Source of the DNA: Thermosphaera sp.
GTDB taxonomy: Archaea > Thermoproteota > Thermoprotei_A > Sulfolobales > Desulfurococcaceae
DNA length: 64,000 bases
Assembly (NCBI GenBank): GCA_038827615.1
Contig: JAWBNK010000001.1
Span: 992,290 to 1,056,289, forward strand
Direction: 5' to 3'
Position 1 is the stretch's first letter, and every line of letters starts with the position of its first letter. Made by a program: the position numbers and the translations under genes. This document shows, piece after piece, positions 1 to 64,000 of the stretch. The notes below the pieces were generated by a model. The model was not told the DNA's origin. It worked only from the letters and a program-made list of their open reading frames with translations, and made no database searches.

Positions 1-35
1 AACTAAAATAACAGATTCAAACGCGGTTTCGAGAC

Positions 36-47
36 TCCTCATGAGGA
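36..47. promoter_or_regulatory. 12-bp perfect palindrome upstream of the ATP synthase operon
   Basis: TCCTCATGAGGA is its own reverse complement and lies about 25 nt upstream of the operon TATA element at 71-80. The position suits an operator, but only one copy is seen and no regulator is known. It could be chance. Confidence 0.25.
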
Positions 48-70
48 CTCACACAGCCGTGGATTGCAAC

Positions 71-80
71 CTATTTAAAT
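71..80 (+). promoter_or_regulatory. TATA element of the ATP synthase operon
   Basis: CTATTTAAAT lies about 30 nt before the GTG start of atpD. That spacing fits an archaeal promoter giving a leaderless or nearly leaderless transcript. No SD is visible before the first gene. Confidence 0.5.
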
Positions 81-107
81 CCTCGATTTTCTTTAACTTA
101 TTATTCA

Positions 108-746
108 GTGATTAATTTGTCAACCCTGCAGAGGACAAGGCCTACTAAGATCGAACTCATCAGGCTTCGAAAACAATTAGTCCTAGCTGTAAAAGTTCAC
201 AAAGTATTGCGAGAGCGTTTAACCGTTTTGATAAATGAGTTTTTGGCTCAGCTTAAAGAATCCATAGAGAAGAGGAAGAAGGTCAACGAACTAATCCTCC
301 CAGTTTACAATAGAAGCGCGGGCCTCATCGGCGTCTACGGGGAGAACGTTTTCGACCTCTTCTACAAGAGCAGGCCTGAGCTAACCAGCATAGTAACGAC
401 CGAAAACATTATGGGTGTAATAACTAGGGGGATGATAATCAAAACCCAGAGCGAAGATAAAGCATTATACGCTGGATTCAAGGACTTCCAAACTCAGTCG
501 CTCGAGCTTTTGAAAGCTATTGTGGAGCTGGGTAAAGCTGAAGAAGCTGTATTAGCCCTTGGACGTGAAATAAAGTCGACGAAAAGACGCGTGAATGCCT
601 TGAACTACATAGTAATTCCGAGGCTGAGCACTCAGATTCGATTATTGAGAATGAAGTTCGATGAGAGAGAAAGAGAGGAAAAATCAAGACTGAAGAGAGT
701 AAAAAGCGTATTGGACAGGAGGAGGCAACATGAGGGAGTACAATGA
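108..746 (+). CDS. atpD: A/V-type ATP synthase subunit D
   Basis: This is subunit D, the central-stalk rotor subunit that links the A3B3 head to the membrane ring. The N-terminal RPTKIELIRLRKQL segment is the family signature. The 212-residue chain is almost entirely helical, with heptad-rich N- and C-terminal arms that form the rotor coiled coil. GTG at 108 is used here; TTG at 117 (MSTLQRTRPTK) is an equally plausible start, and TATA spacing favours a leaderless transcript either way. The gene overlaps the next by 17 nt. In many archaea subunit D follows subunit B at the end of the operon; here it is first. Confidence 0.93.
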   Translation: MINLSTLQRTRPTKIELIRLRKQLVLAVKVHKVLRERLTVLINEFLAQLKESIEKRKKVNELILPVYNRSAGLIGVYGENVFDLFYKSRPELTSIVTTENIMGVITRGMIIKTQSEDKALYAGFKDFQTQSLELLKAIVELGKAEEAVLALGREIKSTKRRVNALNYIVIPRLSTQIRLLRMKFDEREREEKSRLKRVKSVLDRRRQHEGVQ

Positions 747-1146
747 TTTTTTAACGAAATACCTCGAGGGCGAGTTGAGACTTGTTAACAAACATCTTCC
801 TTACAAGAGGTTGAATCTCTGCGAACTCCTCAAGATGCCGGTCCCATACGTTGTCCTCGCAGATGGGAGCCTACACGTGTTTAACCCCGATGAGTTGAAA
901 AAGATAAAAGAGCTCCTGGGGGATAGAGGGTGTGATTTAACGCTTCCCATAGTAGTGGAGTACGTTCAGAGCGATGGAGAAGGGTTCTACGTCGTAAATA
1001 ATCCCTTAGAAGCAGAAGTTATTTCGAAAACACTGGGACTCCCGGGGACACGGGAGCGGTTAGTCCTCTACCGGCCTCAAGTCATAGAATTGCGTAGAAA
1101 GCTGAGAACTACGACCACAATCTTAATAAGACCAGGGGTTAAATAG
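730..1146 (+). CDS. UPF0216 (DUF61) family protein
   Basis: This 138-residue archaeal protein resembles the UPF0216/DUF61 family. The supporting features are a conserved N-terminal stretch (VNKHLPYKRLNLCELL), a VVLADGSLHVFNPDEL segment and a late LPIVVEY strand. No biochemical function is established for the family. It overlaps atpD by 17 nt and precedes atpH by about 20 nt, so it is co-transcribed with the ATP synthase. That placement could be incidental. No signal peptide or membrane helix is visible. Confidence 0.7.
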   Translation: MREYNDFLTKYLEGELRLVNKHLPYKRLNLCELLKMPVPYVVLADGSLHVFNPDELKKIKELLGDRGCDLTLPIVVEYVQSDGEGFYVVNNPLEAEVISKTLGLPGTRERLVLYRPQVIELRRKLRTTTTILIRPGVK

Positions 1147-1168
1147 CTCCTTAAGGAGAGGTTTCAAC

Positions 1169-1462
1169 TTGAGCCTCGCTGAAATCGATAAATTGATCGA
1201 CGACATCTTAAGTGAGGCTGAAAACAAGAAGCTAATGATCCTTAAGAATGCGCAAAAGAAGGCTGAACTAATAAGGCAGAAGCCCTTCCCAGTGGAAGAG
1301 TATAGACAGGAGGCAGGGAAGATTCTCCAGGAAGCTGAGGAGTCAACCAAGCAAATCATTGCTGAGACTGAAAGAAAAATACTTGAACTGAGAAATATTC
1401 CAGAAGAGAAAAAGAGAGAGGTCATAGAGCTAATAAAGAAGTACGTAATGTGGTTAAAATGA
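1169..1462 (+). CDS. atpH: A/V-type ATP synthase subunit H (peripheral stalk)
   Basis: This 97-residue, highly charged, fully helical protein matches the H/G peripheral-stalk subunit, which forms a coiled coil with subunit E as a stator. Ala- and Glu-rich heptads run through residues 10-75. The TTG start at 1169 is preceded by AAGGAGAG at about 8 nt. It overlaps atpI. Its place immediately before I, K and E supports the call, since sequence alone gives only a generic coiled coil. Confidence 0.8.
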   Translation: MSLAEIDKLIDDILSEAENKKLMILKNAQKKAELIRQKPFPVEEYRQEAGKILQEAEESTKQIIAETERKILELRNIPEEKKREVIELIKKYVMWLK

Positions 1463-3429
1463 AGGCTGTCTTAAACAGGCCTGCGAGAATGCTGAAGCTT
1501 AGAGTTGGTTGTTTAAAGGATAACAAGAAGGCTTTATTCCATTTTCTCGAGTCCTTGGGAGTAATCGATCTTCGGGAGATAAGAGAGTCAAAGGAGGTTG
1601 CTGAGAGAATAGAGAAGGCGAGGAGGCTATACGACTCCATACTCAAGATTCTTGAGAAGGCTGAAGTCAAAATTATTGATGCGTCTTTAAGCGAATACGA
1701 ATACTCTACTCTAAGCCTCGACACGATTGAAAGAGACGTTAAGAAGATTGAAGAAGAAGTATTCAGCCTTGAGTACAAATCAAAGAGCCTTGAAAACACG
1801 CTGAATAGTCTAAGAGAACTAGAGAGAATAGTGTCAATGCTCCCGAATGATGTGGAGACTACATGGATTCATTTCAAGGGAAAACACATCGCATCCTTAG
1901 CCGTGATGGGTAAAAAACCCTTGGTTTCAGAATTCGTGAGTAAACGCACCGATATTAGACTGGTTTTTAAGGCGGAGAGCGATGAGGAAGAAGCCGCAGT
2001 CTTGGTCTTCTCAAGCATGATTTATAGTGAACTCATACAAGAACTGCTCCGACTGGGCATAGGATACGTTTCCGAGCAGGCTATGGAGCTTATTAGTAGA
2101 TACAAGATTGTTGGAGATTTGAAAGCAAACATTCCGAAACTGATAGGTGAAAAGACCGGGGAAATCAACTCAGTTAGAGAAGAATTGAGAAAGACCATTA
2201 GCAAATACGTTGACCTTCTCGGCAAATATCTCCTGTTCCTCGATAATTTAGTTTCAAGTACGAAACTCAACACCTCCTCCACAGAGCTCAGACACCTCGT
2301 ATTTGTTGAGGGCTGGATACCCGAGAAGTATTTTAATGATGTCTTCAAGGAGATCAATAATAGCTCTCTGGTAATGTTTTTCGAGGTAGAGAAACCGAGG
2401 AGAGGTAGCGATAATCCCCCTTCCCTAATGGAGAATCCCAGACCTCTAAGACCGTTTGAACTAATAACTAAACTGTATGGAGTCCCCTCTTACTGGGAGA
2501 TCGACCCTACCCCGTTAGTTGCTTACTCTTTTGCCTTCTTTTTCGCCCTGATGAATAACGACATTGGCTACGGCCTAGCTGGAATCGTCGCCGTCCTGCT
2601 CGTGCTGGATAAGCTCGTGGAAAATCCCTTCGGGGAAAGCTATCGGATGTTTAAGAAGCTCCTGCTGATTAGCAATGGACTGTCAATCATATTTGGAGCA
2701 ATGTCTGGGGCTTTCTTCGGAGACCTCTTACCAGCCGTTTTCGGAATAAGCGTACAACCAATTGTAGAAGTTTTCACATCACCCATTGAGATAATCAAAC
2801 TATCTATCATCATAGGGTTAATACACGTGAACATAGCCCACATTTTAGCGGTTGCCAGAAGCTTGAGTGAAAGGAGGAAAGGGGATTTACTAAACGAACT
2901 GGGCTTGTTAATTTCACAGATTTTCGGAATACCATACATACTCCTAATCTTCTTCAATCTAAGAGTCCCTATCTTAAACGAGCTCGGCAGAGACATGCTA
3001 TTGTATCTATCGCTACTTGGCATCGTTATCATCATCGTCGGAAATTATCTAAACATGAGAGGCCTAGGCTTGTTCATGTGGATATTCCAAATAACTGGCA
3101 TACTAGGCGATGTTTTAAGCTACGTTAGGCTCGCTGGGGTTGGGCTTGCGACCTACTACATGTCAGTAATATTTAATACAATGATAAAGCTGATGTGGAA
3201 CGGGTTGTCAGCATCAATACCCGGAGCTGGATTCTACATCGGACTCTTAGTATCGATTCCCTTCTTATTCCTAATTCACTTAATGGTCTTAATCTTGTCC
3301 ATCCTAGGAGCTTTCATTCACTCGCTGAGGCTCTGCATCCTGGAGTTTCTCCCCAAGTTTTACAGTGGAGACGGTAGGGAATACAACCCCCTGAAAATCA
3401 CCCTCTCGCGGAGAATAGTGGTTAAGTGA
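1459..3429 (+). CDS. atpI: A/V-type ATP synthase subunit I (membrane a-subunit)
   Basis: Subunit I provides the ion half-channels facing the rotor ring and anchors the stators. The N-terminal half (about 1-340) is cytoplasmic and coiled-coil rich. The C-terminal half holds about seven to eight membrane helices, starting near the PSYWEIDPTPLVAYSFAFFF segment. DVLSYVRLAGVGLA near residue 560 is the conserved helix carrying the essential arginine that faces the proteolipid carboxylate. ATG at 1459 overlaps the atpH stop as ATGA. GTG at 1450 is possible. Length (about 656) is normal for the family. Confidence 0.93.
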   Translation: MKAVLNRPARMLKLRVGCLKDNKKALFHFLESLGVIDLREIRESKEVAERIEKARRLYDSILKILEKAEVKIIDASLSEYEYSTLSLDTIERDVKKIEEEVFSLEYKSKSLENTLNSLRELERIVSMLPNDVETTWIHFKGKHIASLAVMGKKPLVSEFVSKRTDIRLVFKAESDEEEAAVLVFSSMIYSELIQELLRLGIGYVSEQAMELISRYKIVGDLKANIPKLIGEKTGEINSVREELRKTISKYVDLLGKYLLFLDNLVSSTKLNTSSTELRHLVFVEGWIPEKYFNDVFKEINNSSLVMFFEVEKPRRGSDNPPSLMENPRPLRPFELITKLYGVPSYWEIDPTPLVAYSFAFFFALMNNDIGYGLAGIVAVLLVLDKLVENPFGESYRMFKKLLLISNGLSIIFGAMSGAFFGDLLPAVFGISVQPIVEVFTSPIEIIKLSIIIGLIHVNIAHILAVARSLSERRKGDLLNELGLLISQIFGIPYILLIFFNLRVPILNELGRDMLLYLSLLGIVIIIVGNYLNMRGLGLFMWIFQITGILGDVLSYVRLAGVGLATYYMSVIFNTMIKLMWNGLSASIPGAGFYIGLLVSIPFLFLIHLMVLILSILGAFIHSLRLCILEFLPKFYSGDGREYNPLKITLSRRIVVK

Positions 3430-3436
3430 AATCCAA

Positions 3437-3446
3437 CAATTTTTAT
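3437..3446 (+). promoter_or_regulatory. Possible internal promoter before the proteolipid gene
   Basis: The 54-nt gap between atpI and atpK contains a TTTTTATATG element about 40 nt before the TTG start, and a GGTGA SD at 3472-3476. This is the only sizeable gap in the first half of the operon. An extra promoter would raise expression of the multi-copy ring subunit. Inferred from position and sequence only. Confidence 0.4.
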
Positions 3447-3483
3447 ATGGGGTACTCGGTTTAATCAAGTTGGTGATTAACCC

Positions 3484-3954
3484 TTGGATGCTCTCGCTAT
3501 AGGGATTGGTTACTTTGCCGCCGCACTACCCGTCATAGGAGGCGTGATCGGGTCTAGTAAGGGCATGCAATACGCTGCTAGCGTCGGAGCCTCCGTCTTA
3601 GCTGAGGAGCCAACGCAGTTCAGGAACGTATTGATACTAGCAGCCCTCCCGATGACTCAGACTTTCTACGGACTTATTCAGATGATATATTTAATCTCCA
3701 TTTATACCCCCTTGAAAGATGGTATGATAGAGCTTTCGAAAGCTCTCGCCTTACTCGGATTGGGCTTCATAGGATTCATGACAGAAGCCCTCTCAGCGTG
3801 GGCCCAAGGAGCCGTCTGTGCAAGCGGCATCGCTGAACTCCCTAAAACGAAAGGCGCTAACCTAGTCAGTACTATCATCCTAGCAGCCTACGTGGAGCTC
3901 TGGGGTATTCTCGGAATAGTATTCATGATACTCGGCATTACGCTGATCGGGTGA
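3484..3954 (+). CDS. atpK: A/V-type ATP synthase proteolipid (subunit K/c), double hairpin
   Basis: This is the rotor-ring proteolipid: 156 residues in two fused hairpins (four helices). The ion-binding Glu is E138 in helix 4 (AAYVELWG). The matching site in helix 2 has Q59 (LPMTQTFYG). Residues L55, T58, Q59, Y62, Q108 and E138 line up with the Na+ ligands described for Enterococcus hirae NtpK (L61, T64, Q65, Y68, Q110, E139), suggesting Na+ binding. One carboxylate per double hairpin implies a lower ion-to-ATP ratio than rings with one per hairpin. TTG start with GGTGA SD 7 nt upstream. Confidence 0.93.
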   Translation: MDALAIGIGYFAAALPVIGGVIGSSKGMQYAASVGASVLAEEPTQFRNVLILAALPMTQTFYGLIQMIYLISIYTPLKDGMIELSKALALLGLGFIGFMTEALSAWAQGAVCASGIAELPKTKGANLVSTIILAAYVELWGILGIVFMILGITLIG

Positions 3955-4547
3955 AAAGACTTTTGGAGCCGGAGAATCAGGTAATGGAAGCTCGTAATAG
4001 ATTGATCGAGGAAGCTAGAAGAAGGGCTAACTCGATAATAGAAGAAGCTGAGAGGGAAGCTGAATCAATTATTCGTAAAGCTGAAGAAGAGTGGGAAAGG
4101 AACGCCCTTGAATTGAAAAACAGAATACTGGAGGAGGCAAGGCAACAAGCCTCCCTCCGAATATCAGAGGCTCAAACAGTTTCAAGACTTAGGATATCTC
4201 AGGAGTTATCATCCATTATTGAAGAATTATTCCAACAGGCAGACAAAGAATTAGAGAATCCGCCAGCCTCGGTGATCGAGCAGTCCCTAGAGAATTTACT
4301 ACTAGAATCGCTTAAGTATGTCGATAAGCCGAGGAAAATTCGCGTGGCAAAAAGGGATGTCGAAATAATGAAAGATGTTGCAAGGCGTCACAACTTGAAC
4401 GACGTTGAGATAATTCCAGAAGATATTAAGGGTGGGCTCATTCTTGAATCAGAAACCGGGATCATAATTGACAACACCTATGAGTCGAGATTGGCGGTTG
4501 CTCGAAGAGTTCTGGTACCGATAATCCGCAAGAAGATATGGGCTTGA
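3951..4547 (+). CDS. atpE: A/V-type ATP synthase subunit E (peripheral stalk)
   Basis: This 198-residue protein has a long N-terminal coiled coil (about 1-100, rich in EEAxR heptads) and a compact C-terminal alpha/beta domain. The KGGLILESETGIIIDNTYESRL motif region near residues 160-182 is the part that binds the catalytic head. It pairs with subunit H to form the stator. GTG start overlaps the atpK stop as GTGA. Confidence 0.92.
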   Translation: MKRLLEPENQVMEARNRLIEEARRRANSIIEEAEREAESIIRKAEEEWERNALELKNRILEEARQQASLRISEAQTVSRLRISQELSSIIEELFQQADKELENPPASVIEQSLENLLLESLKYVDKPRKIRVAKRDVEIMKDVARRHNLNDVEIIPEDIKGGLILESETGIIIDNTYESRLAVARRVLVPIIRKKIWA

Positions 4548-5527
4548 GGGGAGATTTTACAGACACAAGAGGGAAAGAAATGCAACATGTGCACGCATTA
4601 ACCTTGGAGGAGGTTTCATCTCTCCTCCAATATAATGATTTAGCGAATGCTTTCTCCTCCCTTTCTGAGAAGGCTTTAGCTGGAAGAATATTGAAGAGGG
4701 TTTCAACACAATTTTATACTCTATTAGACGTTCAACGAGACATCGACGACTACTTCACTCTTAAGATAGGCGAGCTTCTCGAGGCAACAAAAGATGAAAC
4801 CGCCAAGAAAAACTTGACCTTAATACTAAATCTTTCAGAGCTCGTCAACATTGTAACGATTCTCCATAATCTAAGCATTGGGAGAAAACCTGCGATCATA
4901 TATCCCTCGGTCTTAGTAAAGAAAATCCTTCCTCCCACTGGGGAGGAGATCGATCTGACTGCGTTAAAGGAAAGCGTTAGCAAACCTTTCGGCAGACTCA
5001 TAGATCAATACGTTATCAATAAGAAGATTGAAGCAAGCGAGATTAGAAGGGCACTCAATAAATCCGTAGAGGGGGTTGACAAGATATCCAATTATAGGGT
5101 TTGGAAAGCGATCGGCTTATACCATGACATCATAGCTTTAAGACTCTGTAGAATGTTTCCAGAACTAATTGGCGAACACGTTAGCCTACTCATCCTAGAG
5201 GATAAGGCGTTTAAAGACGCCTGTAACATGGATTTGCCAGAGCTCTCTAAAACTGCTTCAGGCTATAGAAGAGTGGTTATGGAGTTTTTTGAGGCCTTGA
5301 ATGATGCTTTATCTTTCCTTGGCGGAGTTGAAGCCGTTGATGTCGCGTTGATCTTAACCATGATGAGCATCTCCAAAACACTCACAGGAAGCGTTGAAGA
5401 AAGCAGCGTTAAAAAACTGATACATCTCATGGCAAATAGTATGATTTTGAAACTAATTGCTCTCTCCATCTACACTGGTTTCTATAAAGTGGAGCTTCAG
5501 AGGTTGATGAATAAGTGGCTGAAGTAA
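4538..5527 (+). CDS. atpC: A/V-type ATP synthase subunit C
   Basis: Subunit C is the funnel that joins the central rotor to the proteolipid ring. The chain is all-helical, 329 residues, with repeats of Leu-rich helices typical of the family. It lies in the expected order between E and F. ATG at 4538 overlaps atpE. Its first 14 residues look unlike the family, so TTG 4544 or ATG 4580 (MQHVHALTLEEV) may be the true start. Sequence conservation in this subunit is low, so the call rests partly on gene order. Confidence 0.85.
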   Translation: MGLRGDFTDTRGKEMQHVHALTLEEVSSLLQYNDLANAFSSLSEKALAGRILKRVSTQFYTLLDVQRDIDDYFTLKIGELLEATKDETAKKNLTLILNLSELVNIVTILHNLSIGRKPAIIYPSVLVKKILPPTGEEIDLTALKESVSKPFGRLIDQYVINKKIEASEIRRALNKSVEGVDKISNYRVWKAIGLYHDIIALRLCRMFPELIGEHVSLLILEDKAFKDACNMDLPELSKTASGYRRVVMEFFEALNDALSFLGGVEAVDVALILTMMSISKTLTGSVEESSVKKLIHLMANSMILKLIALSIYTGFYKVELQRLMNKWLK

Positions 5528-5862
5528 AACATCCCCCATTTCCAGAGAAGAAAATACTAGTTTTAGGAGACCCTATTTTAGGTTTAATAGGAGTGGCCGC
5601 CGGAGCCGATGCCCTGATATACAGGGATAATTGTAGCGAGACAGTTGAAGAATTGAAGAAAAATCTTCACAACTACAGTGTTATAATTTACTTCCGAGAG
5701 ATGGAGTCGAGATGTAAGAACTTGAGCATCCTGCTCAACGAGTTTAGACAGCATGGACTAGTGATAGCCTTAGACAATCCTAGAGAAGTTGAAAAAATCG
5801 ACGTCATAGAGTATTACAGAAGCATTGTGAAAAAGTATTTAGGGGTCAGCATTGAGCTTTAA
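5515..5862 (+). CDS. atpF: A/V-type ATP synthase subunit F
   Basis: This 115-residue protein has a Rossmann-like fold signature (KKILVLGDPILGLIGVAAGAD) at the N-terminus. That matches subunit F, a regulatory central-stalk component that sits with subunit D. GTG start overlaps the end of atpC by 13 nt. Confidence 0.88.
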   Translation: MAEVKHPPFPEKKILVLGDPILGLIGVAAGADALIYRDNCSETVEELKKNLHNYSVIIYFREMESRCKNLSILLNEFRQHGLVIALDNPREVEKIDVIEYYRSIVKKYLGVSIEL

Positions 5863-5924
5863 CCTGATGAGCTGTTTTTTATTTTCGAACACGCTTAATC
5901 TAGTGTGTTTACGAGGTGTCGAGT

Positions 5925-7679
5925 TTGAATAATAAAGGAGTTATTTACAAAGTATCAGGCCCTTTAGTAGTTGCCGAAAACGTTAAAGGCGTAGGAGTCT
6001 ACGAGGTAGTGGAAGTAGGGGAAGAAAGACTAATAGGTGAGGTCATCGGTGTTGAACAGGATAAGGCTATAATCCAAGTATACGAGGATACTACAGGATT
6101 AAAAGTCGGGGACCCTGTCTACCCAACTGGACAGCCGTTATCAGCGGAACTCGGCCCGGGGCTTTTAACGTCCATATTCGACGGGATTCAGAGGCCCTTA
6201 CCCGTAATTGAGGAGTTGGCTGGAATTTTCATTAAAAAAGGCATCAAAGCCCACCCCTTGCCTAGGGACAAGAAGTGGAGTTTTAAACCCCTCGTGAAAC
6301 CTGGAGATTTAGTTGAGCCCGGGGATTTCATTGGATCCGTTAAAGAAACCGAGCTAATCACTCATTACATCATGGTTCCGCCGAATGTCAAGGGGGTTGT
6401 TAAATGGATCGCTGACGAGGGTTCATATACTATTGAGGAAACTATTGCACAAATAGAGAATACCGAGGTGAAAATGTATCAAAAATGGCCTGTCAGGAAG
6501 CCTAGGCCGTACATCGACAAACTAGACGCTAGGGAACCATTGATAACCGGGGTGAGAATCATTGATTTCTTCTTCCCGATCATCAAAGGAGGGAAGGCGG
6601 CAATACCCGGGGGTTTCGGCACAGGAAAAACAGTTGCTTTGCAAGGACTAACTAAACGAAGCGAAATAGACATTACCATTTACATCGGATGTGGTGAGAG
6701 AGGGAATGAAATGGCAGATGCTCTCCATAGTTTCGTTAAGCTTACAGACCATAGAACTGGTAGACCCTTGATGGAGAGAAGCGTGTTCATCGCCAACACA
6801 AGCAATATGCCGGTTGCGGCGAGAGAAGCAAGCGTGTTCATGGGAGTAACCATTGGTGAGTACTACAGAGATATGGGTTACAATGTATTGCTAGTGGCTG
6901 ACTCCACTAGTAGATGGGCTGAAGCAATGAGAGAAATTAGCGGTAGGCTTGAGGAGTTGCCCGGTGAAGAAGGCTTCCCTGCATACCTGGGATCAAGGCT
7001 TGCATCATTCTATGAGAGAAGCGGGCTGGTGAAAACCGTAGGGAAACCCGAGAGGCTGGGCAGTTTAACAATAATAGGGGCTGTCTCTCCTCCTGGGGCT
7101 GACTTCAGTGAACCAGTTACTCAAGCTACGTTGAGAATCGTGAGAGCATTATTCGCGCTAGATGTCAACCTTGCGTATAGGAGGCACTACCCAGCTATTA
7201 ACTGGCTCACAAGCTATAGTCTCTACGTTGAAAACGTTAGAGACTGGTGGAGTAAGCAGGGAGTAGAGTACGAGGTGGTAAGGGAGAAACTGATGAATAT
7301 TCTGCAAAAAGAAGCTGAACTCGAAGAACTTGTTAGGCTAGTGGGGACCGAGGCGCTCCCGGCAGAGGATCGACTACTTCTAGAGGTTGCAAGAATGATT
7401 AGAGAAGACTTCCTTCAGCAAGACTCTTTTAGTCCCGTCGACGCGTTTTGCCCCCCGTTGAAAACCGTGTATATGGCGAAGGTGATAGCAATGTTTTACG
7501 ACTACGCCAGAGAAGCTTTGAGAAGCGGTGTAATGCTAGAGAAGATACTTAACCTCAAGGTTAAAGAAAAAATCGCTAGAATGAAGGAGATACCATTGAT
7601 CGACTTCGAGAAGTCATTCATGGAGATTATGGATGATATCAAGAAAGAATTTGAGTTATTGAACCAGGAGGTGGCATGA
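5925..7679 (+). CDS. atpA: A/V-type ATP synthase catalytic subunit A
   Basis: This is the catalytic subunit of the A3B3 head. The P-loop GGFGTGKT (codons about 6609-6632) and the [11 protein letters not shown] and [12 protein letters not shown] segments are diagnostic. The long non-homologous insertion typical of A-type subunits precedes the P-loop. TTG at 5925 gives an N-terminus ([13 protein letters not shown]) that fits relatives and sits 6-7 nt after a GGTG SD; GTG at 5916 is the alternative. A 62-nt T-rich gap after atpF may hold another promoter. Confidence 0.96.
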
Positions 7680-9086
7680 ATGAGTCTAAATCTAGTAATA
7701 AGGGAGAGTAAGAGCCTACTTAAGGCTCAGGGAAGCTTGTTATTCGTGGAAACAATTCCAGGAGTCTCATATGGAGAGTTAGTTGAAGTGGTCCTTCCGA
7801 ACGGCGAAGTCAAGCTTGGGCAAGTCATTGAAGTAGGAAAGACGATGACTGTAATACAAGTATTCGGCGGCGTCACAGAAATAGACCTGCAAAAAACTCG
7901 TGTCAGGTATAGGGGAGAAGTCCTCAGAGCACCTGTATCAATAGACATGTTGGGGAGAATACTCGATGGCTTTGGAAGACCCATAGATGGAGGAGGAGAT
8001 ATAGTTCCTGAAGATTATTTAGATATAAATGGTTATCCATTAAACCCCTCAGCAAGGCTCCCTCCTTCAGAGTTCATTGAGACGGGGATGTCCGCCATAG
8101 ACGGATTATTCAGCATCGTGAGAGGGCAAAAACTCCCAATCTTCAGCGGTTCAGGACTCCCCCACAATAGAGTAGCAGCACAGATCGTTAGGCAAGCTAG
8201 AGTTTTGGGAAGGGAGGAAAAATTCGCTGTAGTCTTCGCGGCTATAGGAGTTCCCTACGATGATGCAATGTTCTTCATAGAGAACTTTAGGAGAACAGGC
8301 GCGATGGAGAGGACCGTGGCGCTAATCAACACTGCCAACTCACCAGTTATTGAGAGAATAGCCACTCCTAGATTCGCATTAACTATAGCAGAACACCTGG
8401 CATGGAACTACGACATGCACGTACTAGTAGTGATGACCGACATGACTTTCTACTGTGAAGCTTTAAGAGAGTTGAGCGCAGCTAGAGAGGAGGTACCTGG
8501 AAGAAGAGGGTATCCGGGATACATGTATACTGATCTGGCAACGATATACGAGAGAGCGGGTAGAGCAGCAAACAAGAAGGGAAGCATAACCCAGCTCCCC
8601 ATCCTCACTATGCCAGACGATGATATCACCCACCCAATACCGGACCTCACCGGCTACATCACTGAAGGCCAGATTGTATTCTCAAGAGGGCTGTGGTTGA
8701 AGGGTATTTATCCCCCAATAGATCCTTTAATGAGTCTCTCAAGACTGATGAAAGACGGAATAGGCCCAGGTAAGACGAGAGAAGATCATAGTGGAGTTTT
8801 CATGCAACTAATAAGCTCATATGCCGAAGGAGTTAGACTGAGAGAGCTCTCGGTCATAGTCGGTTCTGAAGCGTTAAGCTCCAGGGACAAGAAGTTCCTA
8901 GAGTTCTCGGACGTGTTTGAAAGAAGGTTCATCGGGCAAGGAGAGTTCGAAAGGAGAAGCATTGAGCAAACCCTGGACATAGGTTGGGAGTTATTGGCGA
9001 TTCTGCCTGAAGAGGAATTGAAGAAGGTTAAGGTTGAGCATATTAAAAAATATCATCCAAGGTACAGAGCAGGGCCTCGAGCCTAA
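7680..9086 (+). CDS. atpB: A/V-type ATP synthase regulatory subunit B
   Basis: This is the non-catalytic nucleotide-binding subunit alternating with A in the head. The normal P-loop is replaced by [14 protein letters not shown] near residue 160, as usual in B subunits. [19 protein letters not shown] and [21 protein letters not shown] are family segments. Start ATG follows atpA directly with a GGAGGTGG SD. This is the last gene of the operon; the next gene is convergent and overlaps its 3' end by 4 nt. Confidence 0.96.
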
Positions 9087-9802
9087 GGTAGATTCAGCTC
9101 GAACCCCCCACCAGCTTTTATGAGAGAACTCCTGTATCTCTCCTCCATATACGACACAGCCCTGTCTCCTGTACAATGTAGCGGTATTAGTCTCCTTATA
9201 CCCAGCTGTGTTATCATTGAATCGACCGTCCTCTTGATCACCTCATCTGGAGCATTCCTCAAATGATACCCTCCTATCAGGACTCCTATCTTCTTGTGGA
9301 AAATAGATGAAACCTCCCTGAGGCTTTCAACACCTGGATGTAAGCAGCCGGACACGACGAGCAACTCGTCCCCGAGGTCGTGTACCAGGTAGTGTTCGAA
9401 AGGCGGTCCGTAAAAAGGCCCTGTTAAATAAGTATCCTTCGCTAATTCAACTGTTTTCAATGTTTCAAACGGCATAAGATCATATGATCGAATCAATTTG
9501 CCTAAGGTATTCATCGAACCATATGGAATATAGGTAGTGAGATGCGGGTTCTCCCACGCTACGTGCTTAAACCCTCCGTAGTGGTCTGAATGAGGATGGG
9601 ATACTACTGCTACATCTACTTTCGAAGCATCTATTCCAAGCCGTAGCATGTTGTTTTCCAGTGATTTCTCGTCTGGGCCCATGTCAAACAATATCCTGAA
9701 TCCACCATTATCCAGTAAAATAGACAACCCGTGCTTCGCGATTATGCCCTCTCTCGTCGACTTATCATTTAAAACTATAACGATCCTCATCTCGAATCGC
9801 AC
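9083..9802 (-). CDS. MBL-fold metallohydrolase, COG1237 type
   Basis: This metallo-beta-lactamase-fold protein has 239 residues. The metal-binding motif [10 protein letters not shown] gives H69, H71, D73 and H74; a later GGYHL and PLHCTGD supply further ligands. The arrangement matches the COG1237 family, whose studied member acts in methanopterin-type cofactor synthesis (RFA-P synthase), but that role is not assured here. ATG 9802 is used; ATG 9790 (MRIVIVLND) is possible. It diverges from the next gene across a 50-bp AT-rich promoter region. Confidence 0.75.
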
Positions 9803-9851
9803 GAGAGATTATTTATCAAGTATTTCCTTAAATTTAAAAGGGTATTCCAGC
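9803..9851. promoter_or_regulatory. Shared divergent promoter region
   Basis: This 49-bp gap separates two divergent starts. TTATTTAT at 9808-9815 can serve the plus gene, and TTTTAAATTT read on the minus strand (about 9828-9837) the minus gene. Both are about 25-40 nt from the respective starts, fitting leaderless mRNAs. Confidence 0.45.
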
Positions 9852-10571
9852 ATGAGCGTTGCCCTCTTATTCACTGGTGGAAAAGACTCTGTTTTCGCTG
9901 CTCACCTGCTTATGGAGAAGGGTTTGAGCGTTAAGGTTTTAATAAGTATCATACCCTTCTACGATTATTCCATGCTTTATCATAAGCCCTTTCCCCAAGT
10001 ACTAATGCTACAGAGTTATTCGCTAGGAATCCCTCTAGAAAGCGTGAGTGTGGTGAACCCTGAAAAGGAGTTGGATGCGTTAAAGCAGGTCTTATCCAGA
10101 TGTGTCAGAAAATATGGCGTTACCGCTTTGGCGTCGGGAGCTGTCTTGAGCAATTATCAAAGAAGTCGGTTTGAGAAAATAGCGTCAGAGCTTGGTTTAG
10201 AATCGGTTAATCCTAACTGGGGAATCAATCAACACGAGTACATGAAAAAATTAATAGATAAAGGAATAAAGTTTATGATTCAATCGATAACCACGATGGG
10301 ATTGCCACACAACATGATCGGCAGAGTATTATCCCGCGAAGACGTGGAGAAAATTCTAATATTAGCAGATAAATACGGTTTCAACCCCTCATTCGAGGGT
10401 GGAGAGGCAGAGACAATAGTGTTAGATGCTCCGTTGTTCAAGTATAAGTTAGACTGTAACGGGGATGTGGTGAGGAAGTCTGATTATGAAGCATTCTTCT
10501 CTATTAAAAAATGCCACTTAGTCTCCAAGACTTCACAATCTCTCCAGGTAGACCTTGAGCGTCTCAGCTAA
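9852..10571 (+). CDS. Dph6-like ATP-binding protein (diphthine-ammonia ligase family)
   Basis: The N-terminal PP-loop FTGGKDS and the EGGEAETIVLDAP segment mark the adenine-nucleotide alpha-hydrolase family that includes diphthine-ammonia ligase, the last step of diphthamide formation on elongation factor 2. A Dph2 gene lies at 47.3-48.3 kb. The frame is open further upstream, but ATG 9852 (MSVALLFTGGKDS) is the start that fits the family. The last 39 nt overlap the convergent gene. Confidence 0.75.
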   Translation: MSVALLFTGGKDSVFAAHLLMEKGLSVKVLISIIPFYDYSMLYHKPFPQVLMLQSYSLGIPLESVSVVNPEKELDALKQVLSRCVRKYGVTALASGAVLSNYQRSRFEKIASELGLESVNPNWGINQHEYMKKLIDKGIKFMIQSITTMGLPHNMIGRVLSREDVEKILILADKYGFNPSFEGGEAETIVLDAPLFKYKLDCNGDVVRKSDYEAFFSIKKCHLVSKTSQSLQVDLERLS

Positions 10572-10775
10572 ATTCTCAGGCTTAGTATACCACTTGTCGT
10601 ACTTGAATGTGTTATTCTTTATCGTGACGACGACGTAATCCTTTTCATCTCTAACAGTTGCTACGACGTTTCCCTCCTTAATCAACTGTACTTCTCCAGC
10701 ACTTTTATCTTGGAATTTTATACCTGGGATCTTTGAAGCTATTTGGATTTTGAATTGCTTGATATATTCACTCAT
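10533..10775 (-). CDS. Conserved small protein, unknown
   Basis: I do not recognise this 80-residue protein. It has an amphipathic N-terminal helix (MSEYIKQFKIQIASK) followed by several beta strands with VVATVRDEKDYVVVTI, and looks like a small soluble alpha/beta fold. ATG 10775 is chosen over an upstream start at 10784. Its 3' end overlaps the Dph6-like gene by 39 nt in convergent orientation. Confidence 0.6.
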   Translation of the reverse strand: MSEYIKQFKIQIASKIPGIKFQDKSAGEVQLIKEGNVVATVRDEKDYVVVTIKNNTFKYDKWYTKPENLAETLKVYLERL

Positions 10776-10880
10776 TTTTCTCACACACCATAAAGCTGAA
10801 TGTTTTAAAAAATATTCTATCCCTTTAAAATCTTAATCGGTTTCCAAAATAAATGTTATCATATAATTTTAGTCCAGGAT

Positions 10881-12326
10881 CTAATATGTCACTCCGAGAA
10901 GAGCCCATCTATCTGCTTTTCCTCCATTACAAGACTCGTATTTCGAAGGATCGCCGAGCTGAATGGGGGACTCTACTATCTCTCCCAATAATTGTTTACC
11001 GGTTGCCTCCTCAAGCTTATCTGAACATTCCTTGGAGCCGTCCCAGGGCATTATTAGAAGACCCTTGAACTCTTCGAGGCGTTCCCCTTCGAGCTGTGTC
11101 TTCCTAACCATTTTTTCCAGATGCTTTAAGCCTCTAATCCTTAAAGATTCGCCAACTTCTCTCCAAATAGCTTCGAGTATTGGTACTAGCTCATCGATTC
11201 CCACTGTTGTCTTCGGCTTTCCATCTCTTCGGGCAATGGTAACCGTGGAGTTAGAGGCTTCTTGCCTTCCTATTTCAAGCCTCGTTGGAACACCCATCAT
11301 CTCCCAGTAGTAATATTTCCAGCCCGGAGTATGCTCCAAATCTTTGTCGACGAAGACTCTAATTCCATGGTCTTTCAAAAGCCTCTCAACTTTCATCGCG
11401 TACTCTAATACGTCCTCCTCGACACCCTTCATGATTGGAACAATTACCACTTGAATAGGAGCTATCTCGGGCGGGAAGAATAAGCCTTTTTCATCCCCAT
11501 GGACTCCTATCACAGCCCCAAGGGTTCTCTCGCTAACGCCGTAGCAGGTTTGGTATACGTGTTTCTCGACTCCATCGTTATCCATGAACTTTATATCAAA
11601 AGCTTTCGAAAACCTTTGCCCTAGATTTATTACACTTCCAAGCTCCAACCCCTTTCCATCCGGCATGACGGTTATGAAGTCGTAGTTATATTCTGCGCCC
11701 GCAAAAGTATCCCATGGTGGCGTTTTCACAATGAAGTAGGGTAGTTGAAGCGCGTCGAAGAATTTCTTGTAAATGTTGATCGCCTCACGTATTTGATCCT
11801 CAGCTTCGCTCATGCTCGCGTGTGCAGTGTGAGCTTCTATGAATCCCATGATCTCTCTAACCCTAAGGATTGGATGAGTCATCTTTGTCTCGTATCTGAA
11901 AACGTTGACTATTTGATACATCTTCACTGGAAGGTCCTTCCTCCCCTTTATCCACATATTCCACATGTAGTACATGACGGTTTCACTGGTCGGCCTAACG
12001 AATAACCTCTCCTCGAAACGCTTAGTTGCTGTACCCTCTACTACGAAGGTTTCGCCTCCGAAACCCTCTAGGAAATCCCTCTCCTTGCTGAAAACGCTCT
12101 CGGGTATCATGGTGGGAAAATACGCTTCCACGTGACCCGTTTCTTCGAGAAGCCGTATCATTATTTTCTGCGTGAGTCTAAGAGCCTTGAGGCCGTATGG
12201 CATCCAAACATTCATTCCCTTAACCGGGTATCTAATATCTACTATCTTCGCCTCCTTGAGGATTTTATGATACCATTCTGGGAAATCCTTGTACTTATCG
12301 AATCCTACCGGGTTCTCCTTTCCCAT
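10881..12326 (-). CDS. proS: Prolyl-tRNA synthetase, archaeal/eukaryotic type
   Basis: This class II synthetase charges tRNA-Pro. It has RPTSETVMYYMW (motif 2 region), FRYETKMTHPILRVREI and the anticodon-binding domain after residue 290. The chain ends in Tyr (GVTY), as in archaeal-type ProRS, where the C-terminus reaches back to the active site. It lacks the editing insertion of bacterial enzymes. ATG 12326 has a GGTGA SD 5 nt upstream; GTG 12335 is an alternative. It overlaps the end of the M28 peptidase gene by about 30 nt on the same strand. Confidence 0.95.
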   Translation of the reverse strand: MGKENPVGFDKYKDFPEWYHKILKEAKIVDIRYPVKGMNVWMPYGLKALRLTQKIMIRLLEETGHVEAYFPTMIPESVFSKERDFLEGFGGETFVVEGTATKRFEERLFVRPTSETVMYYMWNMWIKGRKDLPVKMYQIVNVFRYETKMTHPILRVREIMGFIEAHTAHASMSEAEDQIREAINIYKKFFDALQLPYFIVKTPPWDTFAGAEYNYDFITVMPDGKGLELGSVINLGQRFSKAFDIKFMDNDGVEKHVYQTCYGVSERTLGAVIGVHGDEKGLFFPPEIAPIQVVIVPIMKGVEEDVLEYAMKVERLLKDHGIRVFVDKDLEHTPGWKYYYWEMMGVPTRLEIGRQEASNSTVTIARRDGKPKTTVGIDELVPILEAIWREVGESLRIRGLKHLEKMVRKTQLEGERLEEFKGLLIMPWDGSKECSDKLEEATGKQLLGEIVESPIQLGDPSKYESCNGGKADRWALLGVTY

Positions 12327-13920
12327 CAAAGTCACCTTGGATCCTGTGAAACTTGCTCAATACTTTAAACGTATAGTCTAGCTTAAATGCCTCTTCATAC
12401 TTTCCAACAGCATCTTCAAACACTCCATGCAGGAGTGTCTCAGCAAAGGATTTGTTGAAATCAGTCAGAAGGAAATCGTATAAGCCTCCATCAGACCGCT
12501 GCAACATTATCCTGTAGGCACTTCCTTCTTTCTCAGCAAACTTTTCAATAATTTTCTCCACTTGCTTTACCAGGACAACCGTGCTACCTAATCCCGCATA
12601 GTAATGGATTTGTTCATTAATCCTTAAAGCCGCGCACTCCGTTAAAGCCTTGGTTAATATTCTCATGGTTTCACGATCACCGATTAATCTACGAGCCTGC
12701 AGGGTCTTGACAACAAGAGATCTGTACTCTGATGAGAGATCATCACGGATCAAATACTCGAATAATCCTTGAGCCCCAATCTCTGACGGATTAACATGCA
12801 TTATGGTTCTCAAAACAAAATTCGATATGCTATCCACTATTAGATCAACTTGCACATTTTCGAAATTATCTAAACTACTATAGTGAATCTTCCAGGAAAA
12901 CATTCTTTGAAGAGTGGTTACAAGTATCGTGGGAATCCCCTTCTTCAAGTATGATAAGCTGTCGAAAGAATAGTGATTTCCGCCTGAGACGGCCTCCCAA
13001 CCCGGGGGCAAGGATTCTATTAACAACTTTCGAAGAGAGGGGTGATAATACACGATGGGTTCTGGTTGATGAACGGCATCAATATTTATTGAGAAAACAA
13101 CGTTCTCAAGTCTCGACTTATTATTCATGACTTCCAGAAAATAGTTCGAACCCCAGGACCAGGGATAGGGCTTAAGGCTTGGAGAGCCCAGTTCCTTTGC
13201 GGTGAAGGAAATCAAGATCACATTTGGTCTTTCTCGGGTCTTGCTTAAAAGACTTGTTAAACGTTCGAGAGTTTTCAAGCCCACCAAACTATCTCCTACG
13301 CCCTCGAACCAGTGATCATGATGTGATGAAACATGTATTTCGCCCTCCCCCCTTCCGTTAAACCCTGCAATCACCGAATACCCGAAGGAACTCTTGACCT
13401 CGGCCTTTACCAGGAGCCTTGCTCTCCTAGCTTGATCCGTCTCCAAGTATTTAACAAGCCTCAAGCCGTCTCGGGAGTCCAGGGTAACTATAGGTATCGG
13501 GGGCGGGAGGCCTCGGTTGCCTGCTACGTATGGTGGGTTCGTTATTACCACCTTCCTAGTTGTTAATCCATCCTTTTCAAGAAGGATTACCGCTGAAGCA
13601 CCTTTTTCATAAGCATCGAGGATCTTGACCCCAGTTGAATAATAGTTCTCAGGGTATTCCGATACCAATATGCCACCTGGCTTCATTGAGGCCGAATTAC
13701 TGGATGTTAAGTAATCTTCGACTTCGACTTCAATGGTGTAAGGTAGAGGAATACAGTTTACTTCTAAATCCCCTACCGTTAAAGTGCACTCAATGGGCTT
13801 CCAAGTAGTAACAGGGGTTTTCATGAAATCCGTCCAGTCAGCGTTCTCTGATAGTTTTCTCTTCAACTTTTCAACGGTTTTCCTCTCGATATCTGAGCCG
13901 GCTATTACCTCCTGAACCAA
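12295..13920 (-). CDS. M28-family aminopeptidase with PA-like insert
   Basis: This 541-residue protein looks like a di-zinc M28 peptidase. Likely ligands are H and D of SSHHDHW, D of GDSLVG, E of TAKELGS, D of NIDAVH and H of KIHYSSLDN, so the metal site seems complete. Residues about 90-170 resemble a protease-associated domain (GILVSEYPENYYSTGVKILD...). No signal peptide is visible, so it is probably cytosolic. About 130 residues follow the catalytic domain and are unassigned. Confidence 0.75.
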   Translation of the reverse strand: MVQEVIAGSDIERKTVEKLKRKLSENADWTDFMKTPVTTWKPIECTLTVGDLEVNCIPLPYTIEVEVEDYLTSSNSASMKPGGILVSEYPENYYSTGVKILDAYEKGASAVILLEKDGLTTRKVVITNPPYVAGNRGLPPPIPIVTLDSRDGLRLVKYLETDQARRARLLVKAEVKSSFGYSVIAGFNGRGEGEIHVSSHHDHWFEGVGDSLVGLKTLERLTSLLSKTRERPNVILISFTAKELGSPSLKPYPWSWGSNYFLEVMNNKSRLENVVFSINIDAVHQPEPIVYYHPSLRKLLIESLPPGWEAVSGGNHYSFDSLSYLKKGIPTILVTTLQRMFSWKIHYSSLDNFENVQVDLIVDSISNFVLRTIMHVNPSEIGAQGLFEYLIRDDLSSEYRSLVVKTLQARRLIGDRETMRILTKALTECAALRINEQIHYYAGLGSTVVLVKQVEKIIEKFAEKEGSAYRIMLQRSDGGLYDFLLTDFNKSFAETLLHGVFEDAVGKYEEAFKLDYTFKVLSKFHRIQGDFDGKGEPGRIR

Positions 13921-13960
13921 GTGATCACGCTCTATTTATTTTTAAAAGCGGTAAATCATT

Positions 13961-14449
13961 TTGTATTCATGGCTGACCGTGTTGATTAAGGTATACTCTC
14001 TAACCGTCAAAAATTTGTTGAAGTTTATTGACGCATTGAAAACTCTGGGATACGTTATTGATGAGGGACCTCACGCTGTATTAGAAGACAATAGCGAGGT
14101 CTCATTGTTCAAAGGATATAGGGGCGGTGAAATCGAATTCATCGTCGTGTCACACTTTTTAACACAGTACTATAAGGCTGTGCTCGAATCACCCACTACT
14201 GATGAAGAATTCCTTGGAAAACTCTTAGAGTTGAAGTATAGCGGCGAGAGATGGAGCATCCCAGTATCCCCAGTTTACATCGTGACTTTTAACGATGCGC
14301 TGGAAGGATTCCTCAACTCCTACATGGATGAATACCCTATTGAAAACGGAGAAGAGATCGTCAACAAATACAGAACGAGCAATCCAAACTATCATAAGAT
14401 AATAGAGGCCGCTGTGGGAAGAGTCCTAGATGGGTTAAGCGAGAGCTAG
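13961..14449 (+). CDS. Hypothetical protein
   Basis: This 162-residue soluble protein is unrecognised. It has an N-terminal helix (TVKNLLKFIDALKTLGYVIDE), central strands (GEIEFIVVSHF) and a helical C-terminus. A TATA-like TTTATTTTTAAAAG at about 13934-13947 lies just upstream. TTG 13961 or GTG 13979 could be the start. It converges on the recombinase gene, overlapping by 15 nt. Confidence 0.6.
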   Translation: MYSWLTVLIKVYSLTVKNLLKFIDALKTLGYVIDEGPHAVLEDNSEVSLFKGYRGGEIEFIVVSHFLTQYYKAVLESPTTDEEFLGKLLELKYSGERWSIPVSPVYIVTFNDALEGFLNSYMDEYPIENGEEIVNKYRTSNPNYHKIIEAAVGRVLDGLSES

Positions 14450-15454
14450 GTTTTTCTGAGACTTAGATATGGACGTGCCACAATACGGGCAGAACGCGGC
14501 GTCGGCTGGGATGCTCCGCCTACAACTAGGGCACAATAACCCTTCACCAGCTATCGTTGAGAGCTTATTTTCAAGCTTTTCCCTGTATTCACGCTTGATA
14601 TCGTCGATCGTTAAATGTAAATAGACCTGAGTGGTCCTTATATCGGTGTGCCCCAAAAGTCTCTGAAGAGATGGAAGGCTGATTCCGCTTCTAAGGGCCC
14701 TGGTCGCGAAAGTATGCCTGAGCACATGGGGTCTCACCTTTCCAGGCGGAATACCCGCTCTTAGAGCAAGCCGCTTAAGCTTCTTATACAACCCCCCGTA
14801 GGTCAGGTTTACCAGTCTATCATCCCTCGCTAGATTGTTCAGCTTGATCCACGACTCAATCAGCTTGAATGTATCTGATGATGCCGTAACATACCTTTCC
14901 TTCCCGTATTTTCCCTCAACGACCTTAATGACTCCGTTGTCGAAATCTATGTCCCCAACCCTTAGGCTCAGGATTTCCTTACTTCTCAAACCAGTATCCA
15001 GAAGCAACCGGAGAATTAACGTATCCAATGGCCCCCTAGCTGCGGCTAGAAGCTTGTTGACTTCTTCATCGGTTAAGGCAGTTATCTTCGGTGATGGTTT
15101 CTTAACACCTGGAATCTTGAGCTCCAAGCCAAGCCATTCAAAGAATCTCTTGAGGAAAATCGTATAGTAGTGAAGCGTTGACTGCCACTTATTCTTATCA
15201 AGAGTTTTTCTGCGGGGAAACCCATTCCTAAGTCTTTCATTTCTCCATGCCAAAACATCTCTGAGCGAAACCTCCTTTAATGGTTTACTCCCTATGAACT
15301 CTAGGAAATCATTTATTGCCGACTGATAAGCTTTTATAGTATCCTTGGAAGCGCCCGTGGACTCTAAAAGCATGACAAATTCTTGAAGGACCTCCTGATT
15401 GCTAAGCTCCAGCAACTCCGACGGTGCTTTGCCAACGTCGATTCGCCCAGGCAC
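14435..15454 (-). CDS. xerA: Tyrosine recombinase (XerA-like) with C-terminal zinc ribbon
   Basis: This site-specific recombinase has a SAM-like core-binding domain (about 15-115) and a catalytic domain (125-290). The active-site set is R157 (TGLRSKE), K182/K185, H243 and R246 (HVLRHTF), H269 (LLGHTDIRTT) and Y278 (VYLHL). Archaeal XerA resolves chromosome dimers at dif. Unusually, residues 308-325 form a C-x2-C-x10-C-x2-C zinc ribbon after the catalytic domain. GTG start at 15454. No phage genes are nearby, so a chromosomal Xer fits better than an integrase. Confidence 0.88.
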   Translation of the reverse strand: MPGRIDVGKAPSELLELSNQEVLQEFVMLLESTGASKDTIKAYQSAINDFLEFIGSKPLKEVSLRDVLAWRNERLRNGFPRRKTLDKNKWQSTLHYYTIFLKRFFEWLGLELKIPGVKKPSPKITALTDEEVNKLLAAARGPLDTLILRLLLDTGLRSKEILSLRVGDIDFDNGVIKVVEGKYGKERYVTASSDTFKLIESWIKLNNLARDDRLVNLTYGGLYKKLKRLALRAGIPPGKVRPHVLRHTFATRALRSGISLPSLQRLLGHTDIRTTQVYLHLTIDDIKREYREKLENKLSTIAGEGLLCPSCRRSIPADAAFCPYCGTSISKSQKNLALA

Positions 15455-15467
15455 TTCTAACCCTGGG

Positions 15468-15487
15468 AAAAAATCCCCGGGGTTTTT
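15468..15487. repeat. Imperfect palindrome before xerA
   Basis: A-runs and T-runs flank a CCCCGGGG core (TCCCCGGGGT, with one T-T mismatch in the arms). It lies between a TATA-like TTTAAA and the xerA start, within the 5' leader. It could be a hairpin in the leader or a protein-binding site. It does not obviously match a dif site. Confidence 0.35.
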
Positions 15488-15636
15488 CTTTTAAACATGG
15501 GCTCCCCGCTCATATTAGCAACGGTAAAAAGAGAGGGCAAACATATAATTGAATAGGGATGAGGAAGCGTGGCAGGTGTAACCCTAAATGGGGATGATAT
15601 CCTCGCGCGGGGCTGACCGTCTTGCAAGGTGATGTA

Positions 15637-16608
15637 ATGGAGAACTGGGTTATCCTCACTCATGGCGACGGAGACGGGGTTGCAGCGGGTTCTCTTGCAT
15701 ACGCTTTCTTTAAAAGAACTGGGAGAAGCTGCGATGTTTTCTTCACGCACCCTGTTGGATTGGTTGAAGATTTAGCCTCCTTCACTAAAAAAGGCGACAA
15801 CATTGTAATCCTAGACATCGCCGTCGATGAATTAAACAAATCGAGACTCGCCGATCTCCTTGAAGACAGGGGTAAAGACGGGAGGATCATTTACATAGAT
15901 CATCATCCGATGCCCGAGGATTTCATATTAAATGGAGAAAACGTTGAAATCGTACACAATACCTGTTGCTCGGCATCGGAGTTATCCTATAGGTATTTTC
16001 ACGAGAGAGGGCTCAACCCCGACTATGGAAGAGTGGCCTTAATGGGAGCCATAAGTGACTACCTCGACGAGACGGAATGGGTTAGAGTAGAACTGCTCAG
16101 ATGGGATAAAAGGAGCATTTATCTTGAAGCCGGCATCGTGACGCAAGGGTTAGAGGGTTCTCGAAGAGATCATGATTTCAAGAGGAGAGTTCTTGCCCAT
16201 CTGAGCGATAATAAGCTTCCAAGCACCCTGACCGAATTGGTTACTAAGGCTTTATCTCAAGCACTAGCTGACGAAGAACTTAGACTGTGGGTTAAATCCA
16301 ACGTCAAAACATATGGAAAAATCTCGCTCATTGTCGACCCCAAGGGGAGTTTAGGGAGGGCGGCAAACTACTCAATGGTGTACGGTGAAACCCCTATAGG
16401 ATTAGCGGCTGAAACCCGCGGAGAATTATACGTATTAAGCCTGAGAAGTAGGGCGGGCGTTGACCTAAATAAATTGCTAAGAGAATTGAGCAAGCGGCTA
16501 GACATTCATGGGGGAGGCCACCCGCATGCCGCCGGGGCAAGAGTGAGAAGAAATTTGTTTAAAAAATTCTTGGATGAACTTAACGAGCTCGTTGCGAATC
16601 AATCTTAG
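15637..16608 (+). CDS. DHH-DHHA1 family phosphoesterase (RecJ/NrnA-like)
   Basis: The N-terminal metal-binding motifs are HGDGDG (residues about 9-14), DIAVD and DHH in YIDHHPMPED. The C-terminal DHHA1 domain ends with the GGGHPHAAGA nucleotide-binding loop. The family contains 5'-3' exonucleases and oligonucleases that act on DNA or RNA. Which substrate applies is unclear, but an archaeal RecJ-like role is plausible. ATG 15637 sits 5 nt after a GGTGA SD. Confidence 0.82.
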   Translation: MENWVILTHGDGDGVAAGSLAYAFFKRTGRSCDVFFTHPVGLVEDLASFTKKGDNIVILDIAVDELNKSRLADLLEDRGKDGRIIYIDHHPMPEDFILNGENVEIVHNTCCSASELSYRYFHERGLNPDYGRVALMGAISDYLDETEWVRVELLRWDKRSIYLEAGIVTQGLEGSRRDHDFKRRVLAHLSDNKLPSTLTELVTKALSQALADEELRLWVKSNVKTYGKISLIVDPKGSLGRAANYSMVYGETPIGLAAETRGELYVLSLRSRAGVDLNKLLRELSKRLDIHGGGHPHAAGARVRRNLFKKFLDELNELVANQS

Positions 16609-17411
16609 ACCATTAGAGAGATTTTTTCCTGAATAAGGTTATTAGCCTCCTCAGAGCCTAATTCGACGGGCTTAGTCGAGGCAAGCTCCTGCAAAATGAT
16701 ATCCGTGTTTTCAGCCAATACTTCTTTCCCCTTCTCAGATGATTTCAAAAACCTATATCCTCTTCCATCCATTATGATTATAGCATCTATTACGACTCCT
16801 CTTTCACTGGGTTCCAGAGTTACCATGCCTATAGTTTGATCCTTGTGGTCTACCATCTTGAATAGTAGTCCGTCAAGGGCTGTTTCCCCGAGCAGATATA
16901 TAGATTTCACATTTTTCAACAAGTCTGCTCCAGAAACAATCTCTAGGGATTGTTGAACAACCTGTGCCTCCTCGGGTTTAATCGCTTCTTCAACCCTTTC
17001 AGCAACAGGTAGAACTGAATACTGTTTTATAACTTCCTCAAGCTTCTCCTTCAAGACTTTCTCAACGGTTGCTGAAACTTGTTCATCTGGAATCCTCTTG
17101 AAAACCTCCAATTTTAGTGTGTTGTAGTCGAATACTATTCTCTTAGAGGGTTCATCGATCCTGTACTTCACTCTTATTCTAACAGCATCCCCCTTATCGG
17201 TACGCAATGATTCAACAAGCACGTGATAAATAACCCTATTTAGCTCTGCTGAAGCCCTGGCGGCTTCCCTTGCGAGATTTTTATCATTCTTTATTTCGTT
17301 TCTTAATTGAGCGAAAAGTGTTCGCCTCACTTTTGTGGCGTAGCCTCCGGATATGACGATCCCTGTGTTAAGTTCCCTTATCAATGGTTTCGAAAGGCTG
17401 GGCTCGCTCAA
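16605..17411 (-). CDS. Conserved archaeal protein (DUF2258-like)
   Basis: This 268-residue soluble protein resembles an uncharacterised archaeal family I recall as DUF2258, from the N-terminus LNTGIVISGGYATKVRRTLFAQL. It has an N-terminal alpha/beta region, a charged helical middle (about 110-150) and a beta-rich end. No function is known. TTG start has a GGTGGT SD 7 nt upstream. It diverges from the small gene at 17.5 kb and overlaps the DHH gene end by 4 nt. Confidence 0.6.
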   Translation of the reverse strand: MSEPSLSKPLIRELNTGIVISGGYATKVRRTLFAQLRNEIKNDKNLAREAARASAELNRVIYHVLVESLRTDKGDAVRIRVKYRIDEPSKRIVFDYNTLKLEVFKRIPDEQVSATVEKVLKEKLEEVIKQYSVLPVAERVEEAIKPEEAQVVQQSLEIVSGADLLKNVKSIYLLGETALDGLLFKMVDHKDQTIGMVTLEPSERGVVIDAIIIMDGRGYRFLKSSEKGKEVLAENTDIILQELASTKPVELGSEEANNLIQEKISLMV

Positions 17412-17510
17412 TTAATACCACCATAAATATATATTATGTTGTCTTGGTATATTACTGTTTCATTTACTTTTATTAGCTCCTCATCAATAATTCTATATAG
17501 GAGGAGAGTC

Positions 17511-17741
17511 TTGGATTCTGATGTTCATTTCGAGGGGGTTGTCGTAGGGATCGAACAACCCGATGGGATCGAAGAACCCTGCCTCCTCGTGAATGGAAGA
17601 GCCGGGGACTACTCTGGAGAGTTCTACATAATCCTGGATGAGAAGTCTTACAGCGAAGCCCTTAGGCTGGGAATTGGGCAGCAAGTCGGGGGAAAAGGGA
17701 GAATCATATCGTACAAACCTCTGATTATTAGAAAGGTTTAG
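17511..17741 (+). CDS. Small hypothetical protein
   Basis: TTG at 17511 is preceded 6 nt upstream by AGGAGG, so the coding region is 76 residues, although the frame is open back to 17436. The upstream TATA (ATAAATATATAT, 17423-17434) is too close to that earlier ATG. Repeated strands (HFEGVVVGIEQ, GEFYIILDE, GGKGRIISYKPLIIRKV) suggest a small beta-barrel, perhaps OB-like. It is not recognised further. Confidence 0.6.
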   Translation: MDSDVHFEGVVVGIEQPDGIEEPCLLVNGRAGDYSGEFYIILDEKSYSEALRLGIGQQVGGKGRIISYKPLIIRKV

Positions 17742-17752
17742 GTGGAGGTAGT

Positions 17753-18226
17753 TTGAGCCTGAAACTCCTCTCGAAGCCTCCTAGGATCAAGGTCCTAGAG
17801 GCCATTGGGGCAATCGGCGACGGGAGAATCAAACTGATAGGTGATAATAAAGCCCTGGTCAAGTCTAGCACTGGGGAGAAAGAATACAAGGTAGTGATTA
17901 TGAAGGAAGGGATAGATGCGTTTAGGGTTTTCAGCAATGATAACGGAACCATTTACAAAGGTTACGTTGGATACCCGATCATAGCCCTCCTAATAATGAA
18001 GGGCGAGCTACCGCTTGATAATGTTGTTGCAAAGGCTCTCAGCGGTATACCGTGGAGGGAGCTTAATGAAAAATATCAGAGATACGCCGTCGTAGAGAAT
18101 ATCGTGATTTCGCGGGCAGAGAGGCTTGGAGTCCAGCGGACAACGATAGATGAATATGTTAACGTAGTCTACAAGAAGCTTGGAGTGGTTAAAATCTACT
18201 TCGATGAAACGTTGGGCTCTCAGTGA
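17753..18226 (+). CDS. Hypothetical protein
   Basis: This 157-residue protein follows the previous gene after 11 nt with a GGAGGT SD before its TTG start, so the two are co-transcribed. It begins with a helix-strand unit (KPPRIKVLEAIGAIGDGRIKLI) and is otherwise alpha/beta. No recognised motif. It converges with the next gene. Confidence 0.6.
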   Translation: MSLKLLSKPPRIKVLEAIGAIGDGRIKLIGDNKALVKSSTGEKEYKVVIMKEGIDAFRVFSNDNGTIYKGYVGYPIIALLIMKGELPLDNVVAKALSGIPWRELNEKYQRYAVVENIVISRAERLGVQRTTIDEYVNVVYKKLGVVKIYFDETLGSQ

Positions 18227-18227
18227 T

Positions 18228-18854
18228 TCAGAGAAGATTTATCTTCCCCTTAACTATCTTAACGTACTTCCTCCTCACCAATTGGTCCAGGATTCGGCGG
18301 GCATCTGTTTTATCGATTTTTAACTCGTTAGTCAGTATGAACATTGCATCCCTGAGGCTTAAATCACCGTAAGTCATCATAGAATCTTTCAATAGCTCGT
18401 ATGCTTTTCCAACCGTACCATATGGTTTGTCTATGATCACTAGGTCATCGTCGAGTATTCTAAAACGTATCTTCAACAATTTTCTCTTGTTGAAGTATAT
18501 GTAGTCGTTTTCAGCTTTAGATATGATTGCTCTTTCGAAAATCCTTGGAAATCTTAGCCTGGAAATAGGTGTAGTGAAGACGATAACGTTTTCCAAATAC
18601 CCATTGAAAAGGGGAAGCCTGGAGGGCTCAACTATTACGAGTCTTCTCGAAGTAGGGGACAATTCTGTAGTCAATTTACCGGGCTCTAAACCACTCCGTT
18701 GTAACGCTGGGAGAATTATATTCTTCTCATCGATTAACACCAGTGGATCTGAGGAGGCTCTAGCCACATGGTAGATGAGCTTCGCAACAAGATTCATGTA
18801 GTGTGTCTGAATTATTTTCCATCCCGTGGTTAAATCCTCTATTAACGGGTTCAT
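18228..18854 (-). CDS. Hypothetical protein with winged-helix-like C-terminus
   Basis: This 208-residue protein is unrecognised. The last 60 residues (DLSLRDAMFILTNELKIDKTDARRILDQLVRRKYVKIVKGKI) look like a winged helix-turn-helix. The N-terminal half has strands resembling a nucleotide-binding fold (DPLVLIDEKN, RRLVIVEPSR), without a P-loop. A TATA-like AATAAATATT lies about 20 nt upstream, suggesting a leaderless mRNA. Confidence 0.6.
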   Translation of the reverse strand: MNPLIEDLTTGWKIIQTHYMNLVAKLIYHVARASSDPLVLIDEKNIILPALQRSGLEPGKLTTELSPTSRRLVIVEPSRLPLFNGYLENVIVFTTPISRLRFPRIFERAIISKAENDYIYFNKRKLLKIRFRILDDDLVIIDKPYGTVGKAYELLKDSMMTYGDLSLRDAMFILTNELKIDKTDARRILDQLVRRKYVKIVKGKINLL

Positions 18855-18911
18855 CTAATTCACTAAGTAATATTTATTCCCGTGGCTTCTTTAATCATAA
18901 CTGGTGACTTG

Positions 18912-19898
18912 ATGGAAGAAATGTATCTAGAGTGGGCTAGGCAGGCTAGAAATGCGTTTGAAAAAGACCACGGTTTGAGATTTGATAGGGTTTTCAGGAG
19001 CGTAGTAGTAGCGGGCATGGGAGGTAGCGGGATCGTTGGAGACGTTTTAGCGACGCTTGCAACACTTTACTCATCGACGCCCGTGATAATTATTAAAAAC
19101 CACGTTCTTCCACACTTCGTCTCCACCGATGACTTGTTGTTGGTCGTCAGCTATAGTGGCAATACTCTTGAAACCCTTCGATTATTTGAGACAGGGTTGA
19201 GGAGAAAGATACCGATGACCACCGTGTCGAGCGGGGGCTTATTAAAGGAGAAGTCCCTCGAGCAAGGGATACCTCATGTTCAACTGCCAAAGGGGCTTGC
19301 CCCGAGAGCATCCCTCCCATCAATGCTTTACGGGATTCTCAGAATTTTAATAGACAATGGCTTATTTCGGACGCCGCCAGGAATGGTTGAAAACAGCATA
19401 ATCTTCCTTGAGAAAACAGTAGGAAAAGCCCTCGCCGAGGCAGGGTTAATCGCAGAGTGGATCCATAATGCTGGAGGATTACTAGTAATATCGACTCATA
19501 CACCCCTGGAAGCCCTTGCTCTAAGAGGCAAGAACGAGTTTAACGAGAACGCTAAGATCCCCGTCAAAATTGATGTATCCCCTGAATGGATGCACAATGA
19601 CATCGTAGGATATGAGAGCCCATTCCTGAAGGACTTCAGCATACTTGAAATAGTAGATCCGGATGACAAGGTGGGGGTCAGTCTCGTCAACTTCATGGAG
19701 AGAATCTATTCGAGAATAACAAGCAAGTTTTACAGACTGAGTTTGGAGGGCGGGAACCTGTTGGAGAAGCTGATGTATGGATCACTATTGCTGGGATTGT
19801 CTAGTTGCAAACTCGCGAGAATCAGGGGATTAGACCCGTTGAGAACCCTGTACATACAAGAATATAAGAATGAGGCAGAATCGATCTTCAAAGATTAA
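18912..19898 (+). CDS. Bifunctional phosphoglucose/phosphomannose isomerase
   Basis: This is the crenarchaeal PGI/PMI, which interconverts glucose-6-P or mannose-6-P with fructose-6-P. Two SIS domains are visible. AGMGGSGIVGD, SYSGNTLETL and the APRASLPSML segment are family motifs, and HND in SPEWMHNDIVG fits the active-site His region. ATG 18912 has a GGTGA SD 5 nt upstream; an in-frame GTG lies at 18882. The 3' end overlaps the next gene by 29 nt. Confidence 0.88.
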   Translation: MEEMYLEWARQARNAFEKDHGLRFDRVFRSVVVAGMGGSGIVGDVLATLATLYSSTPVIIIKNHVLPHFVSTDDLLLVVSYSGNTLETLRLFETGLRRKIPMTTVSSGGLLKEKSLEQGIPHVQLPKGLAPRASLPSMLYGILRILIDNGLFRTPPGMVENSIIFLEKTVGKALAEAGLIAEWIHNAGGLLVISTHTPLEALALRGKNEFNENAKIPVKIDVSPEWMHNDIVGYESPFLKDFSILEIVDPDDKVGVSLVNFMERIYSRITSKFYRLSLEGGNLLEKLMYGSLLLGLSSCKLARIRGLDPLRTLYIQEYKNEAESIFKD

Positions 19899-20781
19899 CC
19901 CGGGATCCTTGTTGAAGCAGGACATCTCGCTTGAGAAGCTACTCTTGGTCCTCAACGGTTTTCTCCTGGGATTCTTGATCATAACCATCTTAACCGACGA
20001 CGTTAGAGCATGGATCCTATGGAGTCTTCTAGGGGATGAAAAGTTCTATCTTACAGCGGGAATCATACTGTTCTATTTGATGGAGAGAAATACTGGAGTC
20101 AACGTTGCAGTAGCTGTCTTGCTTTCAGGCTCGCTGAACATTTTCCTGAAATACGCCTTCAACCTACCCAGACCCCCCCAGGAGCTTTGGAGAGGAGAGG
20201 CTTCCGGACCCGGGTTCCCAAGCGGCCACTCCCAAGTCTCCACATCCTTTTGGAGTTCAATAGTATTTCAAAAGAAAACCATGGGTTTAACAATCTCCTC
20301 GTTGATTATTGTGACTGGAGTATCTCTCAGCAGGATTTATCTCGGAGTACATTATCCACTGGATGTCGCCGGGGGAGTGATCTTTGGTCTAGCATGCGGA
20401 ATATTACCCGCCTTGAATTCCCCAAGCAAGGCTTCACGATATAGGCTTGTTACTCTCACCGTTGCCTCTGCATTGAATATTGTGAACTTAATGAGGGGGA
20501 GCGAGGTCTTGGCGAGTCAGGCTCTTCTAGGATTATCTCTCTCCCTAGCGTTCAACCATAAGAGGATTGACTCGGTGGAGACCCTTCTGAGAGGGTTCAG
20601 GACGCGGGACAGAGTGTTCATCGGGGTCTCGACCGCCGTAGTCGCTATGATAGTTTATTCTTTATCATCATCCATACCTTATGGAGTCTTAACGGGTTTC
20701 TTCCTTCTCGGGTTTATCATGGTTTCTGCTCCGAAAATCTATTCCATAGTCACAAAGAAATGGCAGGGCCGATCCTGCTGA
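19870..20781 (+). CDS. PAP2-superfamily membrane phosphatase
   Basis: The three PAP2 motifs are present: KYAFNLPRP, PSGHSQ and SRIYLGVHYPLDV, giving the catalytic Arg and His residues. There are about eight membrane helices in 303 residues. A lipid-phosphate or polyprenyl-diphosphate phosphatase role is plausible, for example recycling dolichyl diphosphate. It converges with and overlaps the UbiA gene by 32 nt. Confidence 0.8.
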   Translation: MRQNRSSKINPGSLLKQDISLEKLLLVLNGFLLGFLIITILTDDVRAWILWSLLGDEKFYLTAGIILFYLMERNTGVNVAVAVLLSGSLNIFLKYAFNLPRPPQELWRGEASGPGFPSGHSQVSTSFWSSIVFQKKTMGLTISSLIIVTGVSLSRIYLGVHYPLDVAGGVIFGLACGILPALNSPSKASRYRLVTLTVASALNIVNLMRGSEVLASQALLGLSLSLAFNHKRIDSVETLLRGFRTRDRVFIGVSTAVVAMIVYSLSSSIPYGVLTGFFLLGFIMVSAPKIYSIVTKKWQGRSC

Positions 20782-21616
20782 CCCAGAAGGCCAAGAGGCC
20801 GAGCATCATTGCTTTCAAAGTGTTTCTTCTCGAGCTTTCTAGGACCTGCTTGTCACCAGGCTTTCCACATGCTTTGAAAAGGCTCCTCGCGTAGAAATAG
20901 CCGGCGAGCGAGATTAGGGTTATGTAAGCAAGGCTTGCCCCGCCTATGAGTCCAGCCGTGACACCGAGTAAGGGTCCGAGTAAACCAGCTGCTTTGAGTA
21001 TCACCAGGGATGGTTGAACCCCGATTCTCAAGGGTATGGTGTTGTAACCCATAGACTTGTCTCCCTCCATGTCCTGTACAGCTTTCAACACTTCGCGTCC
21101 CGTGTTGACCGTGAAGATCGTTAATGCAAAGAGCGTTGTGAACACTATAGAGTCCTCTGGGAGTCCCGAAGCCACATAGCCATACACAATTGGTCCAGTG
21201 GTTGAAGCTGACACCATGAACTGGCTCCACCAATACTTCCGCATAAAGTTGTAGAGCACTCCTATGGACAAGTAGATGAGAGTTACTGCAACAAGACTCC
21301 AACCCACGGCCACGTTGACTAAGACCGCTGCGGAGGCTAAGATCATAGTTAACGCCCACGTTGTCCCAACCTTCGCCTTCCCGCTTGGAAGAGGTTTCCA
21401 CGGCTTGTTAACCCTGTCGACCTCGACATCGACGATGTCGTTAACCAGCATGCTGGCAGCTGTCGCAGTGAAGCCCGTGGTGAAGCCAGCAAGCATTAGC
21501 AAGGCTTTCCCGTAGTCAATACTGTATGAAGAGTATGCAAGAATCGAGAATACTACGCCTATCCCACTCATAAAGGAGTTCAACGGCCTGATCATCTTTA
21601 AATAGCTCGTGTTCAT
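20750..21616 (-). CDS. UbiA-family prenyltransferase, probable DGGGP synthase
   Basis: About eight membrane helices and the motifs NDIVDVEVDRVNKP and DMEGDKSMGYNT mark a UbiA prenyltransferase. In archaea the usual member is digeranylgeranylglyceryl phosphate synthase, which adds the second geranylgeranyl chain to make the ether lipid core. Length (288) fits. A quinone-type role cannot be excluded. ATG 21616; an upstream CTTAAAGG element may be its promoter. Confidence 0.8.
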   Translation of the reverse strand: MNTSYLKMIRPLNSFMSGIGVVFSILAYSSYSIDYGKALLMLAGFTTGFTATAASMLVNDIVDVEVDRVNKPWKPLPSGKAKVGTTWALTMILASAAVLVNVAVGWSLVAVTLIYLSIGVLYNFMRKYWWSQFMVSASTTGPIVYGYVASGLPEDSIVFTTLFALTIFTVNTGREVLKAVQDMEGDKSMGYNTIPLRIGVQPSLVILKAAGLLGPLLGVTAGLIGGASLAYITLISLAGYFYARSLFKACGKPGDKQVLESSRRNTLKAMMLGLLAFWVSRIGPAISL

Positions 21617-21736
21617 AGGGGTTCCCTTTAAGCCCCAACCTATTCAAAGTTGAATCATAAAATCAAATATCATGGTCCATAGTAATAAAGAAGCTTAAGT
21701 AGAAACTATTAAGGAGTGGTTAAAGATAGGAATCAT

Positions 21737-21800
21737 TCAGTGATGAAACGACGGTAATCTAACCCTGCTAGGGGATGAGGACCGTTACCCTTCCTGATAG
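21737..21800 (+). ncRNA. Candidate C/D box sRNA
   Basis: Boxes appear in the right order and spacing: C GTGATGA 21740-21746, a 12-nt guide, D' CTAA 21759-21762 (degenerate), C' GGGATGA 21772-21778, a 15-nt guide, D CTGA 21794-21797. A 58-nt span from C to D is normal for archaeal 2'-O-methylation guides. The first guide shares an 8-nt antisense match with 23S rRNA (plus strand 22286-22293), but not directly next to D'. No clear promoter is visible. Confidence 0.45.
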
Positions 21801-21859
21801 AATATAACATCTGAACAATCAAGTTTATGCTCAACAGAAGTGTTTCCACAGGAGAGCGA

Positions 21860-21915
21860 GCGCTGTGGGGGCTGGTGCATTCAGAGTTTATACTCGAATT
21901 CATGGGATCCCGCTC
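21860..21915 (-). other. 3' half of pre-23S processing stem with BHB motif
   Basis: This segment pairs with 25054-25107. The outer arm (25 nt, GCGCTGTGGGGG...CATTCAG) and inner arm (CGAATTCATGGGATCC...) are near-perfect complements. Between them RNA bulge AAA (21887-21889) and helix GUAU (21890-21893) form one side of a bulge-helix-bulge. This is the substrate shape of the archaeal splicing endonuclease. Confidence 0.85.
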
Positions 21916-21939
21916 TACCCCGGGTCGTAGATAAGCTTA

Positions 21940-25052
<3,113 letters not shown>

Positions 25053-25053
25053 A

Positions 25054-25107
25054 GCAGGATCCCATGAATTCGACTGGTACCCCTGAATGTACCAGCCCCC
25101 ACAGCGC
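25054..25107 (-). other. 5' half of pre-23S processing stem with BHB motif
   Basis: This is the partner of 21860-21915. RNA helix GUAC (25080-25077) followed by bulge CAG (25076-25074) completes the bulge-helix-bulge with GUAU/AAA on the other arm: 3-nt bulge, 4 bp, 3-nt bulge. Cutting both bulges would release pre-23S. Confidence 0.85.
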
Positions 25108-25177
25108 CCATCACCCCTTGTGGAACAGGGGTTAGCGCCTTCACACGGGCATTACACCCGTGTTGCATAATAATGGA
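25108..25177 (-). other. 16S-23S spacer core without tRNA
   Basis: Between the two processing stems the spacer holds two small hairpins: ACACGGG/CCCGTGT and CCCCT/AGGGG. No tRNA-Ala or other tRNA is encoded. Confidence 0.7.
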
Positions 25178-25227
25178 GGAGTGTACAGGCTCATCCACGC
25201 ATCGCTCTGAGCGGCTCTCCCACCGTT
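25178..25227 (-). other. 3' half of pre-16S processing stem with BHB motif
   Basis: This pairs with 26751-26799. The inner arm CTCTCCCACCGTT and outer arm GTGTACAGGCTCATCC are shared with the leader. RNA helix CCGC (25214-25211) and bulge UCA (25210-25208) make one side of a BHB. The outer helix next to it has two mismatches. Confidence 0.75.
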
Positions 25228-25240
25228 CGGCCTAATTGGC

Positions 25241-26738
<1,498 letters not shown>

Positions 26739-26750
26739 ACGGCCGCTCGG

Positions 26751-26799
26751 AACGGTGGGAGAGTTTCCGCGCGTGATGCGCGGATGAGCCTGTACACCC
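26751..26799 (-). other. 5' half of pre-16S processing stem with BHB motif
   Basis: Located 13 nt before 16S in the transcript. RNA helix GCGG (26770-26767) and bulge AAA (26766-26764) pair with CCGC and bulge UCA of the trailer. Confidence 0.75.
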
Positions 26800-26895
26800 C
26801 TCGTCAGACCTGAGCTTCCCGAGGGTAAGCGCCCCCGGGTGGCTCGGGTCTCCATATTCCAGAGTAAGCGTCTAGAAACATATCTAGCAAGGGGG

Positions 26896-26908
26896 ATTTA
26901 TATACTTT
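26896..26908 (-). promoter_or_regulatory. rRNA operon promoter
   Basis: Read on the minus strand, AAGTATATAAATC is a near-consensus TATA box about 160 nt before 16S. Transcription should begin near 26872-26876. It is the strongest TATA match in this region. Confidence 0.7.
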
Positions 26909-26959
26909 ACCCCTCTTGATCATTGAAACATTCATTGAATATTCAGTGTTGTAGTGCGC

Positions 26960-27046
26960 ATGTACCCGCGGCAGGAGGCCGGTTAATCACTCACCGGGCT
27001 ACGCCCGGCGTCACAACCATGCCGCCGCCGGGTTGCCGCGGGCGTT
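26960..27046. ncRNA. Candidate structured RNA (GC-rich island)
   Basis: An 85-nt GC-rich block stands out from AT-rich flanks. CCCGCGGCA (26965-26973) pairs perfectly with TGCCGCGGG (27034-27042). Inside are a 7-bp stem (27004-27010 with 27026-27032) and a 5-bp stem (26979-26983 with 26993-26997); CCGGGC-TAC-GCCCGG is an alternative hairpin. On the minus strand the closing stem is followed by U-ACA, as in H/ACA guide RNAs, and a GUGAGUGA loop resembles a k-loop. It is too short for 5S and does not fold as a tRNA. Strand and identity are open. Confidence 0.45.
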
Positions 27047-27100
27047 TCTATCTTATGGTAATTCATCCTAAAATAGGATTCTGCGAGGGTATTTACGAGC

Positions 27101-27733
27101 CTACAATAGCTTGGTCAAATCCCCTAGGGTTTTGACAACGTAAAATGGTGTGCAGGACCAGCCTCCATCATAACTCCCATTCCTGTCCACGAGAATAAAG
27201 TCTACCCCAGCCCTGGAGGATGCGACACAGTCGACGAACCTATCCCCAACGTAGACTGCCTGAGAGGCCGGGAGTTTCAGCTCGCTTAACGCCTTCAGAA
27301 TCACGTCTGGCTCCGGCTTCCCCTTAACGCCTTCCTCAACGCCAGAGATAACCTTGAAGAAGCTCGTCAAGCCAAAGTATTCGAGGAACATTCTAATCCT
27401 GGGGGTAATGCTTGATGATGCAACTCCTAGGACGTATCCTTTCCTCTCCAAGTACTCTAAAGTATCATGGACTTCTGGAAACACTCTAATCATTTTCCTC
27501 CAGTTCTCCTCGATAATCCTCTTCCTAACGCTCTTGAACCTCTCCAGGTCAACATTACTAGCATCTAGGACCTTCTCTAACACCGTGTCAAGCGGGTAGC
27601 CTATCATCTCACTCACTCTGCGGGGGTCGACTCTAGCCCCCACAATCCTGCCGGCCTCAACGAACGTCCAGACTATGAATTCCTCGCTATCCACAAGAGT
27701 GCCGTCTAAGTCAAACAATATTAGTCTCTTCAG
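27101..27733 (-). CDS. HAD-superfamily hydrolase
   Basis: This HAD phosphatase has FDLDGTLVDSE (nucleophile and acid Asp), SSSITPR (motif II), KGKPEPDVIL (Lys) and YVGDRFVDCVASSRAG (motif IV), with a helical cap at about 17-80. It resembles phosphoglycolate-phosphatase or beta-phosphoglucomutase relatives. No ATG or GTG gives a complete N-terminus. TTG 27718 removes half of the first strand. CTG 27733 (LKRLILFDLDGT) lies right after the TAG of the upstream gene and 6 nt after a GGGGGA SD, so CTG initiation is the best reading. Confidence 0.75.
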   Translation of the reverse strand: MKRLILFDLDGTLVDSEEFIVWTFVEAGRIVGARVDPRRVSEMIGYPLDTVLEKVLDASNVDLERFKSVRKRIIEENWRKMIRVFPEVHDTLEYLERKGYVLGVASSSITPRIRMFLEYFGLTSFFKVISGVEEGVKGKPEPDVILKALSELKLPASQAVYVGDRFVDCVASSRAGVDFILVDRNGSYDGGWSCTPFYVVKTLGDLTKLL

Positions 27734-28450
27734 CTAGAATCCCCCTTCCAAAATCATTTTCACGAATTCTAAAACTCCTCTCCCGCTGGGAGATTTCAAG
27801 ATTATACTGCATGCTCTTTTCAGCTCCTCGTCAGCGTTGCCGACTGCAACACTATATCCCACTTGCCTCATGATTTCAACATCCATGATGCTGTCTCCTA
27901 CTCCCGCGGCCTGGGATGGATCTATATTCAATCTATCAAGTATGTATTTCACCGCAACACCCTTGTTAACGCCCTTTGGAACTAGGTGGATAGCATATCC
28001 GCTGTAGCCTACTTCAACGTCCCCATACTTAGCTTCCACGTATTCCTTAATCATCCTGAAAACGTGCCAGCCATTCAATCCCTTCTTAACCTTCAAAGCA
28101 TACTCGTACTTCCTGAATTGATTCTGCCACGAGTCGTCAACGTAGTCTGAAAACCTTCTCAGGACTTCAAGGTAAGCGTGGTGCGATGAACCACGGGCCA
28201 GGCCGACGAGCCCCCATTCATCATAGTAGAGAATAGAGCCGGACTCTCCTGCGACCGGGCCGTTCAACCCGAGGTACCGAGCCAATCCAATAACAACGGG
28301 GACGGCATTGCTTGATATAATGCTCAAGTATGTTCCTCTCTCCGCTAGTTTCCTCAAGTATTTAACCAGCTCTAGGTCTAAAAGATACGTGTTCCTGTCC
28401 TCCGTGATTGTTCCGTCCACGTCGAAGAAAATTATCTTAACCTCGCTCAT
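27734..28450 (-). CDS. HAD phosphatase, archaeal phosphoglycolate phosphatase type
   Basis: This 238-residue HAD protein has FFDVDGTITED (motif I), IISSNA (motif II), KGVNKGVAVKYIL (Lys) and GVGDSIMDVEIM (motif IV), with a C2-type cap between about 80 and 160. The layout matches archaeal phosphoglycolate phosphatases of the Thermoplasma TA0175 type. It ends directly at the start of the second HAD gene, in the same frame. It diverges from the hydrogenase operon across about 200 bp. Confidence 0.82.
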   Translation of the reverse strand: MSEVKIIFFDVDGTITEDRNTYLLDLELVKYLRKLAERGTYLSIISSNAVPVVIGLARYLGLNGPVAGESGSILYYDEWGLVGLARGSSHHAYLEVLRRFSDYVDDSWQNQFRKYEYALKVKKGLNGWHVFRMIKEYVEAKYGDVEVGYSGYAIHLVPKGVNKGVAVKYILDRLNIDPSQAAGVGDSIMDVEIMRQVGYSVAVGNADEELKRACSIILKSPSGRGVLEFVKMILEGGF

Positions 28451-28652
28451 TACTGAACCCTTACGAATCTCCTCGTGTAAAACTACATAAGACTTTGCTA
28501 ATAAACCCTAATGATATTTATGTATAGATACGGGTGGCTGTAAAGTGGAATATATATTTGATGGGGATTTATGTGTTTAAGTATATAGAATAAGTAAAAA
28601 TACATAAGAATTATAAAGGCATACCTCAATAGCAAGAGATGAGTGAGGAGGC
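28451..28652. promoter_or_regulatory. AT-rich divergent promoter region of the hydrogenase-like operon
   Basis: About 200 bp of AT-rich DNA separates the HAD gene from the operon. Several TATA-like elements are present (AATATATATTTG, about 28550; AATTATAAAGG, about 28610). GAGGAG lies only 2 nt before the TTG start. No clear operator was recognised. Confidence 0.5.
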
Positions 28653-29747
28653 TTGGCTGATTACCTCAAGTTTGCTTTCACGTGCAAGGATAAACCGGCT
28701 TCGAATAATTTGAAAGTCGGCATTATAGGAGCTGGTCCAGCCGGCTTAGCCGCGGCAGGATACTTAGCTTGCCAGGGCTATGAGATCACAATATATGATA
28801 AGCAACCATACCCTGGAGGATTGATGCTATTCGCTATCCCTCCATGGAGGATACCTAGGCACAGAGTCATTCTTGGAACCAAGGAGCTCGAGGAAAAATA
28901 CGGGGTTAAGTTTGAACTCAGAACAAAAGTCTTCTCCGGAGAGGCGAAGCATCACGAAGAGGGCGACGAGTTCGTTGAAAAGAAGGTAGGTCTTGAAGAA
29001 ATAGTGAACAATTACGATTTAGTCTTGATAACGACGGGTACATGGGTTTCTAAAATACCGAAGTTGCCTGGGGCAAACGCTAAAGGAGTTGTTTCAGCGC
29101 TTGAATACGTATACAAGTTCAGGCTCTACGAGTTAAAATTACTTGAGAGAAAACCTCACGCAGGCAATAAGGTGGTAGTAATAGGTGGAGGATACAGTGC
29201 CATAGACGCTGCGGAACAAGCCCTGAGAGAGGGCGCCGAATCATACCTCCTCTACAGAAGAACCATTAACGAGGCGCCGGCCGGCATTTTCGAGATAGAG
29301 AGGATTCAGAGGATGGGTGTTGAATTCATGGAGCTGGTTTCACCTGTGGAGATAATTGTGGAGAACGGTGGAGCCAAGGCGATTAAGATGCAGAAAATGA
29401 AGTTAGGGCCGCTGGACGAGACAGGCCGACCACAGCCCGTCCCCATAGAGGGCTCGGAATTCCTGATCGAAGCAGACACGATAGTCTTTGCCACAGGTGA
29501 AACAGCCACACCACCATTGGCATCCGTTGAAGAATACATGGCGAAACTCGGAATAAAACTCTCCAGAAACAACACCATAATCGTTAACGATAAACTCCAG
29601 ACGGGGAACCCCAAAGTATTCGCTGCAGGAGACGTGGTCAACGGGCCTACTAAGGTCGGCAAAGCCATTTCAAGCGGATTATACGCTGCGAAATACATGA
29701 ACGCGTGGATCCAAGCCAAGCTTCTAAAACAACCCCTCGCGAGGTGA
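28653..29747 (+). CDS. GltD-like FAD/NAD(P)H oxidoreductase of the hydrogenase-like operon
   Basis: This 364-residue flavoprotein resembles the small subunit of glutamate synthase and related NAD(P)H:acceptor reductases. GAGPAGLAAAG near residue 26 binds FAD, GGGYSAIDAAEQA near 175 binds NAD(P)H, and the AAGDVVNGPTKVGKAISSG segment completes the FAD site. It lacks the N-terminal ferredoxin-like domain of full GltD, but the next gene encodes a ferredoxin. It would pass electrons between NAD(P)H and that ferredoxin. The TTG start has a short SD spacing, so the exact start is uncertain. Confidence 0.82.
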   Translation: MADYLKFAFTCKDKPASNNLKVGIIGAGPAGLAAAGYLACQGYEITIYDKQPYPGGLMLFAIPPWRIPRHRVILGTKELEEKYGVKFELRTKVFSGEAKHHEEGDEFVEKKVGLEEIVNNYDLVLITTGTWVSKIPKLPGANAKGVVSALEYVYKFRLYELKLLERKPHAGNKVVVIGGGYSAIDAAEQALREGAESYLLYRRTINEAPAGIFEIERIQRMGVEFMELVSPVEIIVENGGAKAIKMQKMKLGPLDETGRPQPVPIEGSEFLIEADTIVFATGETATPPLASVEEYMAKLGIKLSRNNTIIVNDKLQTGNPKVFAAGDVVNGPTKVGKAISSGLYAAKYMNAWIQAKLLKQPLAR

Positions 29748-29752
29748 AGCCC

Positions 29753-30262
29753 GTGAGCGGTGAGTCATCCAACCCGGTCGCATCGAGATACCTCAGGATC
29801 ATAGATATCGGAACCTGCATTGGATGCGGGGCATGCGAAGCAGCATGCGGTTTCATTCACGAGGGACACCCCTACATTAAAGTCTATAGAACGTCGATAG
29901 GGCTTGAAGTGCCTGTCTCGTGTCTCCACTGCGCTAAGGCCCCCTGTATTGATGTTTGTCCAACCGGAGCAATGACTAGGGATAAGGAGGGGGCAGTATA
30001 CGTTGTGGCAAGTAAATGCATAGGATGCATGGCGTGCTTGTACGCGTGCCCGTTCGGTATCCCCGAGCTCGACAAGTCAATGAAGATATCGACTAAGTGC
30101 GACCTGTGCTCCGACCAGAGGAAGAAGGGTCTCGAGCCCGGATGTAGCTCCTTATGCCCAACTGGCGCGATAATTTACTCTCCCGAGCCCGGAGTTTTCG
30201 ATATAGCAAAGAAAAAGACGGCAGAATCATGGGCCAAGGCAAGGTATGAATCCCTGATGTAA
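29753..30262 (+). CDS. Four-cluster ferredoxin-type subunit (HycB/DmsB-like)
   Basis: This 169-residue protein carries 16 Cys in four quartets: C22/25/28/32, C57/60/65/69, C89/92/95/99 and C116/119/131/135, enough for four [4Fe-4S] clusters. This is the electron-wire layout of DmsB and HycB proteins. GTG 29753 follows a GAGGTGA SD at 29741-29747; the frame is open earlier, inside the previous gene. It probably links the GltD-like protein to the membrane complex. Confidence 0.88.
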   Translation: MSGESSNPVASRYLRIIDIGTCIGCGACEAACGFIHEGHPYIKVYRTSIGLEVPVSCLHCAKAPCIDVCPTGAMTRDKEGAVYVVASKCIGCMACLYACPFGIPELDKSMKISTKCDLCSDQRKKGLEPGCSSLCPTGAIIYSPEPGVFDIAKKKTAESWAKARYESLM

Positions 30263-30277
30263 GCAGGGGATAAGCGT

Positions 30278-31786
30278 ATGTTGTCGATAGCACCATTTGT
30301 TTTTTACATATCAGGCGCATTACTATTCGTTTACCCGGGCATAAAGAGGGAAACCGGTTTACCAGGTATGCTCTTACTCAAGGTCTCCTCTGCAGTCTTA
30401 TTGTCCATCGGAGCTTATTCTTCACTCATCGCGGGGGAGACCGATCTTTTCGGGTGTTTACTAGCTTTAACCACAATCGTATTGGGATCACTCATCTCTC
30501 TCTACGGTGCGGAGTACTTCAGATTAAACAACTATTCGAAGTCTGCAAACATCCTTCTCGACCTTCTCGTTGTGTCTCTGTTCTTAACTTTCACATCTTA
30601 CAACGTGATCCTTCTGGCCTCTTTCTGGACGCTCTCGGAAATACTCGCCTTCGCGCTTATAAAGGAGGGGGAAGAACACTCCTACGAGGGTTCTTTAACG
30701 TCTTCAAGAGGTTTCATCTTCACCTCGACGCTGACTTTCGAGGTAACCGTGTTCACGCTGATAATAACTTCAGTGCTCTTAGTAGCTGGTTCCATAAGGT
30801 TTGAAAACCTTCTAACACCTTTCCCCGTTCTCGCAAGTGCTGGGATGCCGGTTCAACCGTACTTGATACCGTTACTGCTTGCAGGCTTCATTACGAAAGC
30901 CGCGATAATTCCTCTTCACTTCTGGCTGCCGAGCGCGCACACTGCAGCACCATCCCCCGCATCTGCATTGCTAAGCGGGGTTATGACTCTACTAGGATTC
31001 CTGGGGCTATACAGGCTAAAGGAGCTCGTGGATTTCGGAGAGTATCTTCCAGTAATAACTGCCTTCCTCGTTATAGCAGGTATCACCTCTATCATATATG
31101 GCGGCATTCAATCAATCAACCAGAGAGATGGTAAGAGAATGCTTGCATACGCGACAATATCTACTAACGGCTTCATAAGCCTGGTCTTTGCACTATACAT
31201 CTCCTATCCCAGCAGTATTTCGCTCCTCGCCTTGACATCATCAATAATAATGCACACTGCTTACAAGACCACTCTATTCGCTGAAACCGGGCTCATCGAG
31301 TATTCCTATGGAACGAGGTATATTCACGGATTACATGATGTTTCAACACACCTGCCGATCTCGTCCTTGGGAGGGCTGATGGCTGTTTTCACGATGCTTG
31401 GCCTCCCCGGTTCCATTGGGTTTACTTCAAAGCTCCTCAGCATCTACGCCACACTCTACGAAGGATTAGACTCTTTGAAAACTATCATTATTCTGGGAAT
31501 AGCCCTCTACATCGCTGTGACCATAGCAATCAGTATTACGTATTTCAAGATCTACCTTAGAAAGAGCAGGAGCGTCCTGCAACCAGTCAAAATGGTTAAT
31601 CACAGGACGCAAGCCTACGTGCTGGCCCTCGGCTCACTAAACATACTATTCAATCTACTCGTAATGGTAACTGAGTTCACAACGATTGTTTTAATCACGT
31701 TTTTCACCATGCTCATTCCCGTGTTAGTTTCCCTATTATTCTACACAGCGATAAGAGGGGTGAAGCCGCGTGAACATGCTGGTTAA
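30278..31786 (+). CDS. Antiporter-like membrane subunit (NuoN/HyfB family)
   Basis: This subunit has about 14 membrane helices in 502 residues and belongs to the proton-pumping antiporter-like subunits of complex I and group-4 hydrogenases. FITKAAIIPLHFWLPSAHTAAPSPASALLSG is the broken-helix region with the key Lys. HTAYKTTLFAETG is the second conserved Lys region. It should conduct ions coupled to electron transfer in the peripheral arm. Confidence 0.88.
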   Translation: MLSIAPFVFYISGALLFVYPGIKRETGLPGMLLLKVSSAVLLSIGAYSSLIAGETDLFGCLLALTTIVLGSLISLYGAEYFRLNNYSKSANILLDLLVVSLFLTFTSYNVILLASFWTLSEILAFALIKEGEEHSYEGSLTSSRGFIFTSTLTFEVTVFTLIITSVLLVAGSIRFENLLTPFPVLASAGMPVQPYLIPLLLAGFITKAAIIPLHFWLPSAHTAAPSPASALLSGVMTLLGFLGLYRLKELVDFGEYLPVITAFLVIAGITSIIYGGIQSINQRDGKRMLAYATISTNGFISLVFALYISYPSSISLLALTSSIIMHTAYKTTLFAETGLIEYSYGTRYIHGLHDVSTHLPISSLGGLMAVFTMLGLPGSIGFTSKLLSIYATLYEGLDSLKTIIILGIALYIAVTIAISITYFKIYLRKSRSVLQPVKMVNHRTQAYVLALGSLNILFNLLVMVTEFTTIVLITFFTMLIPVLVSLLFYTAIRGVKPREHAG

Positions 31787-33278
31787 AGCATACATTGGGG
31801 TCGTCATCTTACTCTCCGCACTCGGGGCATTAACCGTCGACACACGTCCCAGGCTCTCCAAAGCATTAAGGATTATAGCTTTTCTCACGCCGAGCCTGGT
31901 TTATCTCCTAGGCTTTCTACAACTCCTTTGGTTCCAACCATACTTTATGATCATGGCAACAATAGTAGCAATGGGATTAACCTTACACACTGAGGGATAT
32001 TACAGAGTAATATATGGAAAGGTAATGTACCAGCAACTAGTGATGGATACAATGCTGTCCCTAATAATTCTATTATTCGCAGCTGAAACCCTGTTGGAAG
32101 TTATCACGCTCTGGATCATTCTTGAAATGGTCTCTGTTCTTCTCATTCTAATGGAGAGGGGTTATGAGAACTACCCTGTAGTTATTAAATACCTAGTGTT
32201 CTGTGCGACCCCTGGAGACATATCCGTGCTTTCAATATGGGTTCTTCTATCACAGAAGCTAGGGCTCTTAGATTCTCTACTCATCCCATTGAGCCAGCTC
32301 CCCGCAGGCAGTGTTGGCACTGGACTCCTCGAATCCCTAATATTAGTTATAGGTTTCTTGACGAAGCTAGGGCAGTTTCCACTCCACTCATGGCTACCGA
32401 CAGCACACTACTATTCACCATCCCCCGGCTCCTCTGTTATAAGTGGGTTGCTTTTGAAAATGGGCGCGTTTTCACTTTTGATCGTAACCACGATATTCAA
32501 CCTACATCCACTAATTCCATACGTAATTATGGTTCAGGGAATCGTGACATCCGTGTATGGTTACTTAATGACCACTGTCCAAACAGATGTTAAGAGAGTG
32601 ATCGTTTACAGCTCTTTAGGCCACATGGGCCTGGTCACTATCCTGTTCGCGCTATACGGATTAACCCAGAATCCACTGATTCAAGCTTTAATAATAGTCT
32701 ACGTAGTTTATCACGGAGTTGCTAAATCGCTCGGATTCGTGAACATTTCTTTAATGGAGCAGTTAGCCAATACTCATGAGCTTTACAAGCTAGGCTATCT
32801 CGGGCTTGTCTCGCCAAACGCTTTAAACATCGCTTTTATATCATTCCTCAACCTCGCGGGACTGCCACCGACACCCGGATTCATTGTTAAATTCTCCCTA
32901 ATTTTCATCTCGCTCTCTCTCGTATTATCGGGTAGCCTTTTAACTCTCCCAGTACTAGTCATCATAGGATTGTCGACAGTCCTGACGGTGATTTACACGA
33001 GCAAGTTCATAGCAGCATACACGTCTTCAATAAAACCACCATTGAAGATCCCGCCTGAGAACTTGAATAAGCCAGAGCTAGTCGGAGACTACTTCCTAGC
33101 TATATTTTCGATAATCCTCTCGTTTATCCTGATACCCTTGCTATTACCTGAGTTCTGGAGCTACCTCTTACTGGTGATCACTGGTTTTACAGCTCCGTTA
33201 ACCATATACATATGTATCAGGAATCTTAAAAGAGGAAGAGAGGAGGAGAAGAGCTGGTTGTCGGGGGTTGAAGCATGA
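31770..33278 (+). CDS. Second antiporter-like membrane subunit (NuoM/L, HyfF family)
   Basis: A second 502-residue antiporter-like subunit. FLTKLGQFPLHSWLPTAHYYSPSPGSSVISG carries the conserved Lys and His, and YHGVAKSLGFVN the second Lys. GTG 31770 has GAGGGGTGA 6 nt upstream; ATG 31776 is possible. It overlaps its neighbours on both sides. Two such subunits suggest at least two pump channels, fewer than in complex I. Confidence 0.88.
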   Translation: MNMLVKAYIGVVILLSALGALTVDTRPRLSKALRIIAFLTPSLVYLLGFLQLLWFQPYFMIMATIVAMGLTLHTEGYYRVIYGKVMYQQLVMDTMLSLIILLFAAETLLEVITLWIILEMVSVLLILMERGYENYPVVIKYLVFCATPGDISVLSIWVLLSQKLGLLDSLLIPLSQLPAGSVGTGLLESLILVIGFLTKLGQFPLHSWLPTAHYYSPSPGSSVISGLLLKMGAFSLLIVTTIFNLHPLIPYVIMVQGIVTSVYGYLMTTVQTDVKRVIVYSSLGHMGLVTILFALYGLTQNPLIQALIIVYVVYHGVAKSLGFVNISLMEQLANTHELYKLGYLGLVSPNALNIAFISFLNLAGLPPTPGFIVKFSLIFISLSLVLSGSLLTLPVLVIIGLSTVLTVIYTSKFIAAYTSSIKPPLKIPPENLNKPELVGDYFLAIFSIILSFILIPLLLPEFWSYLLLVITGFTAPLTIYICIRNLKRGREEEKSWLSGVEA

Positions 33279-33556
33279 GCTCAGCGAAGGCAAGCGCGAT
33301 GAGATGGTTTGAAAAACTACTGGAGAAAACGCTTGGGAAGAGAAAATCCTCGAGATTCGCAATCATTCAGAGAGCTGTTCAGTCCTCGATAACCCTCGGT
33401 GATGCTTTCTTCTTGAAACTAGGATACGTAGTGAACAAGATGTCGAACGCGCTGAACAAGCTTCAAATAACTATGATCGAGTCGATGATAATTGCATCGC
33501 TATGGTTTGGATTGATCGCAATGCTCATAGTTTGGTTGGTGATATACTCGGGCTGA
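33275..33556 (+). CDS. Small one-helix subunit of the hydrogenase-like complex
   Basis: This 93-residue protein has a charged amphipathic N-terminus and one membrane helix (about 67-90, MIESMIIASLWFGLIAMLIVWLVIYS). The NKLQITMIES lead-in resembles the C-terminal end of antiporter-like subunits (LQ-x-G-...-Y). It may therefore be a detached terminal helix. Start ATG overlaps the previous stop (ATGA), so translation is coupled. Confidence 0.65.
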   Translation: MSSAKASAMRWFEKLLEKTLGKRKSSRFAIIQRAVQSSITLGDAFFLKLGYVVNKMSNALNKLQITMIESMIIASLWFGLIAMLIVWLVIYSG

Positions 33557-33565
33557 GGTGGAAGA

Positions 33566-34450
33566 ATGATAGAATACGTTGCACTCGCAATCATGTCGAT
33601 TACCTTGCTAATCCTCCCGATCATGCTGGATGGGTGGGAGAGAAAGCTGAAAGCAATAGTGCAAAGCCGTGTAGGCCCGCCTCTAACGCAAACGCTGTAC
33701 GATTTACTTAAACTACTTGGAAAAGAAGTGAAGCCCTTCCCAGGTTCATCTCTGGCGCTCTACACCATTATCAATACCATATTGCTTCAGGCAACGGCAC
33801 TAGTATTTCTTAACTATTTTATAATGATTAGAGCGGATTTCACAATCTTCTTCACTGGTGTAGCCTTATTCATTGTCGCACAAGCCTCGAACATCATAAC
33901 ACCCCTTCTTGTTCCAAACCCCTTTTCCCAAGTCGGCGGATACAGGGAGGTTATATTGTCGTTGATCAATGAGTTCACAATGATTTTATCAGTGGGAGTC
34001 ATATCGTACATCGTGAACAACGTATCATTAAGCTTCTTTGGGATAGTTGGATTGTCCTCAGCGTTGATCACCCTTTTGATCACCAGTTACGTTAGCACGG
34101 GACGGCCCCCCTTCGATATAGCTGAGGCGGAAGTAGAGCTTGCCTCAGGAGTACTGGTAGAGTTCAGCGGTCCTCTCCTAGCAACGTATGTCTACAGTAT
34201 TTTAATGAGGCGATTACTCGCCAAAATCATTCCCATATCGCTCATCATAGGAGTACTGTTGAACTCTAATCTTCTCTCATCTATCGTTTCAATTCTCCTA
34301 CTGATCATCGTTTGGAGCCTATACGCTCTTGTATCCTTCACTCTTGGAAGAAGTAGAATCGATATTGCCCCCTATAGTCTCCTAAAGCTTTATATTCCTC
34401 TGCTTACCATATCTATAACAGGGTTATTGATAGGTGCTTACTATGTCTGA
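33566..34450 (+). CDS. NuoH/HycD-like membrane subunit
   Basis: This 294-residue subunit has about eight membrane helices. The signature STGRPPFDIAEAEVELASG is the loop that docks the peripheral arm, and RVGPPLTQTLYDLLKLLGKE is the N-terminal family motif. In the complex I family this subunit forms the passage between the catalytic arm and the pumps. Confidence 0.92.
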   Translation: MIEYVALAIMSITLLILPIMLDGWERKLKAIVQSRVGPPLTQTLYDLLKLLGKEVKPFPGSSLALYTIINTILLQATALVFLNYFIMIRADFTIFFTGVALFIVAQASNIITPLLVPNPFSQVGGYREVILSLINEFTMILSVGVISYIVNNVSLSFFGIVGLSSALITLLITSYVSTGRPPFDIAEAEVELASGVLVEFSGPLLATYVYSILMRRLLAKIIPISLIIGVLLNSNLLSSIVSILLLIIVWSLYALVSFTLGRSRIDIAPYSLLKLYIPLLTISITGLLIGAYYV

Positions 34451-36080
34451 AAGTTCTCTCATACTGAAAAAATACATGGATCTAGCCAACGTTTTCAACG
34501 CCTCTGTAACAGTTGACGGAGATACTATTCACATCCTGGCGAAACCGGAATACCTCCCGAAAATAGCTGATAAATTATTCAACGAGTTTAAATGCGTGCA
34601 TAGAACATGTGTTGCTACCGATGAAAGACCGTTAAACGGATTCTTCTCTCTTACACACTTATTCACCGATGACTCCCATGGGTTCTATATATCATTGAAA
34701 ACATACCTCGATGGCGAAAACCCAAAGGCTCCCAGCATTATTAGCGTGGTCCCCGCCGCTGATTGGTGTGAAATGGAGGCACGAGACCTAGTCGGAGTTG
34801 AGTTCGAGGGACGGGAATCTTACCGCCTAGTACTCCCTCCCGGTTGGCCCGCCGACGCACATCCTTTAAGAAAGGATTTCCAGTACGATAAGCGTCCAAA
34901 CATATTGCCAGTGGGAGAAAAGGTAAGCACGAACGAAGAGGCCTCAACTATCCCCGTGGGTCCTTATCATCCAGCACTTCATGAGCCGGAATACTTCGAG
35001 CTATATGTTGAAGGAGAGAGAATAGTTGATGTAAAGTATAGGGGCTTTCACGTTCACAGGGGAATAGAGAAGCTTGGAGAATCGAGGATGACGTATCAAC
35101 AGGTCAACTTCTTGGCGGAGAGAATATGCGGGATATGCGGGTTCGAGCATAGCACCTGCTATGCTCTCGCCGTCGAGAAGGCGGCCAAGCTCGACGTACC
35201 GGAGAGAGCTCAGTACATCAGGAGCATTATACTGGAGATAGAGAGGCTCCACAGCCATTTGCTCTGGCTCGGCGTTGCATTCCACTTAGTGGGGTACGAT
35301 GCTGGGTTTATGCACATGTGGAGGATACGGGAAAAGATAATGTATCTATCCGAATATCTGACCGGGAGCAGAAAGACCTATGGCATAAACCTGGTTGGGG
35401 GCGTTAGAAAAGACATTAATGAAGAGAAGAAGTCGAAAGTCTTGGAAACACTCAGCACTCTTGAAAAAGAGTTTAAAGAAATAGTTGAAGTCGCCGTGTC
35501 CGTTCCTCAAGTTAAGCGGAGACTAACTGGAACCGGTGTCCTGCCCAAGGAGGATGCTGTAAAACTAGCTGTTGAAGGACCTGTTGCAAGGGCTTCAGGC
35601 ATAGATAGGGATGCTCGAAGGGACTTACCCTATGCCGCCTACAAGCACGTATCGTTCAAGGTACCAGTCTACACGGAGGGAGATAATTTAGCAAGAGCCC
35701 TTGTAAGGATTGACGAGGTCTTCGAGTCAATCTCGATGATTAGGCAACTACTGGATCAAATACCTAAGGGTCCCATACGTCTCGAAGAATTCGAGATCCC
35801 ACCCGGGAGGATTGGGGTTCAAGTCGTTGAAGCCCCTAGAGGAGGAGATGTCCACTTCGTAATAACCGGTGAGGGAAAGCCCTACAGGTGGAGGGTTAGA
35901 GCCCCCACCTACAATAATATCCCAGCCTTGAGAGTGATGCTGAGGGATCAGCCCATGGCCGATGCCCCCTTAACCATCGCGAGTATTGACCCATGCTTCT
36001 CCTGCACCGACCGCGTGGTCGTTATCGGTAAGGATGGTGTTATAAAGAAGCTCTCGCTCACGGGAGGCGTGATGCTATGA
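34443..36080 (+). CDS. [NiFe] large subunit fused to NuoC-like domain (HycE type)
   Basis: Residues about 1-150 form a NuoC (30-kDa) domain and the rest a NuoD/[NiFe] large subunit, fused as in HycE. Both CxxC ligand pairs are intact: RICGICGFEH (C229, C232) and DPCFSCTDR (C518, C521). The active site may thus hold [NiFe], but an MBX/MBS-type sulfur reductase cannot be excluded. After DPCFSCTDR there is a 21-residue tail that a maturation peptidase could remove. ATG 34443 has a GGTG SD; GTG 34434 is possible. Confidence 0.9.
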   Translation: MSESSLILKKYMDLANVFNASVTVDGDTIHILAKPEYLPKIADKLFNEFKCVHRTCVATDERPLNGFFSLTHLFTDDSHGFYISLKTYLDGENPKAPSIISVVPAADWCEMEARDLVGVEFEGRESYRLVLPPGWPADAHPLRKDFQYDKRPNILPVGEKVSTNEEASTIPVGPYHPALHEPEYFELYVEGERIVDVKYRGFHVHRGIEKLGESRMTYQQVNFLAERICGICGFEHSTCYALAVEKAAKLDVPERAQYIRSIILEIERLHSHLLWLGVAFHLVGYDAGFMHMWRIREKIMYLSEYLTGSRKTYGINLVGGVRKDINEEKKSKVLETLSTLEKEFKEIVEVAVSVPQVKRRLTGTGVLPKEDAVKLAVEGPVARASGIDRDARRDLPYAAYKHVSFKVPVYTEGDNLARALVRIDEVFESISMIRQLLDQIPKGPIRLEEFEIPPGRIGVQVVEAPRGGDVHFVITGEGKPYRWRVRAPTYNNIPALRVMLRDQPMADAPLTIASIDPCFSCTDRVVVIGKDGVIKKLSLTGGVML

Positions 36081-36598
36081 GTGAGAAGCTAAAACCCGCT
36101 AAACTATTAGTGATAGCGTCGAAAGCTGGAAGAGTGACGAAAAGGTATCCCTACGACGAGCCCTTATTATCCCCTGATTTCAGAGGTAAGATAACAATAG
36201 ATGAGAACTTGTGTATTGGATGTGGAGCATGCGTTAACGCGTGCCCGCCGAACGCTCTACAATTAATGAAAGATAAGGACACGGTCGTTCTAAGATACTT
36301 CGTGGGTAGATGTATCTTCTGTTGGAGATGCGTTGACGTGTGCCCAGTGGGAGCTATAAAGGGATTGCGAGAGTTCGAGCTAGCAACAAACGATATCTCA
36401 GACCTATACGTGCATGTCGTGCACAAAAAGGCTAAGTGCGAAAAGTGTGAGGGTGAGGGGGCAACGCAGAGAATGCTATACTACGTTGTTCAAAAATCCC
36501 CCATAGTTGAAGAATACCTTAACGAATGCCCTGACTGCAGGAGAAAATCATTCATAGACTCCGTGGTCAAAAGAAGGACGGGTGGTGTAAGTGAGTAA
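36077..36598 (+). CDS. NuoI/HycF-like ferredoxin subunit with extra Cys pairs
   Basis: Two [4Fe-4S] motifs, C46/49/52/56 and C79/82/85/89, match the NuoI-type wire linking the ferredoxin to the catalytic subunits. The C-terminus has two more pairs, C121/C124 and C151/C154, which together could bind a zinc ion or another cluster. ATG overlaps the previous stop (ATGA). Confidence 0.9.
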   Translation: MSEKLKPAKLLVIASKAGRVTKRYPYDEPLLSPDFRGKITIDENLCIGCGACVNACPPNALQLMKDKDTVVLRYFVGRCIFCWRCVDVCPVGAIKGLREFELATNDISDLYVHVVHKKAKCEKCEGEGATQRMLYYVVQKSPIVEEYLNECPDCRRKSFIDSVVKRRTGGVSE

Positions 36599-37061
36599 GT
36601 TATTAAAGAAAAGCCTATGGGTATTTCACCTCAACACTGGAAGCTGCAACGCATGTGACATCGAAATACTCGACGTTTTAACCCCGTATCACGATGCCGA
36701 AAGATTTGGAGTTAAACTCGTGACCTCGCCCAGGCATGCTGATGTAATCTTACTGACAGGCCCCATAACAATTGAAGCGCTTCCGAAAGTAGTCAACGCG
36801 ATCGAGGCTGCCCCAAGACCCAGGGTTGTCATAGCGCTCGGCTCGTGCGGTGTAGGGGGAGGTATTTGGCACGATACATACTCCACCATAGGCGGTGTGA
36901 GAGGCCTTCAGAAAATTCTCGAGGAGAGAGGGGTAGTAGTAGATGCATTCTATTATGTTCCAGGATGCCCTATTAGGCCTGAAGCATTGCTCTACGCTGT
37001 CGCAGTTTTCAAGGGACTTGTCCCCAAGAAGGTGAAGAGCGAGATCAAGCATGCAGAGTAA
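36591..37061 (+). CDS. NuoB/HycG-like small subunit
   Basis: This 156-residue subunit coordinates the cluster next to the active site with C19 and C22 (GSCNACDIE), C86 (ALGSCGVGG) and C126 (PGCPIRPE). It matches the small subunit of group-4 hydrogenases and complex I. GTG 36591 follows GGTGGTG and overlaps the upstream stop. Confidence 0.92.
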   Translation: MSKLLKKSLWVFHLNTGSCNACDIEILDVLTPYHDAERFGVKLVTSPRHADVILLTGPITIEALPKVVNAIEAAPRPRVVIALGSCGVGGGIWHDTYSTIGGVRGLQKILEERGVVVDAFYYVPGCPIRPEALLYAVAVFKGLVPKKVKSEIKHAE

Positions 37062-37320
37062 AAAGACGCTAGTATACTTATGCAAGTACACGCATTATGA
37101 AACTCCTTTCTCCAGACACTTCATCTCTGGAATCTCCAACTGCATAGTATGGGGTAGCATCAACCTAGAAGCGCTAAGGAAAATCCTGCCAATGGATTTA
37201 TATGAGACTTTGATAAAGGAGGGGCAGGTGATTTTAACGGAGCCGAAGCTATACGTTGATATAACAGGGCAGGAGTACAGTGGTAAGGAATACGTCGTAA
37301 TAAGAGTAATTAACCAGTGA
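37051..37320 (+). CDS. Small protein at the end of the hydrogenase-like operon
   Basis: This 89-residue soluble protein is unrecognised. It has one central helix (NLEALRKILPMDLYETLIKEG) and a beta-rich C-terminus. ATG overlaps the end of the NuoB-like gene by 11 nt, indicating co-translation, so it may be an assembly or accessory protein of the complex. It contains two Cys with no clear motif. Confidence 0.6.
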   Translation: MQSKKTLVYLCKYTHYETPFSRHFISGISNCIVWGSINLEALRKILPMDLYETLIKEGQVILTEPKLYVDITGQEYSGKEYVVIRVINQ

Positions 37321-38161
37321 AGCCGATAAATCCTATCCCTATTCCTGTAATAATTAACAGAGAGCCTCCTAAGCTAGCCGCGTCGAATCCCTCCTTATTA
37401 ATTATCGCTGATAAAACCCTTCCAACCAAAGGAGCAATAATCGTCGGCAAAGTTGAAGCCGAGACTCCCCCAACGCTCAACGCTCTAATAAATAAAGCCA
37501 TCCCAAACCCAAAGCTCAAACCCCCCGCAAAAAACCCCAGCATAAAGCCCCTGCGGGAGAAAGAATTATCTAGCACTCGTTTTTTCCTAACGGCTAATGC
37601 AAGCATGAAAACGTATAGATTTCTTAACATAGTTAAGAAAAGAACATGACCATAGTTCGTGGCAAGCCTCGAGAATATTGTACTAAAGCCCCAGAATATT
37701 GCCGTGAAAAGAGCTAGGAGATATCCTTTCACATCTCTAACATTATTCCCGCCCCCGTATATCAGGAAGACGCCTAAAATTGCCAGGAGCGTCCCGACTA
37801 GAATGTTGGAGCTGAGTTCTTCTCCGAGAAAAGCTATTGATGCCAACTGGGCGACTAGTATATACAAGTAGCCAATCGTAATCGCGTTTCCACCTCCTAT
37901 CCTCCTTATGGATTCAACATAGAAGTAGTCGCCGAAGTAGGGACCTATTAGAGCGCTGGCGAATATCAATACCAATCCAATTAAATCGGCTGTTTGAAAA
38001 GATCCTAGAAGATAAATGAAAACTAAGAGAAGAGTGAAAGCGTAGAAAGCTCTAACTCCATTAACTGTCACTGCATCAAGCCCATTACCATATCTCTTTA
38101 TCACGACCGGGTTCAGCCCCCATAAAACCCCGGCTAAAGCCCCGTACAACAATGGAATCAT
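37310..38161 (-). CDS. EamA/DMT-family transporter
   Basis: Ten membrane helices in two EamA repeats (about 1-135 and 145-283) mark a drug/metabolite-type transporter; the substrate is unknown. GALAGVLWGLNPVVIKRYG and LFTAIFWGFSTIFSRLA are the matching starts of the two repeats. A TATA-like CTTATATAAC at 38179-38188 is about 22 nt before ATG 38161, favouring it over TTG 38170. It converges with the hydrogenase operon. Confidence 0.8.
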   Translation of the reverse strand: MIPLLYGALAGVLWGLNPVVIKRYGNGLDAVTVNGVRAFYAFTLLLVFIYLLGSFQTADLIGLVLIFASALIGPYFGDYFYVESIRRIGGGNAITIGYLYILVAQLASIAFLGEELSSNILVGTLLAILGVFLIYGGGNNVRDVKGYLLALFTAIFWGFSTIFSRLATNYGHVLFLTMLRNLYVFMLALAVRKKRVLDNSFSRRGFMLGFFAGGLSFGFGMALFIRALSVGGVSASTLPTIIAPLVGRVLSAIINKEGFDAASLGGSLLIITGIGIGFIGFTG

Positions 38162-38244
38162 TGACTTCAACCCACCAGTTATATAAGATTGACGGCTAGG
38201 AATTAAAATGAAACCAAAGGTGTGTGAAGAGGTTTAACGTAAAA

Positions 38245-38254
38245 CTTTATAAAC
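38245..38254 (+). promoter_or_regulatory. Promoter of the tRNA-Asp 3' half
   Basis: CTTTATAAAC lies about 25 nt before the complementary leader that begins near 38275, the spacing expected of a TATA box. Confidence 0.6.
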
Positions 38255-38279
38255 ACTCTATCATATGGATTTCTACATC

Positions 38280-38332
38280 GGAGAAGGGCGTGCAGAGAGC
38301 CCGTGACCCGGGTTCAAATCCCGGCGGCGGCG
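38280..38332 (+). tRNA. 3' half of split tRNA-Asp(GUC), with complementary leader
   Basis: The tRNA part runs from A38 (38298) to discriminator G73 (38332): anticodon stem GCCCG (38299-38303), variable UGAC, T-stem CCGGG, loop UUCAAAU, CCCGG, acceptor CGGCGGC (38325-38331). CCA is not encoded. It is preceded by a leader GGAGAAGGGCGTGC (38280-38293) exactly complementary to the trailer of the 5' half. Leader and trailer together form a canonical bulge-helix-bulge with bulge AGA (38296-38298) and helix GCAG. A T-rich stretch at 38343-38352 may terminate it. Confidence 0.93.
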
Positions 38333-38439
38333 CTCTCTCAACTTTTCCTTTTAAACAAAAACTAGTTTACCAATGACTTTTCTTTAAACACAATAGTTGA
38401 ACACGGTTAAGAGTCCAGTGAACCAGGATTTAAGGGATT

Positions 38440-38492
38440 GGAGAAGGGCGTGCGACAGGCCCGCATACTAGGCCGGGCTATACTACGGCGGC
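38440..38492 (-). tRNA. 5' half of split tRNA-Asp(GUC), with complementary trailer
   Basis: Transcribed on the minus strand from G1 (38492): acceptor GCCGCCG, U8 A9, D-stem GUAU/GUAU with an 11-nt loop, anticodon stem CGGGC, then C32 U33 and anticodon GUC at 34-36, G37 at 38453. The 7-bp acceptor stem with the 3' half is perfect. The trailer pairs with the leader of the 3' half. The helix CUGU/GCAG and bulges CGC and AGA give cuts at 37/38. No complete tRNA-Asp can be made from either half alone. Confidence 0.93.
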
Positions 38493-38518
38493 ATCCGGAG
38501 TAAAATAATTCAGACAAG

Positions 38519-38530
38519 GCCTTTTAAATT
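38519..38530 (-). promoter_or_regulatory. Promoter of the tRNA-Asp 5' half
   Basis: Read on the minus strand, AATTTAAAAGG lies about 27-38 nt before G1 of the tRNA, a suitable TATA position. Confidence 0.55.
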
Positions 38531-38554
38531 TAATGAGCTGTTTGACAGTATTTT

Positions 38555-38764
38555 TTATCTTTCACCAGGGATATAGTAGGGTTTTTCATCAAGCCTTATC
38601 AAACCGCTTAATCTCTTCATTCTAACCCTATAAGCGACGTACTTGTCCTCTGGACTGAATCTGGGAGGGTGAGGGACAATGAGTTCTGAGTTGCATGCAG
38701 GGCATTTATCAATTGATAACGTGTATATTCCACACTTAGGGCATTTTCTCATCAACCAGTTCAA
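38555..38764 (-). CDS. nop10: Nop10, H/ACA RNP protein
   Basis: Nop10 is the small zinc-binding protein of the H/ACA pseudouridylation RNP. CPKCGIYTL and CPAC give the four Cys ligands, and HPPRFSPEDKY is the family hallmark. TTG start overlaps the aIF2-alpha stop (TTGA), so the two are coupled; this pair is a widespread archaeal arrangement. Confidence 0.93.
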   Translation of the reverse strand: MNWLMRKCPKCGIYTLSIDKCPACNSELIVPHPPRFSPEDKYVAYRVRMKRLSGLIRLDEKPYYIPGER

Positions 38765-39558
38765 GCCTTCTCAACCTCTACGGATAGCTCTATGTGATTG
38801 CTTCTACAGCATTTTTCTAGAACCCCAATAACCTCATTCATGATAGCCTCACCCGTCTTATAGTCTTGTGCGTAGATATCGATGTTGTACTTCGGGGATC
38901 CGGTCACGTATATCTCGTGTCTAACATTTCTTTGGGAGAGAAGACTGGATGCCTCACCCAGGCATTTCCTAATTCTCTCAACCCCATCACTAGTTATCGA
39001 CCTAATCGTGAGGACTCTCCTCACCCTAACTTCCTTAACCTTAACGTGCTTCCCTGCCTCCTTCATCAACGCTTCTATCCACTCCTGGCCAATTCCCGCC
39101 TTAGACAGGACATGAGCACCCGAGGAGACTGCTTCCTCAATAGCGTACATCGGGTCTCCATACGCATCCTCAAGTTTCCAAATAACTTCTCTATACGCAT
39201 CCTCCGGCTTTTTCCCTAGTTGTTGAGAAACTATTTCAGCGATCTTACAGGCTTTAACATACCTCTTCCACCATAACAGCTTCCTTTTCCTCTCGTTATC
39301 AGCTACTTTCTTCAGCGAAACATCAACTTCTTTCTTCCTCCTATCCACTCTAATTACTTTAACAACTATCTTCTGCCCCTCCCTTACCACGTCTCTTATG
39401 TCTCTCACCCATTTCGATGCTACTTCACTCCACGGTAGGAATGCCTTCAAACCATTGTATTCATCTAAGGATACGTATGCACCGTAGTCGAATACTTCCA
39501 CCACAGTAGCGATAACGTAGTCACCTACGTTTGGTAACTCTTGCCTGGCAATCGGCAT
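38761..39558 (-). CDS. Translation initiation factor aIF2 alpha subunit
   Basis: This 265-residue protein has an N-terminal S1/OB domain (GDYVIATVVEVFDYGAYVSLDEYNGLKAFL), a helical domain (about 90-170) and an alpha/beta C-terminal domain, the layout of a/eIF2-alpha. It helps aIF2 bind initiator tRNA. Ends at the start of nop10. Confidence 0.94.
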   Translation of the reverse strand: MPIARQELPNVGDYVIATVVEVFDYGAYVSLDEYNGLKAFLPWSEVASKWVRDIRDVVREGQKIVVKVIRVDRRKKEVDVSLKKVADNERKRKLLWWKRYVKACKIAEIVSQQLGKKPEDAYREVIWKLEDAYGDPMYAIEEAVSSGAHVLSKAGIGQEWIEALMKEAGKHVKVKEVRVRRVLTIRSITSDGVERIRKCLGEASSLLSQRNVRHEIYVTGSPKYNIDIYAQDYKTGEAIMNEVIGVLEKCCRSNHIELSVEVEKA

Positions 39559-39571
39559 TTAAGACCACCTC

Positions 39572-41581
39572 TCAATCTAGACTGCTAACATCTAATCTGT
39601 ATATTAATACGACATAATTAACCTCATATGTAAGATATGATACACTTACCTTGTAGACAGGCTTAACTGAAGCGTTGATCAGCTCGAAATACCTAGTAGC
39701 GCTGGATAGCTTCTCCTGACTGTACAATATGTTGTACACGTTAAACCCTACTTGAGACAGCCCGTGGATGGTAAGAGAAGATATCAAAGTCTCAGCTCCC
39801 TTAGAGTTCCATGCAAGTGGAACCTCGTAAACCGTTCTCCCAACGCCAGTGTTGATGTATTCGAGGTAGGACATATTGATAAGGGATGCATACAACGGTA
39901 TTCTGTATAAATCTCCTACGGCTCCGTAATAGACGGTTGGCATGCCGTAGTAGTTTTGCTCCCCCGGTACTACTGCTCCAAGATATGCATTGTTGCTACG
40001 ACCGCCTGTTAGACTTATGCTGATGGCGCCAGTAACTACAACGTATGCCGTGGTAAAGTTTAATGATGATGAAATATTCTTCAATATTTCAACAGCAGTT
40101 AACTCGTCGCTCAGCAAAATCCATGAAGTAAGCCTCTTATATTCGAGACTGCTTAAGGGGTTCGACAGCATCTTTACATCCCTTACATCTCCCAAGTACC
40201 CTAGTATCCACCACGAGTAATCCCAGTATGAAACGATCAATACACTGTTATTGCTGGAGGATACAGTATCTCTCAGCGAGTCAAGGGCTTCTATCCACGC
40301 GCTCTCATTCAACAATTTCTCCCCAATACCCAAGTAAACATCAACGTCAGACATGTAGAGATTTGGTTTCGCGGCCATTATTGACGAAGAGTATAATACG
40401 TTAACTCCCACACTCCCCGCTAGAATCGTCAGTGAAAGAATCGTGAAGAATACTTTTCGCTTGAAATTCACGATATTCGTCGACGATAAAGCTACAGCGG
40501 TTAGACCTATTCCAACTAAGGGTGCAACAAAGAATCCCGCTAACACAGTTAACGTAGGATCAAAATAAGGAAGCACAAGACCCGATAGAAAGCCTATAGG
40601 GAATAATGTTTTCTCGAAAACCCTGCTCGCCAGAATCTGGCTCCTCAAGAATACTATTAAGGACATCAAGCTGAGGATGCCGAGGATCCCATAGTCCATC
40701 ACCGGATTAAATCTTCGCGAGAATACCTCCTGATAGCCTGCGGCAAGCCCGCTCCTCACCAAAAAGATAGACATCGCGGCTGTGTATATTATTGCTGATG
40801 AAGTCGTGAAGAGAATAGAACCAGGTTTTCCAACTCGTCTCTCAAGAAGCAGTACCAGCGCTAATGCTGTTAAAAGCCAGATCAGCCCTAAGGTGCATAT
40901 TGATTGTAGATATTCGAAGCCAAAGAACATTAATGGGATGACGTAAGAGGTTATCCAGGACACTAGAACATAGATGTATCGTTTACGCTCTCTCCCACTT
41001 ATCAACGCTATACTTATTGAAAACCCCATGATTACCGAAAGAGCCCAAGCGCCGGGGTATAGTATCAGCGAAAGACCATACACCAGCGGAACAGCGATGA
41101 GAACAGCCCTCCTCCCTGTTGAAACATAGATTATCGTGAGAAGCAGAGTCAAAACAGGGAGAAACATCCATGTCTGAAAACCGTAATTGCTCGCTTTAAA
41201 CCAGTAGAAGACTACGGGGACCGTTGATAGGAGAATTGTGGAGAAACCCGACACAACAGGGTTCTCAAACACATACGTGTAAATGGTAAATGACGCAATG
41301 ATAAGCAGTATCGCCCCAGTTAAGGTGAGGAATGTTGATGATACCGCCGAAATACTCGCGGCGTAATAAATTGATTTCAAAACCCAAGGACAGCCCCCCG
41401 GGAAGGTTTCACAGAATTTCTCAATACTGCTGGATTTCCTCGCAAAGGTTGAAACCCATGAAAGAGAATCGTCGGGAATACTGTACGTCGTGGAGCCCGC
41501 AAAACTGAAATACGTGTACAACACGAGTGAAACGATCAAAGCCGCAACTCCGATCAATAATCGTCTATTCAATGCAACCAC
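39572..41581 (-). CDS. STT3/AglB-related membrane protein, divergent
   Basis: This 669-residue protein has about 12 membrane helices (1-400) and an extracytoplasmic C-terminal domain with several N-x-S/T sites. That is the plan of archaeal oligosaccharyltransferases. The catalytic-pocket motif WWDYG is represented by YWDYS (residues 452-456, in SYWDYSWWI). An early DDSLSW segment may stand for the DxD-type loop. Either it is a divergent AglB or a paralogue with changed acceptor recognition. GTG start. Confidence 0.6.
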   Translation of the reverse strand: MVALNRRLLIGVAALIVSLVLYTYFSFAGSTTYSIPDDSLSWVSTFARKSSSIEKFCETFPGGCPWVLKSIYYAASISAVSSTFLTLTGAILLIIASFTIYTYVFENPVVSGFSTILLSTVPVVFYWFKASNYGFQTWMFLPVLTLLLTIIYVSTGRRAVLIAVPLVYGLSLILYPGAWALSVIMGFSISIALISGRERKRYIYVLVSWITSYVIPLMFFGFEYLQSICTLGLIWLLTALALVLLLERRVGKPGSILFTTSSAIIYTAAMSIFLVRSGLAAGYQEVFSRRFNPVMDYGILGILSLMSLIVFLRSQILASRVFEKTLFPIGFLSGLVLPYFDPTLTVLAGFFVAPLVGIGLTAVALSSTNIVNFKRKVFFTILSLTILAGSVGVNVLYSSSIMAAKPNLYMSDVDVYLGIGEKLLNESAWIEALDSLRDTVSSSNNSVLIVSYWDYSWWILGYLGDVRDVKMLSNPLSSLEYKRLTSWILLSDELTAVEILKNISSSLNFTTAYVVVTGAISISLTGGRSNNAYLGAVVPGEQNYYGMPTVYYGAVGDLYRIPLYASLINMSYLEYINTGVGRTVYEVPLAWNSKGAETLISSLTIHGLSQVGFNVYNILYSQEKLSSATRYFELINASVKPVYKVSVSYLTYEVNYVVLIYRLDVSSLD

Positions 41582-41672
41582 CTTATCCCGACTGCCTATC
41601 TTATTGACAATCCTCAGAATGTAATAAAGGTTTTTATTTCAATTGAGAAATAACTTGGGATTGGAGGTATCG

Positions 41673-42071
41673 ATGAAGGATCGGTTCAGAAGAGACTCAT
41701 ACTCTCATCTGATAGAATACGATGCCGTGATTGAGAAAGCTAAGACCTTATCTCTCCTGCTCTCAAGCATTCTCATTGTAATTGTACTAGGAAATTGGGC
41801 CTATAATATAATGAACATTCAGTACTTTAATCCGAGTAGTGCAACCCAGTTAATAGCCGTTTCAATCCTATATTCTTCTCTAATCTTGTTTGCAAGTATA
41901 GTAGGATTCATCCTCCCCCACTTCTCGACATACGTTAGACCCAGGGTTTTCAAGGAGTCAAGGGATGAGAGAACGCGTCTCCTCCTCCAAGGCTCGATGA
42001 TCATCATCCTCTTTACGACTATTATAATATCATTGTTCATAGCTTACAACTTCTACATGCAAGTTCTCTAA
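41673..42071 (+). CDS. Small membrane protein, unknown
   Basis: This 132-residue protein has three membrane helices (about 30-48, 58-80 and 108-130) and a charged N-terminus. ATG 41673 has a GGAGGT SD 4 nt upstream. It is not recognised. It diverges from the STT3-like gene and converges on the GINS gene. Confidence 0.65.
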   Translation: MKDRFRRDSYSHLIEYDAVIEKAKTLSLLLSSILIVIVLGNWAYNIMNIQYFNPSSATQLIAVSILYSSLILFASIVGFILPHFSTYVRPRVFKESRDERTRLLLQGSMIIILFTTIIISLFIAYNFYMQVL

Positions 42072-42074
42072 ACA

Positions 42075-42575
42075 TCAAGACTTTTCTCCAAGCTCTTCCA
42101 CGACAGGATGCTTAACGACTGAGATGCAGTCCTGAAGGATGCCTTCAACCAATCCGCTCTGCCCCATCAGGGTTACATCGCCTTTCCTATAACTCCTACC
42201 ACCAATCACGCAGTCTTTCAATAGCACAACTAAATATTTCTCACCTACGAGGATGTTTTCAACAGATTGAATTGCTCTCTCAGCTTTAACCAGCCTTCTC
42301 GCATGCTCGAGCAGTTCTTTATCGAACGACTCGGGCAGTTCTTCATCGTTTAAAATGGCTTTTACAAGTCTGGTTTTAGCTAGTAGCTCTATGTCCTGCT
42401 CTATGTTTTGAATAAATTCTTGAATCATCCTCCTGGATCTTGGGTCGTTTATGCTTAATCCTGAGAATGCTTTATCAATTAACCCTCTGACCTCGACCAG
42501 TTTGCTGGGAGTTACGAGTTGAATATTCTTCGTGGATAACTCCTCCCTGACAAGGCGTATCAGTGGACTGCTCAA
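42075..42575 (-). CDS. GINS complex subunit (Gins15/51 type)
   Basis: This 166-residue protein has an alpha-helical A domain and a small C-terminal beta domain (YRKGDVTLMGQSGLVEGILQDC), the order seen in archaeal Gins15/51. GINS bridges MCM and primase at the fork. The call is supported by its place directly after priS, sharing an ATGA-type overlap with it. Sequence conservation is weak. Confidence 0.7.
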   Translation of the reverse strand: MSSPLIRLVREELSTKNIQLVTPSKLVEVRGLIDKAFSGLSINDPRSRRMIQEFIQNIEQDIELLAKTRLVKAILNDEELPESFDKELLEHARRLVKAERAIQSVENILVGEKYLVVLLKDCVIGGRSYRKGDVTLMGQSGLVEGILQDCISVVKHPVVEELGEKS

Positions 42576-43714
42576 GTCTTTACCTCCAAGGACTTCAATC
42601 CATATATATGTGCTACTCCTTTAAAAACCAAATACAAAGCGTCTTCAGCGTCTAGCTCCATTCTCAAGCCTTTTTTCAAGTCGATTTTGCTCCCGTATAT
42701 AGGAAAGCCAGTAAAGTCGACTAGAGGGGTTATCGAAATTCTTCCTTTAAATGGTGAAAGATCCTTGTAGGTTAAACTGCTAAACTTCATTGGATCACTT
42801 ACTTCGACAACCTTTAATCCCGCCTTACAGTTCAAGCTCCCTTCAAATCTCGAAAGCCTTGAAACATCCATCGTAACGACCTTGTCAATAGATATGCATT
42901 CATTCGAGAGTAGGGTTGAGAGGTCGCTTGCATTTATCGCGAAAGCCTCCCTATCCTTAATACGCTCTCTTTCTAAAAGCCCGGTTTTCTCGGCTTGAAG
43001 TTTGACTCTTCTCCTCAGTCCAAACTCAATGTTTGTAAACAGTATCTTTTCTCCCCTTCTAGTCCTGTATGTTGGGAAAATCCTCGCCATATCCAGGTTT
43101 GAACAGGAAACATAGTCAGCTATTAACCTCCTCTCTTCGCTGTTTAAGGGAATAACCACGTCGTCAGAAACCCTAATGTGAAAACCTCTATTACCTGAGA
43201 AGAAGACTCTGACGTCTTTGAAACCTAAGTCTACCGTAAGGATTTCCCTTAGTTTAAAGGCATCGTCCAACGCCCTCTTTATACAATCCCATTGAATAAG
43301 CGATATCTCCAGGGGTTTTTCGCCTGTCTTACACGACTCTGGCTTAACACGATATACTTGATTCTCCTTCACGCAGACATAGTATGAATCGCTACACCCC
43401 TCGTAAGCGTCAGCATCTATATCGAATATTAATTCGGAACCGGACCAGGCTTTCGCTTCCATGGGTTGTGCATCGGGGTACTCGTACAAGGCCGAGGAGT
43501 AGTATAAGTGGAGAGGGGTTTTCTTATTCAAAATGAAATCGTACAGTCTGTCGATTGATGGAAAAGAGAGATGCCGTACATAGGCCTTATCCTCTAGGCT
43601 CTCCAATGCTATTTCTCTCTTGTGAATCGCGGAGGGAGGGTTTAAAGGACGCCTCCTATAATAAGCCCTGATGATATTTCTCAAAACAATGCTAGTCTGA
43701 TCTCGGAGCGACAT
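42572..43714 (-). CDS. priS: DNA primase small catalytic subunit
   Basis: This is the archaeo-eukaryotic primase catalytic subunit. ELIFDIDAD gives D98 and D100, and FFSGNRGFHIRV is the nucleotide-binding motif with the SxH-like His. It lays RNA primers for replication. It overlaps the PCNA gene by 23 nt and gins15 by 4 nt. Confidence 0.93.
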   Translation of the reverse strand: MSLRDQTSIVLRNIIRAYYRRRPLNPPSAIHKREIALESLEDKAYVRHLSFPSIDRLYDFILNKKTPLHLYYSSALYEYPDAQPMEAKAWSGSELIFDIDADAYEGCSDSYYVCVKENQVYRVKPESCKTGEKPLEISLIQWDCIKRALDDAFKLREILTVDLGFKDVRVFFSGNRGFHIRVSDDVVIPLNSEERRLIADYVSCSNLDMARIFPTYRTRRGEKILFTNIEFGLRRRVKLQAEKTGLLERERIKDREAFAINASDLSTLLSNECISIDKVVTMDVSRLSRFEGSLNCKAGLKVVEVSDPMKFSSLTYKDLSPFKGRISITPLVDFTGFPIYGSKIDLKKGLRMELDAEDALYLVFKGVAHIYGLKSLEVKT

Positions 43715-44450
43715 AGAATGTCAGCTTGCCCTCCTGCGGTAGACCATATTCGAGCTTGATGGGGGCATTGTCAGATAACTCTACGAAAACATACTCGGAG
43801 ACTTGGGCCGCGCTCGTTATATCGATCAAATAATCTATTGTGAACCGCGACTTTGCCGGCGAGGTTGATTCGAACTCGAGGAGAGCACCGCTCGCGACAG
43901 AGAGTTCAACCCTGGCTTCAGCTATGTCTCCCGATGCTGCCACGACTAATTTCTCTTCTTCGGGGACCGCCTCGAAGAGGATGGAATCACTGATCGGTTC
44001 CATCTCCTTGATAACATCCTTGAGAATTTTTGGAAGCATCTTAACTCTTGCGGAAAACTCCAGGGAAAGCTCAGGTATTTCTTGAGGAGGAATGTCGAGA
44101 TTCGGGATCGTGAATCTTCTCAACCCCCTTCCCTTGAAAACCACTGATATTCTCCCATCAGCGGTTTTCTCGAGAAGGAGCTCATCCCCCTTAGTAGCTC
44201 TTTTTAGGATCTTCGCGAAATCATCCATGTTGACTCCGAAGTATTCGTTTCCTCTCGATTCAAACACTGTGAAGGCAGACCTTGGATACTGAAAGTCTAC
44301 GAGGACTATGTTCGAAGGATCCAGTGCCCTCAACCTCACCCCTGAATCGTCCACTTGGAAGCTTGCCTCATCAAATATTTTGGCAATGGAAATCATCGAG
44401 TATCTCCACACTCTTGCATCGCGGAACTCTAGTTTCAAAAGGTCTCTCAC
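43692..44450 (-). CDS. pcn: DNA polymerase sliding clamp (PCNA)
   Basis: This 252-residue protein shows the two-domain clamp fold. FRDARVWRYSMISIAKIFDEASF and RLRALDPSNIVLVDFQYP are typical of domain 1; the interdomain and C-terminal parts end with KLTFYVAPR. Crenarchaea often have several PCNA paralogues that form heterotrimers, so this may be one of them. GTG start with an upstream AAATAATT element. Confidence 0.92.
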   Translation of the reverse strand: MRDLLKLEFRDARVWRYSMISIAKIFDEASFQVDDSGVRLRALDPSNIVLVDFQYPRSAFTVFESRGNEYFGVNMDDFAKILKRATKGDELLLEKTADGRISVVFKGRGLRRFTIPNLDIPPQEIPELSLEFSARVKMLPKILKDVIKEMEPISDSILFEAVPEEEKLVVAASGDIAEARVELSVASGALLEFESTSPAKSRFTIDYLIDITSAAQVSEYVFVELSDNAPIKLEYGLPQEGKLTFYVAPRSD

Positions 44451-44497
44451 CCAGACTAATTATTTATGCAATGTTAATTAAAAAGGCGTTTCAAAAA

Positions 44498-44842
44498 TCA
44501 CTCGTATTCCCGCCACGTGTGCCCGCATTTTACACACTTATAAAACCTAGTAGGAGGCTCGTCAGCCGCTCTGGTCTGTATCATCCAATAATATGCTTCA
44601 TGGTTACCGCACTTGGGACATGTTACCTCCTTGGTAACAGGCAACTTTGACGTGTCTACATCCCCTGTGACGATCGTTTTCTCCCTTGTTGAATGCTCGA
44701 TCTTCGATGATACCTTGTACTTCTCGAGGACTTTTTCATCCGCCTTTATCCTATGTCCACATTTAACACAGACGAGCTCTGTCATACTTGACGATTTAAC
44801 CGGTTTCATTATGCCCCCGCACTTGGGACAGAATCTAACCAT
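44498..44842 (-). CDS. tfs: Transcription elongation factor TFS
   Basis: TFS stimulates RNA cleavage by stalled RNA polymerase. The N-terminal zinc ribbon is CPKCGG...CVKCGH and the C-terminal one CPKCGNHEA...CVKCGHTW. The catalytic DE lies in QTRAADEPPTRFYKC. Length (114) is normal. An ATTTAAAT box lies right at its start. Confidence 0.94.
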   Translation of the reverse strand: MVRFCPKCGGIMKPVKSSSMTELVCVKCGHRIKADEKVLEKYKVSSKIEHSTREKTIVTGDVDTSKLPVTKEVTCPKCGNHEAYYWMIQTRAADEPPTRFYKCVKCGHTWREYE

Positions 44843-44872
44843 TTAAATCACCACGAGAGTCAATGTATGTTT

Positions 44873-45225
44873 TCAACACATTTTTATAATATCCTCGCCT
44901 TGACCGCTCAGTGTAAACGTACTGTTAAAGCATTTAATTAATTTTGAAACCAGTGAGCAGCTCTCCTCCTTCTTTATCAAATAGTCCCCTCCTTCGAAAA
45001 CTCTTAATCCAAGCGAAATAAACCGGTACTTATCACCTGTGCAGTTTACGATGAAGGTTAATTCATCTCTTGTTTTCAAAGACCTGATCAAGTCTTTATC
45101 GCTTAAAACGTGGTCCCTGGGGATGATGGATAATTCTTCTAAAAATTTCCCCTATATGTTGCTAGAACGTAAAAAGCTTCAGACTCGGCAATTGTTAGAA
45201 TTCGAGCCTCTCTCCTAAGGCTCAT
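44873..45225 (-). CDS. rpoL-coupled small gene split between two frames
   Basis: ATG 45225 overlaps the rpoL stop (ATGA) and opens a 28-codon frame (MSLRREARILTIAESEAFYV...) ending at TAG 45141-45139. The -1 frame continues without a stop to 44873 and reads LEELSIIPRDHVLSDKDL... into a 72-residue frame that otherwise has only a TTG start (45091). Immediately before the TAG is AAATTTT (45148-45142) in register A-AAT-TTT, a canonical -1 slippery heptamer. Joined, the product is about 117 residues, unrecognised. It may be programmed frameshifting, a mutation, or a homopolymer error in the sequence. Confidence 0.6.
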
Positions 45226-45500
45226 TTCACCGCGTCCTCCACGGCTCTTCTAAACTCGTTTAGGTCTAGCTTTATCTTGTCCACTATCTCCCTCAAAACA
45301 TTCCCTACGTCTGCTCCTTCATGAACCGTGATTATGAATTCTATTTCATCCCTTAAGGGGTGTGGAACACGGTAGGATGCATAGGCAACTTTCGGATGCT
45401 TCAACGCTTCCTTCATTAACAAGTTGCCAAGAGTATGATCCTCACCCTTAATCCTGATCGCCAGGTGATTAGGAGTCTTGTTTAAAACCTCTATCTCCAC
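45222..45500 (-). CDS. rpoL: RNA polymerase subunit L
   Basis: RpoL pairs with RpoD in the assembly platform of RNA polymerase, like Rpb11/AC19. The signature is IKGEDHTLGNLL. GTG 45500 gives MEIEVLNKTPNHL, with GAGGTG 6 nt upstream, a 92-residue product matching relatives; the frame is open to 45536. Confidence 0.93.
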   Translation of the reverse strand: MEIEVLNKTPNHLAIRIKGEDHTLGNLLMKEALKHPKVAYASYRVPHPLRDEIEFIITVHEGADVGNVLREIVDKIKLDLNEFRRAVEDAVK

Positions 45501-45510
45501 AAAACACACC

Positions 45511-46143
45511 TCACATGCTAAATAGTGGGGATCCATGATATTTCTTTATAAATTCATCGACCCCCTTACTCCACTCTACCTTCAGCGTTAAACCACCGTT
45601 CTCATCAGGCTCTAAGTGACCGAGAGCTATTGCTTTCTCAACCGCCTCTTCAACACTCATCTTTGTGGCTACAAGTATGGTTGTCATATAGTATTTTCCC
45701 GCCGTCCCTCTTACAATATTCTTAACTAAGCTACTCGCAACATCTATTTGATTAATCAATTCGAGAAGAATCTCTAAGCCCGCATTAGTGTATAATGCTT
45801 CATCATCGGAAGAGTATTGGACTTCATACTTATTAATAGTTAGTAGTTTGACTAGTACTGCTGGTGGAAACGTTTTCCCCGTTCGTGCAACCAGGGTTCT
45901 CAGCGCATATTTGACCATGCCTCTTCCAGCACGGGTCTTGGACAGGGGATAGCTCTCCTTGATGATCCTCCAAGCTTTCTTAATATCCGTTGAATAACCA
46001 TACATTTCTATCAGCATTCCTCCCTCCCTGATGTCATATTCTATGGATTCGATAGAAGGGAGTTTCTCAGATATTCGCTGAACCAACTCGAGGCACTCTT
46101 CATGGCTACAGGGGACGTAGAACCGCCTCTTCACCAGCGGCAA
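45511..46143 (-). CDS. DUF2067-like archaeal protein
   Basis: This 210-residue protein resembles a crenarchaeal family I recall as DUF2067, commonly beside csl4 and rpoL. It has an N-terminal alpha/beta region (KRRFYVPCSHEECLELVQRI) and a helical centre. Function unknown; an RNA-related role is only suggested by neighbours. TTG start. Confidence 0.6.
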   Translation of the reverse strand: MPLVKRRFYVPCSHEECLELVQRISEKLPSIESIEYDIREGGMLIEMYGYSTDIKKAWRIIKESYPLSKTRAGRGMVKYALRTLVARTGKTFPPAVLVKLLTINKYEVQYSSDDEALYTNAGLEILLELINQIDVASSLVKNIVRGTAGKYYMTTILVATKMSVEEAVEKAIALGHLEPDENGGLTLKVEWSKGVDEFIKKYHGSPLFSM

Positions 46144-46147
46144 TCAA

Positions 46148-46702
46148 TCACCTTAAAATATACACGTATCCAACTCCGATACGCCTTGACTCCTCGCTTT
46201 TACAGGAGAGGCACTTGAGCTTTTCTCCAACCTTGTAAAGCACTTCTCCACAGTTGGTGCACCGAGCCATTATTACACCCAGCCCCGGGTCCTTTATCGT
46301 CACCTGATATGGTACATTACTGTTTATTACTCTGGCTTTTATTATGTCTCCAGGCCTGAGCACATCCCACATTGACCTAACGTATTCGCTTGATATCTGA
46401 GTTATGTGGAGTATGCCTGAAAAATCGACCGGCATCCCGTTGGCGTTGTAAATATTCAAAATAGCAATATCGTCACTTAGGCTGGTAACAATTGCTTCAA
46501 CTACCATACCCGGTTTCAAACCGAGTTCACGCTTATTGATAGGGCGGACGAGAATAGTTTTCCTCAACTTATCCATGAATGCTGTCCCTATGATCAAGGA
46601 CCTGAGATAACCATGTCTGTCAACGTAAACGCCTTGAAGAGGTAGAGCCTCCTCTTCGACACCTAAAACCTCACCGGGTAAAACCACTTTAGCGTCGCTC
46701 AA
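46148..46702 (-). CDS. csl4: Exosome subunit Csl4
   Basis: Csl4 caps the archaeal RNA exosome. There is an N-terminal domain (LPGEVLGVEEEALPLQGVYVD), a central S1 domain (about 65-140) and a C-terminal zinc ribbon (CTNC...CLSC). TTG start overlaps the preceding methyltransferase gene by 14 nt. Confidence 0.92.
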   Translation of the reverse strand: MSDAKVVLPGEVLGVEEEALPLQGVYVDRHGYLRSLIIGTAFMDKLRKTILVRPINKRELGLKPGMVVEAIVTSLSDDIAILNIYNANGMPVDFSGILHITQISSEYVRSMWDVLRPGDIIKARVINSNVPYQVTIKDPGLGVIMARCTNCGEVLYKVGEKLKCLSCKSEESRRIGVGYVYILR

Positions 46703-47345
46703 CAGTGTTCACCTTCCTTAGAACTATGAATAAGCTTTTAAACCTATATATCCTTGACTTATGAGTCTCAAAAACCATTGGAATCTCGAAATCCATGATC
46801 TCCATGGACACTAATTCGGCGTTGTAAGATAACGCCACCTCCCTTAAGATCTTCACTAGCCCAGGAGAGTACTTGTGAATGCTGTAAACACTTCTAGCAA
46901 GGCTTAGAGCTTTCCTCAAGAACACCAGGTCCAAACCCCTGTTTCCTCGAACAACACCGAAAGGGGGATTCATGACAACCGTGTCAACACCGTCAATGCT
47001 CAGTCTGGAGACGTCTCCCACGATGAATAAGACTCTTCCCGTATACTCCGTGAACAACTCGTTGAATACCGTGATAGCGTGTTTTAGTACTTCCTCATCA
47101 ACATCAACACATACTCCAAGTTTAGCTCCAAGTATCAGCGACGCGTATAGGAGCCTGCCATCGCCGCATCCCAGGTCTGCCACAATCTTTCCTTCAACAT
47201 CATTATTCATGAAGGCCGACCACAATACGTGGGCGACCATCCAGGAGGGCGTTGGATATTGCTCGAGCCTACGCTTGAGACGCCTGTAGCTAGGTATCCC
47301 GGAAATAATCATTTCGACCTTCTTCTTATCTATCACGCTCACCAT
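46689..47345 (-). CDS. METTL5-like adenine methyltransferase
   Basis: This Rossmann methyltransferase has ADLGCGDGRL (SAM site) and MNPPFGVV, the N6-adenine methyltransferase motif. An N-terminal KRRLEQYPTPSWMVAHVLW stretch is typical of METTL5-like proteins, which methylate an adenine in small-subunit rRNA in eukaryotes. The archaeal target is inferred. Confidence 0.8.
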   Translation of the reverse strand: MVSVIDKKKVEMIISGIPSYRRLKRRLEQYPTPSWMVAHVLWSAFMNNDVEGKIVADLGCGDGRLLYASLILGAKLGVCVDVDEEVLKHAITVFNELFTEYTGRVLFIVGDVSRLSIDGVDTVVMNPPFGVVRGNRGLDLVFLRKALSLARSVYSIHKYSPGLVKILREVALSYNAELVSMEIMDFEIPMVFETHKSRIYRFKSLFIVLRKVNTVERR

Positions 47346-48304
47346 GGAAATGCGTACTCCTCCTTATCATTCAAAATCATTAGGAATTCTCCTGGAGTCA
47401 ATACTGGCTTGTAGAAATCGCCAAGATCGTCTATTGGGAGCCTTGGACAGCTCGTCACAACATAGAAGTCGAGCCCTAGTGAATTATCAATAGCCATCAA
47501 TCTCTCCACGGAGAGATACGCTGAGGATATAACATAGGGTTTATAACCTCTCTTCTCAGCTCGCTCTCCAAGAAACCTTACTAGTTCTGGCCTGTGCTGA
47601 CCCGGCCTAGTTCCAACGACTAAACCCACCGTTCGATAGGGAGCGTTCTTGACTTTGGAGACTAGGAAGAGCCTCTTGCTAACGTATTTCTTGAATTCAT
47701 TGGTGTAATCCATAACCTCCTGCCTGTACGGGTCTACGCTGATGACTGGTTTTTTCAGGGAAAAGAACGCTCCCAAATGATGAAACAACCCTCCAGCTAC
47801 TAGAATGTGTGCATCGACACTGGAGTCAAATCTTGCAAGGGGTGCATACATGCATCCAAGTATTGGTGCTAGAATCTCGGTTGATTCAAACCCCTTCTCC
47901 GAGAGGTACTCGTGTATTTGCCTCCTAATCTTGCTCTCAACTATCGTTGAAGAAACGGTTACTGAGGATGCAGATTTTTCTTCCAATCGCGTTGAAATCG
48001 TTGATAAAGTCTCCTCGGTTAACAAGCGATTATAGTATGCCGGAAGATACAAGATCTTAACTTTTAAGTCTGGGATAGGTTGTAAAGGATACTCTAAGTG
48101 TCCTATATGAACAATGCCGTCGGCCCCAATTACCTCCGCTTCATCCAACGGTATGTCGCAAGCCCCGTATCCCGGACTGGAAGAATAGTAGATTTCAATA
48201 TCCTCAGGAATTCTATTCTCTACGCACTTGTATAGGATCTTCAAACCATCCGGTGCATGCAGGATGAGGGTTCGCGGATTATATCTCTCGATAAAATCGT
48301 TCAA
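47339..48304 (-). CDS. dph2: Dph2, diphthamide synthesis radical enzyme
   Basis: Dph2 transfers the 3-amino-3-carboxypropyl group of SAM to a His of elongation factor 2, using a [4Fe-4S] cluster. The three cluster Cys are C49 (GYGACD), C151 (ILGCMY) and C286 (TSCPRLP), one per domain. TTG 48304 is the only common start in frame; open sequence upstream back to the L10e stop (..GFELPFQLL) looks like the usual N-terminus but has no ATG, GTG or TTG. Confidence 0.9.
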   Translation of the reverse strand: MNDFIERYNPRTLILHAPDGLKILYKCVENRIPEDIEIYYSSSPGYGACDIPLDEAEVIGADGIVHIGHLEYPLQPIPDLKVKILYLPAYYNRLLTEETLSTISTRLEEKSASSVTVSSTIVESKIRRQIHEYLSEKGFESTEILAPILGCMYAPLARFDSSVDAHILVAGGLFHHLGAFFSLKKPVISVDPYRQEVMDYTNEFKKYVSKRLFLVSKVKNAPYRTVGLVVGTRPGQHRPELVRFLGERAEKRGYKPYVISSAYLSVERLMAIDNSLGLDFYVVTSCPRLPIDDLGDFYKPVLTPGEFLMILNDKEEYAFPW

Positions 48305-48370
48305 CAGCTGAAAAGGAAGTTCAAAGCCTAGACAGGGATCTCCGTTTGTGAAACAATATTCTTCAACTCT

Positions 48371-48895
48371 TTACGCGGGTGGCAACCCTTCTTTCAAGGG
48401 ACGGATTACTATTCTCGTAGGCAGTGGAAGCTTGCTTCCCGCTATTCTGAGAGCATCCTTACACGTTTTCAAATGTTCTTTCTTAACTTTCACGGTGATC
48501 ACTGCGTCGCCTGGGAAAACTCTCGCCGCTGTCCCAATAGGCTTCCCGAATGAGAGCCTCATACCATCTTGAAGACGGTCAGCACCAGCGAAAGCCATCA
48601 TCTTGTTTTCCCTGATAACATGGTGTGGATACTTGACGACTTTCAAGTAGAAGTTGTTCTCGCCTGCAGCAGTCGTCAACACTTTCAACGCCATGACACG
48701 TGAAGCCTCCAGAGCATTATGCCTTATCTGGCCGGGCTCCTCGACAACAAGGGTCACCTCGTAGTCATAGTCGAGTTTAGGGTTACCCATTTCGAATTTG
48801 GAGATCTTCGGTTGCGGAACACCGGGGATGTACTCTTTTCTCGTGTAAGGCGGACCGCTGAAATGCGTGTAACACCTGGCAGGTCTTAAAGGCAT
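48371..48895 (-). CDS. rpl10e: Ribosomal protein L10e (uL16)
   Basis: [23 protein letters not shown] and the [23 protein letters not shown] loop identify L10e/uL16, a late-assembling large-subunit protein near the tRNA sites. A strong promoter (CATATATAAATA, about 48935-48946) and a GGAGGAG SD precede it, fitting high expression. Confidence 0.96.
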
Positions 48896-48934
48896 AGCTC
48901 TCTCCTCCTGGAAAGCATAATTTTACACAGGTAT

Positions 48935-48946
48935 TTATATATGATT
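48935..48946 (-). promoter_or_regulatory. Promoter of the rpl10e-dph2 gene group
   Basis: On the minus strand CATATATAAATA is a clear TATA box about 40 nt before the L10e ATG, followed by GGAGGAG at about 48901-48908. Confidence 0.65.
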
Positions 48947-49009
48947 CCTCTCTCTTAGATCAGAGTAAAAATTAAAGCATGTTTCAAAACTATAATAGTC
49001 TAGGAGCAT

Positions 49010-49110
49010 GCGGGGGTGCCCGAGCTTGGCCAAAGGGGGCGGACTCAAGACTTGCCCAGGGAGAGATCCGCTGGCATAGGCCTGCGTGGGTTCAAATCCC
49101 ACCCCCCGCA
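49010..49110 (+). tRNA. tRNA-Leu(CAA) with a 16-nt intron
   Basis: Class II tRNA. Acceptor GCGGGGG/CCCCCGC is perfect; T-arm GTGGG-TTCAAAT-CCCAC; discriminator A73 as expected for Leu; long variable arm TGGCATAGGCCTGC. Anticodon stem GCGGA/TCCGC encloses C32 T33, anticodon CAA (49046-49048), G37, then an intron 49050-49065, then A38. The intron position (37/38) and short hairpin fit a relaxed BHB. CCA is not encoded. Confidence 0.93.
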
Positions 49111-49137
49111 CTGATTCTCAGGTCCACAACACCTTAA

Positions 49138-49151
49138 CCCTATTAATAGGG
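49138..49151. promoter_or_regulatory. 14-bp perfect palindrome between tRNA-Leu and srp54
   Basis: CCCTATTAATAGGG is self-complementary and ends 36 nt before the srp54 ATG. It embeds a TATA-like CTATTAATAG, so it could be an operator over the promoter or a hairpin ending the tRNA transcript. Confidence 0.4.
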
Positions 49152-49187
49152 AGTAGCAGATAAGTAGGATGTGCTACGGGATAAAGA

Positions 49188-50528
49188 ATGGTGTTTGAGA
49201 ACCTCAAAGAATCTATTGCGAAGTTTTTCAAAGCTGAAAAATACGAGGATGCTGTTAACGAATTCATTAAGGATTTACAGAAGGAGTTGGTGAAATCTGA
49301 TGTTAACTTGAACCTGGCTTTCGAGATCACTAAGAAGATAAAGGAGAGAGCTATCTCACAAGAACCCCCTATTGGTGTTTCAAGAAAAGAATGGTTTCTA
49401 ACGATCGTTTACGAGGAGTTGGTGAAGCTTCTTGGGGGAGATGTGAAGCCTCAAGTAAAGCCCGTGAAGAAGCCGTGGGTGATAATGCTCGTAGGGCTCC
49501 AGGGGAGCGGGAAAACTACCACAGCGGCTAAGCTGGCATATTTCTACAAGCTGGAGGGTTACAGGGTTGGGTTGGTCGCCGCAGACACTTTTAGGCCTGC
49601 TGCATATGATCAGTTGAAACAACTAGGTGATCAAGTAGGCGTTCCAGTGTATGGGAATCCCTCGGTGAAGGATGCCGTCAGCTTGGCTGTCACGGGAGTT
49701 AAATACTTCGTGGAAAAAGGCTTCGACCTTGTAGTGATTGATACCGCGGGGAGGCACCATAGAGAGGAAGACTTACTCGAGGAAATGAAGATGATAAGTA
49801 ATAGTGTTAAACCAGACGAGATTATATTGGTGATAGATGGCTCAATAGGTCAGCAAGCCTACAATATTGCTAGGAGGTTTCACGAAACAACCCCCATAGG
49901 ATCCATTATAGTGACCAAGCTCGATGGAACAGCAAAGGGCGGGGGAGCCTTATCAGCTGTAGCCGCCACAGGGGCTTCAATAAAGTTCGTGGGTCTCGGA
50001 GAAAAGATTGAAGATTTCGAGATTTTTAAGCCTTCTAAGCTCGTGGGCAGGGTCCTAGGGTATGGAGACATAGAGGGGTTGGTCGAGAAGGTTAAGCGAA
50101 TACAGCTAGAGTTTACTGAAAAAGACGTCGAAGAATTCCTTGAGGGTAAGCTAAACATGAGGCTGGTTTATAAGCAATTAGTGAGTTTGAGGAAAATGGG
50201 GCCGCTCAGGAAAATCCTCCAGATGATACCTGGTTTGGGAGTGAAGGTTCCCTTCGACGTTGACCCGAAGGAGCTTGAAGGTAAGCTCTCTAAATGGCTA
50301 GCTATCATAAACTCCATGACGTACGAGGAACTCGACAACCCCGACATTATAGATAAATCACGCTTGAGGAGGATTGCACGGGGAGCAGGGGTTGACATCG
50401 AGGATGCTAGGGAATTATTAAAACAATACGATATGTTAAAGAAGCTTAGCAAGCAACTTAGAAAGAGAAGAGACCTGTTGAAGAAACTGGGAGAAGGGTT
50501 CAATGTCAAAGGCTTACAAACCATGTAG
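49188..50528 (+). CDS. srp54: Signal recognition particle GTPase SRP54
   Basis: SRP54 binds signal sequences and 7S RNA and delivers ribosomes to the membrane. N domain (1-90), G domain with GLQGSGKT (103-110), DTAGRHH, TKLDG and GTAKGGGALS, then the M domain from about 300 (MRLVYKQLVSLRKMGPLRKILQMIPG). Length 446 is normal. The last 26 nt overlap the next gene. Confidence 0.96.
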   Translation: MVFENLKESIAKFFKAEKYEDAVNEFIKDLQKELVKSDVNLNLAFEITKKIKERAISQEPPIGVSRKEWFLTIVYEELVKLLGGDVKPQVKPVKKPWVIMLVGLQGSGKTTTAAKLAYFYKLEGYRVGLVAADTFRPAAYDQLKQLGDQVGVPVYGNPSVKDAVSLAVTGVKYFVEKGFDLVVIDTAGRHHREEDLLEEMKMISNSVKPDEIILVIDGSIGQQAYNIARRFHETTPIGSIIVTKLDGTAKGGGALSAVAATGASIKFVGLGEKIEDFEIFKPSKLVGRVLGYGDIEGLVEKVKRIQLEFTEKDVEEFLEGKLNMRLVYKQLVSLRKMGPLRKILQMIPGLGVKVPFDVDPKELEGKLSKWLAIINSMTYEELDNPDIIDKSRLRRIARGAGVDIEDARELLKQYDMLKKLSKQLRKRRDLLKKLGEGFNVKGLQTM

Positions 50529-51066
50529 GATTGTTTTGGCAAGAACCAGCGACTCCTGCTCCGAACTCAACTATTTGAAAAACATAATCCTCTACTCCCT
50601 TCTCGTCAGTCATGGAATAAGAGTCGATACTGAACTATGGGTTCTCGCCGACAATCTCCTTGTCAAGCTGAACGGGTTAGAGCTCAGACACCTACACTCT
50701 CAAGATGATAGCCTTGTAGGGTTCGTTAAATCGGTTTTCTGCAGGCACAAATTTCCGCCGGGCGTGGAATTGGCTTCAAGAAGCGAATTGAAGAAAGTAA
50801 TTGGTCATGACGCCGTTCTCTTGACGGCTAGACACGGTGGAGTGATATCACCTCAACTCCCTGTCTCGGCAAGTAAGACGTTCGTCATAGCTCTTGGAGA
50901 CAACTTGACGACCCGGGAACAAAAGGATTTTGAATACATCATTAAATTACCTGTTGAAAATATGATAGAGCTGGTTAACATAGCGCACTATATTTTAGAC
51001 AGGGCGTTTGGGGCCTGGGTGAGAAGGCATGGGAGAATCCAACTATATGAGAGAAGCCGATTTTAA
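50503..51066 (+). CDS. TrmY-like SPOUT methyltransferase (tRNA pseudouridine-54)
   Basis: RIVLARTSDSCSELNYLKNIILYSLLVSHGIRVDTELWV is the N-terminal pattern of TrmY, which methylates N1 of pseudouridine 54 in archaeal tRNA. The C-terminal ISLG-type motif is weakly kept as VIALGDN, and AHYILDRAFGAW matches the last helix. It overlaps Pus10, the enzyme that makes pseudouridine 54, which strongly supports the call. Confidence 0.7.
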   Translation: MSKAYKPCRIVLARTSDSCSELNYLKNIILYSLLVSHGIRVDTELWVLADNLLVKLNGLELRHLHSQDDSLVGFVKSVFCRHKFPPGVELASRSELKKVIGHDAVLLTARHGGVISPQLPVSASKTFVIALGDNLTTREQKDFEYIIKLPVENMIELVNIAHYILDRAFGAWVRRHGRIQLYERSRF

Positions 51067-52354
51067 CGCCATCATGGAAAACGTTGAGAAGACGCTGGCT
51101 AAATACCCTTTATGTCACTACTGCCTTGGAAGACTGGTTGCTAAACACGGGGTGGGTTTAAGCAATTATGAACGTGGATTATCCCTGAAGGTGATGCTTA
51201 GCTTCAAGTTGCATAGAGATTACGTCTCACGGAACATTGATAAAGATTACCTACGGGTTCTCACTGAAAATAGCGGAGATCCGTTAACGAGGTTGTATGA
51301 AAAATTGTTCAACGAGCAGGTAAAACCTAGAGAGTGCTTCATATGCAAGGGAAGGCTAAGCCTTGACTGGCTTCAATCCATTGCGGAAAGATCGTATGAA
51401 AAAATGAAGGAAGCATCTATTAGTCGATTCTTAGTGGGCGTGAAACTCGATAAAAAACTTCGGGAGAAAGAACTGTCACTTGTTTCCGAGTTCGGAATAG
51501 AAAAGGCAGAGTCCTTGAAAAACGAGTTGAAAAGAGAGGTTGGGAAACTCATTAGAGACAAGTACGGGCTCATACCTGATTTCGACAAGCCCGAAGCAAT
51601 GGTTATAGTGAGGCTTAATGAGGACTTCAACTACGATCTCGAACTGATAGTATCACCAATACTATTGAAAGGTATTTACAATAAGAGAGGGCGCAATATT
51701 TCTCACGTCCCCTGGCTTTTGAGAAAGGGTGGTAAGAAATACCCTATGAGCATTCAAGAATACGTGGAGTCACGCCTAGCCGAGGTTTTCAAAGCCAAAG
51801 AAGTCAAGATACACGCTGCAGGTAGAGAGGACGTCGACGCGAGAACCCTTGGGACTGGGAGACCGCTTGTTATCGAAGTGGTCGAACCTCTCGTTAGATA
51901 CTACGATATCGATTCCCTCAACAAGATACTATCCACAAGCCTTCTAGAGGTTCGAGTCGCCGGCTCAGCCAGTAGAAGGGATATTGAGATTTTGAAGCAA
52001 ACCTCCAGAGAGAGGAGAAAGATATATAGAATGATGATTGTATCTTCCACGCCTCTCACCGAGTCAGACCTAGCGGTACTGGAGGAGCGCTTTAAGAACA
52101 CGCTCATTCATCAGAGGACTCCCACGAGGATTTTATCTCGTAAAAAAGACGCGATGAGAGTGAGAAGAGTTTACGAGGTAGTAACCAAGATGATCAGCAA
52201 CAGGAGCTTCGAAGCGATAATATATTGCGACGGAGGGCTCTATGTTAAAGAGGTCGTTCACTGCGATCAAGGTAGGACAACGCCATGCTTTGCCGGCGTC
52301 TTAAACACTTCTCTTAGACCTGTGGAACTAGATGTTCTCTACATCGAGCATTGA
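51029..52354 (+). CDS. pus10: tRNA pseudouridine synthase Pus10
   Basis: Pus10 makes pseudouridine 54 and 55 in archaeal tRNA. The N-terminal zinc site is CHYCLGR...CFICKG, followed by a THUMP-like domain. The catalytic Asp is in AAGREDVDARTLGTGRP. Starts at ATG 51029 or 51047 are both inside the TrmY-like gene. Length 441 is typical. Confidence 0.92.
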   Translation: MGESNYMREADFNAIMENVEKTLAKYPLCHYCLGRLVAKHGVGLSNYERGLSLKVMLSFKLHRDYVSRNIDKDYLRVLTENSGDPLTRLYEKLFNEQVKPRECFICKGRLSLDWLQSIAERSYEKMKEASISRFLVGVKLDKKLREKELSLVSEFGIEKAESLKNELKREVGKLIRDKYGLIPDFDKPEAMVIVRLNEDFNYDLELIVSPILLKGIYNKRGRNISHVPWLLRKGGKKYPMSIQEYVESRLAEVFKAKEVKIHAAGREDVDARTLGTGRPLVIEVVEPLVRYYDIDSLNKILSTSLLEVRVAGSASRRDIEILKQTSRERRKIYRMMIVSSTPLTESDLAVLEERFKNTLIHQRTPTRILSRKKDAMRVRRVYEVVTKMISNRSFEAIIYCDGGLYVKEVVHCDQGRTTPCFAGVLNTSLRPVELDVLYIEH

Positions 52355-52424
52355 GTAGCTTCAAGATAAGATTAAAAATGGGGGTTTTCAATTCAGTATT
52401 AAGAGCCAATAGAGGAGATAGTGC

Positions 52425-52742
52425 ATGGTCAGAGCTCCAAGAGGTTTACGCCACAGGACTAGGAGGTTGTTGAAGAAAAACATTAGAGAAAGAGGTAGCA
52501 TACCTCCGTTGAGCTTAATGCTGGTGGAGTATAAGGAGGGTGATGTAGTTCACATCAAGATAAATCCATCTATACACTCGGGCATGCCTCATAGAAGGTA
52601 TCACGGGAGGACAGGCGTAGTAGTAGGCAAGAGGGGAAAGGCCTACATAGTCAAAGTTAAAGCCGGCGATAAGGAGAAGGTTTTATTCGTTAGACCCGAG
52701 CACTTGAGGCTTGCCTCAAATCCCCAGCTCAAATCCATTTAA
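52425..52742 (+). CDS. rpl21e: Ribosomal protein L21e
   Basis: MVRAPRGLRHRTRRLLKK and INPSIHSGMPHRRYHGRTG are hallmark L21e segments in a 105-residue basic protein. It heads the widely conserved archaeal group L21e-RpoF-DUF655-KsgA. Confidence 0.95.
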   Translation: MVRAPRGLRHRTRRLLKKNIRERGSIPPLSLMLVEYKEGDVVHIKINPSIHSGMPHRRYHGRTGVVVGKRGKAYIVKVKAGDKEKVLFVRPEHLRLASNPQLKSI

Positions 52743-52782
52743 ACTCCTACACTCATATATAGACTCTAGGTGGTGTGATTAT

Positions 52783-53151
52783 TTGACTGAAATACCCCTC
52801 TTGGAGGAAACCCCGTTAACCAATCCCGAAGCCCTGCACGAGTTGAAGAAAGTTATAGAGAGGCTGCAGGTTCAAGGAGCTTCCATTCCATTGCTACTTA
52901 CCCGCACATATGAGTATTTGAAGCGGTTTTCAAAGATCCCGTATGAGAAAGTGGGCGAGGTAAAAGAGTTTTTGAAGTCGAAAGGGCTCAGGGAAGAGTC
53001 AATCATCATGATCATTAATATATGCCCCAAGAGTCTCGACGAGTTAAGACCGCTTCTCGAGCTCGAGGAGAAAACCGTTGAAACCCAGGTTGCCGAGGAA
53101 ATCGTGAACTACTTAGGAAATTACTGCGTTGAAAACCCTAGACAGGAGTAA
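52783..53151 (+). CDS. rpoF: RNA polymerase subunit F (Rpb4-like)
   Basis: RpoF forms the stalk of RNA polymerase with RpoE. The C-terminal HRDC-like helices (YEKVGEVKEFLKSKGLREESIIMIINICPKSLDELRPLL) match Rpb4/F. TTG 52783 has GGTGGTG 8 nt upstream; the frame is open into L21e. Confidence 0.88.
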   Translation: MTEIPLLEETPLTNPEALHELKKVIERLQVQGASIPLLLTRTYEYLKRFSKIPYEKVGEVKEFLKSKGLREESIIMIINICPKSLDELRPLLELEEKTVETQVAEEIVNYLGNYCVENPRQE

Positions 53152-53175
53152 CCCGTTTAGACCCGGATTCATTCT

Positions 53176-53820
53176 ATGGTGATCTATTTGCACTCCTTCA
53201 AGCCAGACAGCTCTAGACGGCATGAACACTCCTGGGAGAATGCCCTCATCGTTCTCGACTACATGGAGCTTGGGAACCCTTCAGACCGACATTTTGAACA
53301 CAGGAACCAGCCTCTTATACAGGGTGTAGGCACGAAGTATTTTACTCTACTCGAGGGTATTCCTCTACCAGCCGTGAGGATCGACATATTGGAGAAGATC
53401 GAGCTTGGCTATCCCAGTAAGGTTAAGAAGATTGTTCAAATCTCCTACGATGACCTAACTAGTATGGCTAAAGCTAATCTCAGCGAAGCCTTGAAAATGA
53501 TAATAATCGAGAATGAAAAGTTTTTCACCGAGTTCTTCAACATAGCTGACCCAGTGAACATTAGGCTTCACACCCTAGAACTCCTCCCTAATATCGGTAA
53601 GAAGACTATGAGGTTTATACTCGATGAGAGAGCGGTAAGGAGGTTCGAAAACTTTGATGATATAAGGCGGAGGGTTGGAATAGACCCTGTCAAAGTTCTG
53701 GTTGAAAGATTGTTGAAGGAGTTCATGGGGGGAGAAAAGTATTATTTGTTCCTGAGGCCGACCGAGAGGGATTCCATATATCTGAGGTATCTAGAGAGGC
53801 TCTACGGTGAAATCATATAA
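53176..53820 (+). CDS. DUF655 RNA-binding-like protein
   Basis: This 214-residue protein matches DUF655: an N-terminal OB-like domain (ENALIVLDYMELG...QPLIQGVGTKYFTLLEG) and a helix-hairpin-helix (LELLPNIGKKTMRFILDER). A nucleic-acid role is likely. It stands between rpoF and ksgA as in other archaea. Confidence 0.85.
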   Translation: MVIYLHSFKPDSSRRHEHSWENALIVLDYMELGNPSDRHFEHRNQPLIQGVGTKYFTLLEGIPLPAVRIDILEKIELGYPSKVKKIVQISYDDLTSMAKANLSEALKMIIIENEKFFTEFFNIADPVNIRLHTLELLPNIGKKTMRFILDERAVRRFENFDDIRRRVGIDPVKVLVERLLKEFMGGEKYYLFLRPTERDSIYLRYLERLYGEII

Positions 53821-54611
53821 GTCTGCCTGAACTCACCAAGTCATCCCTCTTGAGGTGGACCATTAGGGTTCTGAAGGAAAACGGGGTGAAACCTTCCAAA
53901 AAGCTTAGCCAAAACTTCGTGATCAATCCCTTCCTGATAAAAAACATGGTTGACTCAGTAAGTTTCGAAGACACAGTTGAGATAGGATGCGGTATTGGGA
54001 CATTAACTTTTTTCCTTCTCCAGAAGGTGAAGACCTTGGTTTGCATCGAGTTCGATGAGAGAATGGCAAAGATAGTGTCGAAGAACATTGGGGACCCTCG
54101 ATTCATACTAGCAAGAGGCGACATTCTCACTACGGGTCTAAATAGGCCTCAGGTTGTCTCAAACCTACCATACCATATTACGTCGGACGTTTTAATCTTG
54201 ATAGCAAGGGATAATGGAGTAAACAAGGCGGTACTGACTCTTCAGAAAGAGGTCGGTGATAGATTAGTAGCACCACCGGGTAGCGAATCATATGGAAGAC
54301 TAAGCATTATAATTCAACTGCTTTTCGACATAGATTTGAAAGGAGTTTACTCCTCGAGATCATTCTACCCTGAGCCCAAAGTTGCTTCCAGCATAGTTGT
54401 TCTTAAACGTAAGAGGAATTACGACGAGAATATTCAAAAGGTTGAGAATGTGACCAGGGTAATGTTTAGCCAAAGGAGGAGGAACGCCCGCAAGGTGGCG
54501 GAAACACGTTTGAAAATAAAACCCGAGGTGCTGGAGAAAATTATTCCCAATGGTAAAAGAGTGTTCGAGTTAGAGCCCGAGGTGTTTGAGAGATTATCGG
54601 CGGAATTGTGA
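53817..54611 (+). CDS. ksgA: 16S rRNA dimethyladenosine transferase KsgA/Dim1
   Basis: This enzyme dimethylates two adjacent adenines near the 3' end of 16S rRNA. SQNFVINPFLIKNM, EIGCGIGTLTFFL (SAM site), NLPYHITSDVL and FYPEPKVASSIV are diagnostic. TTG 53850 would drop an N-terminal stretch (SLPELTKSSLLRW) that looks conserved. ATA 53817, overlapping the DUF655 TAA as ATATAA and 6 nt after GGTGA, is proposed as the start; TTG 53850 is the conservative option. Confidence 0.9.
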   Translation: MSLPELTKSSLLRWTIRVLKENGVKPSKKLSQNFVINPFLIKNMVDSVSFEDTVEIGCGIGTLTFFLLQKVKTLVCIEFDERMAKIVSKNIGDPRFILARGDILTTGLNRPQVVSNLPYHITSDVLILIARDNGVNKAVLTLQKEVGDRLVAPPGSESYGRLSIIIQLLFDIDLKGVYSSRSFYPEPKVASSIVVLKRKRNYDENIQKVENVTRVMFSQRRRNARKVAETRLKIKPEVLEKIIPNGKRVFELEPEVFERLSAEL

Positions 54612-55210
54612 AAGAATATCGCGTAGGAGAATTAAGGATCGCAATATACGGTGATGTTTACAAACCCAGTGAGGACTCGTGGCTGGTTATGAAGGTTCTT
54701 GATGAAATCAAGCCTAGCAGGGAGTTCTGCATAGATCTCGGGTCGGGAACAGGGATACTTGGGAGTTATTCAATCTTGAAAAAATATTGTAAACGCGTAG
54801 TCTTCGTTGACGTAATGGATGATGCACTGATCTCAACCCTGAAAACTATTGAAGCAAATAATCAATCAGGAAGGGGAATTGTGATCACAAGCATAGAAGG
54901 CGTCATCGACAATAAAGCGGATATGGTCGTTACTAACCCTCCCTACCTTCCTGTGAACGATTCAAGCAGAATAGACATAGCTACAGAGGGTGGTGAGAGA
55001 GGCTATGAAACCATCGTCTACTTCGTTCAAGAAGCCTCCAGGGTTTTGAAGCAAGGCGGAGTACTAGTACTAGTGTACTCCACGCTCTCCAATGAAGATA
55101 TCGTCTACGAGGCTTTGATAAGCCACGGGTTTCAACCACTCAGGACTTGGGGTTCGAAATTCTTTTATGAAGAGATAAAGGTGGTTTATTCAGAGAAAGG
55201 GGAGGTCTAG
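54608..55210 (+). CDS. HemK/Mtq2-like N5-glutamine or RNA methyltransferase
   Basis: This 200-residue methyltransferase has KPSEDSWLV, DLGSGTGILG (SAM site) and TNPPYLP, the motif of Gln N5-methyltransferases. The Mtq2/HemK2 branch methylates the GGQ of release factor 1. Starts GTG overlapping the ksgA stop (GTGA). Confidence 0.82.
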   Translation: MKEYRVGELRIAIYGDVYKPSEDSWLVMKVLDEIKPSREFCIDLGSGTGILGSYSILKKYCKRVVFVDVMDDALISTLKTIEANNQSGRGIVITSIEGVIDNKADMVVTNPPYLPVNDSSRIDIATEGGERGYETIVYFVQEASRVLKQGGVLVLVYSTLSNEDIVYEALISHGFQPLRTWGSKFFYEEIKVVYSEKGEV

Positions 55211-55915
55211 GTGATTAGGGTAGTATTGGTGGGGATAGAGGGAGCATATAATTTAGGAGTAATCTCGAGGACTTGCAAAAATTTCGGAGTCGATGAATTA
55301 TATCTCGTCAAACCTGAGGCCTCCCTTGAGGAAGCCCTACTGTATGCTGCGAAAGGAAGGGATTTCCTCGAGAAGGCTAAGATAGTTGATACTCTGGAGG
55401 AAGCGTTGAAGAACGTGGACGCCTCTATAGCTACAAGCGCGAAAGGATACAGGGCTGGCGACGTGTTAAGGCAGGCGATGGAAATCGAGTCTTTCGTCAA
55501 CCAAATCGCGCCAAGGATCGAGAAGATCGCATTAGTCTTCGGCAGAGAGAGCACTGGTCTGACTAGGGAGGAACTGGAGAAAACCGATTTCCTCGTATCT
55601 ATACCAGCAAATCCCGAGTACCCTGTATTGAACGTTAGCCAAGCAGTAGCGATATTTCTATGGGAGATTTGGAAGGCGCGAAAGAAACATGCCTCCAACA
55701 TCCCGCCGACGGCGTCGCGAGAAGATCTTGAAGCCCTTGAAAACATCTTCAACACGGTTTCCTCGAGGATCATTCCCAGTAGCGATAAAGCCCGTAAAAT
55801 CGGTCTCGCCTGGAGGAGAATAATCCATAGGGCGAGACCATCTGTTTACGAAGCAAGAATCCTCAAATACTGGCTCTATAGGGTTAAGCATAAGATAGAG
55901 ACTACTCCGGGATGA
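55211..55915 (+). CDS. trmJ: TrmJ-like tRNA 2'-O-methyltransferase (SPOUT)
   Basis: SPOUT motifs VVLVGIEGAYNLGVISRTCKNFG, ALVFGRESTGLTREEL and IPANPEYPVLNVSQAVAIFLWE are those of TrmJ, which methylates the 2'-O of tRNA position 32. GTG start directly follows the previous stop. It overlaps the UMP kinase gene by 14 nt at its end, convergently. Confidence 0.88.
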   Translation: MIRVVLVGIEGAYNLGVISRTCKNFGVDELYLVKPEASLEEALLYAAKGRDFLEKAKIVDTLEEALKNVDASIATSAKGYRAGDVLRQAMEIESFVNQIAPRIEKIALVFGRESTGLTREELEKTDFLVSIPANPEYPVLNVSQAVAIFLWEIWKARKKHASNIPPTASREDLEALENIFNTVSSRIIPSSDKARKIGLAWRRIIHRARPSVYEARILKYWLYRVKHKIETTPG

Positions 55916-56576
55916 TTCTAGTACCTGGGTTAAGTCCTTCTAGCGACTCGAATATTTTATCAGGATGCTTGAAGAAGATTAAGCGTATCTCTATTCCGCT
56001 TCTCAACGCCAGATCCAAGGCTTTCTCGTCTATCAACGCGTATTCGCCTGGAAGCTGTTTTTGCATTAATATCTCCTTTAAACGGCTACCCGCGATCTCC
56101 TTAAAAGGCTTGGCATCCGGGTACTTAGCAGGGTCTTTATCATAGACATAGTCTGTCGCCGAGAAGTAGTAGATCTTTTTAACGCCGAGGGCTTCGGCCA
56201 GCTCGACGGCGACAGAAGCCGTTGACTGCCCCGGGATTAAACCGCCTCCAACGAGGATCTTGTGAGATGTAATTGCCGATAATAATTCTATGGGAGACTC
56301 AATGGGCTTCGGATACGCTTTCCCCTCCAGTGATGCTATCAAAAAGAGTGCATTAATCCTTGAAACACTTATCCCTATCATATCTAGCCAGTAATTCGAT
56401 GACACGCCTATTCTCCTAGCCATTTCAATATAGTTTCTAGCCATCCTGCCCCCGCCGGTTACTACGACAACTCTATACTTCTCGGAAAGAGTGCGCAAAA
56501 CCGAGACGTATTTTCCAAGCAACTCCGGGCCATTGTCGAAGGCTTTTCCCGTAATCTTCAAGACCAATACATCCAC
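55902..56576 (-). CDS. pyrH: UMP kinase, archaeal type
   Basis: The amino-acid-kinase fold is shown by VVVVTGGGRMARNYI and VGGGLIPGQSTASVAVELAE, and by FSATDYVYDKDPAKYPDAK. It phosphorylates UMP to UDP. The 224-residue length is normal for the archaeal clade. GTG start. Confidence 0.9.
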   Translation of the reverse strand: MDVLVLKITGKAFDNGPELLGKYVSVLRTLSEKYRVVVVTGGGRMARNYIEMARRIGVSSNYWLDMIGISVSRINALFLIASLEGKAYPKPIESPIELLSAITSHKILVGGGLIPGQSTASVAVELAEALGVKKIYYFSATDYVYDKDPAKYPDAKPFKEIAGSRLKEILMQKQLPGEYALIDEKALDLALRSGIEIRLIFFKHPDKIFESLEGLNPGTRIIPE

Positions 56577-56667
56577 GGTGTTCTCATCTCCAAAGAGATA
56601 AATTTCTTAGGCTCATTTTATAAGTAATCCCCATAATGATTTAACACTTAGGGATTGGTGGATTAGT

Positions 56668-58509
56668 TTGTGCGGGATTATCGGGGCATGCTTCGCAGGG
56701 CCAGCGTGCATGGGTTTCAAGATCGGTGAACTCCTTTTCAACGGTCTACTCAAGCTCGAGTACAGGGGTTATGACTCAGCCGGAATGGCTGTTCTAGGGG
56801 GCGAGTTAATAGTTAGAAAAGGTAAAGGAAAACTTTCGGAGCTAGACTCTCGGTTAAACTTTAAGGAGTTGACTGGTTGCCTGGGTATTGGACACACCAG
56901 GTGGGCCACGCATGGTGTGCCAAACGATGTTAACGCCCACCCCCAGGTAGATTGCAAGAATTCCTTCGCGGTAGTGCACAATGGGGTTTTAGAGAACTAT
57001 TTAGAGCTGAAGAGGTTTCTCCGTGAGATAGGGCACATATTCGCAAGCGACACAGACACTGAAGTCGTGCCCCATCTCATAGAAGAATATTATGAGGAAA
57101 CTCGCAGCGTTTACGAATCCTTCAAGAGGGTTGTTAAGAAGTTAAAGGGAACTTATGCTATCTTAATGATTTCCAAGTATGAACCTGATAGAATTTTCTT
57201 TGCGAAGAAGGACAGCCCCTTGGTGATCGGGGTTGGAAACGGGTTTAACCTCTTAGCTAGCGATATCCCGGCTATCCTAGAGCACACTCGAAGGGTTATC
57301 GTGTTAAGGGATCATTGGATTGGCTTCATCACTCCCACAATGATTTATATAGAGGACCTAATGGAAGAGGAGCCGGTGGTTCCTGAGAGATATGTTAGGA
57401 ATGTCGAGTGGAGCGTTCAAGATGCCGTGAAAGGAGGATATCCTCACTTCATGTTGAAAGAAATTTACGAGCAGCCGAGAGCGTTGAGAGAGACTATTAG
57501 CGGCATAGTCAAAGACCCCGCGGTCCAGGAAGCGTTGAAACTCGTCTTGAATGCTGAGAGAATCTATGCTACGGGGGCTGGCACAAGCTTTCACGCCGTA
57601 GAATACTTCTCTATTGCTACCACAAGGATCGTCGGGAAGCCAGTGTTCAGTTTCATTTCAAGCGAGTATGAGACCTACTTGACCGCTTCAGGAGAGGGCG
57701 ACGCACTAATCGTCGTAAGCCAAAGCGGTGAGACGATGGATTCGCTGAAAGCGTTGAGGGCATTTAGGGAAAGAGGTGTTAAGATCATTGCCGTGAGCAA
57801 TGTCGTTGACTCTGCTATCCCGCGGGAGAGCGATGTAACCTTGTATACTAGAGCAGGCCCAGAGATAGGTGTTGCTGCTACGAAGACTTTCACCACTCAA
57901 ACCGCTCTATTATCGTATATTACCCTAGAGCTCGGCGCTTCCTCGGGCAGACTGGATAAGGCTGAGAGAAATGAGATTATGTCTTTCATAGAGAACGTTG
58001 GAGAGCTTGCCGAGAAGAATTTACAGGCGGCAGGCGACTACGTTAAAAAGCTGGCAACCGAAATCTCGGATGCCCGGAGCATCTACTACTTGAGCAGAGG
58101 TATCGGTGTCCCAGTGGCGAGGGAGGGAGCTTTAAAGATAAAGGAGATAGCTTACATTCACGCCGAGTCGTATCCTGCTGGGGAGTCCAAGCACGGTCCT
58201 ATAGCTTTAGTTGAAGAAGGGTTTCCGGTCGTTTTCATAATACCGAGCGATCCAGTGTTGGATACGCTCCTGCTTGGGAATATCGAAGAGATGCGGGCTC
58301 GAGGAGCATTCACTGTTGGCGTTGGACCATCGGACTCGAGGGCTGTTGACCTGGTTGATGTATTCATACCAGTGATCTCGCCTCACTGGATTGTTACCCC
58401 CATTACTCACACGATACCGCTACAGTTACTAGCTTACCATACCGCTGTTGAAAAGGGATTGGACCCGGATAAACCCCGTAACCTTGCTAAGACGGTTACG
58501 GTTGAGTAG
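56668..58509 (+). CDS. glmS: Glutamine:fructose-6-phosphate aminotransferase
   Basis: GlmS makes glucosamine-6-phosphate, the precursor of UDP-GlcNAc for glycans. Cys2 of MCGIIGA is the glutaminase nucleophile, with LEYRGYDSAGMAV and GHTRWATHGVPN. Two SIS domains follow (GAGTSFHAVEYFS, SQSGETMDSL) and the C-terminus ends LAKTVTVE. TTG start gives the N-terminal Cys after Met removal. Confidence 0.95.
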   Translation: MCGIIGACFAGPACMGFKIGELLFNGLLKLEYRGYDSAGMAVLGGELIVRKGKGKLSELDSRLNFKELTGCLGIGHTRWATHGVPNDVNAHPQVDCKNSFAVVHNGVLENYLELKRFLREIGHIFASDTDTEVVPHLIEEYYEETRSVYESFKRVVKKLKGTYAILMISKYEPDRIFFAKKDSPLVIGVGNGFNLLASDIPAILEHTRRVIVLRDHWIGFITPTMIYIEDLMEEEPVVPERYVRNVEWSVQDAVKGGYPHFMLKEIYEQPRALRETISGIVKDPAVQEALKLVLNAERIYATGAGTSFHAVEYFSIATTRIVGKPVFSFISSEYETYLTASGEGDALIVVSQSGETMDSLKALRAFRERGVKIIAVSNVVDSAIPRESDVTLYTRAGPEIGVAATKTFTTQTALLSYITLELGASSGRLDKAERNEIMSFIENVGELAEKNLQAAGDYVKKLATEISDARSIYYLSRGIGVPVAREGALKIKEIAYIHAESYPAGESKHGPIALVEEGFPVVFIIPSDPVLDTLLLGNIEEMRARGAFTVGVGPSDSRAVDLVDVFIPVISPHWIVTPITHTIPLQLLAYHTAVEKGLDPDKPRNLAKTVTVE

Positions 58510-58512
58510 GTT

Positions 58513-59274
58513 TCAAACCAGACTGTCGAGGAGTAGCATAGTAATGAATCCGAGGATGAAGCCGAGAGTAGCATATTCTTCGTGGCCGTACTTGTGAGTC
58601 TCGGGTATTACCTCATCGCTCACAACGTAAATCATCCCCCCTGCTGCTAATGCTAGGAGGAAGGGAATTAATCCCATGCTTGATTCGATAATCAGCCCGG
58701 TGAGGACGCTGGCGACTGTTTCGCTGAGGCCTGAGAGGGCTGATATGAAGACTGCCTTAAACTTGTTCCTCGTTAAGCTTATCAAAGGGTAAGATACCGC
58801 GAAGCCCTCTGGAACGTCTTGAAGAGCTATAGCGATCGACAAAGCCAAACCCTTCTCGAAGGGAAGGGCTGAGCCCGCTCCTACAGCCATTCCCTCGGGG
58901 ATATTGTGGATGAGGATGGCTAGGACCGTCAAGTACAGCGCTTTCACTCTTCCCTTCAGCCTCAAGGGGCCTTCAAACCGCTCCTCGAGGTGCTCGTGCG
59001 GCGTGATCTTGTCGACACCATACATTAATAAGACTCCAGCGGTGAAACCTGCAGTGGATAAGAATACGTTGGATAACTCAATCGAGGGGAGAAGTAAGCT
59101 AGTGAAAGAAGCTACGAGCATTAGCCCCGCAGCAAAACCCATTCCGAGATCAAGGTATGAGTCGCGTGAACGAGGCATTATGGCGCCGACTACGCCTCCT
59201 AAAGTAGTGCCCAGAGCTGGGATCAACCCGAAAACAAGGCTTCTGAGGAGGATGTTTTCTTCGAACAAGATCAT
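58513..59274 (-). CDS. ZIP-family metal transporter
   Basis: Eight membrane helices and the metal motifs HNIPEGMAVG and QDVPEGFAVS identify a ZIP permease for zinc or iron uptake. A His/Glu-containing loop (PHEHLEE) lies between helices 3 and 4. The 253-residue length is typical. Confidence 0.88.
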   Translation of the reverse strand: MILFEENILLRSLVFGLIPALGTTLGGVVGAIMPRSRDSYLDLGMGFAAGLMLVASFTSLLLPSIELSNVFLSTAGFTAGVLLMYGVDKITPHEHLEERFEGPLRLKGRVKALYLTVLAILIHNIPEGMAVGAGSALPFEKGLALSIAIALQDVPEGFAVSYPLISLTRNKFKAVFISALSGLSETVASVLTGLIIESSMGLIPFLLALAAGGMIYVVSDEVIPETHKYGHEEYATLGFILGFITMLLLDSLV

Positions 59275-59282
59275 GAAATCCC

Positions 59283-60380
59283 CTATTGCTTCACGGCAAT
59301 CTTCACTAAGACTCGCTTATCCTCCAAGTATTTCGTGAACTCGTTCTTGAACTCCCATAGGTTCTCCAAGGGTTGTACGCCCGACTTCACCTTCCCCTTA
59401 GAGACCAGGAAGGCCGAGTAAGCGTGGACTAAAGCTGTGAAGTAGGGAGTCGCCGGGTCCTCTAGAGTCCCATGGAGAATCGCCGTCTCCACATATTTTT
59501 TGCCGGAGCTGTTGAAAGCCTCGACGTGAAGTATAGCGATATCCCTCACTTCTCCCTTCAATTTAAGTTCGAATAGTTTCGACAACAGTTTAACGGGCTG
59601 TACTTCGCAATCATCCACCTTCACGGTTTCATGGCTCATTAAACCCAATTCCCTCAACAGCTTCATCGAGGATATGTGTCCAGGCCACCTCAGGGTTATC
59701 TCCCTCATGCTCGAGGCTTTAACGTTCCTGATCAACGTTCTAAGCCCATCAGATACGAATCCCTCCAGTCTTCCCACTCCTTCAATCTCCACCGTGACGA
59801 TTTCGGACAACGGGTCAACTGCAACGAGTTCTCCATCTCGCACTATTCTAGCTGGTCTCAAGTATTCTTCAATCAAGTCCAGCGGATTCCACGTGACTAC
59901 GTAGCCTAAGGGGGGAACTGGCTTCTCCGGTATGCCTCCGACCATTATATCGATTTTCTCGAGTCCCTTCAGGATCTGGGCGGAATATCCTGCTACCAAG
60001 TTGCTATAGCCCGGGGCAAAGCCTGCATCAGGCACAAAGACTGTCCCACACTTCTCGACTATTGGCTCGAGAAGGTACGGGTCCTCCCGCGTGAACGACA
60101 CATCCACTACGTCTACACATCCCTCGCTTATAGTCCTCAAAATGTTGAACGCTCTGGAAGAAGGGAGTGCAGTTACAAACAAATCGGTGGTTTTCAAGAG
60201 CCTTCCCAGCACCTCTTGCGAGTACGTGTAGAAGGATACTCGCTCCAGTTTTTCGACCAGGGCTTTAGCCTCTGGGTTGGCGTCTACTGCGTTGAAGTTG
60301 TGTTGAGGTAGAAGTTCGAGGAGAAGTTTAAGGGTTCTAAACCCTACTCTACCAAGCCCGAGCACGGTTACTGTACTCAT
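59283..60380 (-). CDS. Saccharopine dehydrogenase-like oxidoreductase
   Basis: The N-terminal Rossmann motif VLGLGRVGFRTLKLL and the VDVSFTREDPYLLEP / VPDAGFAPGYSNLVAG segments match the saccharopine-dehydrogenase family. The substrate is uncertain; archaeal members are often uncharacterised. ATG 60380 has a GGAGGAG SD; the frame extends 37 codons upstream without support. Confidence 0.78.
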   Translation of the reverse strand: MSTVTVLGLGRVGFRTLKLLLELLPQHNFNAVDANPEAKALVEKLERVSFYTYSQEVLGRLLKTTDLFVTALPSSRAFNILRTISEGCVDVVDVSFTREDPYLLEPIVEKCGTVFVPDAGFAPGYSNLVAGYSAQILKGLEKIDIMVGGIPEKPVPPLGYVVTWNPLDLIEEYLRPARIVRDGELVAVDPLSEIVTVEIEGVGRLEGFVSDGLRTLIRNVKASSMREITLRWPGHISSMKLLRELGLMSHETVKVDDCEVQPVKLLSKLFELKLKGEVRDIAILHVEAFNSSGKKYVETAILHGTLEDPATPYFTALVHAYSAFLVSKGKVKSGVQPLENLWEFKNEFTKYLEDKRVLVKIAVKQ

Positions 60381-60446
60381 GGATACTCCTCCACACTCTG
60401 TGTTATTAGTCACGCTCGTTAAATAATTAGAGTGGTGTGTTTCACA

Positions 60447-60959
60447 TTGGGGTTTGCTAAAATAGAGCTCACGCCAATAGGAGTCGTCCACGTTGATGCA
60501 AGCGATGAAGAAGTGAGGGAGAGCGTCAACGGTGTTGACGGAGTAGTCGAGGTTTACCAGGAGTATGAACAGGCCCTGAAGGGGCTGGAAGGGGTCTCAC
60601 ACTTGATTCTAGTGACCTACTTACACAAGGTCAGCGAGCAGGATAGGAAAGTATTACTGGTAAAGCCGCGTAGGCTCGTCAAATACGGAATCCCCCCGGA
60701 GAACCTCCCATTGATAGGAGTCTTTGCCACTGACTCACCGGTTCGCCCCAATCCCATCGGCATTTCCATTGTTGAGTTGAAAAGGGTTTTAGGGAGGTTC
60801 CTAGAGGTAAGAGGATTGGATGTATTCAATGGAACCCCAGTATTGGATATTAAGCCCTATACTGCTGGGAGGATTGTTCAGAACCCGGTGCTACCCAATT
60901 GGTATTCGGAATTGCTTAAAATGGTTGAGAAGACTGCTCCAGGAGTTAGGGAATTGTGA
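60447..60959 (+). CDS. TrmO-like tRNA t6A37 methyltransferase
   Basis: FATDSPVRPNPIGISIVEL and LDIKPYTAGR are signature segments of the TrmO/YaeB family, which adds N6-methyl to t6A37. TTG 60447 (MGFAKIELTPIGVVH) fits relatives and the TATA at 60419-60428; GTG 60432 and 60435 are alternatives. About 170 residues. Confidence 0.82.
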   Translation: MGFAKIELTPIGVVHVDASDEEVRESVNGVDGVVEVYQEYEQALKGLEGVSHLILVTYLHKVSEQDRKVLLVKPRRLVKYGIPPENLPLIGVFATDSPVRPNPIGISIVELKRVLGRFLEVRGLDVFNGTPVLDIKPYTAGRIVQNPVLPNWYSELLKMVEKTAPGVREL

Positions 60960-61047
60960 TGTATTTAAGAATGTTATGTGAAGAATATATCTGGAAAACA
61001 TGAGCGTATTTGCTTCGAGATTTATTTTCCATGGTGGAAGGAGTTTG

Positions 61048-61278
61048 ATGTTGAAAGTGGAGTATAAGAAGAATAATGCGAGGGTTGATGTTTTCGGGGC
61101 ATTCTTTGAATCCTACACTACCACACCCGATCGACTATTAATCGACGGCCGAGCAGTGTTGCCCGAGCCCGAGAGCGATATGACATTTTTCATCGACGCT
61201 GTTCTAGTGAGAATAGTTAGAAGCAAAAACATGCCTCCTTTAATAGAGATTGTGACAGCTTTGAAATCCAAGAGCTGA
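61048..61278 (+). CDS. Small hypothetical protein
   Basis: ATG 61048 is preceded by a GGAAGGA SD at 61036-61042, giving 76 residues; ATG 61000 in the same frame is less likely. The short chain is mostly strands (RVDVFGAFFESYT, MTFFIDAVLVRIV). It is not recognised. It is the last gene before a long gap. Confidence 0.5.
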   Translation: MLKVEYKKNNARVDVFGAFFESYTTTPDRLLIDGRAVLPEPESDMTFFIDAVLVRIVRSKNMPPLIEIVTALKSKS

Positions 61279-62018
61279 AAACATTAGAATTGTCAGTGAG
61301 CATATTTAGAATTAGTAAATCATGCCATAATTACTAGTGAAAAATGATTAGCTTTGTTGCTTTTTTATGATGGTATTACCGCCTTAAAGTGATCTTGAAG
61401 AAACACGGGCTCAACACCTATACCATATCCCCTAGGGTAGCCCGGCTCCCTGTTCAACAGTATTATTCACGTGCTTTGAACACTTTGAATCGGCTTCGAC
61501 TTCTTTAAATCAATCTTAAACCATATCTTGAGCTCTTATTTTTTAAAATAAAAAACACCAGTGTTGAAAATCTAGGCGTATTACCCATCAAGAGCGATCT
61601 AGTACCCGAGGCTTCCTGGGAGCTAGCTCCTCAGCCCAGATGATCAATAGATGGCGTTGGAAAGTGGTTGCTAGGGTTTTATCGGAAAACGTGTAAGTGA
61701 GTTGACTCCACAATACTTCGTTCCCTCAGTGATGCAGCGTTAAAACGTTTTTGTATCACGAGACATCGGGGACCACCGTTCTACTTCGTTTTCAACGATA
61801 ATCCCAGAGGATTATTTCGCGTGTAAATCGCTGTTTAACTGGACACAGGTTTAGTTAATTAGCGATTAACTACCCTATTTGATCATGTTACAGTTATCAC
61901 ATTACCGAGCAGTATGCGTAATTTTAAACTCCGACCAATAAACATGCAACAAGGGCGGTTCCCCGCTGGAGGCCGCAGATCTAGTCACATATTTTTGTAT
62001 AAAAATCAAAAGCGAATA
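61279..62018. other. About 0.75-kb region with no recognised gene
   Basis: Both strands are broken by frequent stops and no tRNA, rRNA, C/D box set or CRISPR repeat was found. Features seen: a GCGG-TTCC-CCGC hairpin with a nearby GCCGC at about 61955-61976, and an A/T block near 61537-61549. It could be a degraded gene, a regulatory region or an unrecognised RNA. Confidence 0.5.
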
Positions 62019-62028
62019 GCATATAAAA
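62019..62028 (+). promoter_or_regulatory. Promoter of the DUF2148 gene
   Basis: CATATAAAAC is a good TATA box; transcription would start near 62046, just before the GGTGA SD at 62054. Confidence 0.55.
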
Positions 62029-62064
62029 CCTAATCCAAGATACTATCAATCCTGGTGAAACGCC

Positions 62065-62568
62065 GTGATCACCGAGGCAGAAGCCCTAAGAAATGCCGTG
62101 AAAACAGTTGCCGAGCTCATGGTAACCGCCGCTAAGACGGCTCCAAAGGCAAAGGGCGTCGACAACATAGTCGCATCCATAATAGACTCCAAGGAGGAGC
62201 TCGAGAAGCTCGCCGCTAAAATGGAGGAGCTTGCCCCAGAGTACGGGGAGTTCTTCAGAAGGGATGCACAGAACGTAAGGAACAGTATAGCAGTGGTTTT
62301 GATAGGGTGCAAGATATCAAGTCTTCAGTTGAAGCAGCCCAGCAATTACCCGCTTGACGCGGACACGGTTAATTCACTGGTGAATTTGGGGATAGCCCTG
62401 GGCTCAGCTGTTAAGGTGGCGGGCATCTTGAACGTGGATAACAGGATAATGTTTACGATAGGAGTGGCTGCCCAAGAACTCGGATTGTTGAAGGCTGACG
62501 TAGTCTACGGTATACCGTTATCGGCGTCGGGTAAGAACATCTACTTTGATCGCAAATGGCCTCCTTAA
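62065..62568 (+). CDS. DUF2148-family protein lacking the ferredoxin cysteines
   Basis: This 167-residue protein matches DUF2148: VTAAKTAPKAKGVDN at the N-terminus, RRDAQNVRNSIAVVLIGCK in the middle and a conserved end. Usual members have a central Cys-rich CGACG-type motif for a [4Fe-4S] cluster; here that region reads LVNLGIALGSAVKVAGI with no Cys. The cluster is probably lost. GTG start with GGTGA SD. Confidence 0.72.
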   Translation: MITEAEALRNAVKTVAELMVTAAKTAPKAKGVDNIVASIIDSKEELEKLAAKMEELAPEYGEFFRRDAQNVRNSIAVVLIGCKISSLQLKQPSNYPLDADTVNSLVNLGIALGSAVKVAGILNVDNRIMFTIGVAAQELGLLKADVVYGIPLSASGKNIYFDRKWPP

Positions 62569-62605
62569 TCGATTAAGCAAATAATCCAGGATGAGATGAC
62601 TAGTA

Positions 62606-64000
62606 ATGAAGAATAAAAAGATATTTTACGTCCTACTAATGGCATTTACTACTTCAATTATGATCTCATTTTTTCTGAAGATCCCGGGAGACCAGCTTGG
62701 CTTGGAAATAATTAACTATTGGAGAGAGACCACAGGCAACACGGGGGATATCAATGACCCGGCGAGCTTTGTAAAGCAGACAATATCGCTCGGCGTGTTC
62801 TTGACAGTGATAATCCTTACCGTGATATCCATGGAGTACAGGTATTACGGGGCCTTCCTAGGGATATCGTTGATCACGATCCTGGGAACCGTTCCACCCC
62901 AGAGCCTGATTAGCGGGGTTGAGTGGAACTTGATAATGTTCTTGATAGGGAGTATGACGCTTGCATTCATACTTAGAACCCTGGGGGTGTTCGAATACAT
63001 TGCTGTGAAAATACTCGAGTTTTCACACGGCTCAGTGAAGAAGCTTCTTTTCACTATTCTATTTTTCTCCTGGTTTCTAGCTATGATCGTCGATGAGGCT
63101 ACGAGTATTGTTTACGTTATGCTTTTGATTTTTGAAATAAAACGTATGTCGCATCATGAAGTAATGCCATTGGCAATTATATCGGTATTAGCAACTAATA
63201 TTGGGAGCATGGCTTTACCTGTTGGAAACCCCATTGGCATATACATTTCTTTTACGGCATCTCTCTCCGTTTCAGACTTCCTGGCGAGAGCTCTCCCACT
63301 CTCCCTAGCACTGCTCCTCACTACATACTTCATCGTCTACTTCTTAAACAAGAAGTACCTGAATGGGCTCGCGCTCGAGTTGAACCCTGAGAGAGTGAAG
63401 AGAAGAGTAGAGGTTTACTACTCGAACACGCGAAAGGAGGATTTGGTGAAAATCAAGATAGGATTAATCCTCACCGTGATTTTCCTGCTAATGATATCCA
63501 CGGTGGATTTCCTAGCAGAGCTTATAACGAGTTTCTCGGGTAACCAAGTGCAACCACACTCCCTACTATCGTTTATACCTTACGTCTTCATAATGCTCGC
63601 TGGACTCCTATACGGTCCCCAAAAGCTTGAACAAGCCATAATGAAGGGGGTCGAGTGGCCTTCAATACTATTCTTCATATCCCTATTCATGCTCGGGTTC
63701 TCTCTACTCTACACTGGCATAGCCTCAAAGCTAGCATACGCAACCATCAAGCTGAGAGGCATCGTTGAGGGCGATACCGGTTTTCTAGCAGAAGTGATCC
63801 TAGTCTTCTCAGCCGTTTTAAGTAGCTTTCTCGATAATTTAAGCGTCATAGTAGCATTAACGCCCATAGCCAAAACCGTTGAGGCAGTGTTCTCCACGAG
63901 AAAAGTCTACTGGAGCATGCTTTACGGCGGAGTCCTAGGCGGAAACTTCACTCCCATCGGTTCAACTGCAAACATAGTTGCAATAGGGTTATTGAGCAAG
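62606..64000 (+). CDS. Ion transporter of the IT superfamily (ArsB/NhaD/CitM-like), partial
   Basis: An open frame from ATG 62606 runs off the window end (465 codons so far). It has about 11 membrane helices in two inverted repeats. NIGSMALPVGNPIGIYI and GGNFTPIGSTANIVAIG are the two re-entrant-loop signatures of this superfamily, whose members move arsenite, citrate, dicarboxylates or Na+/H+. The substrate cannot be told. The 3' end is missing. Confidence 0.82.
   Translation, partial: MKNKKIFYVLLMAFTTSIMISFFLKIPGDQLGLEIINYWRETTGNTGDINDPASFVKQTISLGVFLTVIILTVISMEYRYYGAFLGISLITILGTVPPQSLISGVEWNLIMFLIGSMTLAFILRTLGVFEYIAVKILEFSHGSVKKLLFTILFFSWFLAMIVDEATSIVYVMLLIFEIKRMSHHEVMPLAIISVLATNIGSMALPVGNPIGIYISFTASLSVSDFLARALPLSLALLLTTYFIVYFLNKKYLNGLALELNPERVKRRVEVYYSNTRKEDLVKIKIGLILTVIFLLMISTVDFLAELITSFSGNQVQPHSLLSFIPYVFIMLAGLLYGPQKLEQAIMKGVEWPSILFFISLFMLGFSLLYTGIASKLAYATIKLRGIVEGDTGFLAEVILVFSAVLSSFLDNLSVIVALTPIAKTVEAVFSTRKVYWSMLYGGVLGGNFTPIGSTANIVAIGLLSK

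What the first reader, a model, noticed from the sequence alone, without database searches (positions are those of the whole stretch)
38280..38492. Split tRNA-Asp(GUC) whose halves face each other on opposite strands
The 5' half (acceptor to G37) is on the minus strand at 38492-38453 and the 3' half (A38 to G73) on the plus strand at 38298-38332. The acceptor (7 bp), anticodon (5 bp) and T stems are perfect, and the anticodon is GUC. The leader of the 3' half and the trailer of the 5' half are exact complements (GGAGAAGGGCGTGC as a direct repeat at 38280 and 38440). They form a canonical bulge-helix-bulge: helix CUGU/GCAG, bulges CGC and AGA, cutting at 37/38. Each half has its own TATA element. 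Split tRNAs are known from Nanoarchaeum, Caldivirga and some Desulfurococcales, where halves joined in trans replace one intact gene. The proximity and inverted orientation suggest a recent split by inversion of a half of an intron-containing gene.
Basis: partly seen in the sequence, partly recalled or inferred. Interest (0 to 1): 0.92.

Follow-up and report, generated by a model that had tools for sequence, protein, structure and literature searches.

The report
Split tRNA-Asp gene, Thermosphaera species
This heat-loving archaeon makes its only aspartate transfer RNA from two separately transcribed half-genes that face each other on opposite strands; the arrangement was published in 2011 for its sister species, but relatives searched here carry a precisely inserted, apparently mobile intron at the same spot, which gives a concrete idea of how such genes become split.

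Summary
The window lies in a third Thermosphaera species. Its only detectable tRNA-Asp(GUC) is encoded as two halves converging on opposite strands (5' half 38492-38453 minus, 3' half 38298-38332 plus), joined at 37/38 by a 12-14 bp stem. This was published for T. aggregans (Chan et al. 2011, PMC3218864), whose coordinates 41001(+)/41160(-) I reproduce exactly. All three available Thermosphaera genomes share identical halves, stem arms and a TATA-like element before each half, while the spacer diverges. None has an intact copy. It is a new member of a known kind, not a discovery.

Three additions go beyond the paper. (1) Comparison with Desulfurococcus mucosus shows a local flip of the eIF2a-Nop10-tRNA operon plus inversion of the 3' half beside an EamA gene. 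(2) In three families of the same order, tRNA-Asp carries a 448-567 nt intron at exactly 37/38 with a LAGLIDADG-like ORF; one is a clean insertion relative to a near-identical empty site, and another shares its stem with the Aeropyrum split gene. (3) A second genus of the family has an apparently unreported distant split. The likely history is mobile intron, then long-stem intron, then split gene. No transcript data exist for this genome.

The parts
38453..38492 (-). [quoted passage not shown]
   Evidence: identical in T. aggregans (G027) and Thermosphaera sp. 3507 (G028)
38440..38452 (-). Trailer of the 5' half, CACGCCCTTCTCC: 5' arm of the annealing stem / former intron arm
   Evidence: invariant in three species while the spacer diverges
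38280..38297 (+). Leader of the 3' half, GGAGAAGGGCGTGCAGAG: 3' arm of the annealing stem plus the BHB strand GCAG-AG
38298..38332 (+). [quoted passage not shown] no encoded CCA)
38333..38341 (+). Trailer of the 3' half, CTCTCTCAA. G73+CTCTCT is complementary to AGAGAGC across the 37/38 junction, so the free 3' half can fold on itself
   Evidence: invariant in three species; 9 bp in the separate genus g9
38241..38252 (+). TATA-like element AAAACTTTATAA in front of the 3' half (predicted start near 38275-38280)
   Evidence: conserved in three species
38520..38531 (-). TATA-like element AAATTTAAAAGG in front of the 5' half
   Evidence: conserved AAATTTAAAA in three species
38342..38439 (.). Spacer between the two convergent units; mostly diverged between species (81-120 nt between mature halves)
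38555..38764 (-). Nop10p gene, neighbour on the 5'-half side
   Evidence: PF04135, E=5e-25
38761..39558 (-). eIF2-alpha gene, upstream neighbour of Nop10
   Evidence: PF07541, E=1e-28
37310..38170 (-). EamA-type transporter gene, divergent from the 3' half; in D. mucosus it lies at the other end of the eIF2a operon
   Evidence: (PF00892, E=1.5e-32)

Best explanation
A genus-wide split tRNA-Asp(GUC) gene, orthologous to the published Thermosphaera aggregans one. Each half is transcribed from its own promoter. The 5' half's trailer anneals with the 3' half's leader to form a bulge-helix-bulge at 37/38. The tRNA splicing endonuclease cuts both strands and RtcB joins 37 to 38. Shown here: gene anatomy, absence of an intact gene, conservation in three species, presence of the enzymes. 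Inferred: transcription, annealing, cleavage and ligation. Its most likely history is a BHB intron at 37/38 in the eIF2a-Nop10-tRNA operon. A rearrangement then broke the gene inside the intron loop, which keeps both stem arms, inverted the 3' half and left it divergent from an EamA gene, with its own promoter.
For: Exact halves and complementary arms. Same convergent order in three species, with invariant halves, arms and TATA elements against a diverged spacer. The only other Asp/Glu-type genes are Glu(UUC) and Glu(CUC), also in G027 and G028. Two splicing endonuclease genes and RtcB are present. D. mucosus has TM-tRNA-Nop10-eIF2a-669aa gene-EamA(+)-hydrogenase-like genes; Thermosphaera has TM-669aa-eIF2a-Nop10-5'half / 3'half(inverted)-EamA(+)-hydrogenase-like genes, so the outer flanks stayed in place. 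RT-PCR and northern evidence exists for the analogous A. pernix gene (PMC3218864).
Against: No RNA data for this organism. The nearest-neighbour model prefers a longer helix that eats into the 5' bulge over the canonical BHB by about 7 kcal/mol. The assembly is 6 contigs, so an intact copy in a gap cannot be strictly excluded here, although the two complete sister genomes also lack one. The rearrangement order is reconstructed from few genomes, and the nearest Desulfurococcus genes have no intron.
Confidence: 0.95

Rival explanations
1. Decayed tRNA-Asp fragments left by an integration or rearrangement, with an intact functional gene elsewhere.
For: tRNA fragments at integration sites are common in this order (PMC3218864 reports six in A. 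pernix and one in T. aggregans).
Against: No intact Asp gene in G000, G027 or G028. Both halves, both arms and both TATA elements are invariant across three species while the spacer is not.
Confidence: 0.02
2. One long-intron or read-through gene, or a misassembly, rather than two transcripts.
For: In A. pernix a rare read-through precursor was amplified (PMC3218864).
Against: The halves lie on opposite strands, so no single transcript can contain both in sense. The arrangement is the same in two independent complete genomes.
Confidence: 0.01
3. Origin by mobile-intron decay (a rival on history, compatible with the mechanism above): an intron with a LAGLIDADG-like ORF inserted at 37/38 of tRNA-Asp, lost its ORF but kept its long stem, and a later break in the loop created the split. 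This would apply to Aeropyrum, Thermosphaera and genus g9 independently.
For: Three tRNA-Asp 37/38 introns of 448, 451 and 567 nt in three families carry homologous ORFs, one of them frameshifted. G014 versus G012 is a precise 448-nt insertion between nt 37 and 38 with flanks about 98% identical. The G054 ORF intron shares the arms CCTCCGCCCC/GGGGCGGAGG with the Aeropyrum-type adjacent splits. Short introns with the same arms as the ORF intron occur in close relatives.
Against: No ORF remnant in Thermosphaera. Its arms are no more like the same-family ORF intron than like Aeropyrum's (12/18 versus 14/18), and Desulfurococcus has no intron. The ORFs match Pfam LAGLIDADG_3 only below its cut-off, and neither a single-sequence model nor a fold search confirmed the fold.
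Confidence: 0.45
4. Ancient split ('split first'): the two-piece gene is ancestral and intact genes in relatives are fusions.
For: Proposed in the literature for Nanoarchaeum split tRNAs (Di Giulio, cited in PMC3218864).
Against: Split genes are scattered among intact ones: two separate groups in the family's eIF2a tree plus Aeropyrum in another family, with unrelated arms and different genomic layouts.
Confidence: 0.02

Closest known systems
Split tRNA-Asp(GUC) of Thermosphaera aggregans M11TL (Chan, Cozen and Lowe 2011)
   Same: Same gene, same cut at 37/38, convergent halves, next to Nop10-eIF2a, identical half and arm sequences.
   Different: Different species; spacer 120 nt instead of 85 nt.
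[quoted passage not shown] 2011)
   Same: Same tRNA, same junction, two promoters, GC-rich annealing stem.
   Different: Halves adjacent on the same strand, unrelated stem sequence, different family; independent origin.
Split tRNAs of Nanoarchaeum equitans, Caldivirga maquilingensis and Staphylothermus
   Same: Half-genes with complementary leader and trailer and a BHB junction.
   Different: Other tRNAs or junctions, mostly distant halves, several per genome in Nanoarchaeum and Caldivirga.
Archaeal BHB introns with LAGLIDADG genes (known from rRNA genes, PMC4496867)
   Same: BHB-flanked intron carrying a homing-endonuclease-like ORF; the kind of element found here in tRNA-Asp of three relatives.
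   Different: In tRNA-Asp at 37/38 instead of rRNA; none in the window itself.

Membership tests
Archaeal split (trans-spliced) tRNA genes | tRNA encoded in separate pieces that together give a full cloverleaf | tested here: met
   joined sequence equals intact tRNA-Asp of relatives
Archaeal split (trans-spliced) tRNA genes | Complementary trailer and leader beyond chance | tested here: met
   13-nt exact complement, 0 of 5000 shuffles
Archaeal split (trans-spliced) tRNA genes | BHB motif at the junction | tested here: inconclusive
   Canonical hBHBh' can be drawn with all pairs standard; the energy model prefers an extended helix
Archaeal split (trans-spliced) tRNA genes | No intact gene for the same anticodon | tested here: met
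Archaeal split (trans-spliced) tRNA genes | Separate promoter for each piece | tested here: met
   TATA-like elements conserved upstream of both halves in three species; sequence evidence only
Archaeal split (trans-spliced) tRNA genes | Splicing endonuclease and RtcB ligase in the genome | tested here: met
   Two PF01974 genes, one PF01139
Archaeal split (trans-spliced) tRNA genes | Joined mature tRNA observed in RNA | not testable with these tools
   No RNA data; shown for A. pernix in PMC3218864
Orthology with the T. aggregans split tRNA-Asp | Same neighbours and orientation, same arms | tested here: met
Homing BHB intron (proposed ancestor) | ORF of the LAGLIDADG family inside an intron with an empty-site counterpart | tested here: inconclusive
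   Met for insertion (G014/G012); ORF family only sub-threshold in Pfam; not present in the window genus

The most novel reading that the evidence does not exclude
Split tRNA-Asp genes of this order are repeated relics of one kind of mobile element. A BHB intron with a LAGLIDADG-like endonuclease gene homes into position 37/38 of tRNA-Asp; its long terminal stem survives loss of the ORF; and any break in the loop (promoter gain in Aeropyrum, inversion in Thermosphaera, relocation in genus g9) turns cis- into trans-splicing. In the inverted and distant splits, the 3' half also carries a trailer complementary to its own junction (7 bp in Thermosphaera, 9 bp in g9), which would keep the free half closed until it meets its partner.
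Probability: 0.4. Interest if true: 0.75.

Novelty: new member of a known kind. Interest (0 to 1): 0.5.

Why it matters
The locus itself extends a published case from one species to a genus and dates the split before the genus radiated. The wider comparison matters more. Chan et al. (2011) suspected a viral or mobile agent that targets the same position of the same tRNA, without a candidate. The intron with an endonuclease-like ORF found here at exactly that position, with an empty/occupied pair, is a candidate that can be tested, and it bears on whether split tRNAs are ancient or derived.

Tried and rejected
ARAGORN and Rfam on the window: nothing, as expected for a split gene. The best intact look-alike at G000:C1:195815 (96% identical) is Glu(UUC), and the one at 81034-81143 is Glu(CUC) with an intron. 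Rfam lists 45 tRNAs above its cut-off but is not a full census: I did not identify initiator Met or Trp in it, so absence of Asp rests on the direct searches. Viral contigs hold no copy of the 5'-half/trailer junction and no relative of the intron ORF; phage records hold none either. The structure model of the ORF was of middling confidence (pLDDT 68) and the PDB fold search gave nothing meaningful. NCBIfam and PHROGs were uninformative. A single inversion with one breakpoint in the tRNA does not give the observed order (it would leave the 3' half on the TM-gene side), so at least two steps are needed. Flipping via the AGAGAGC/GCTCTCT inverted repeat was considered and rejected, because it would not carry the leader along.

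Full report
WHAT IS THERE. The minus strand from 38492 to 38453 reads GCCGCCGTAGTATAGCCCGGCCTAGTATGCGGGCCTGTCG (tRNA-Asp nt 1-37), followed by CACGCCCTTCTCC. The plus strand reads GGAGAAGGGCGTGCAGAG followed by AGCCCGTGACCCGGGTTCAAATCCCGGCGGCGGCG (A38-G73) at 38298-38332. The two halves converge. Acceptor, anticodon and T stems are perfect. The 13-nt exact complement between trailer and leader was not reached in 5000 shuffles.

NO INTACT COPY. A whole-genome search with the joined tRNA finds the two halves at 100%, Glu(UUC) at 96% over 74 nt and Glu(CUC) interrupted by an intron; the remaining hits are weaker and partial matches to other tRNAs. A pattern search with up to three mismatches finds exactly three Asp/Glu-type 5' parts in this genome and in each of the other two Thermosphaera genomes. 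The assembly is 99.98% complete in 6 contigs. Two splicing endonuclease genes and one RtcB gene are present.

WHOSE GENOME, AND IS IT KNOWN. Two congeners are held. G027 (1,316,595 bp) is T. aggregans M11TL by size, and its half positions 41001(+) and 41160(-) agree to the base with Table 1 of Chan et al. 2011. G028 (1,305,106 bp) is Thermosphaera sp. 3507 by size. The window genome is a third species (eIF2-alpha 81-84% identical). The published T. aggregans gene is split at 37/38, convergent and next to Nop10 and eIF2a. So the window holds an ortholog of a known split gene. I found no paper in the library describing it in strain 3507 or in this species.

CONSERVATION. Aligning the three species, both halves, both arms, a TATA-like element before each half (AAATTTAAAA before the 5' half, AAAACTTTATAA before the 3' half) and the 3' trailer CTCTCTCAA are invariant, while the spacer (81, 85 and 120 nt) is largely diverged. 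This fits two separately transcribed, selected half-genes.

HOW THE REARRANGEMENT LOOKS. Desulfurococcus mucosus (G002, size confirmed) has the order TM(-), intact tRNA-Asp(-), Nop10(-), eIF2a(-), a 669-aa-type membrane gene(-), EamA(+), then four genes including hydrogenase-like ones (names from reading, not tested). All three Thermosphaera have TM(-), membrane gene(+), eIF2a(+), Nop10(+), 5' half(+), 3' half(-), EamA(+), the same four genes. The outer flanks are in place, so the operon was flipped as a block and the 3' half turned round next to EamA. Because both stem arms survive, the break probably lay in the loop of an intron and not at 37/38 itself. The order of steps is inference.

A CANDIDATE AGENT. 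Surveying about 200 genomes of the order and 63 named stretches shows tRNA-Asp(GUC) repeatedly interrupted at 37/38. Three introns are large and carry homologous ORFs with a LAGLIDADG-like motif (F[IV]AGL..AEG.FG): G014 (448 nt, same family as Thermosphaera), G054 (567 nt, the Aeropyrum family) and G079 (451 nt, a third family, ORF frameshifted). Pfam LAGLIDADG_3 matches two of them just below its cut-off (20-21 against 22.5 bits). G012, of the same genus as G014, has the empty site: flanks of 98.9% and about 98% identity, and a 448-nt insertion exactly between nt 37 and 38. Short introns with the same arms (36 and 49 nt) occur in close relatives. In the Aeropyrum family the G054 ORF intron and the adjacent-split genes (A. 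pernix G064, G106, and the new candidates G131, G191, G196) share the arm CCTCCGCCCC/GGGGCGGAGG. I did not find prior reports of such ORFs in archaeal tRNA introns in the library, which is not proof of absence. For Thermosphaera the link is weaker: its arms match the same-family ORF intron at 12 of 18 positions, no better than other arms, and no ORF remnant is present.

OTHER SPLITS. Genus g9 of the same family (G017 = MAG SKYB35, JANXDZ010000001.1; G018 = CALIML010000005.1) has its only tRNA-Asp as halves 33.5 kb apart on opposite strands, or on different contigs, with a TATA-like element before the 3' half and a long annealing stem. On an eIF2-alpha tree, split genes need two separate changes in the family (the tRNA-Asp status of G020 and G037, drawn as intact, is actually unknown, and G017 is a long branch). 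With Aeropyrum this makes at least three origins at the same nucleotide.

A POSSIBLE LATCH. In all three Thermosphaera, G73 plus the trailer (GCUCUCU) is complementary to AGAGAGC, which spans the 3' splice site. In g9 the match is 9 bp (GUAGAGAGC/GCUCUCUAC). The free 3' halves fold on this stem. Only two of about seventy unsplit genes reach 7 or more, one being the intact Desulfurococcus G001 gene with 8, so this is suggestive, not established; Aeropyrum lacks it.

VERDICT. Observation confirmed and interpretation right. The locus is a new member of a known kind (the T. aggregans split tRNA-Asp, conserved through the genus). The novelty lies in the comparative setting, chiefly the precise mobile-looking intron at the same position.

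Noticed in passing
L129/L211 (G014:C494, intron about 4910-5357 minus), L126 (G054:C8:157655-158221), L217 (G079:C1, 451-nt intron): tRNA-Asp(GUC) introns at 37/38 carrying homologous LAGLIDADG-like ORFs in three families; the G079 copy is frameshifted.
   Followed up: partly
L210 (G012:C68) versus L211 (G014:C494): Empty and occupied site: exact 448-nt insertion between nt 37 and 38 of tRNA-Asp, flanks about 98-99% identical.
   Followed up: yes
L119, L121, L141 (G017 = SKYB35) and L120, L122, L157 (G018): A second genus of the family with a split tRNA-Asp(GUC), halves 33.5 kb apart on opposite strands or on different contigs; apparently unreported.
   Followed up: partly
L123 (G131), L124 (G191), L125 (G196), L128 (G106): Aeropyrum-type tRNA-Asp genes with 118-187 nt between the halves, TATA-like sequences in the gap and the same GC-rich arms; candidate adjacent splits.
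   Followed up: partly
window 38294-38339: The 3' half's trailer is complementary to its own splice junction (7 bp; 9 bp in genus g9), so the free half can close on itself.
   Followed up: partly
L213 (G001, Desulfurococcus): The intact tRNA-Asp has a trailer GCTCGACA complementary to TGTCGAGC at its anticodon loop/junction (8 bp).
   Followed up: no
L136 (G011:C91): tRNA-Glu(UUC) with a 37/38 intron whose arms resemble the tRNA-Asp introns of relatives, suggesting intron spread between Asp and Glu genes.
   Followed up: no
G000:C5:1-500 (L078): Small contig C5 carries a second tRNA-Cys(GCA) besides the one on C1 and another interrupted tRNA; it may be a foreign contig in the assembly.
   Followed up: no
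window 21964-26737: 16S and 23S rRNA genes on the minus strand with full-length Rfam matches; no tRNA found between or beside them.
   Followed up: no
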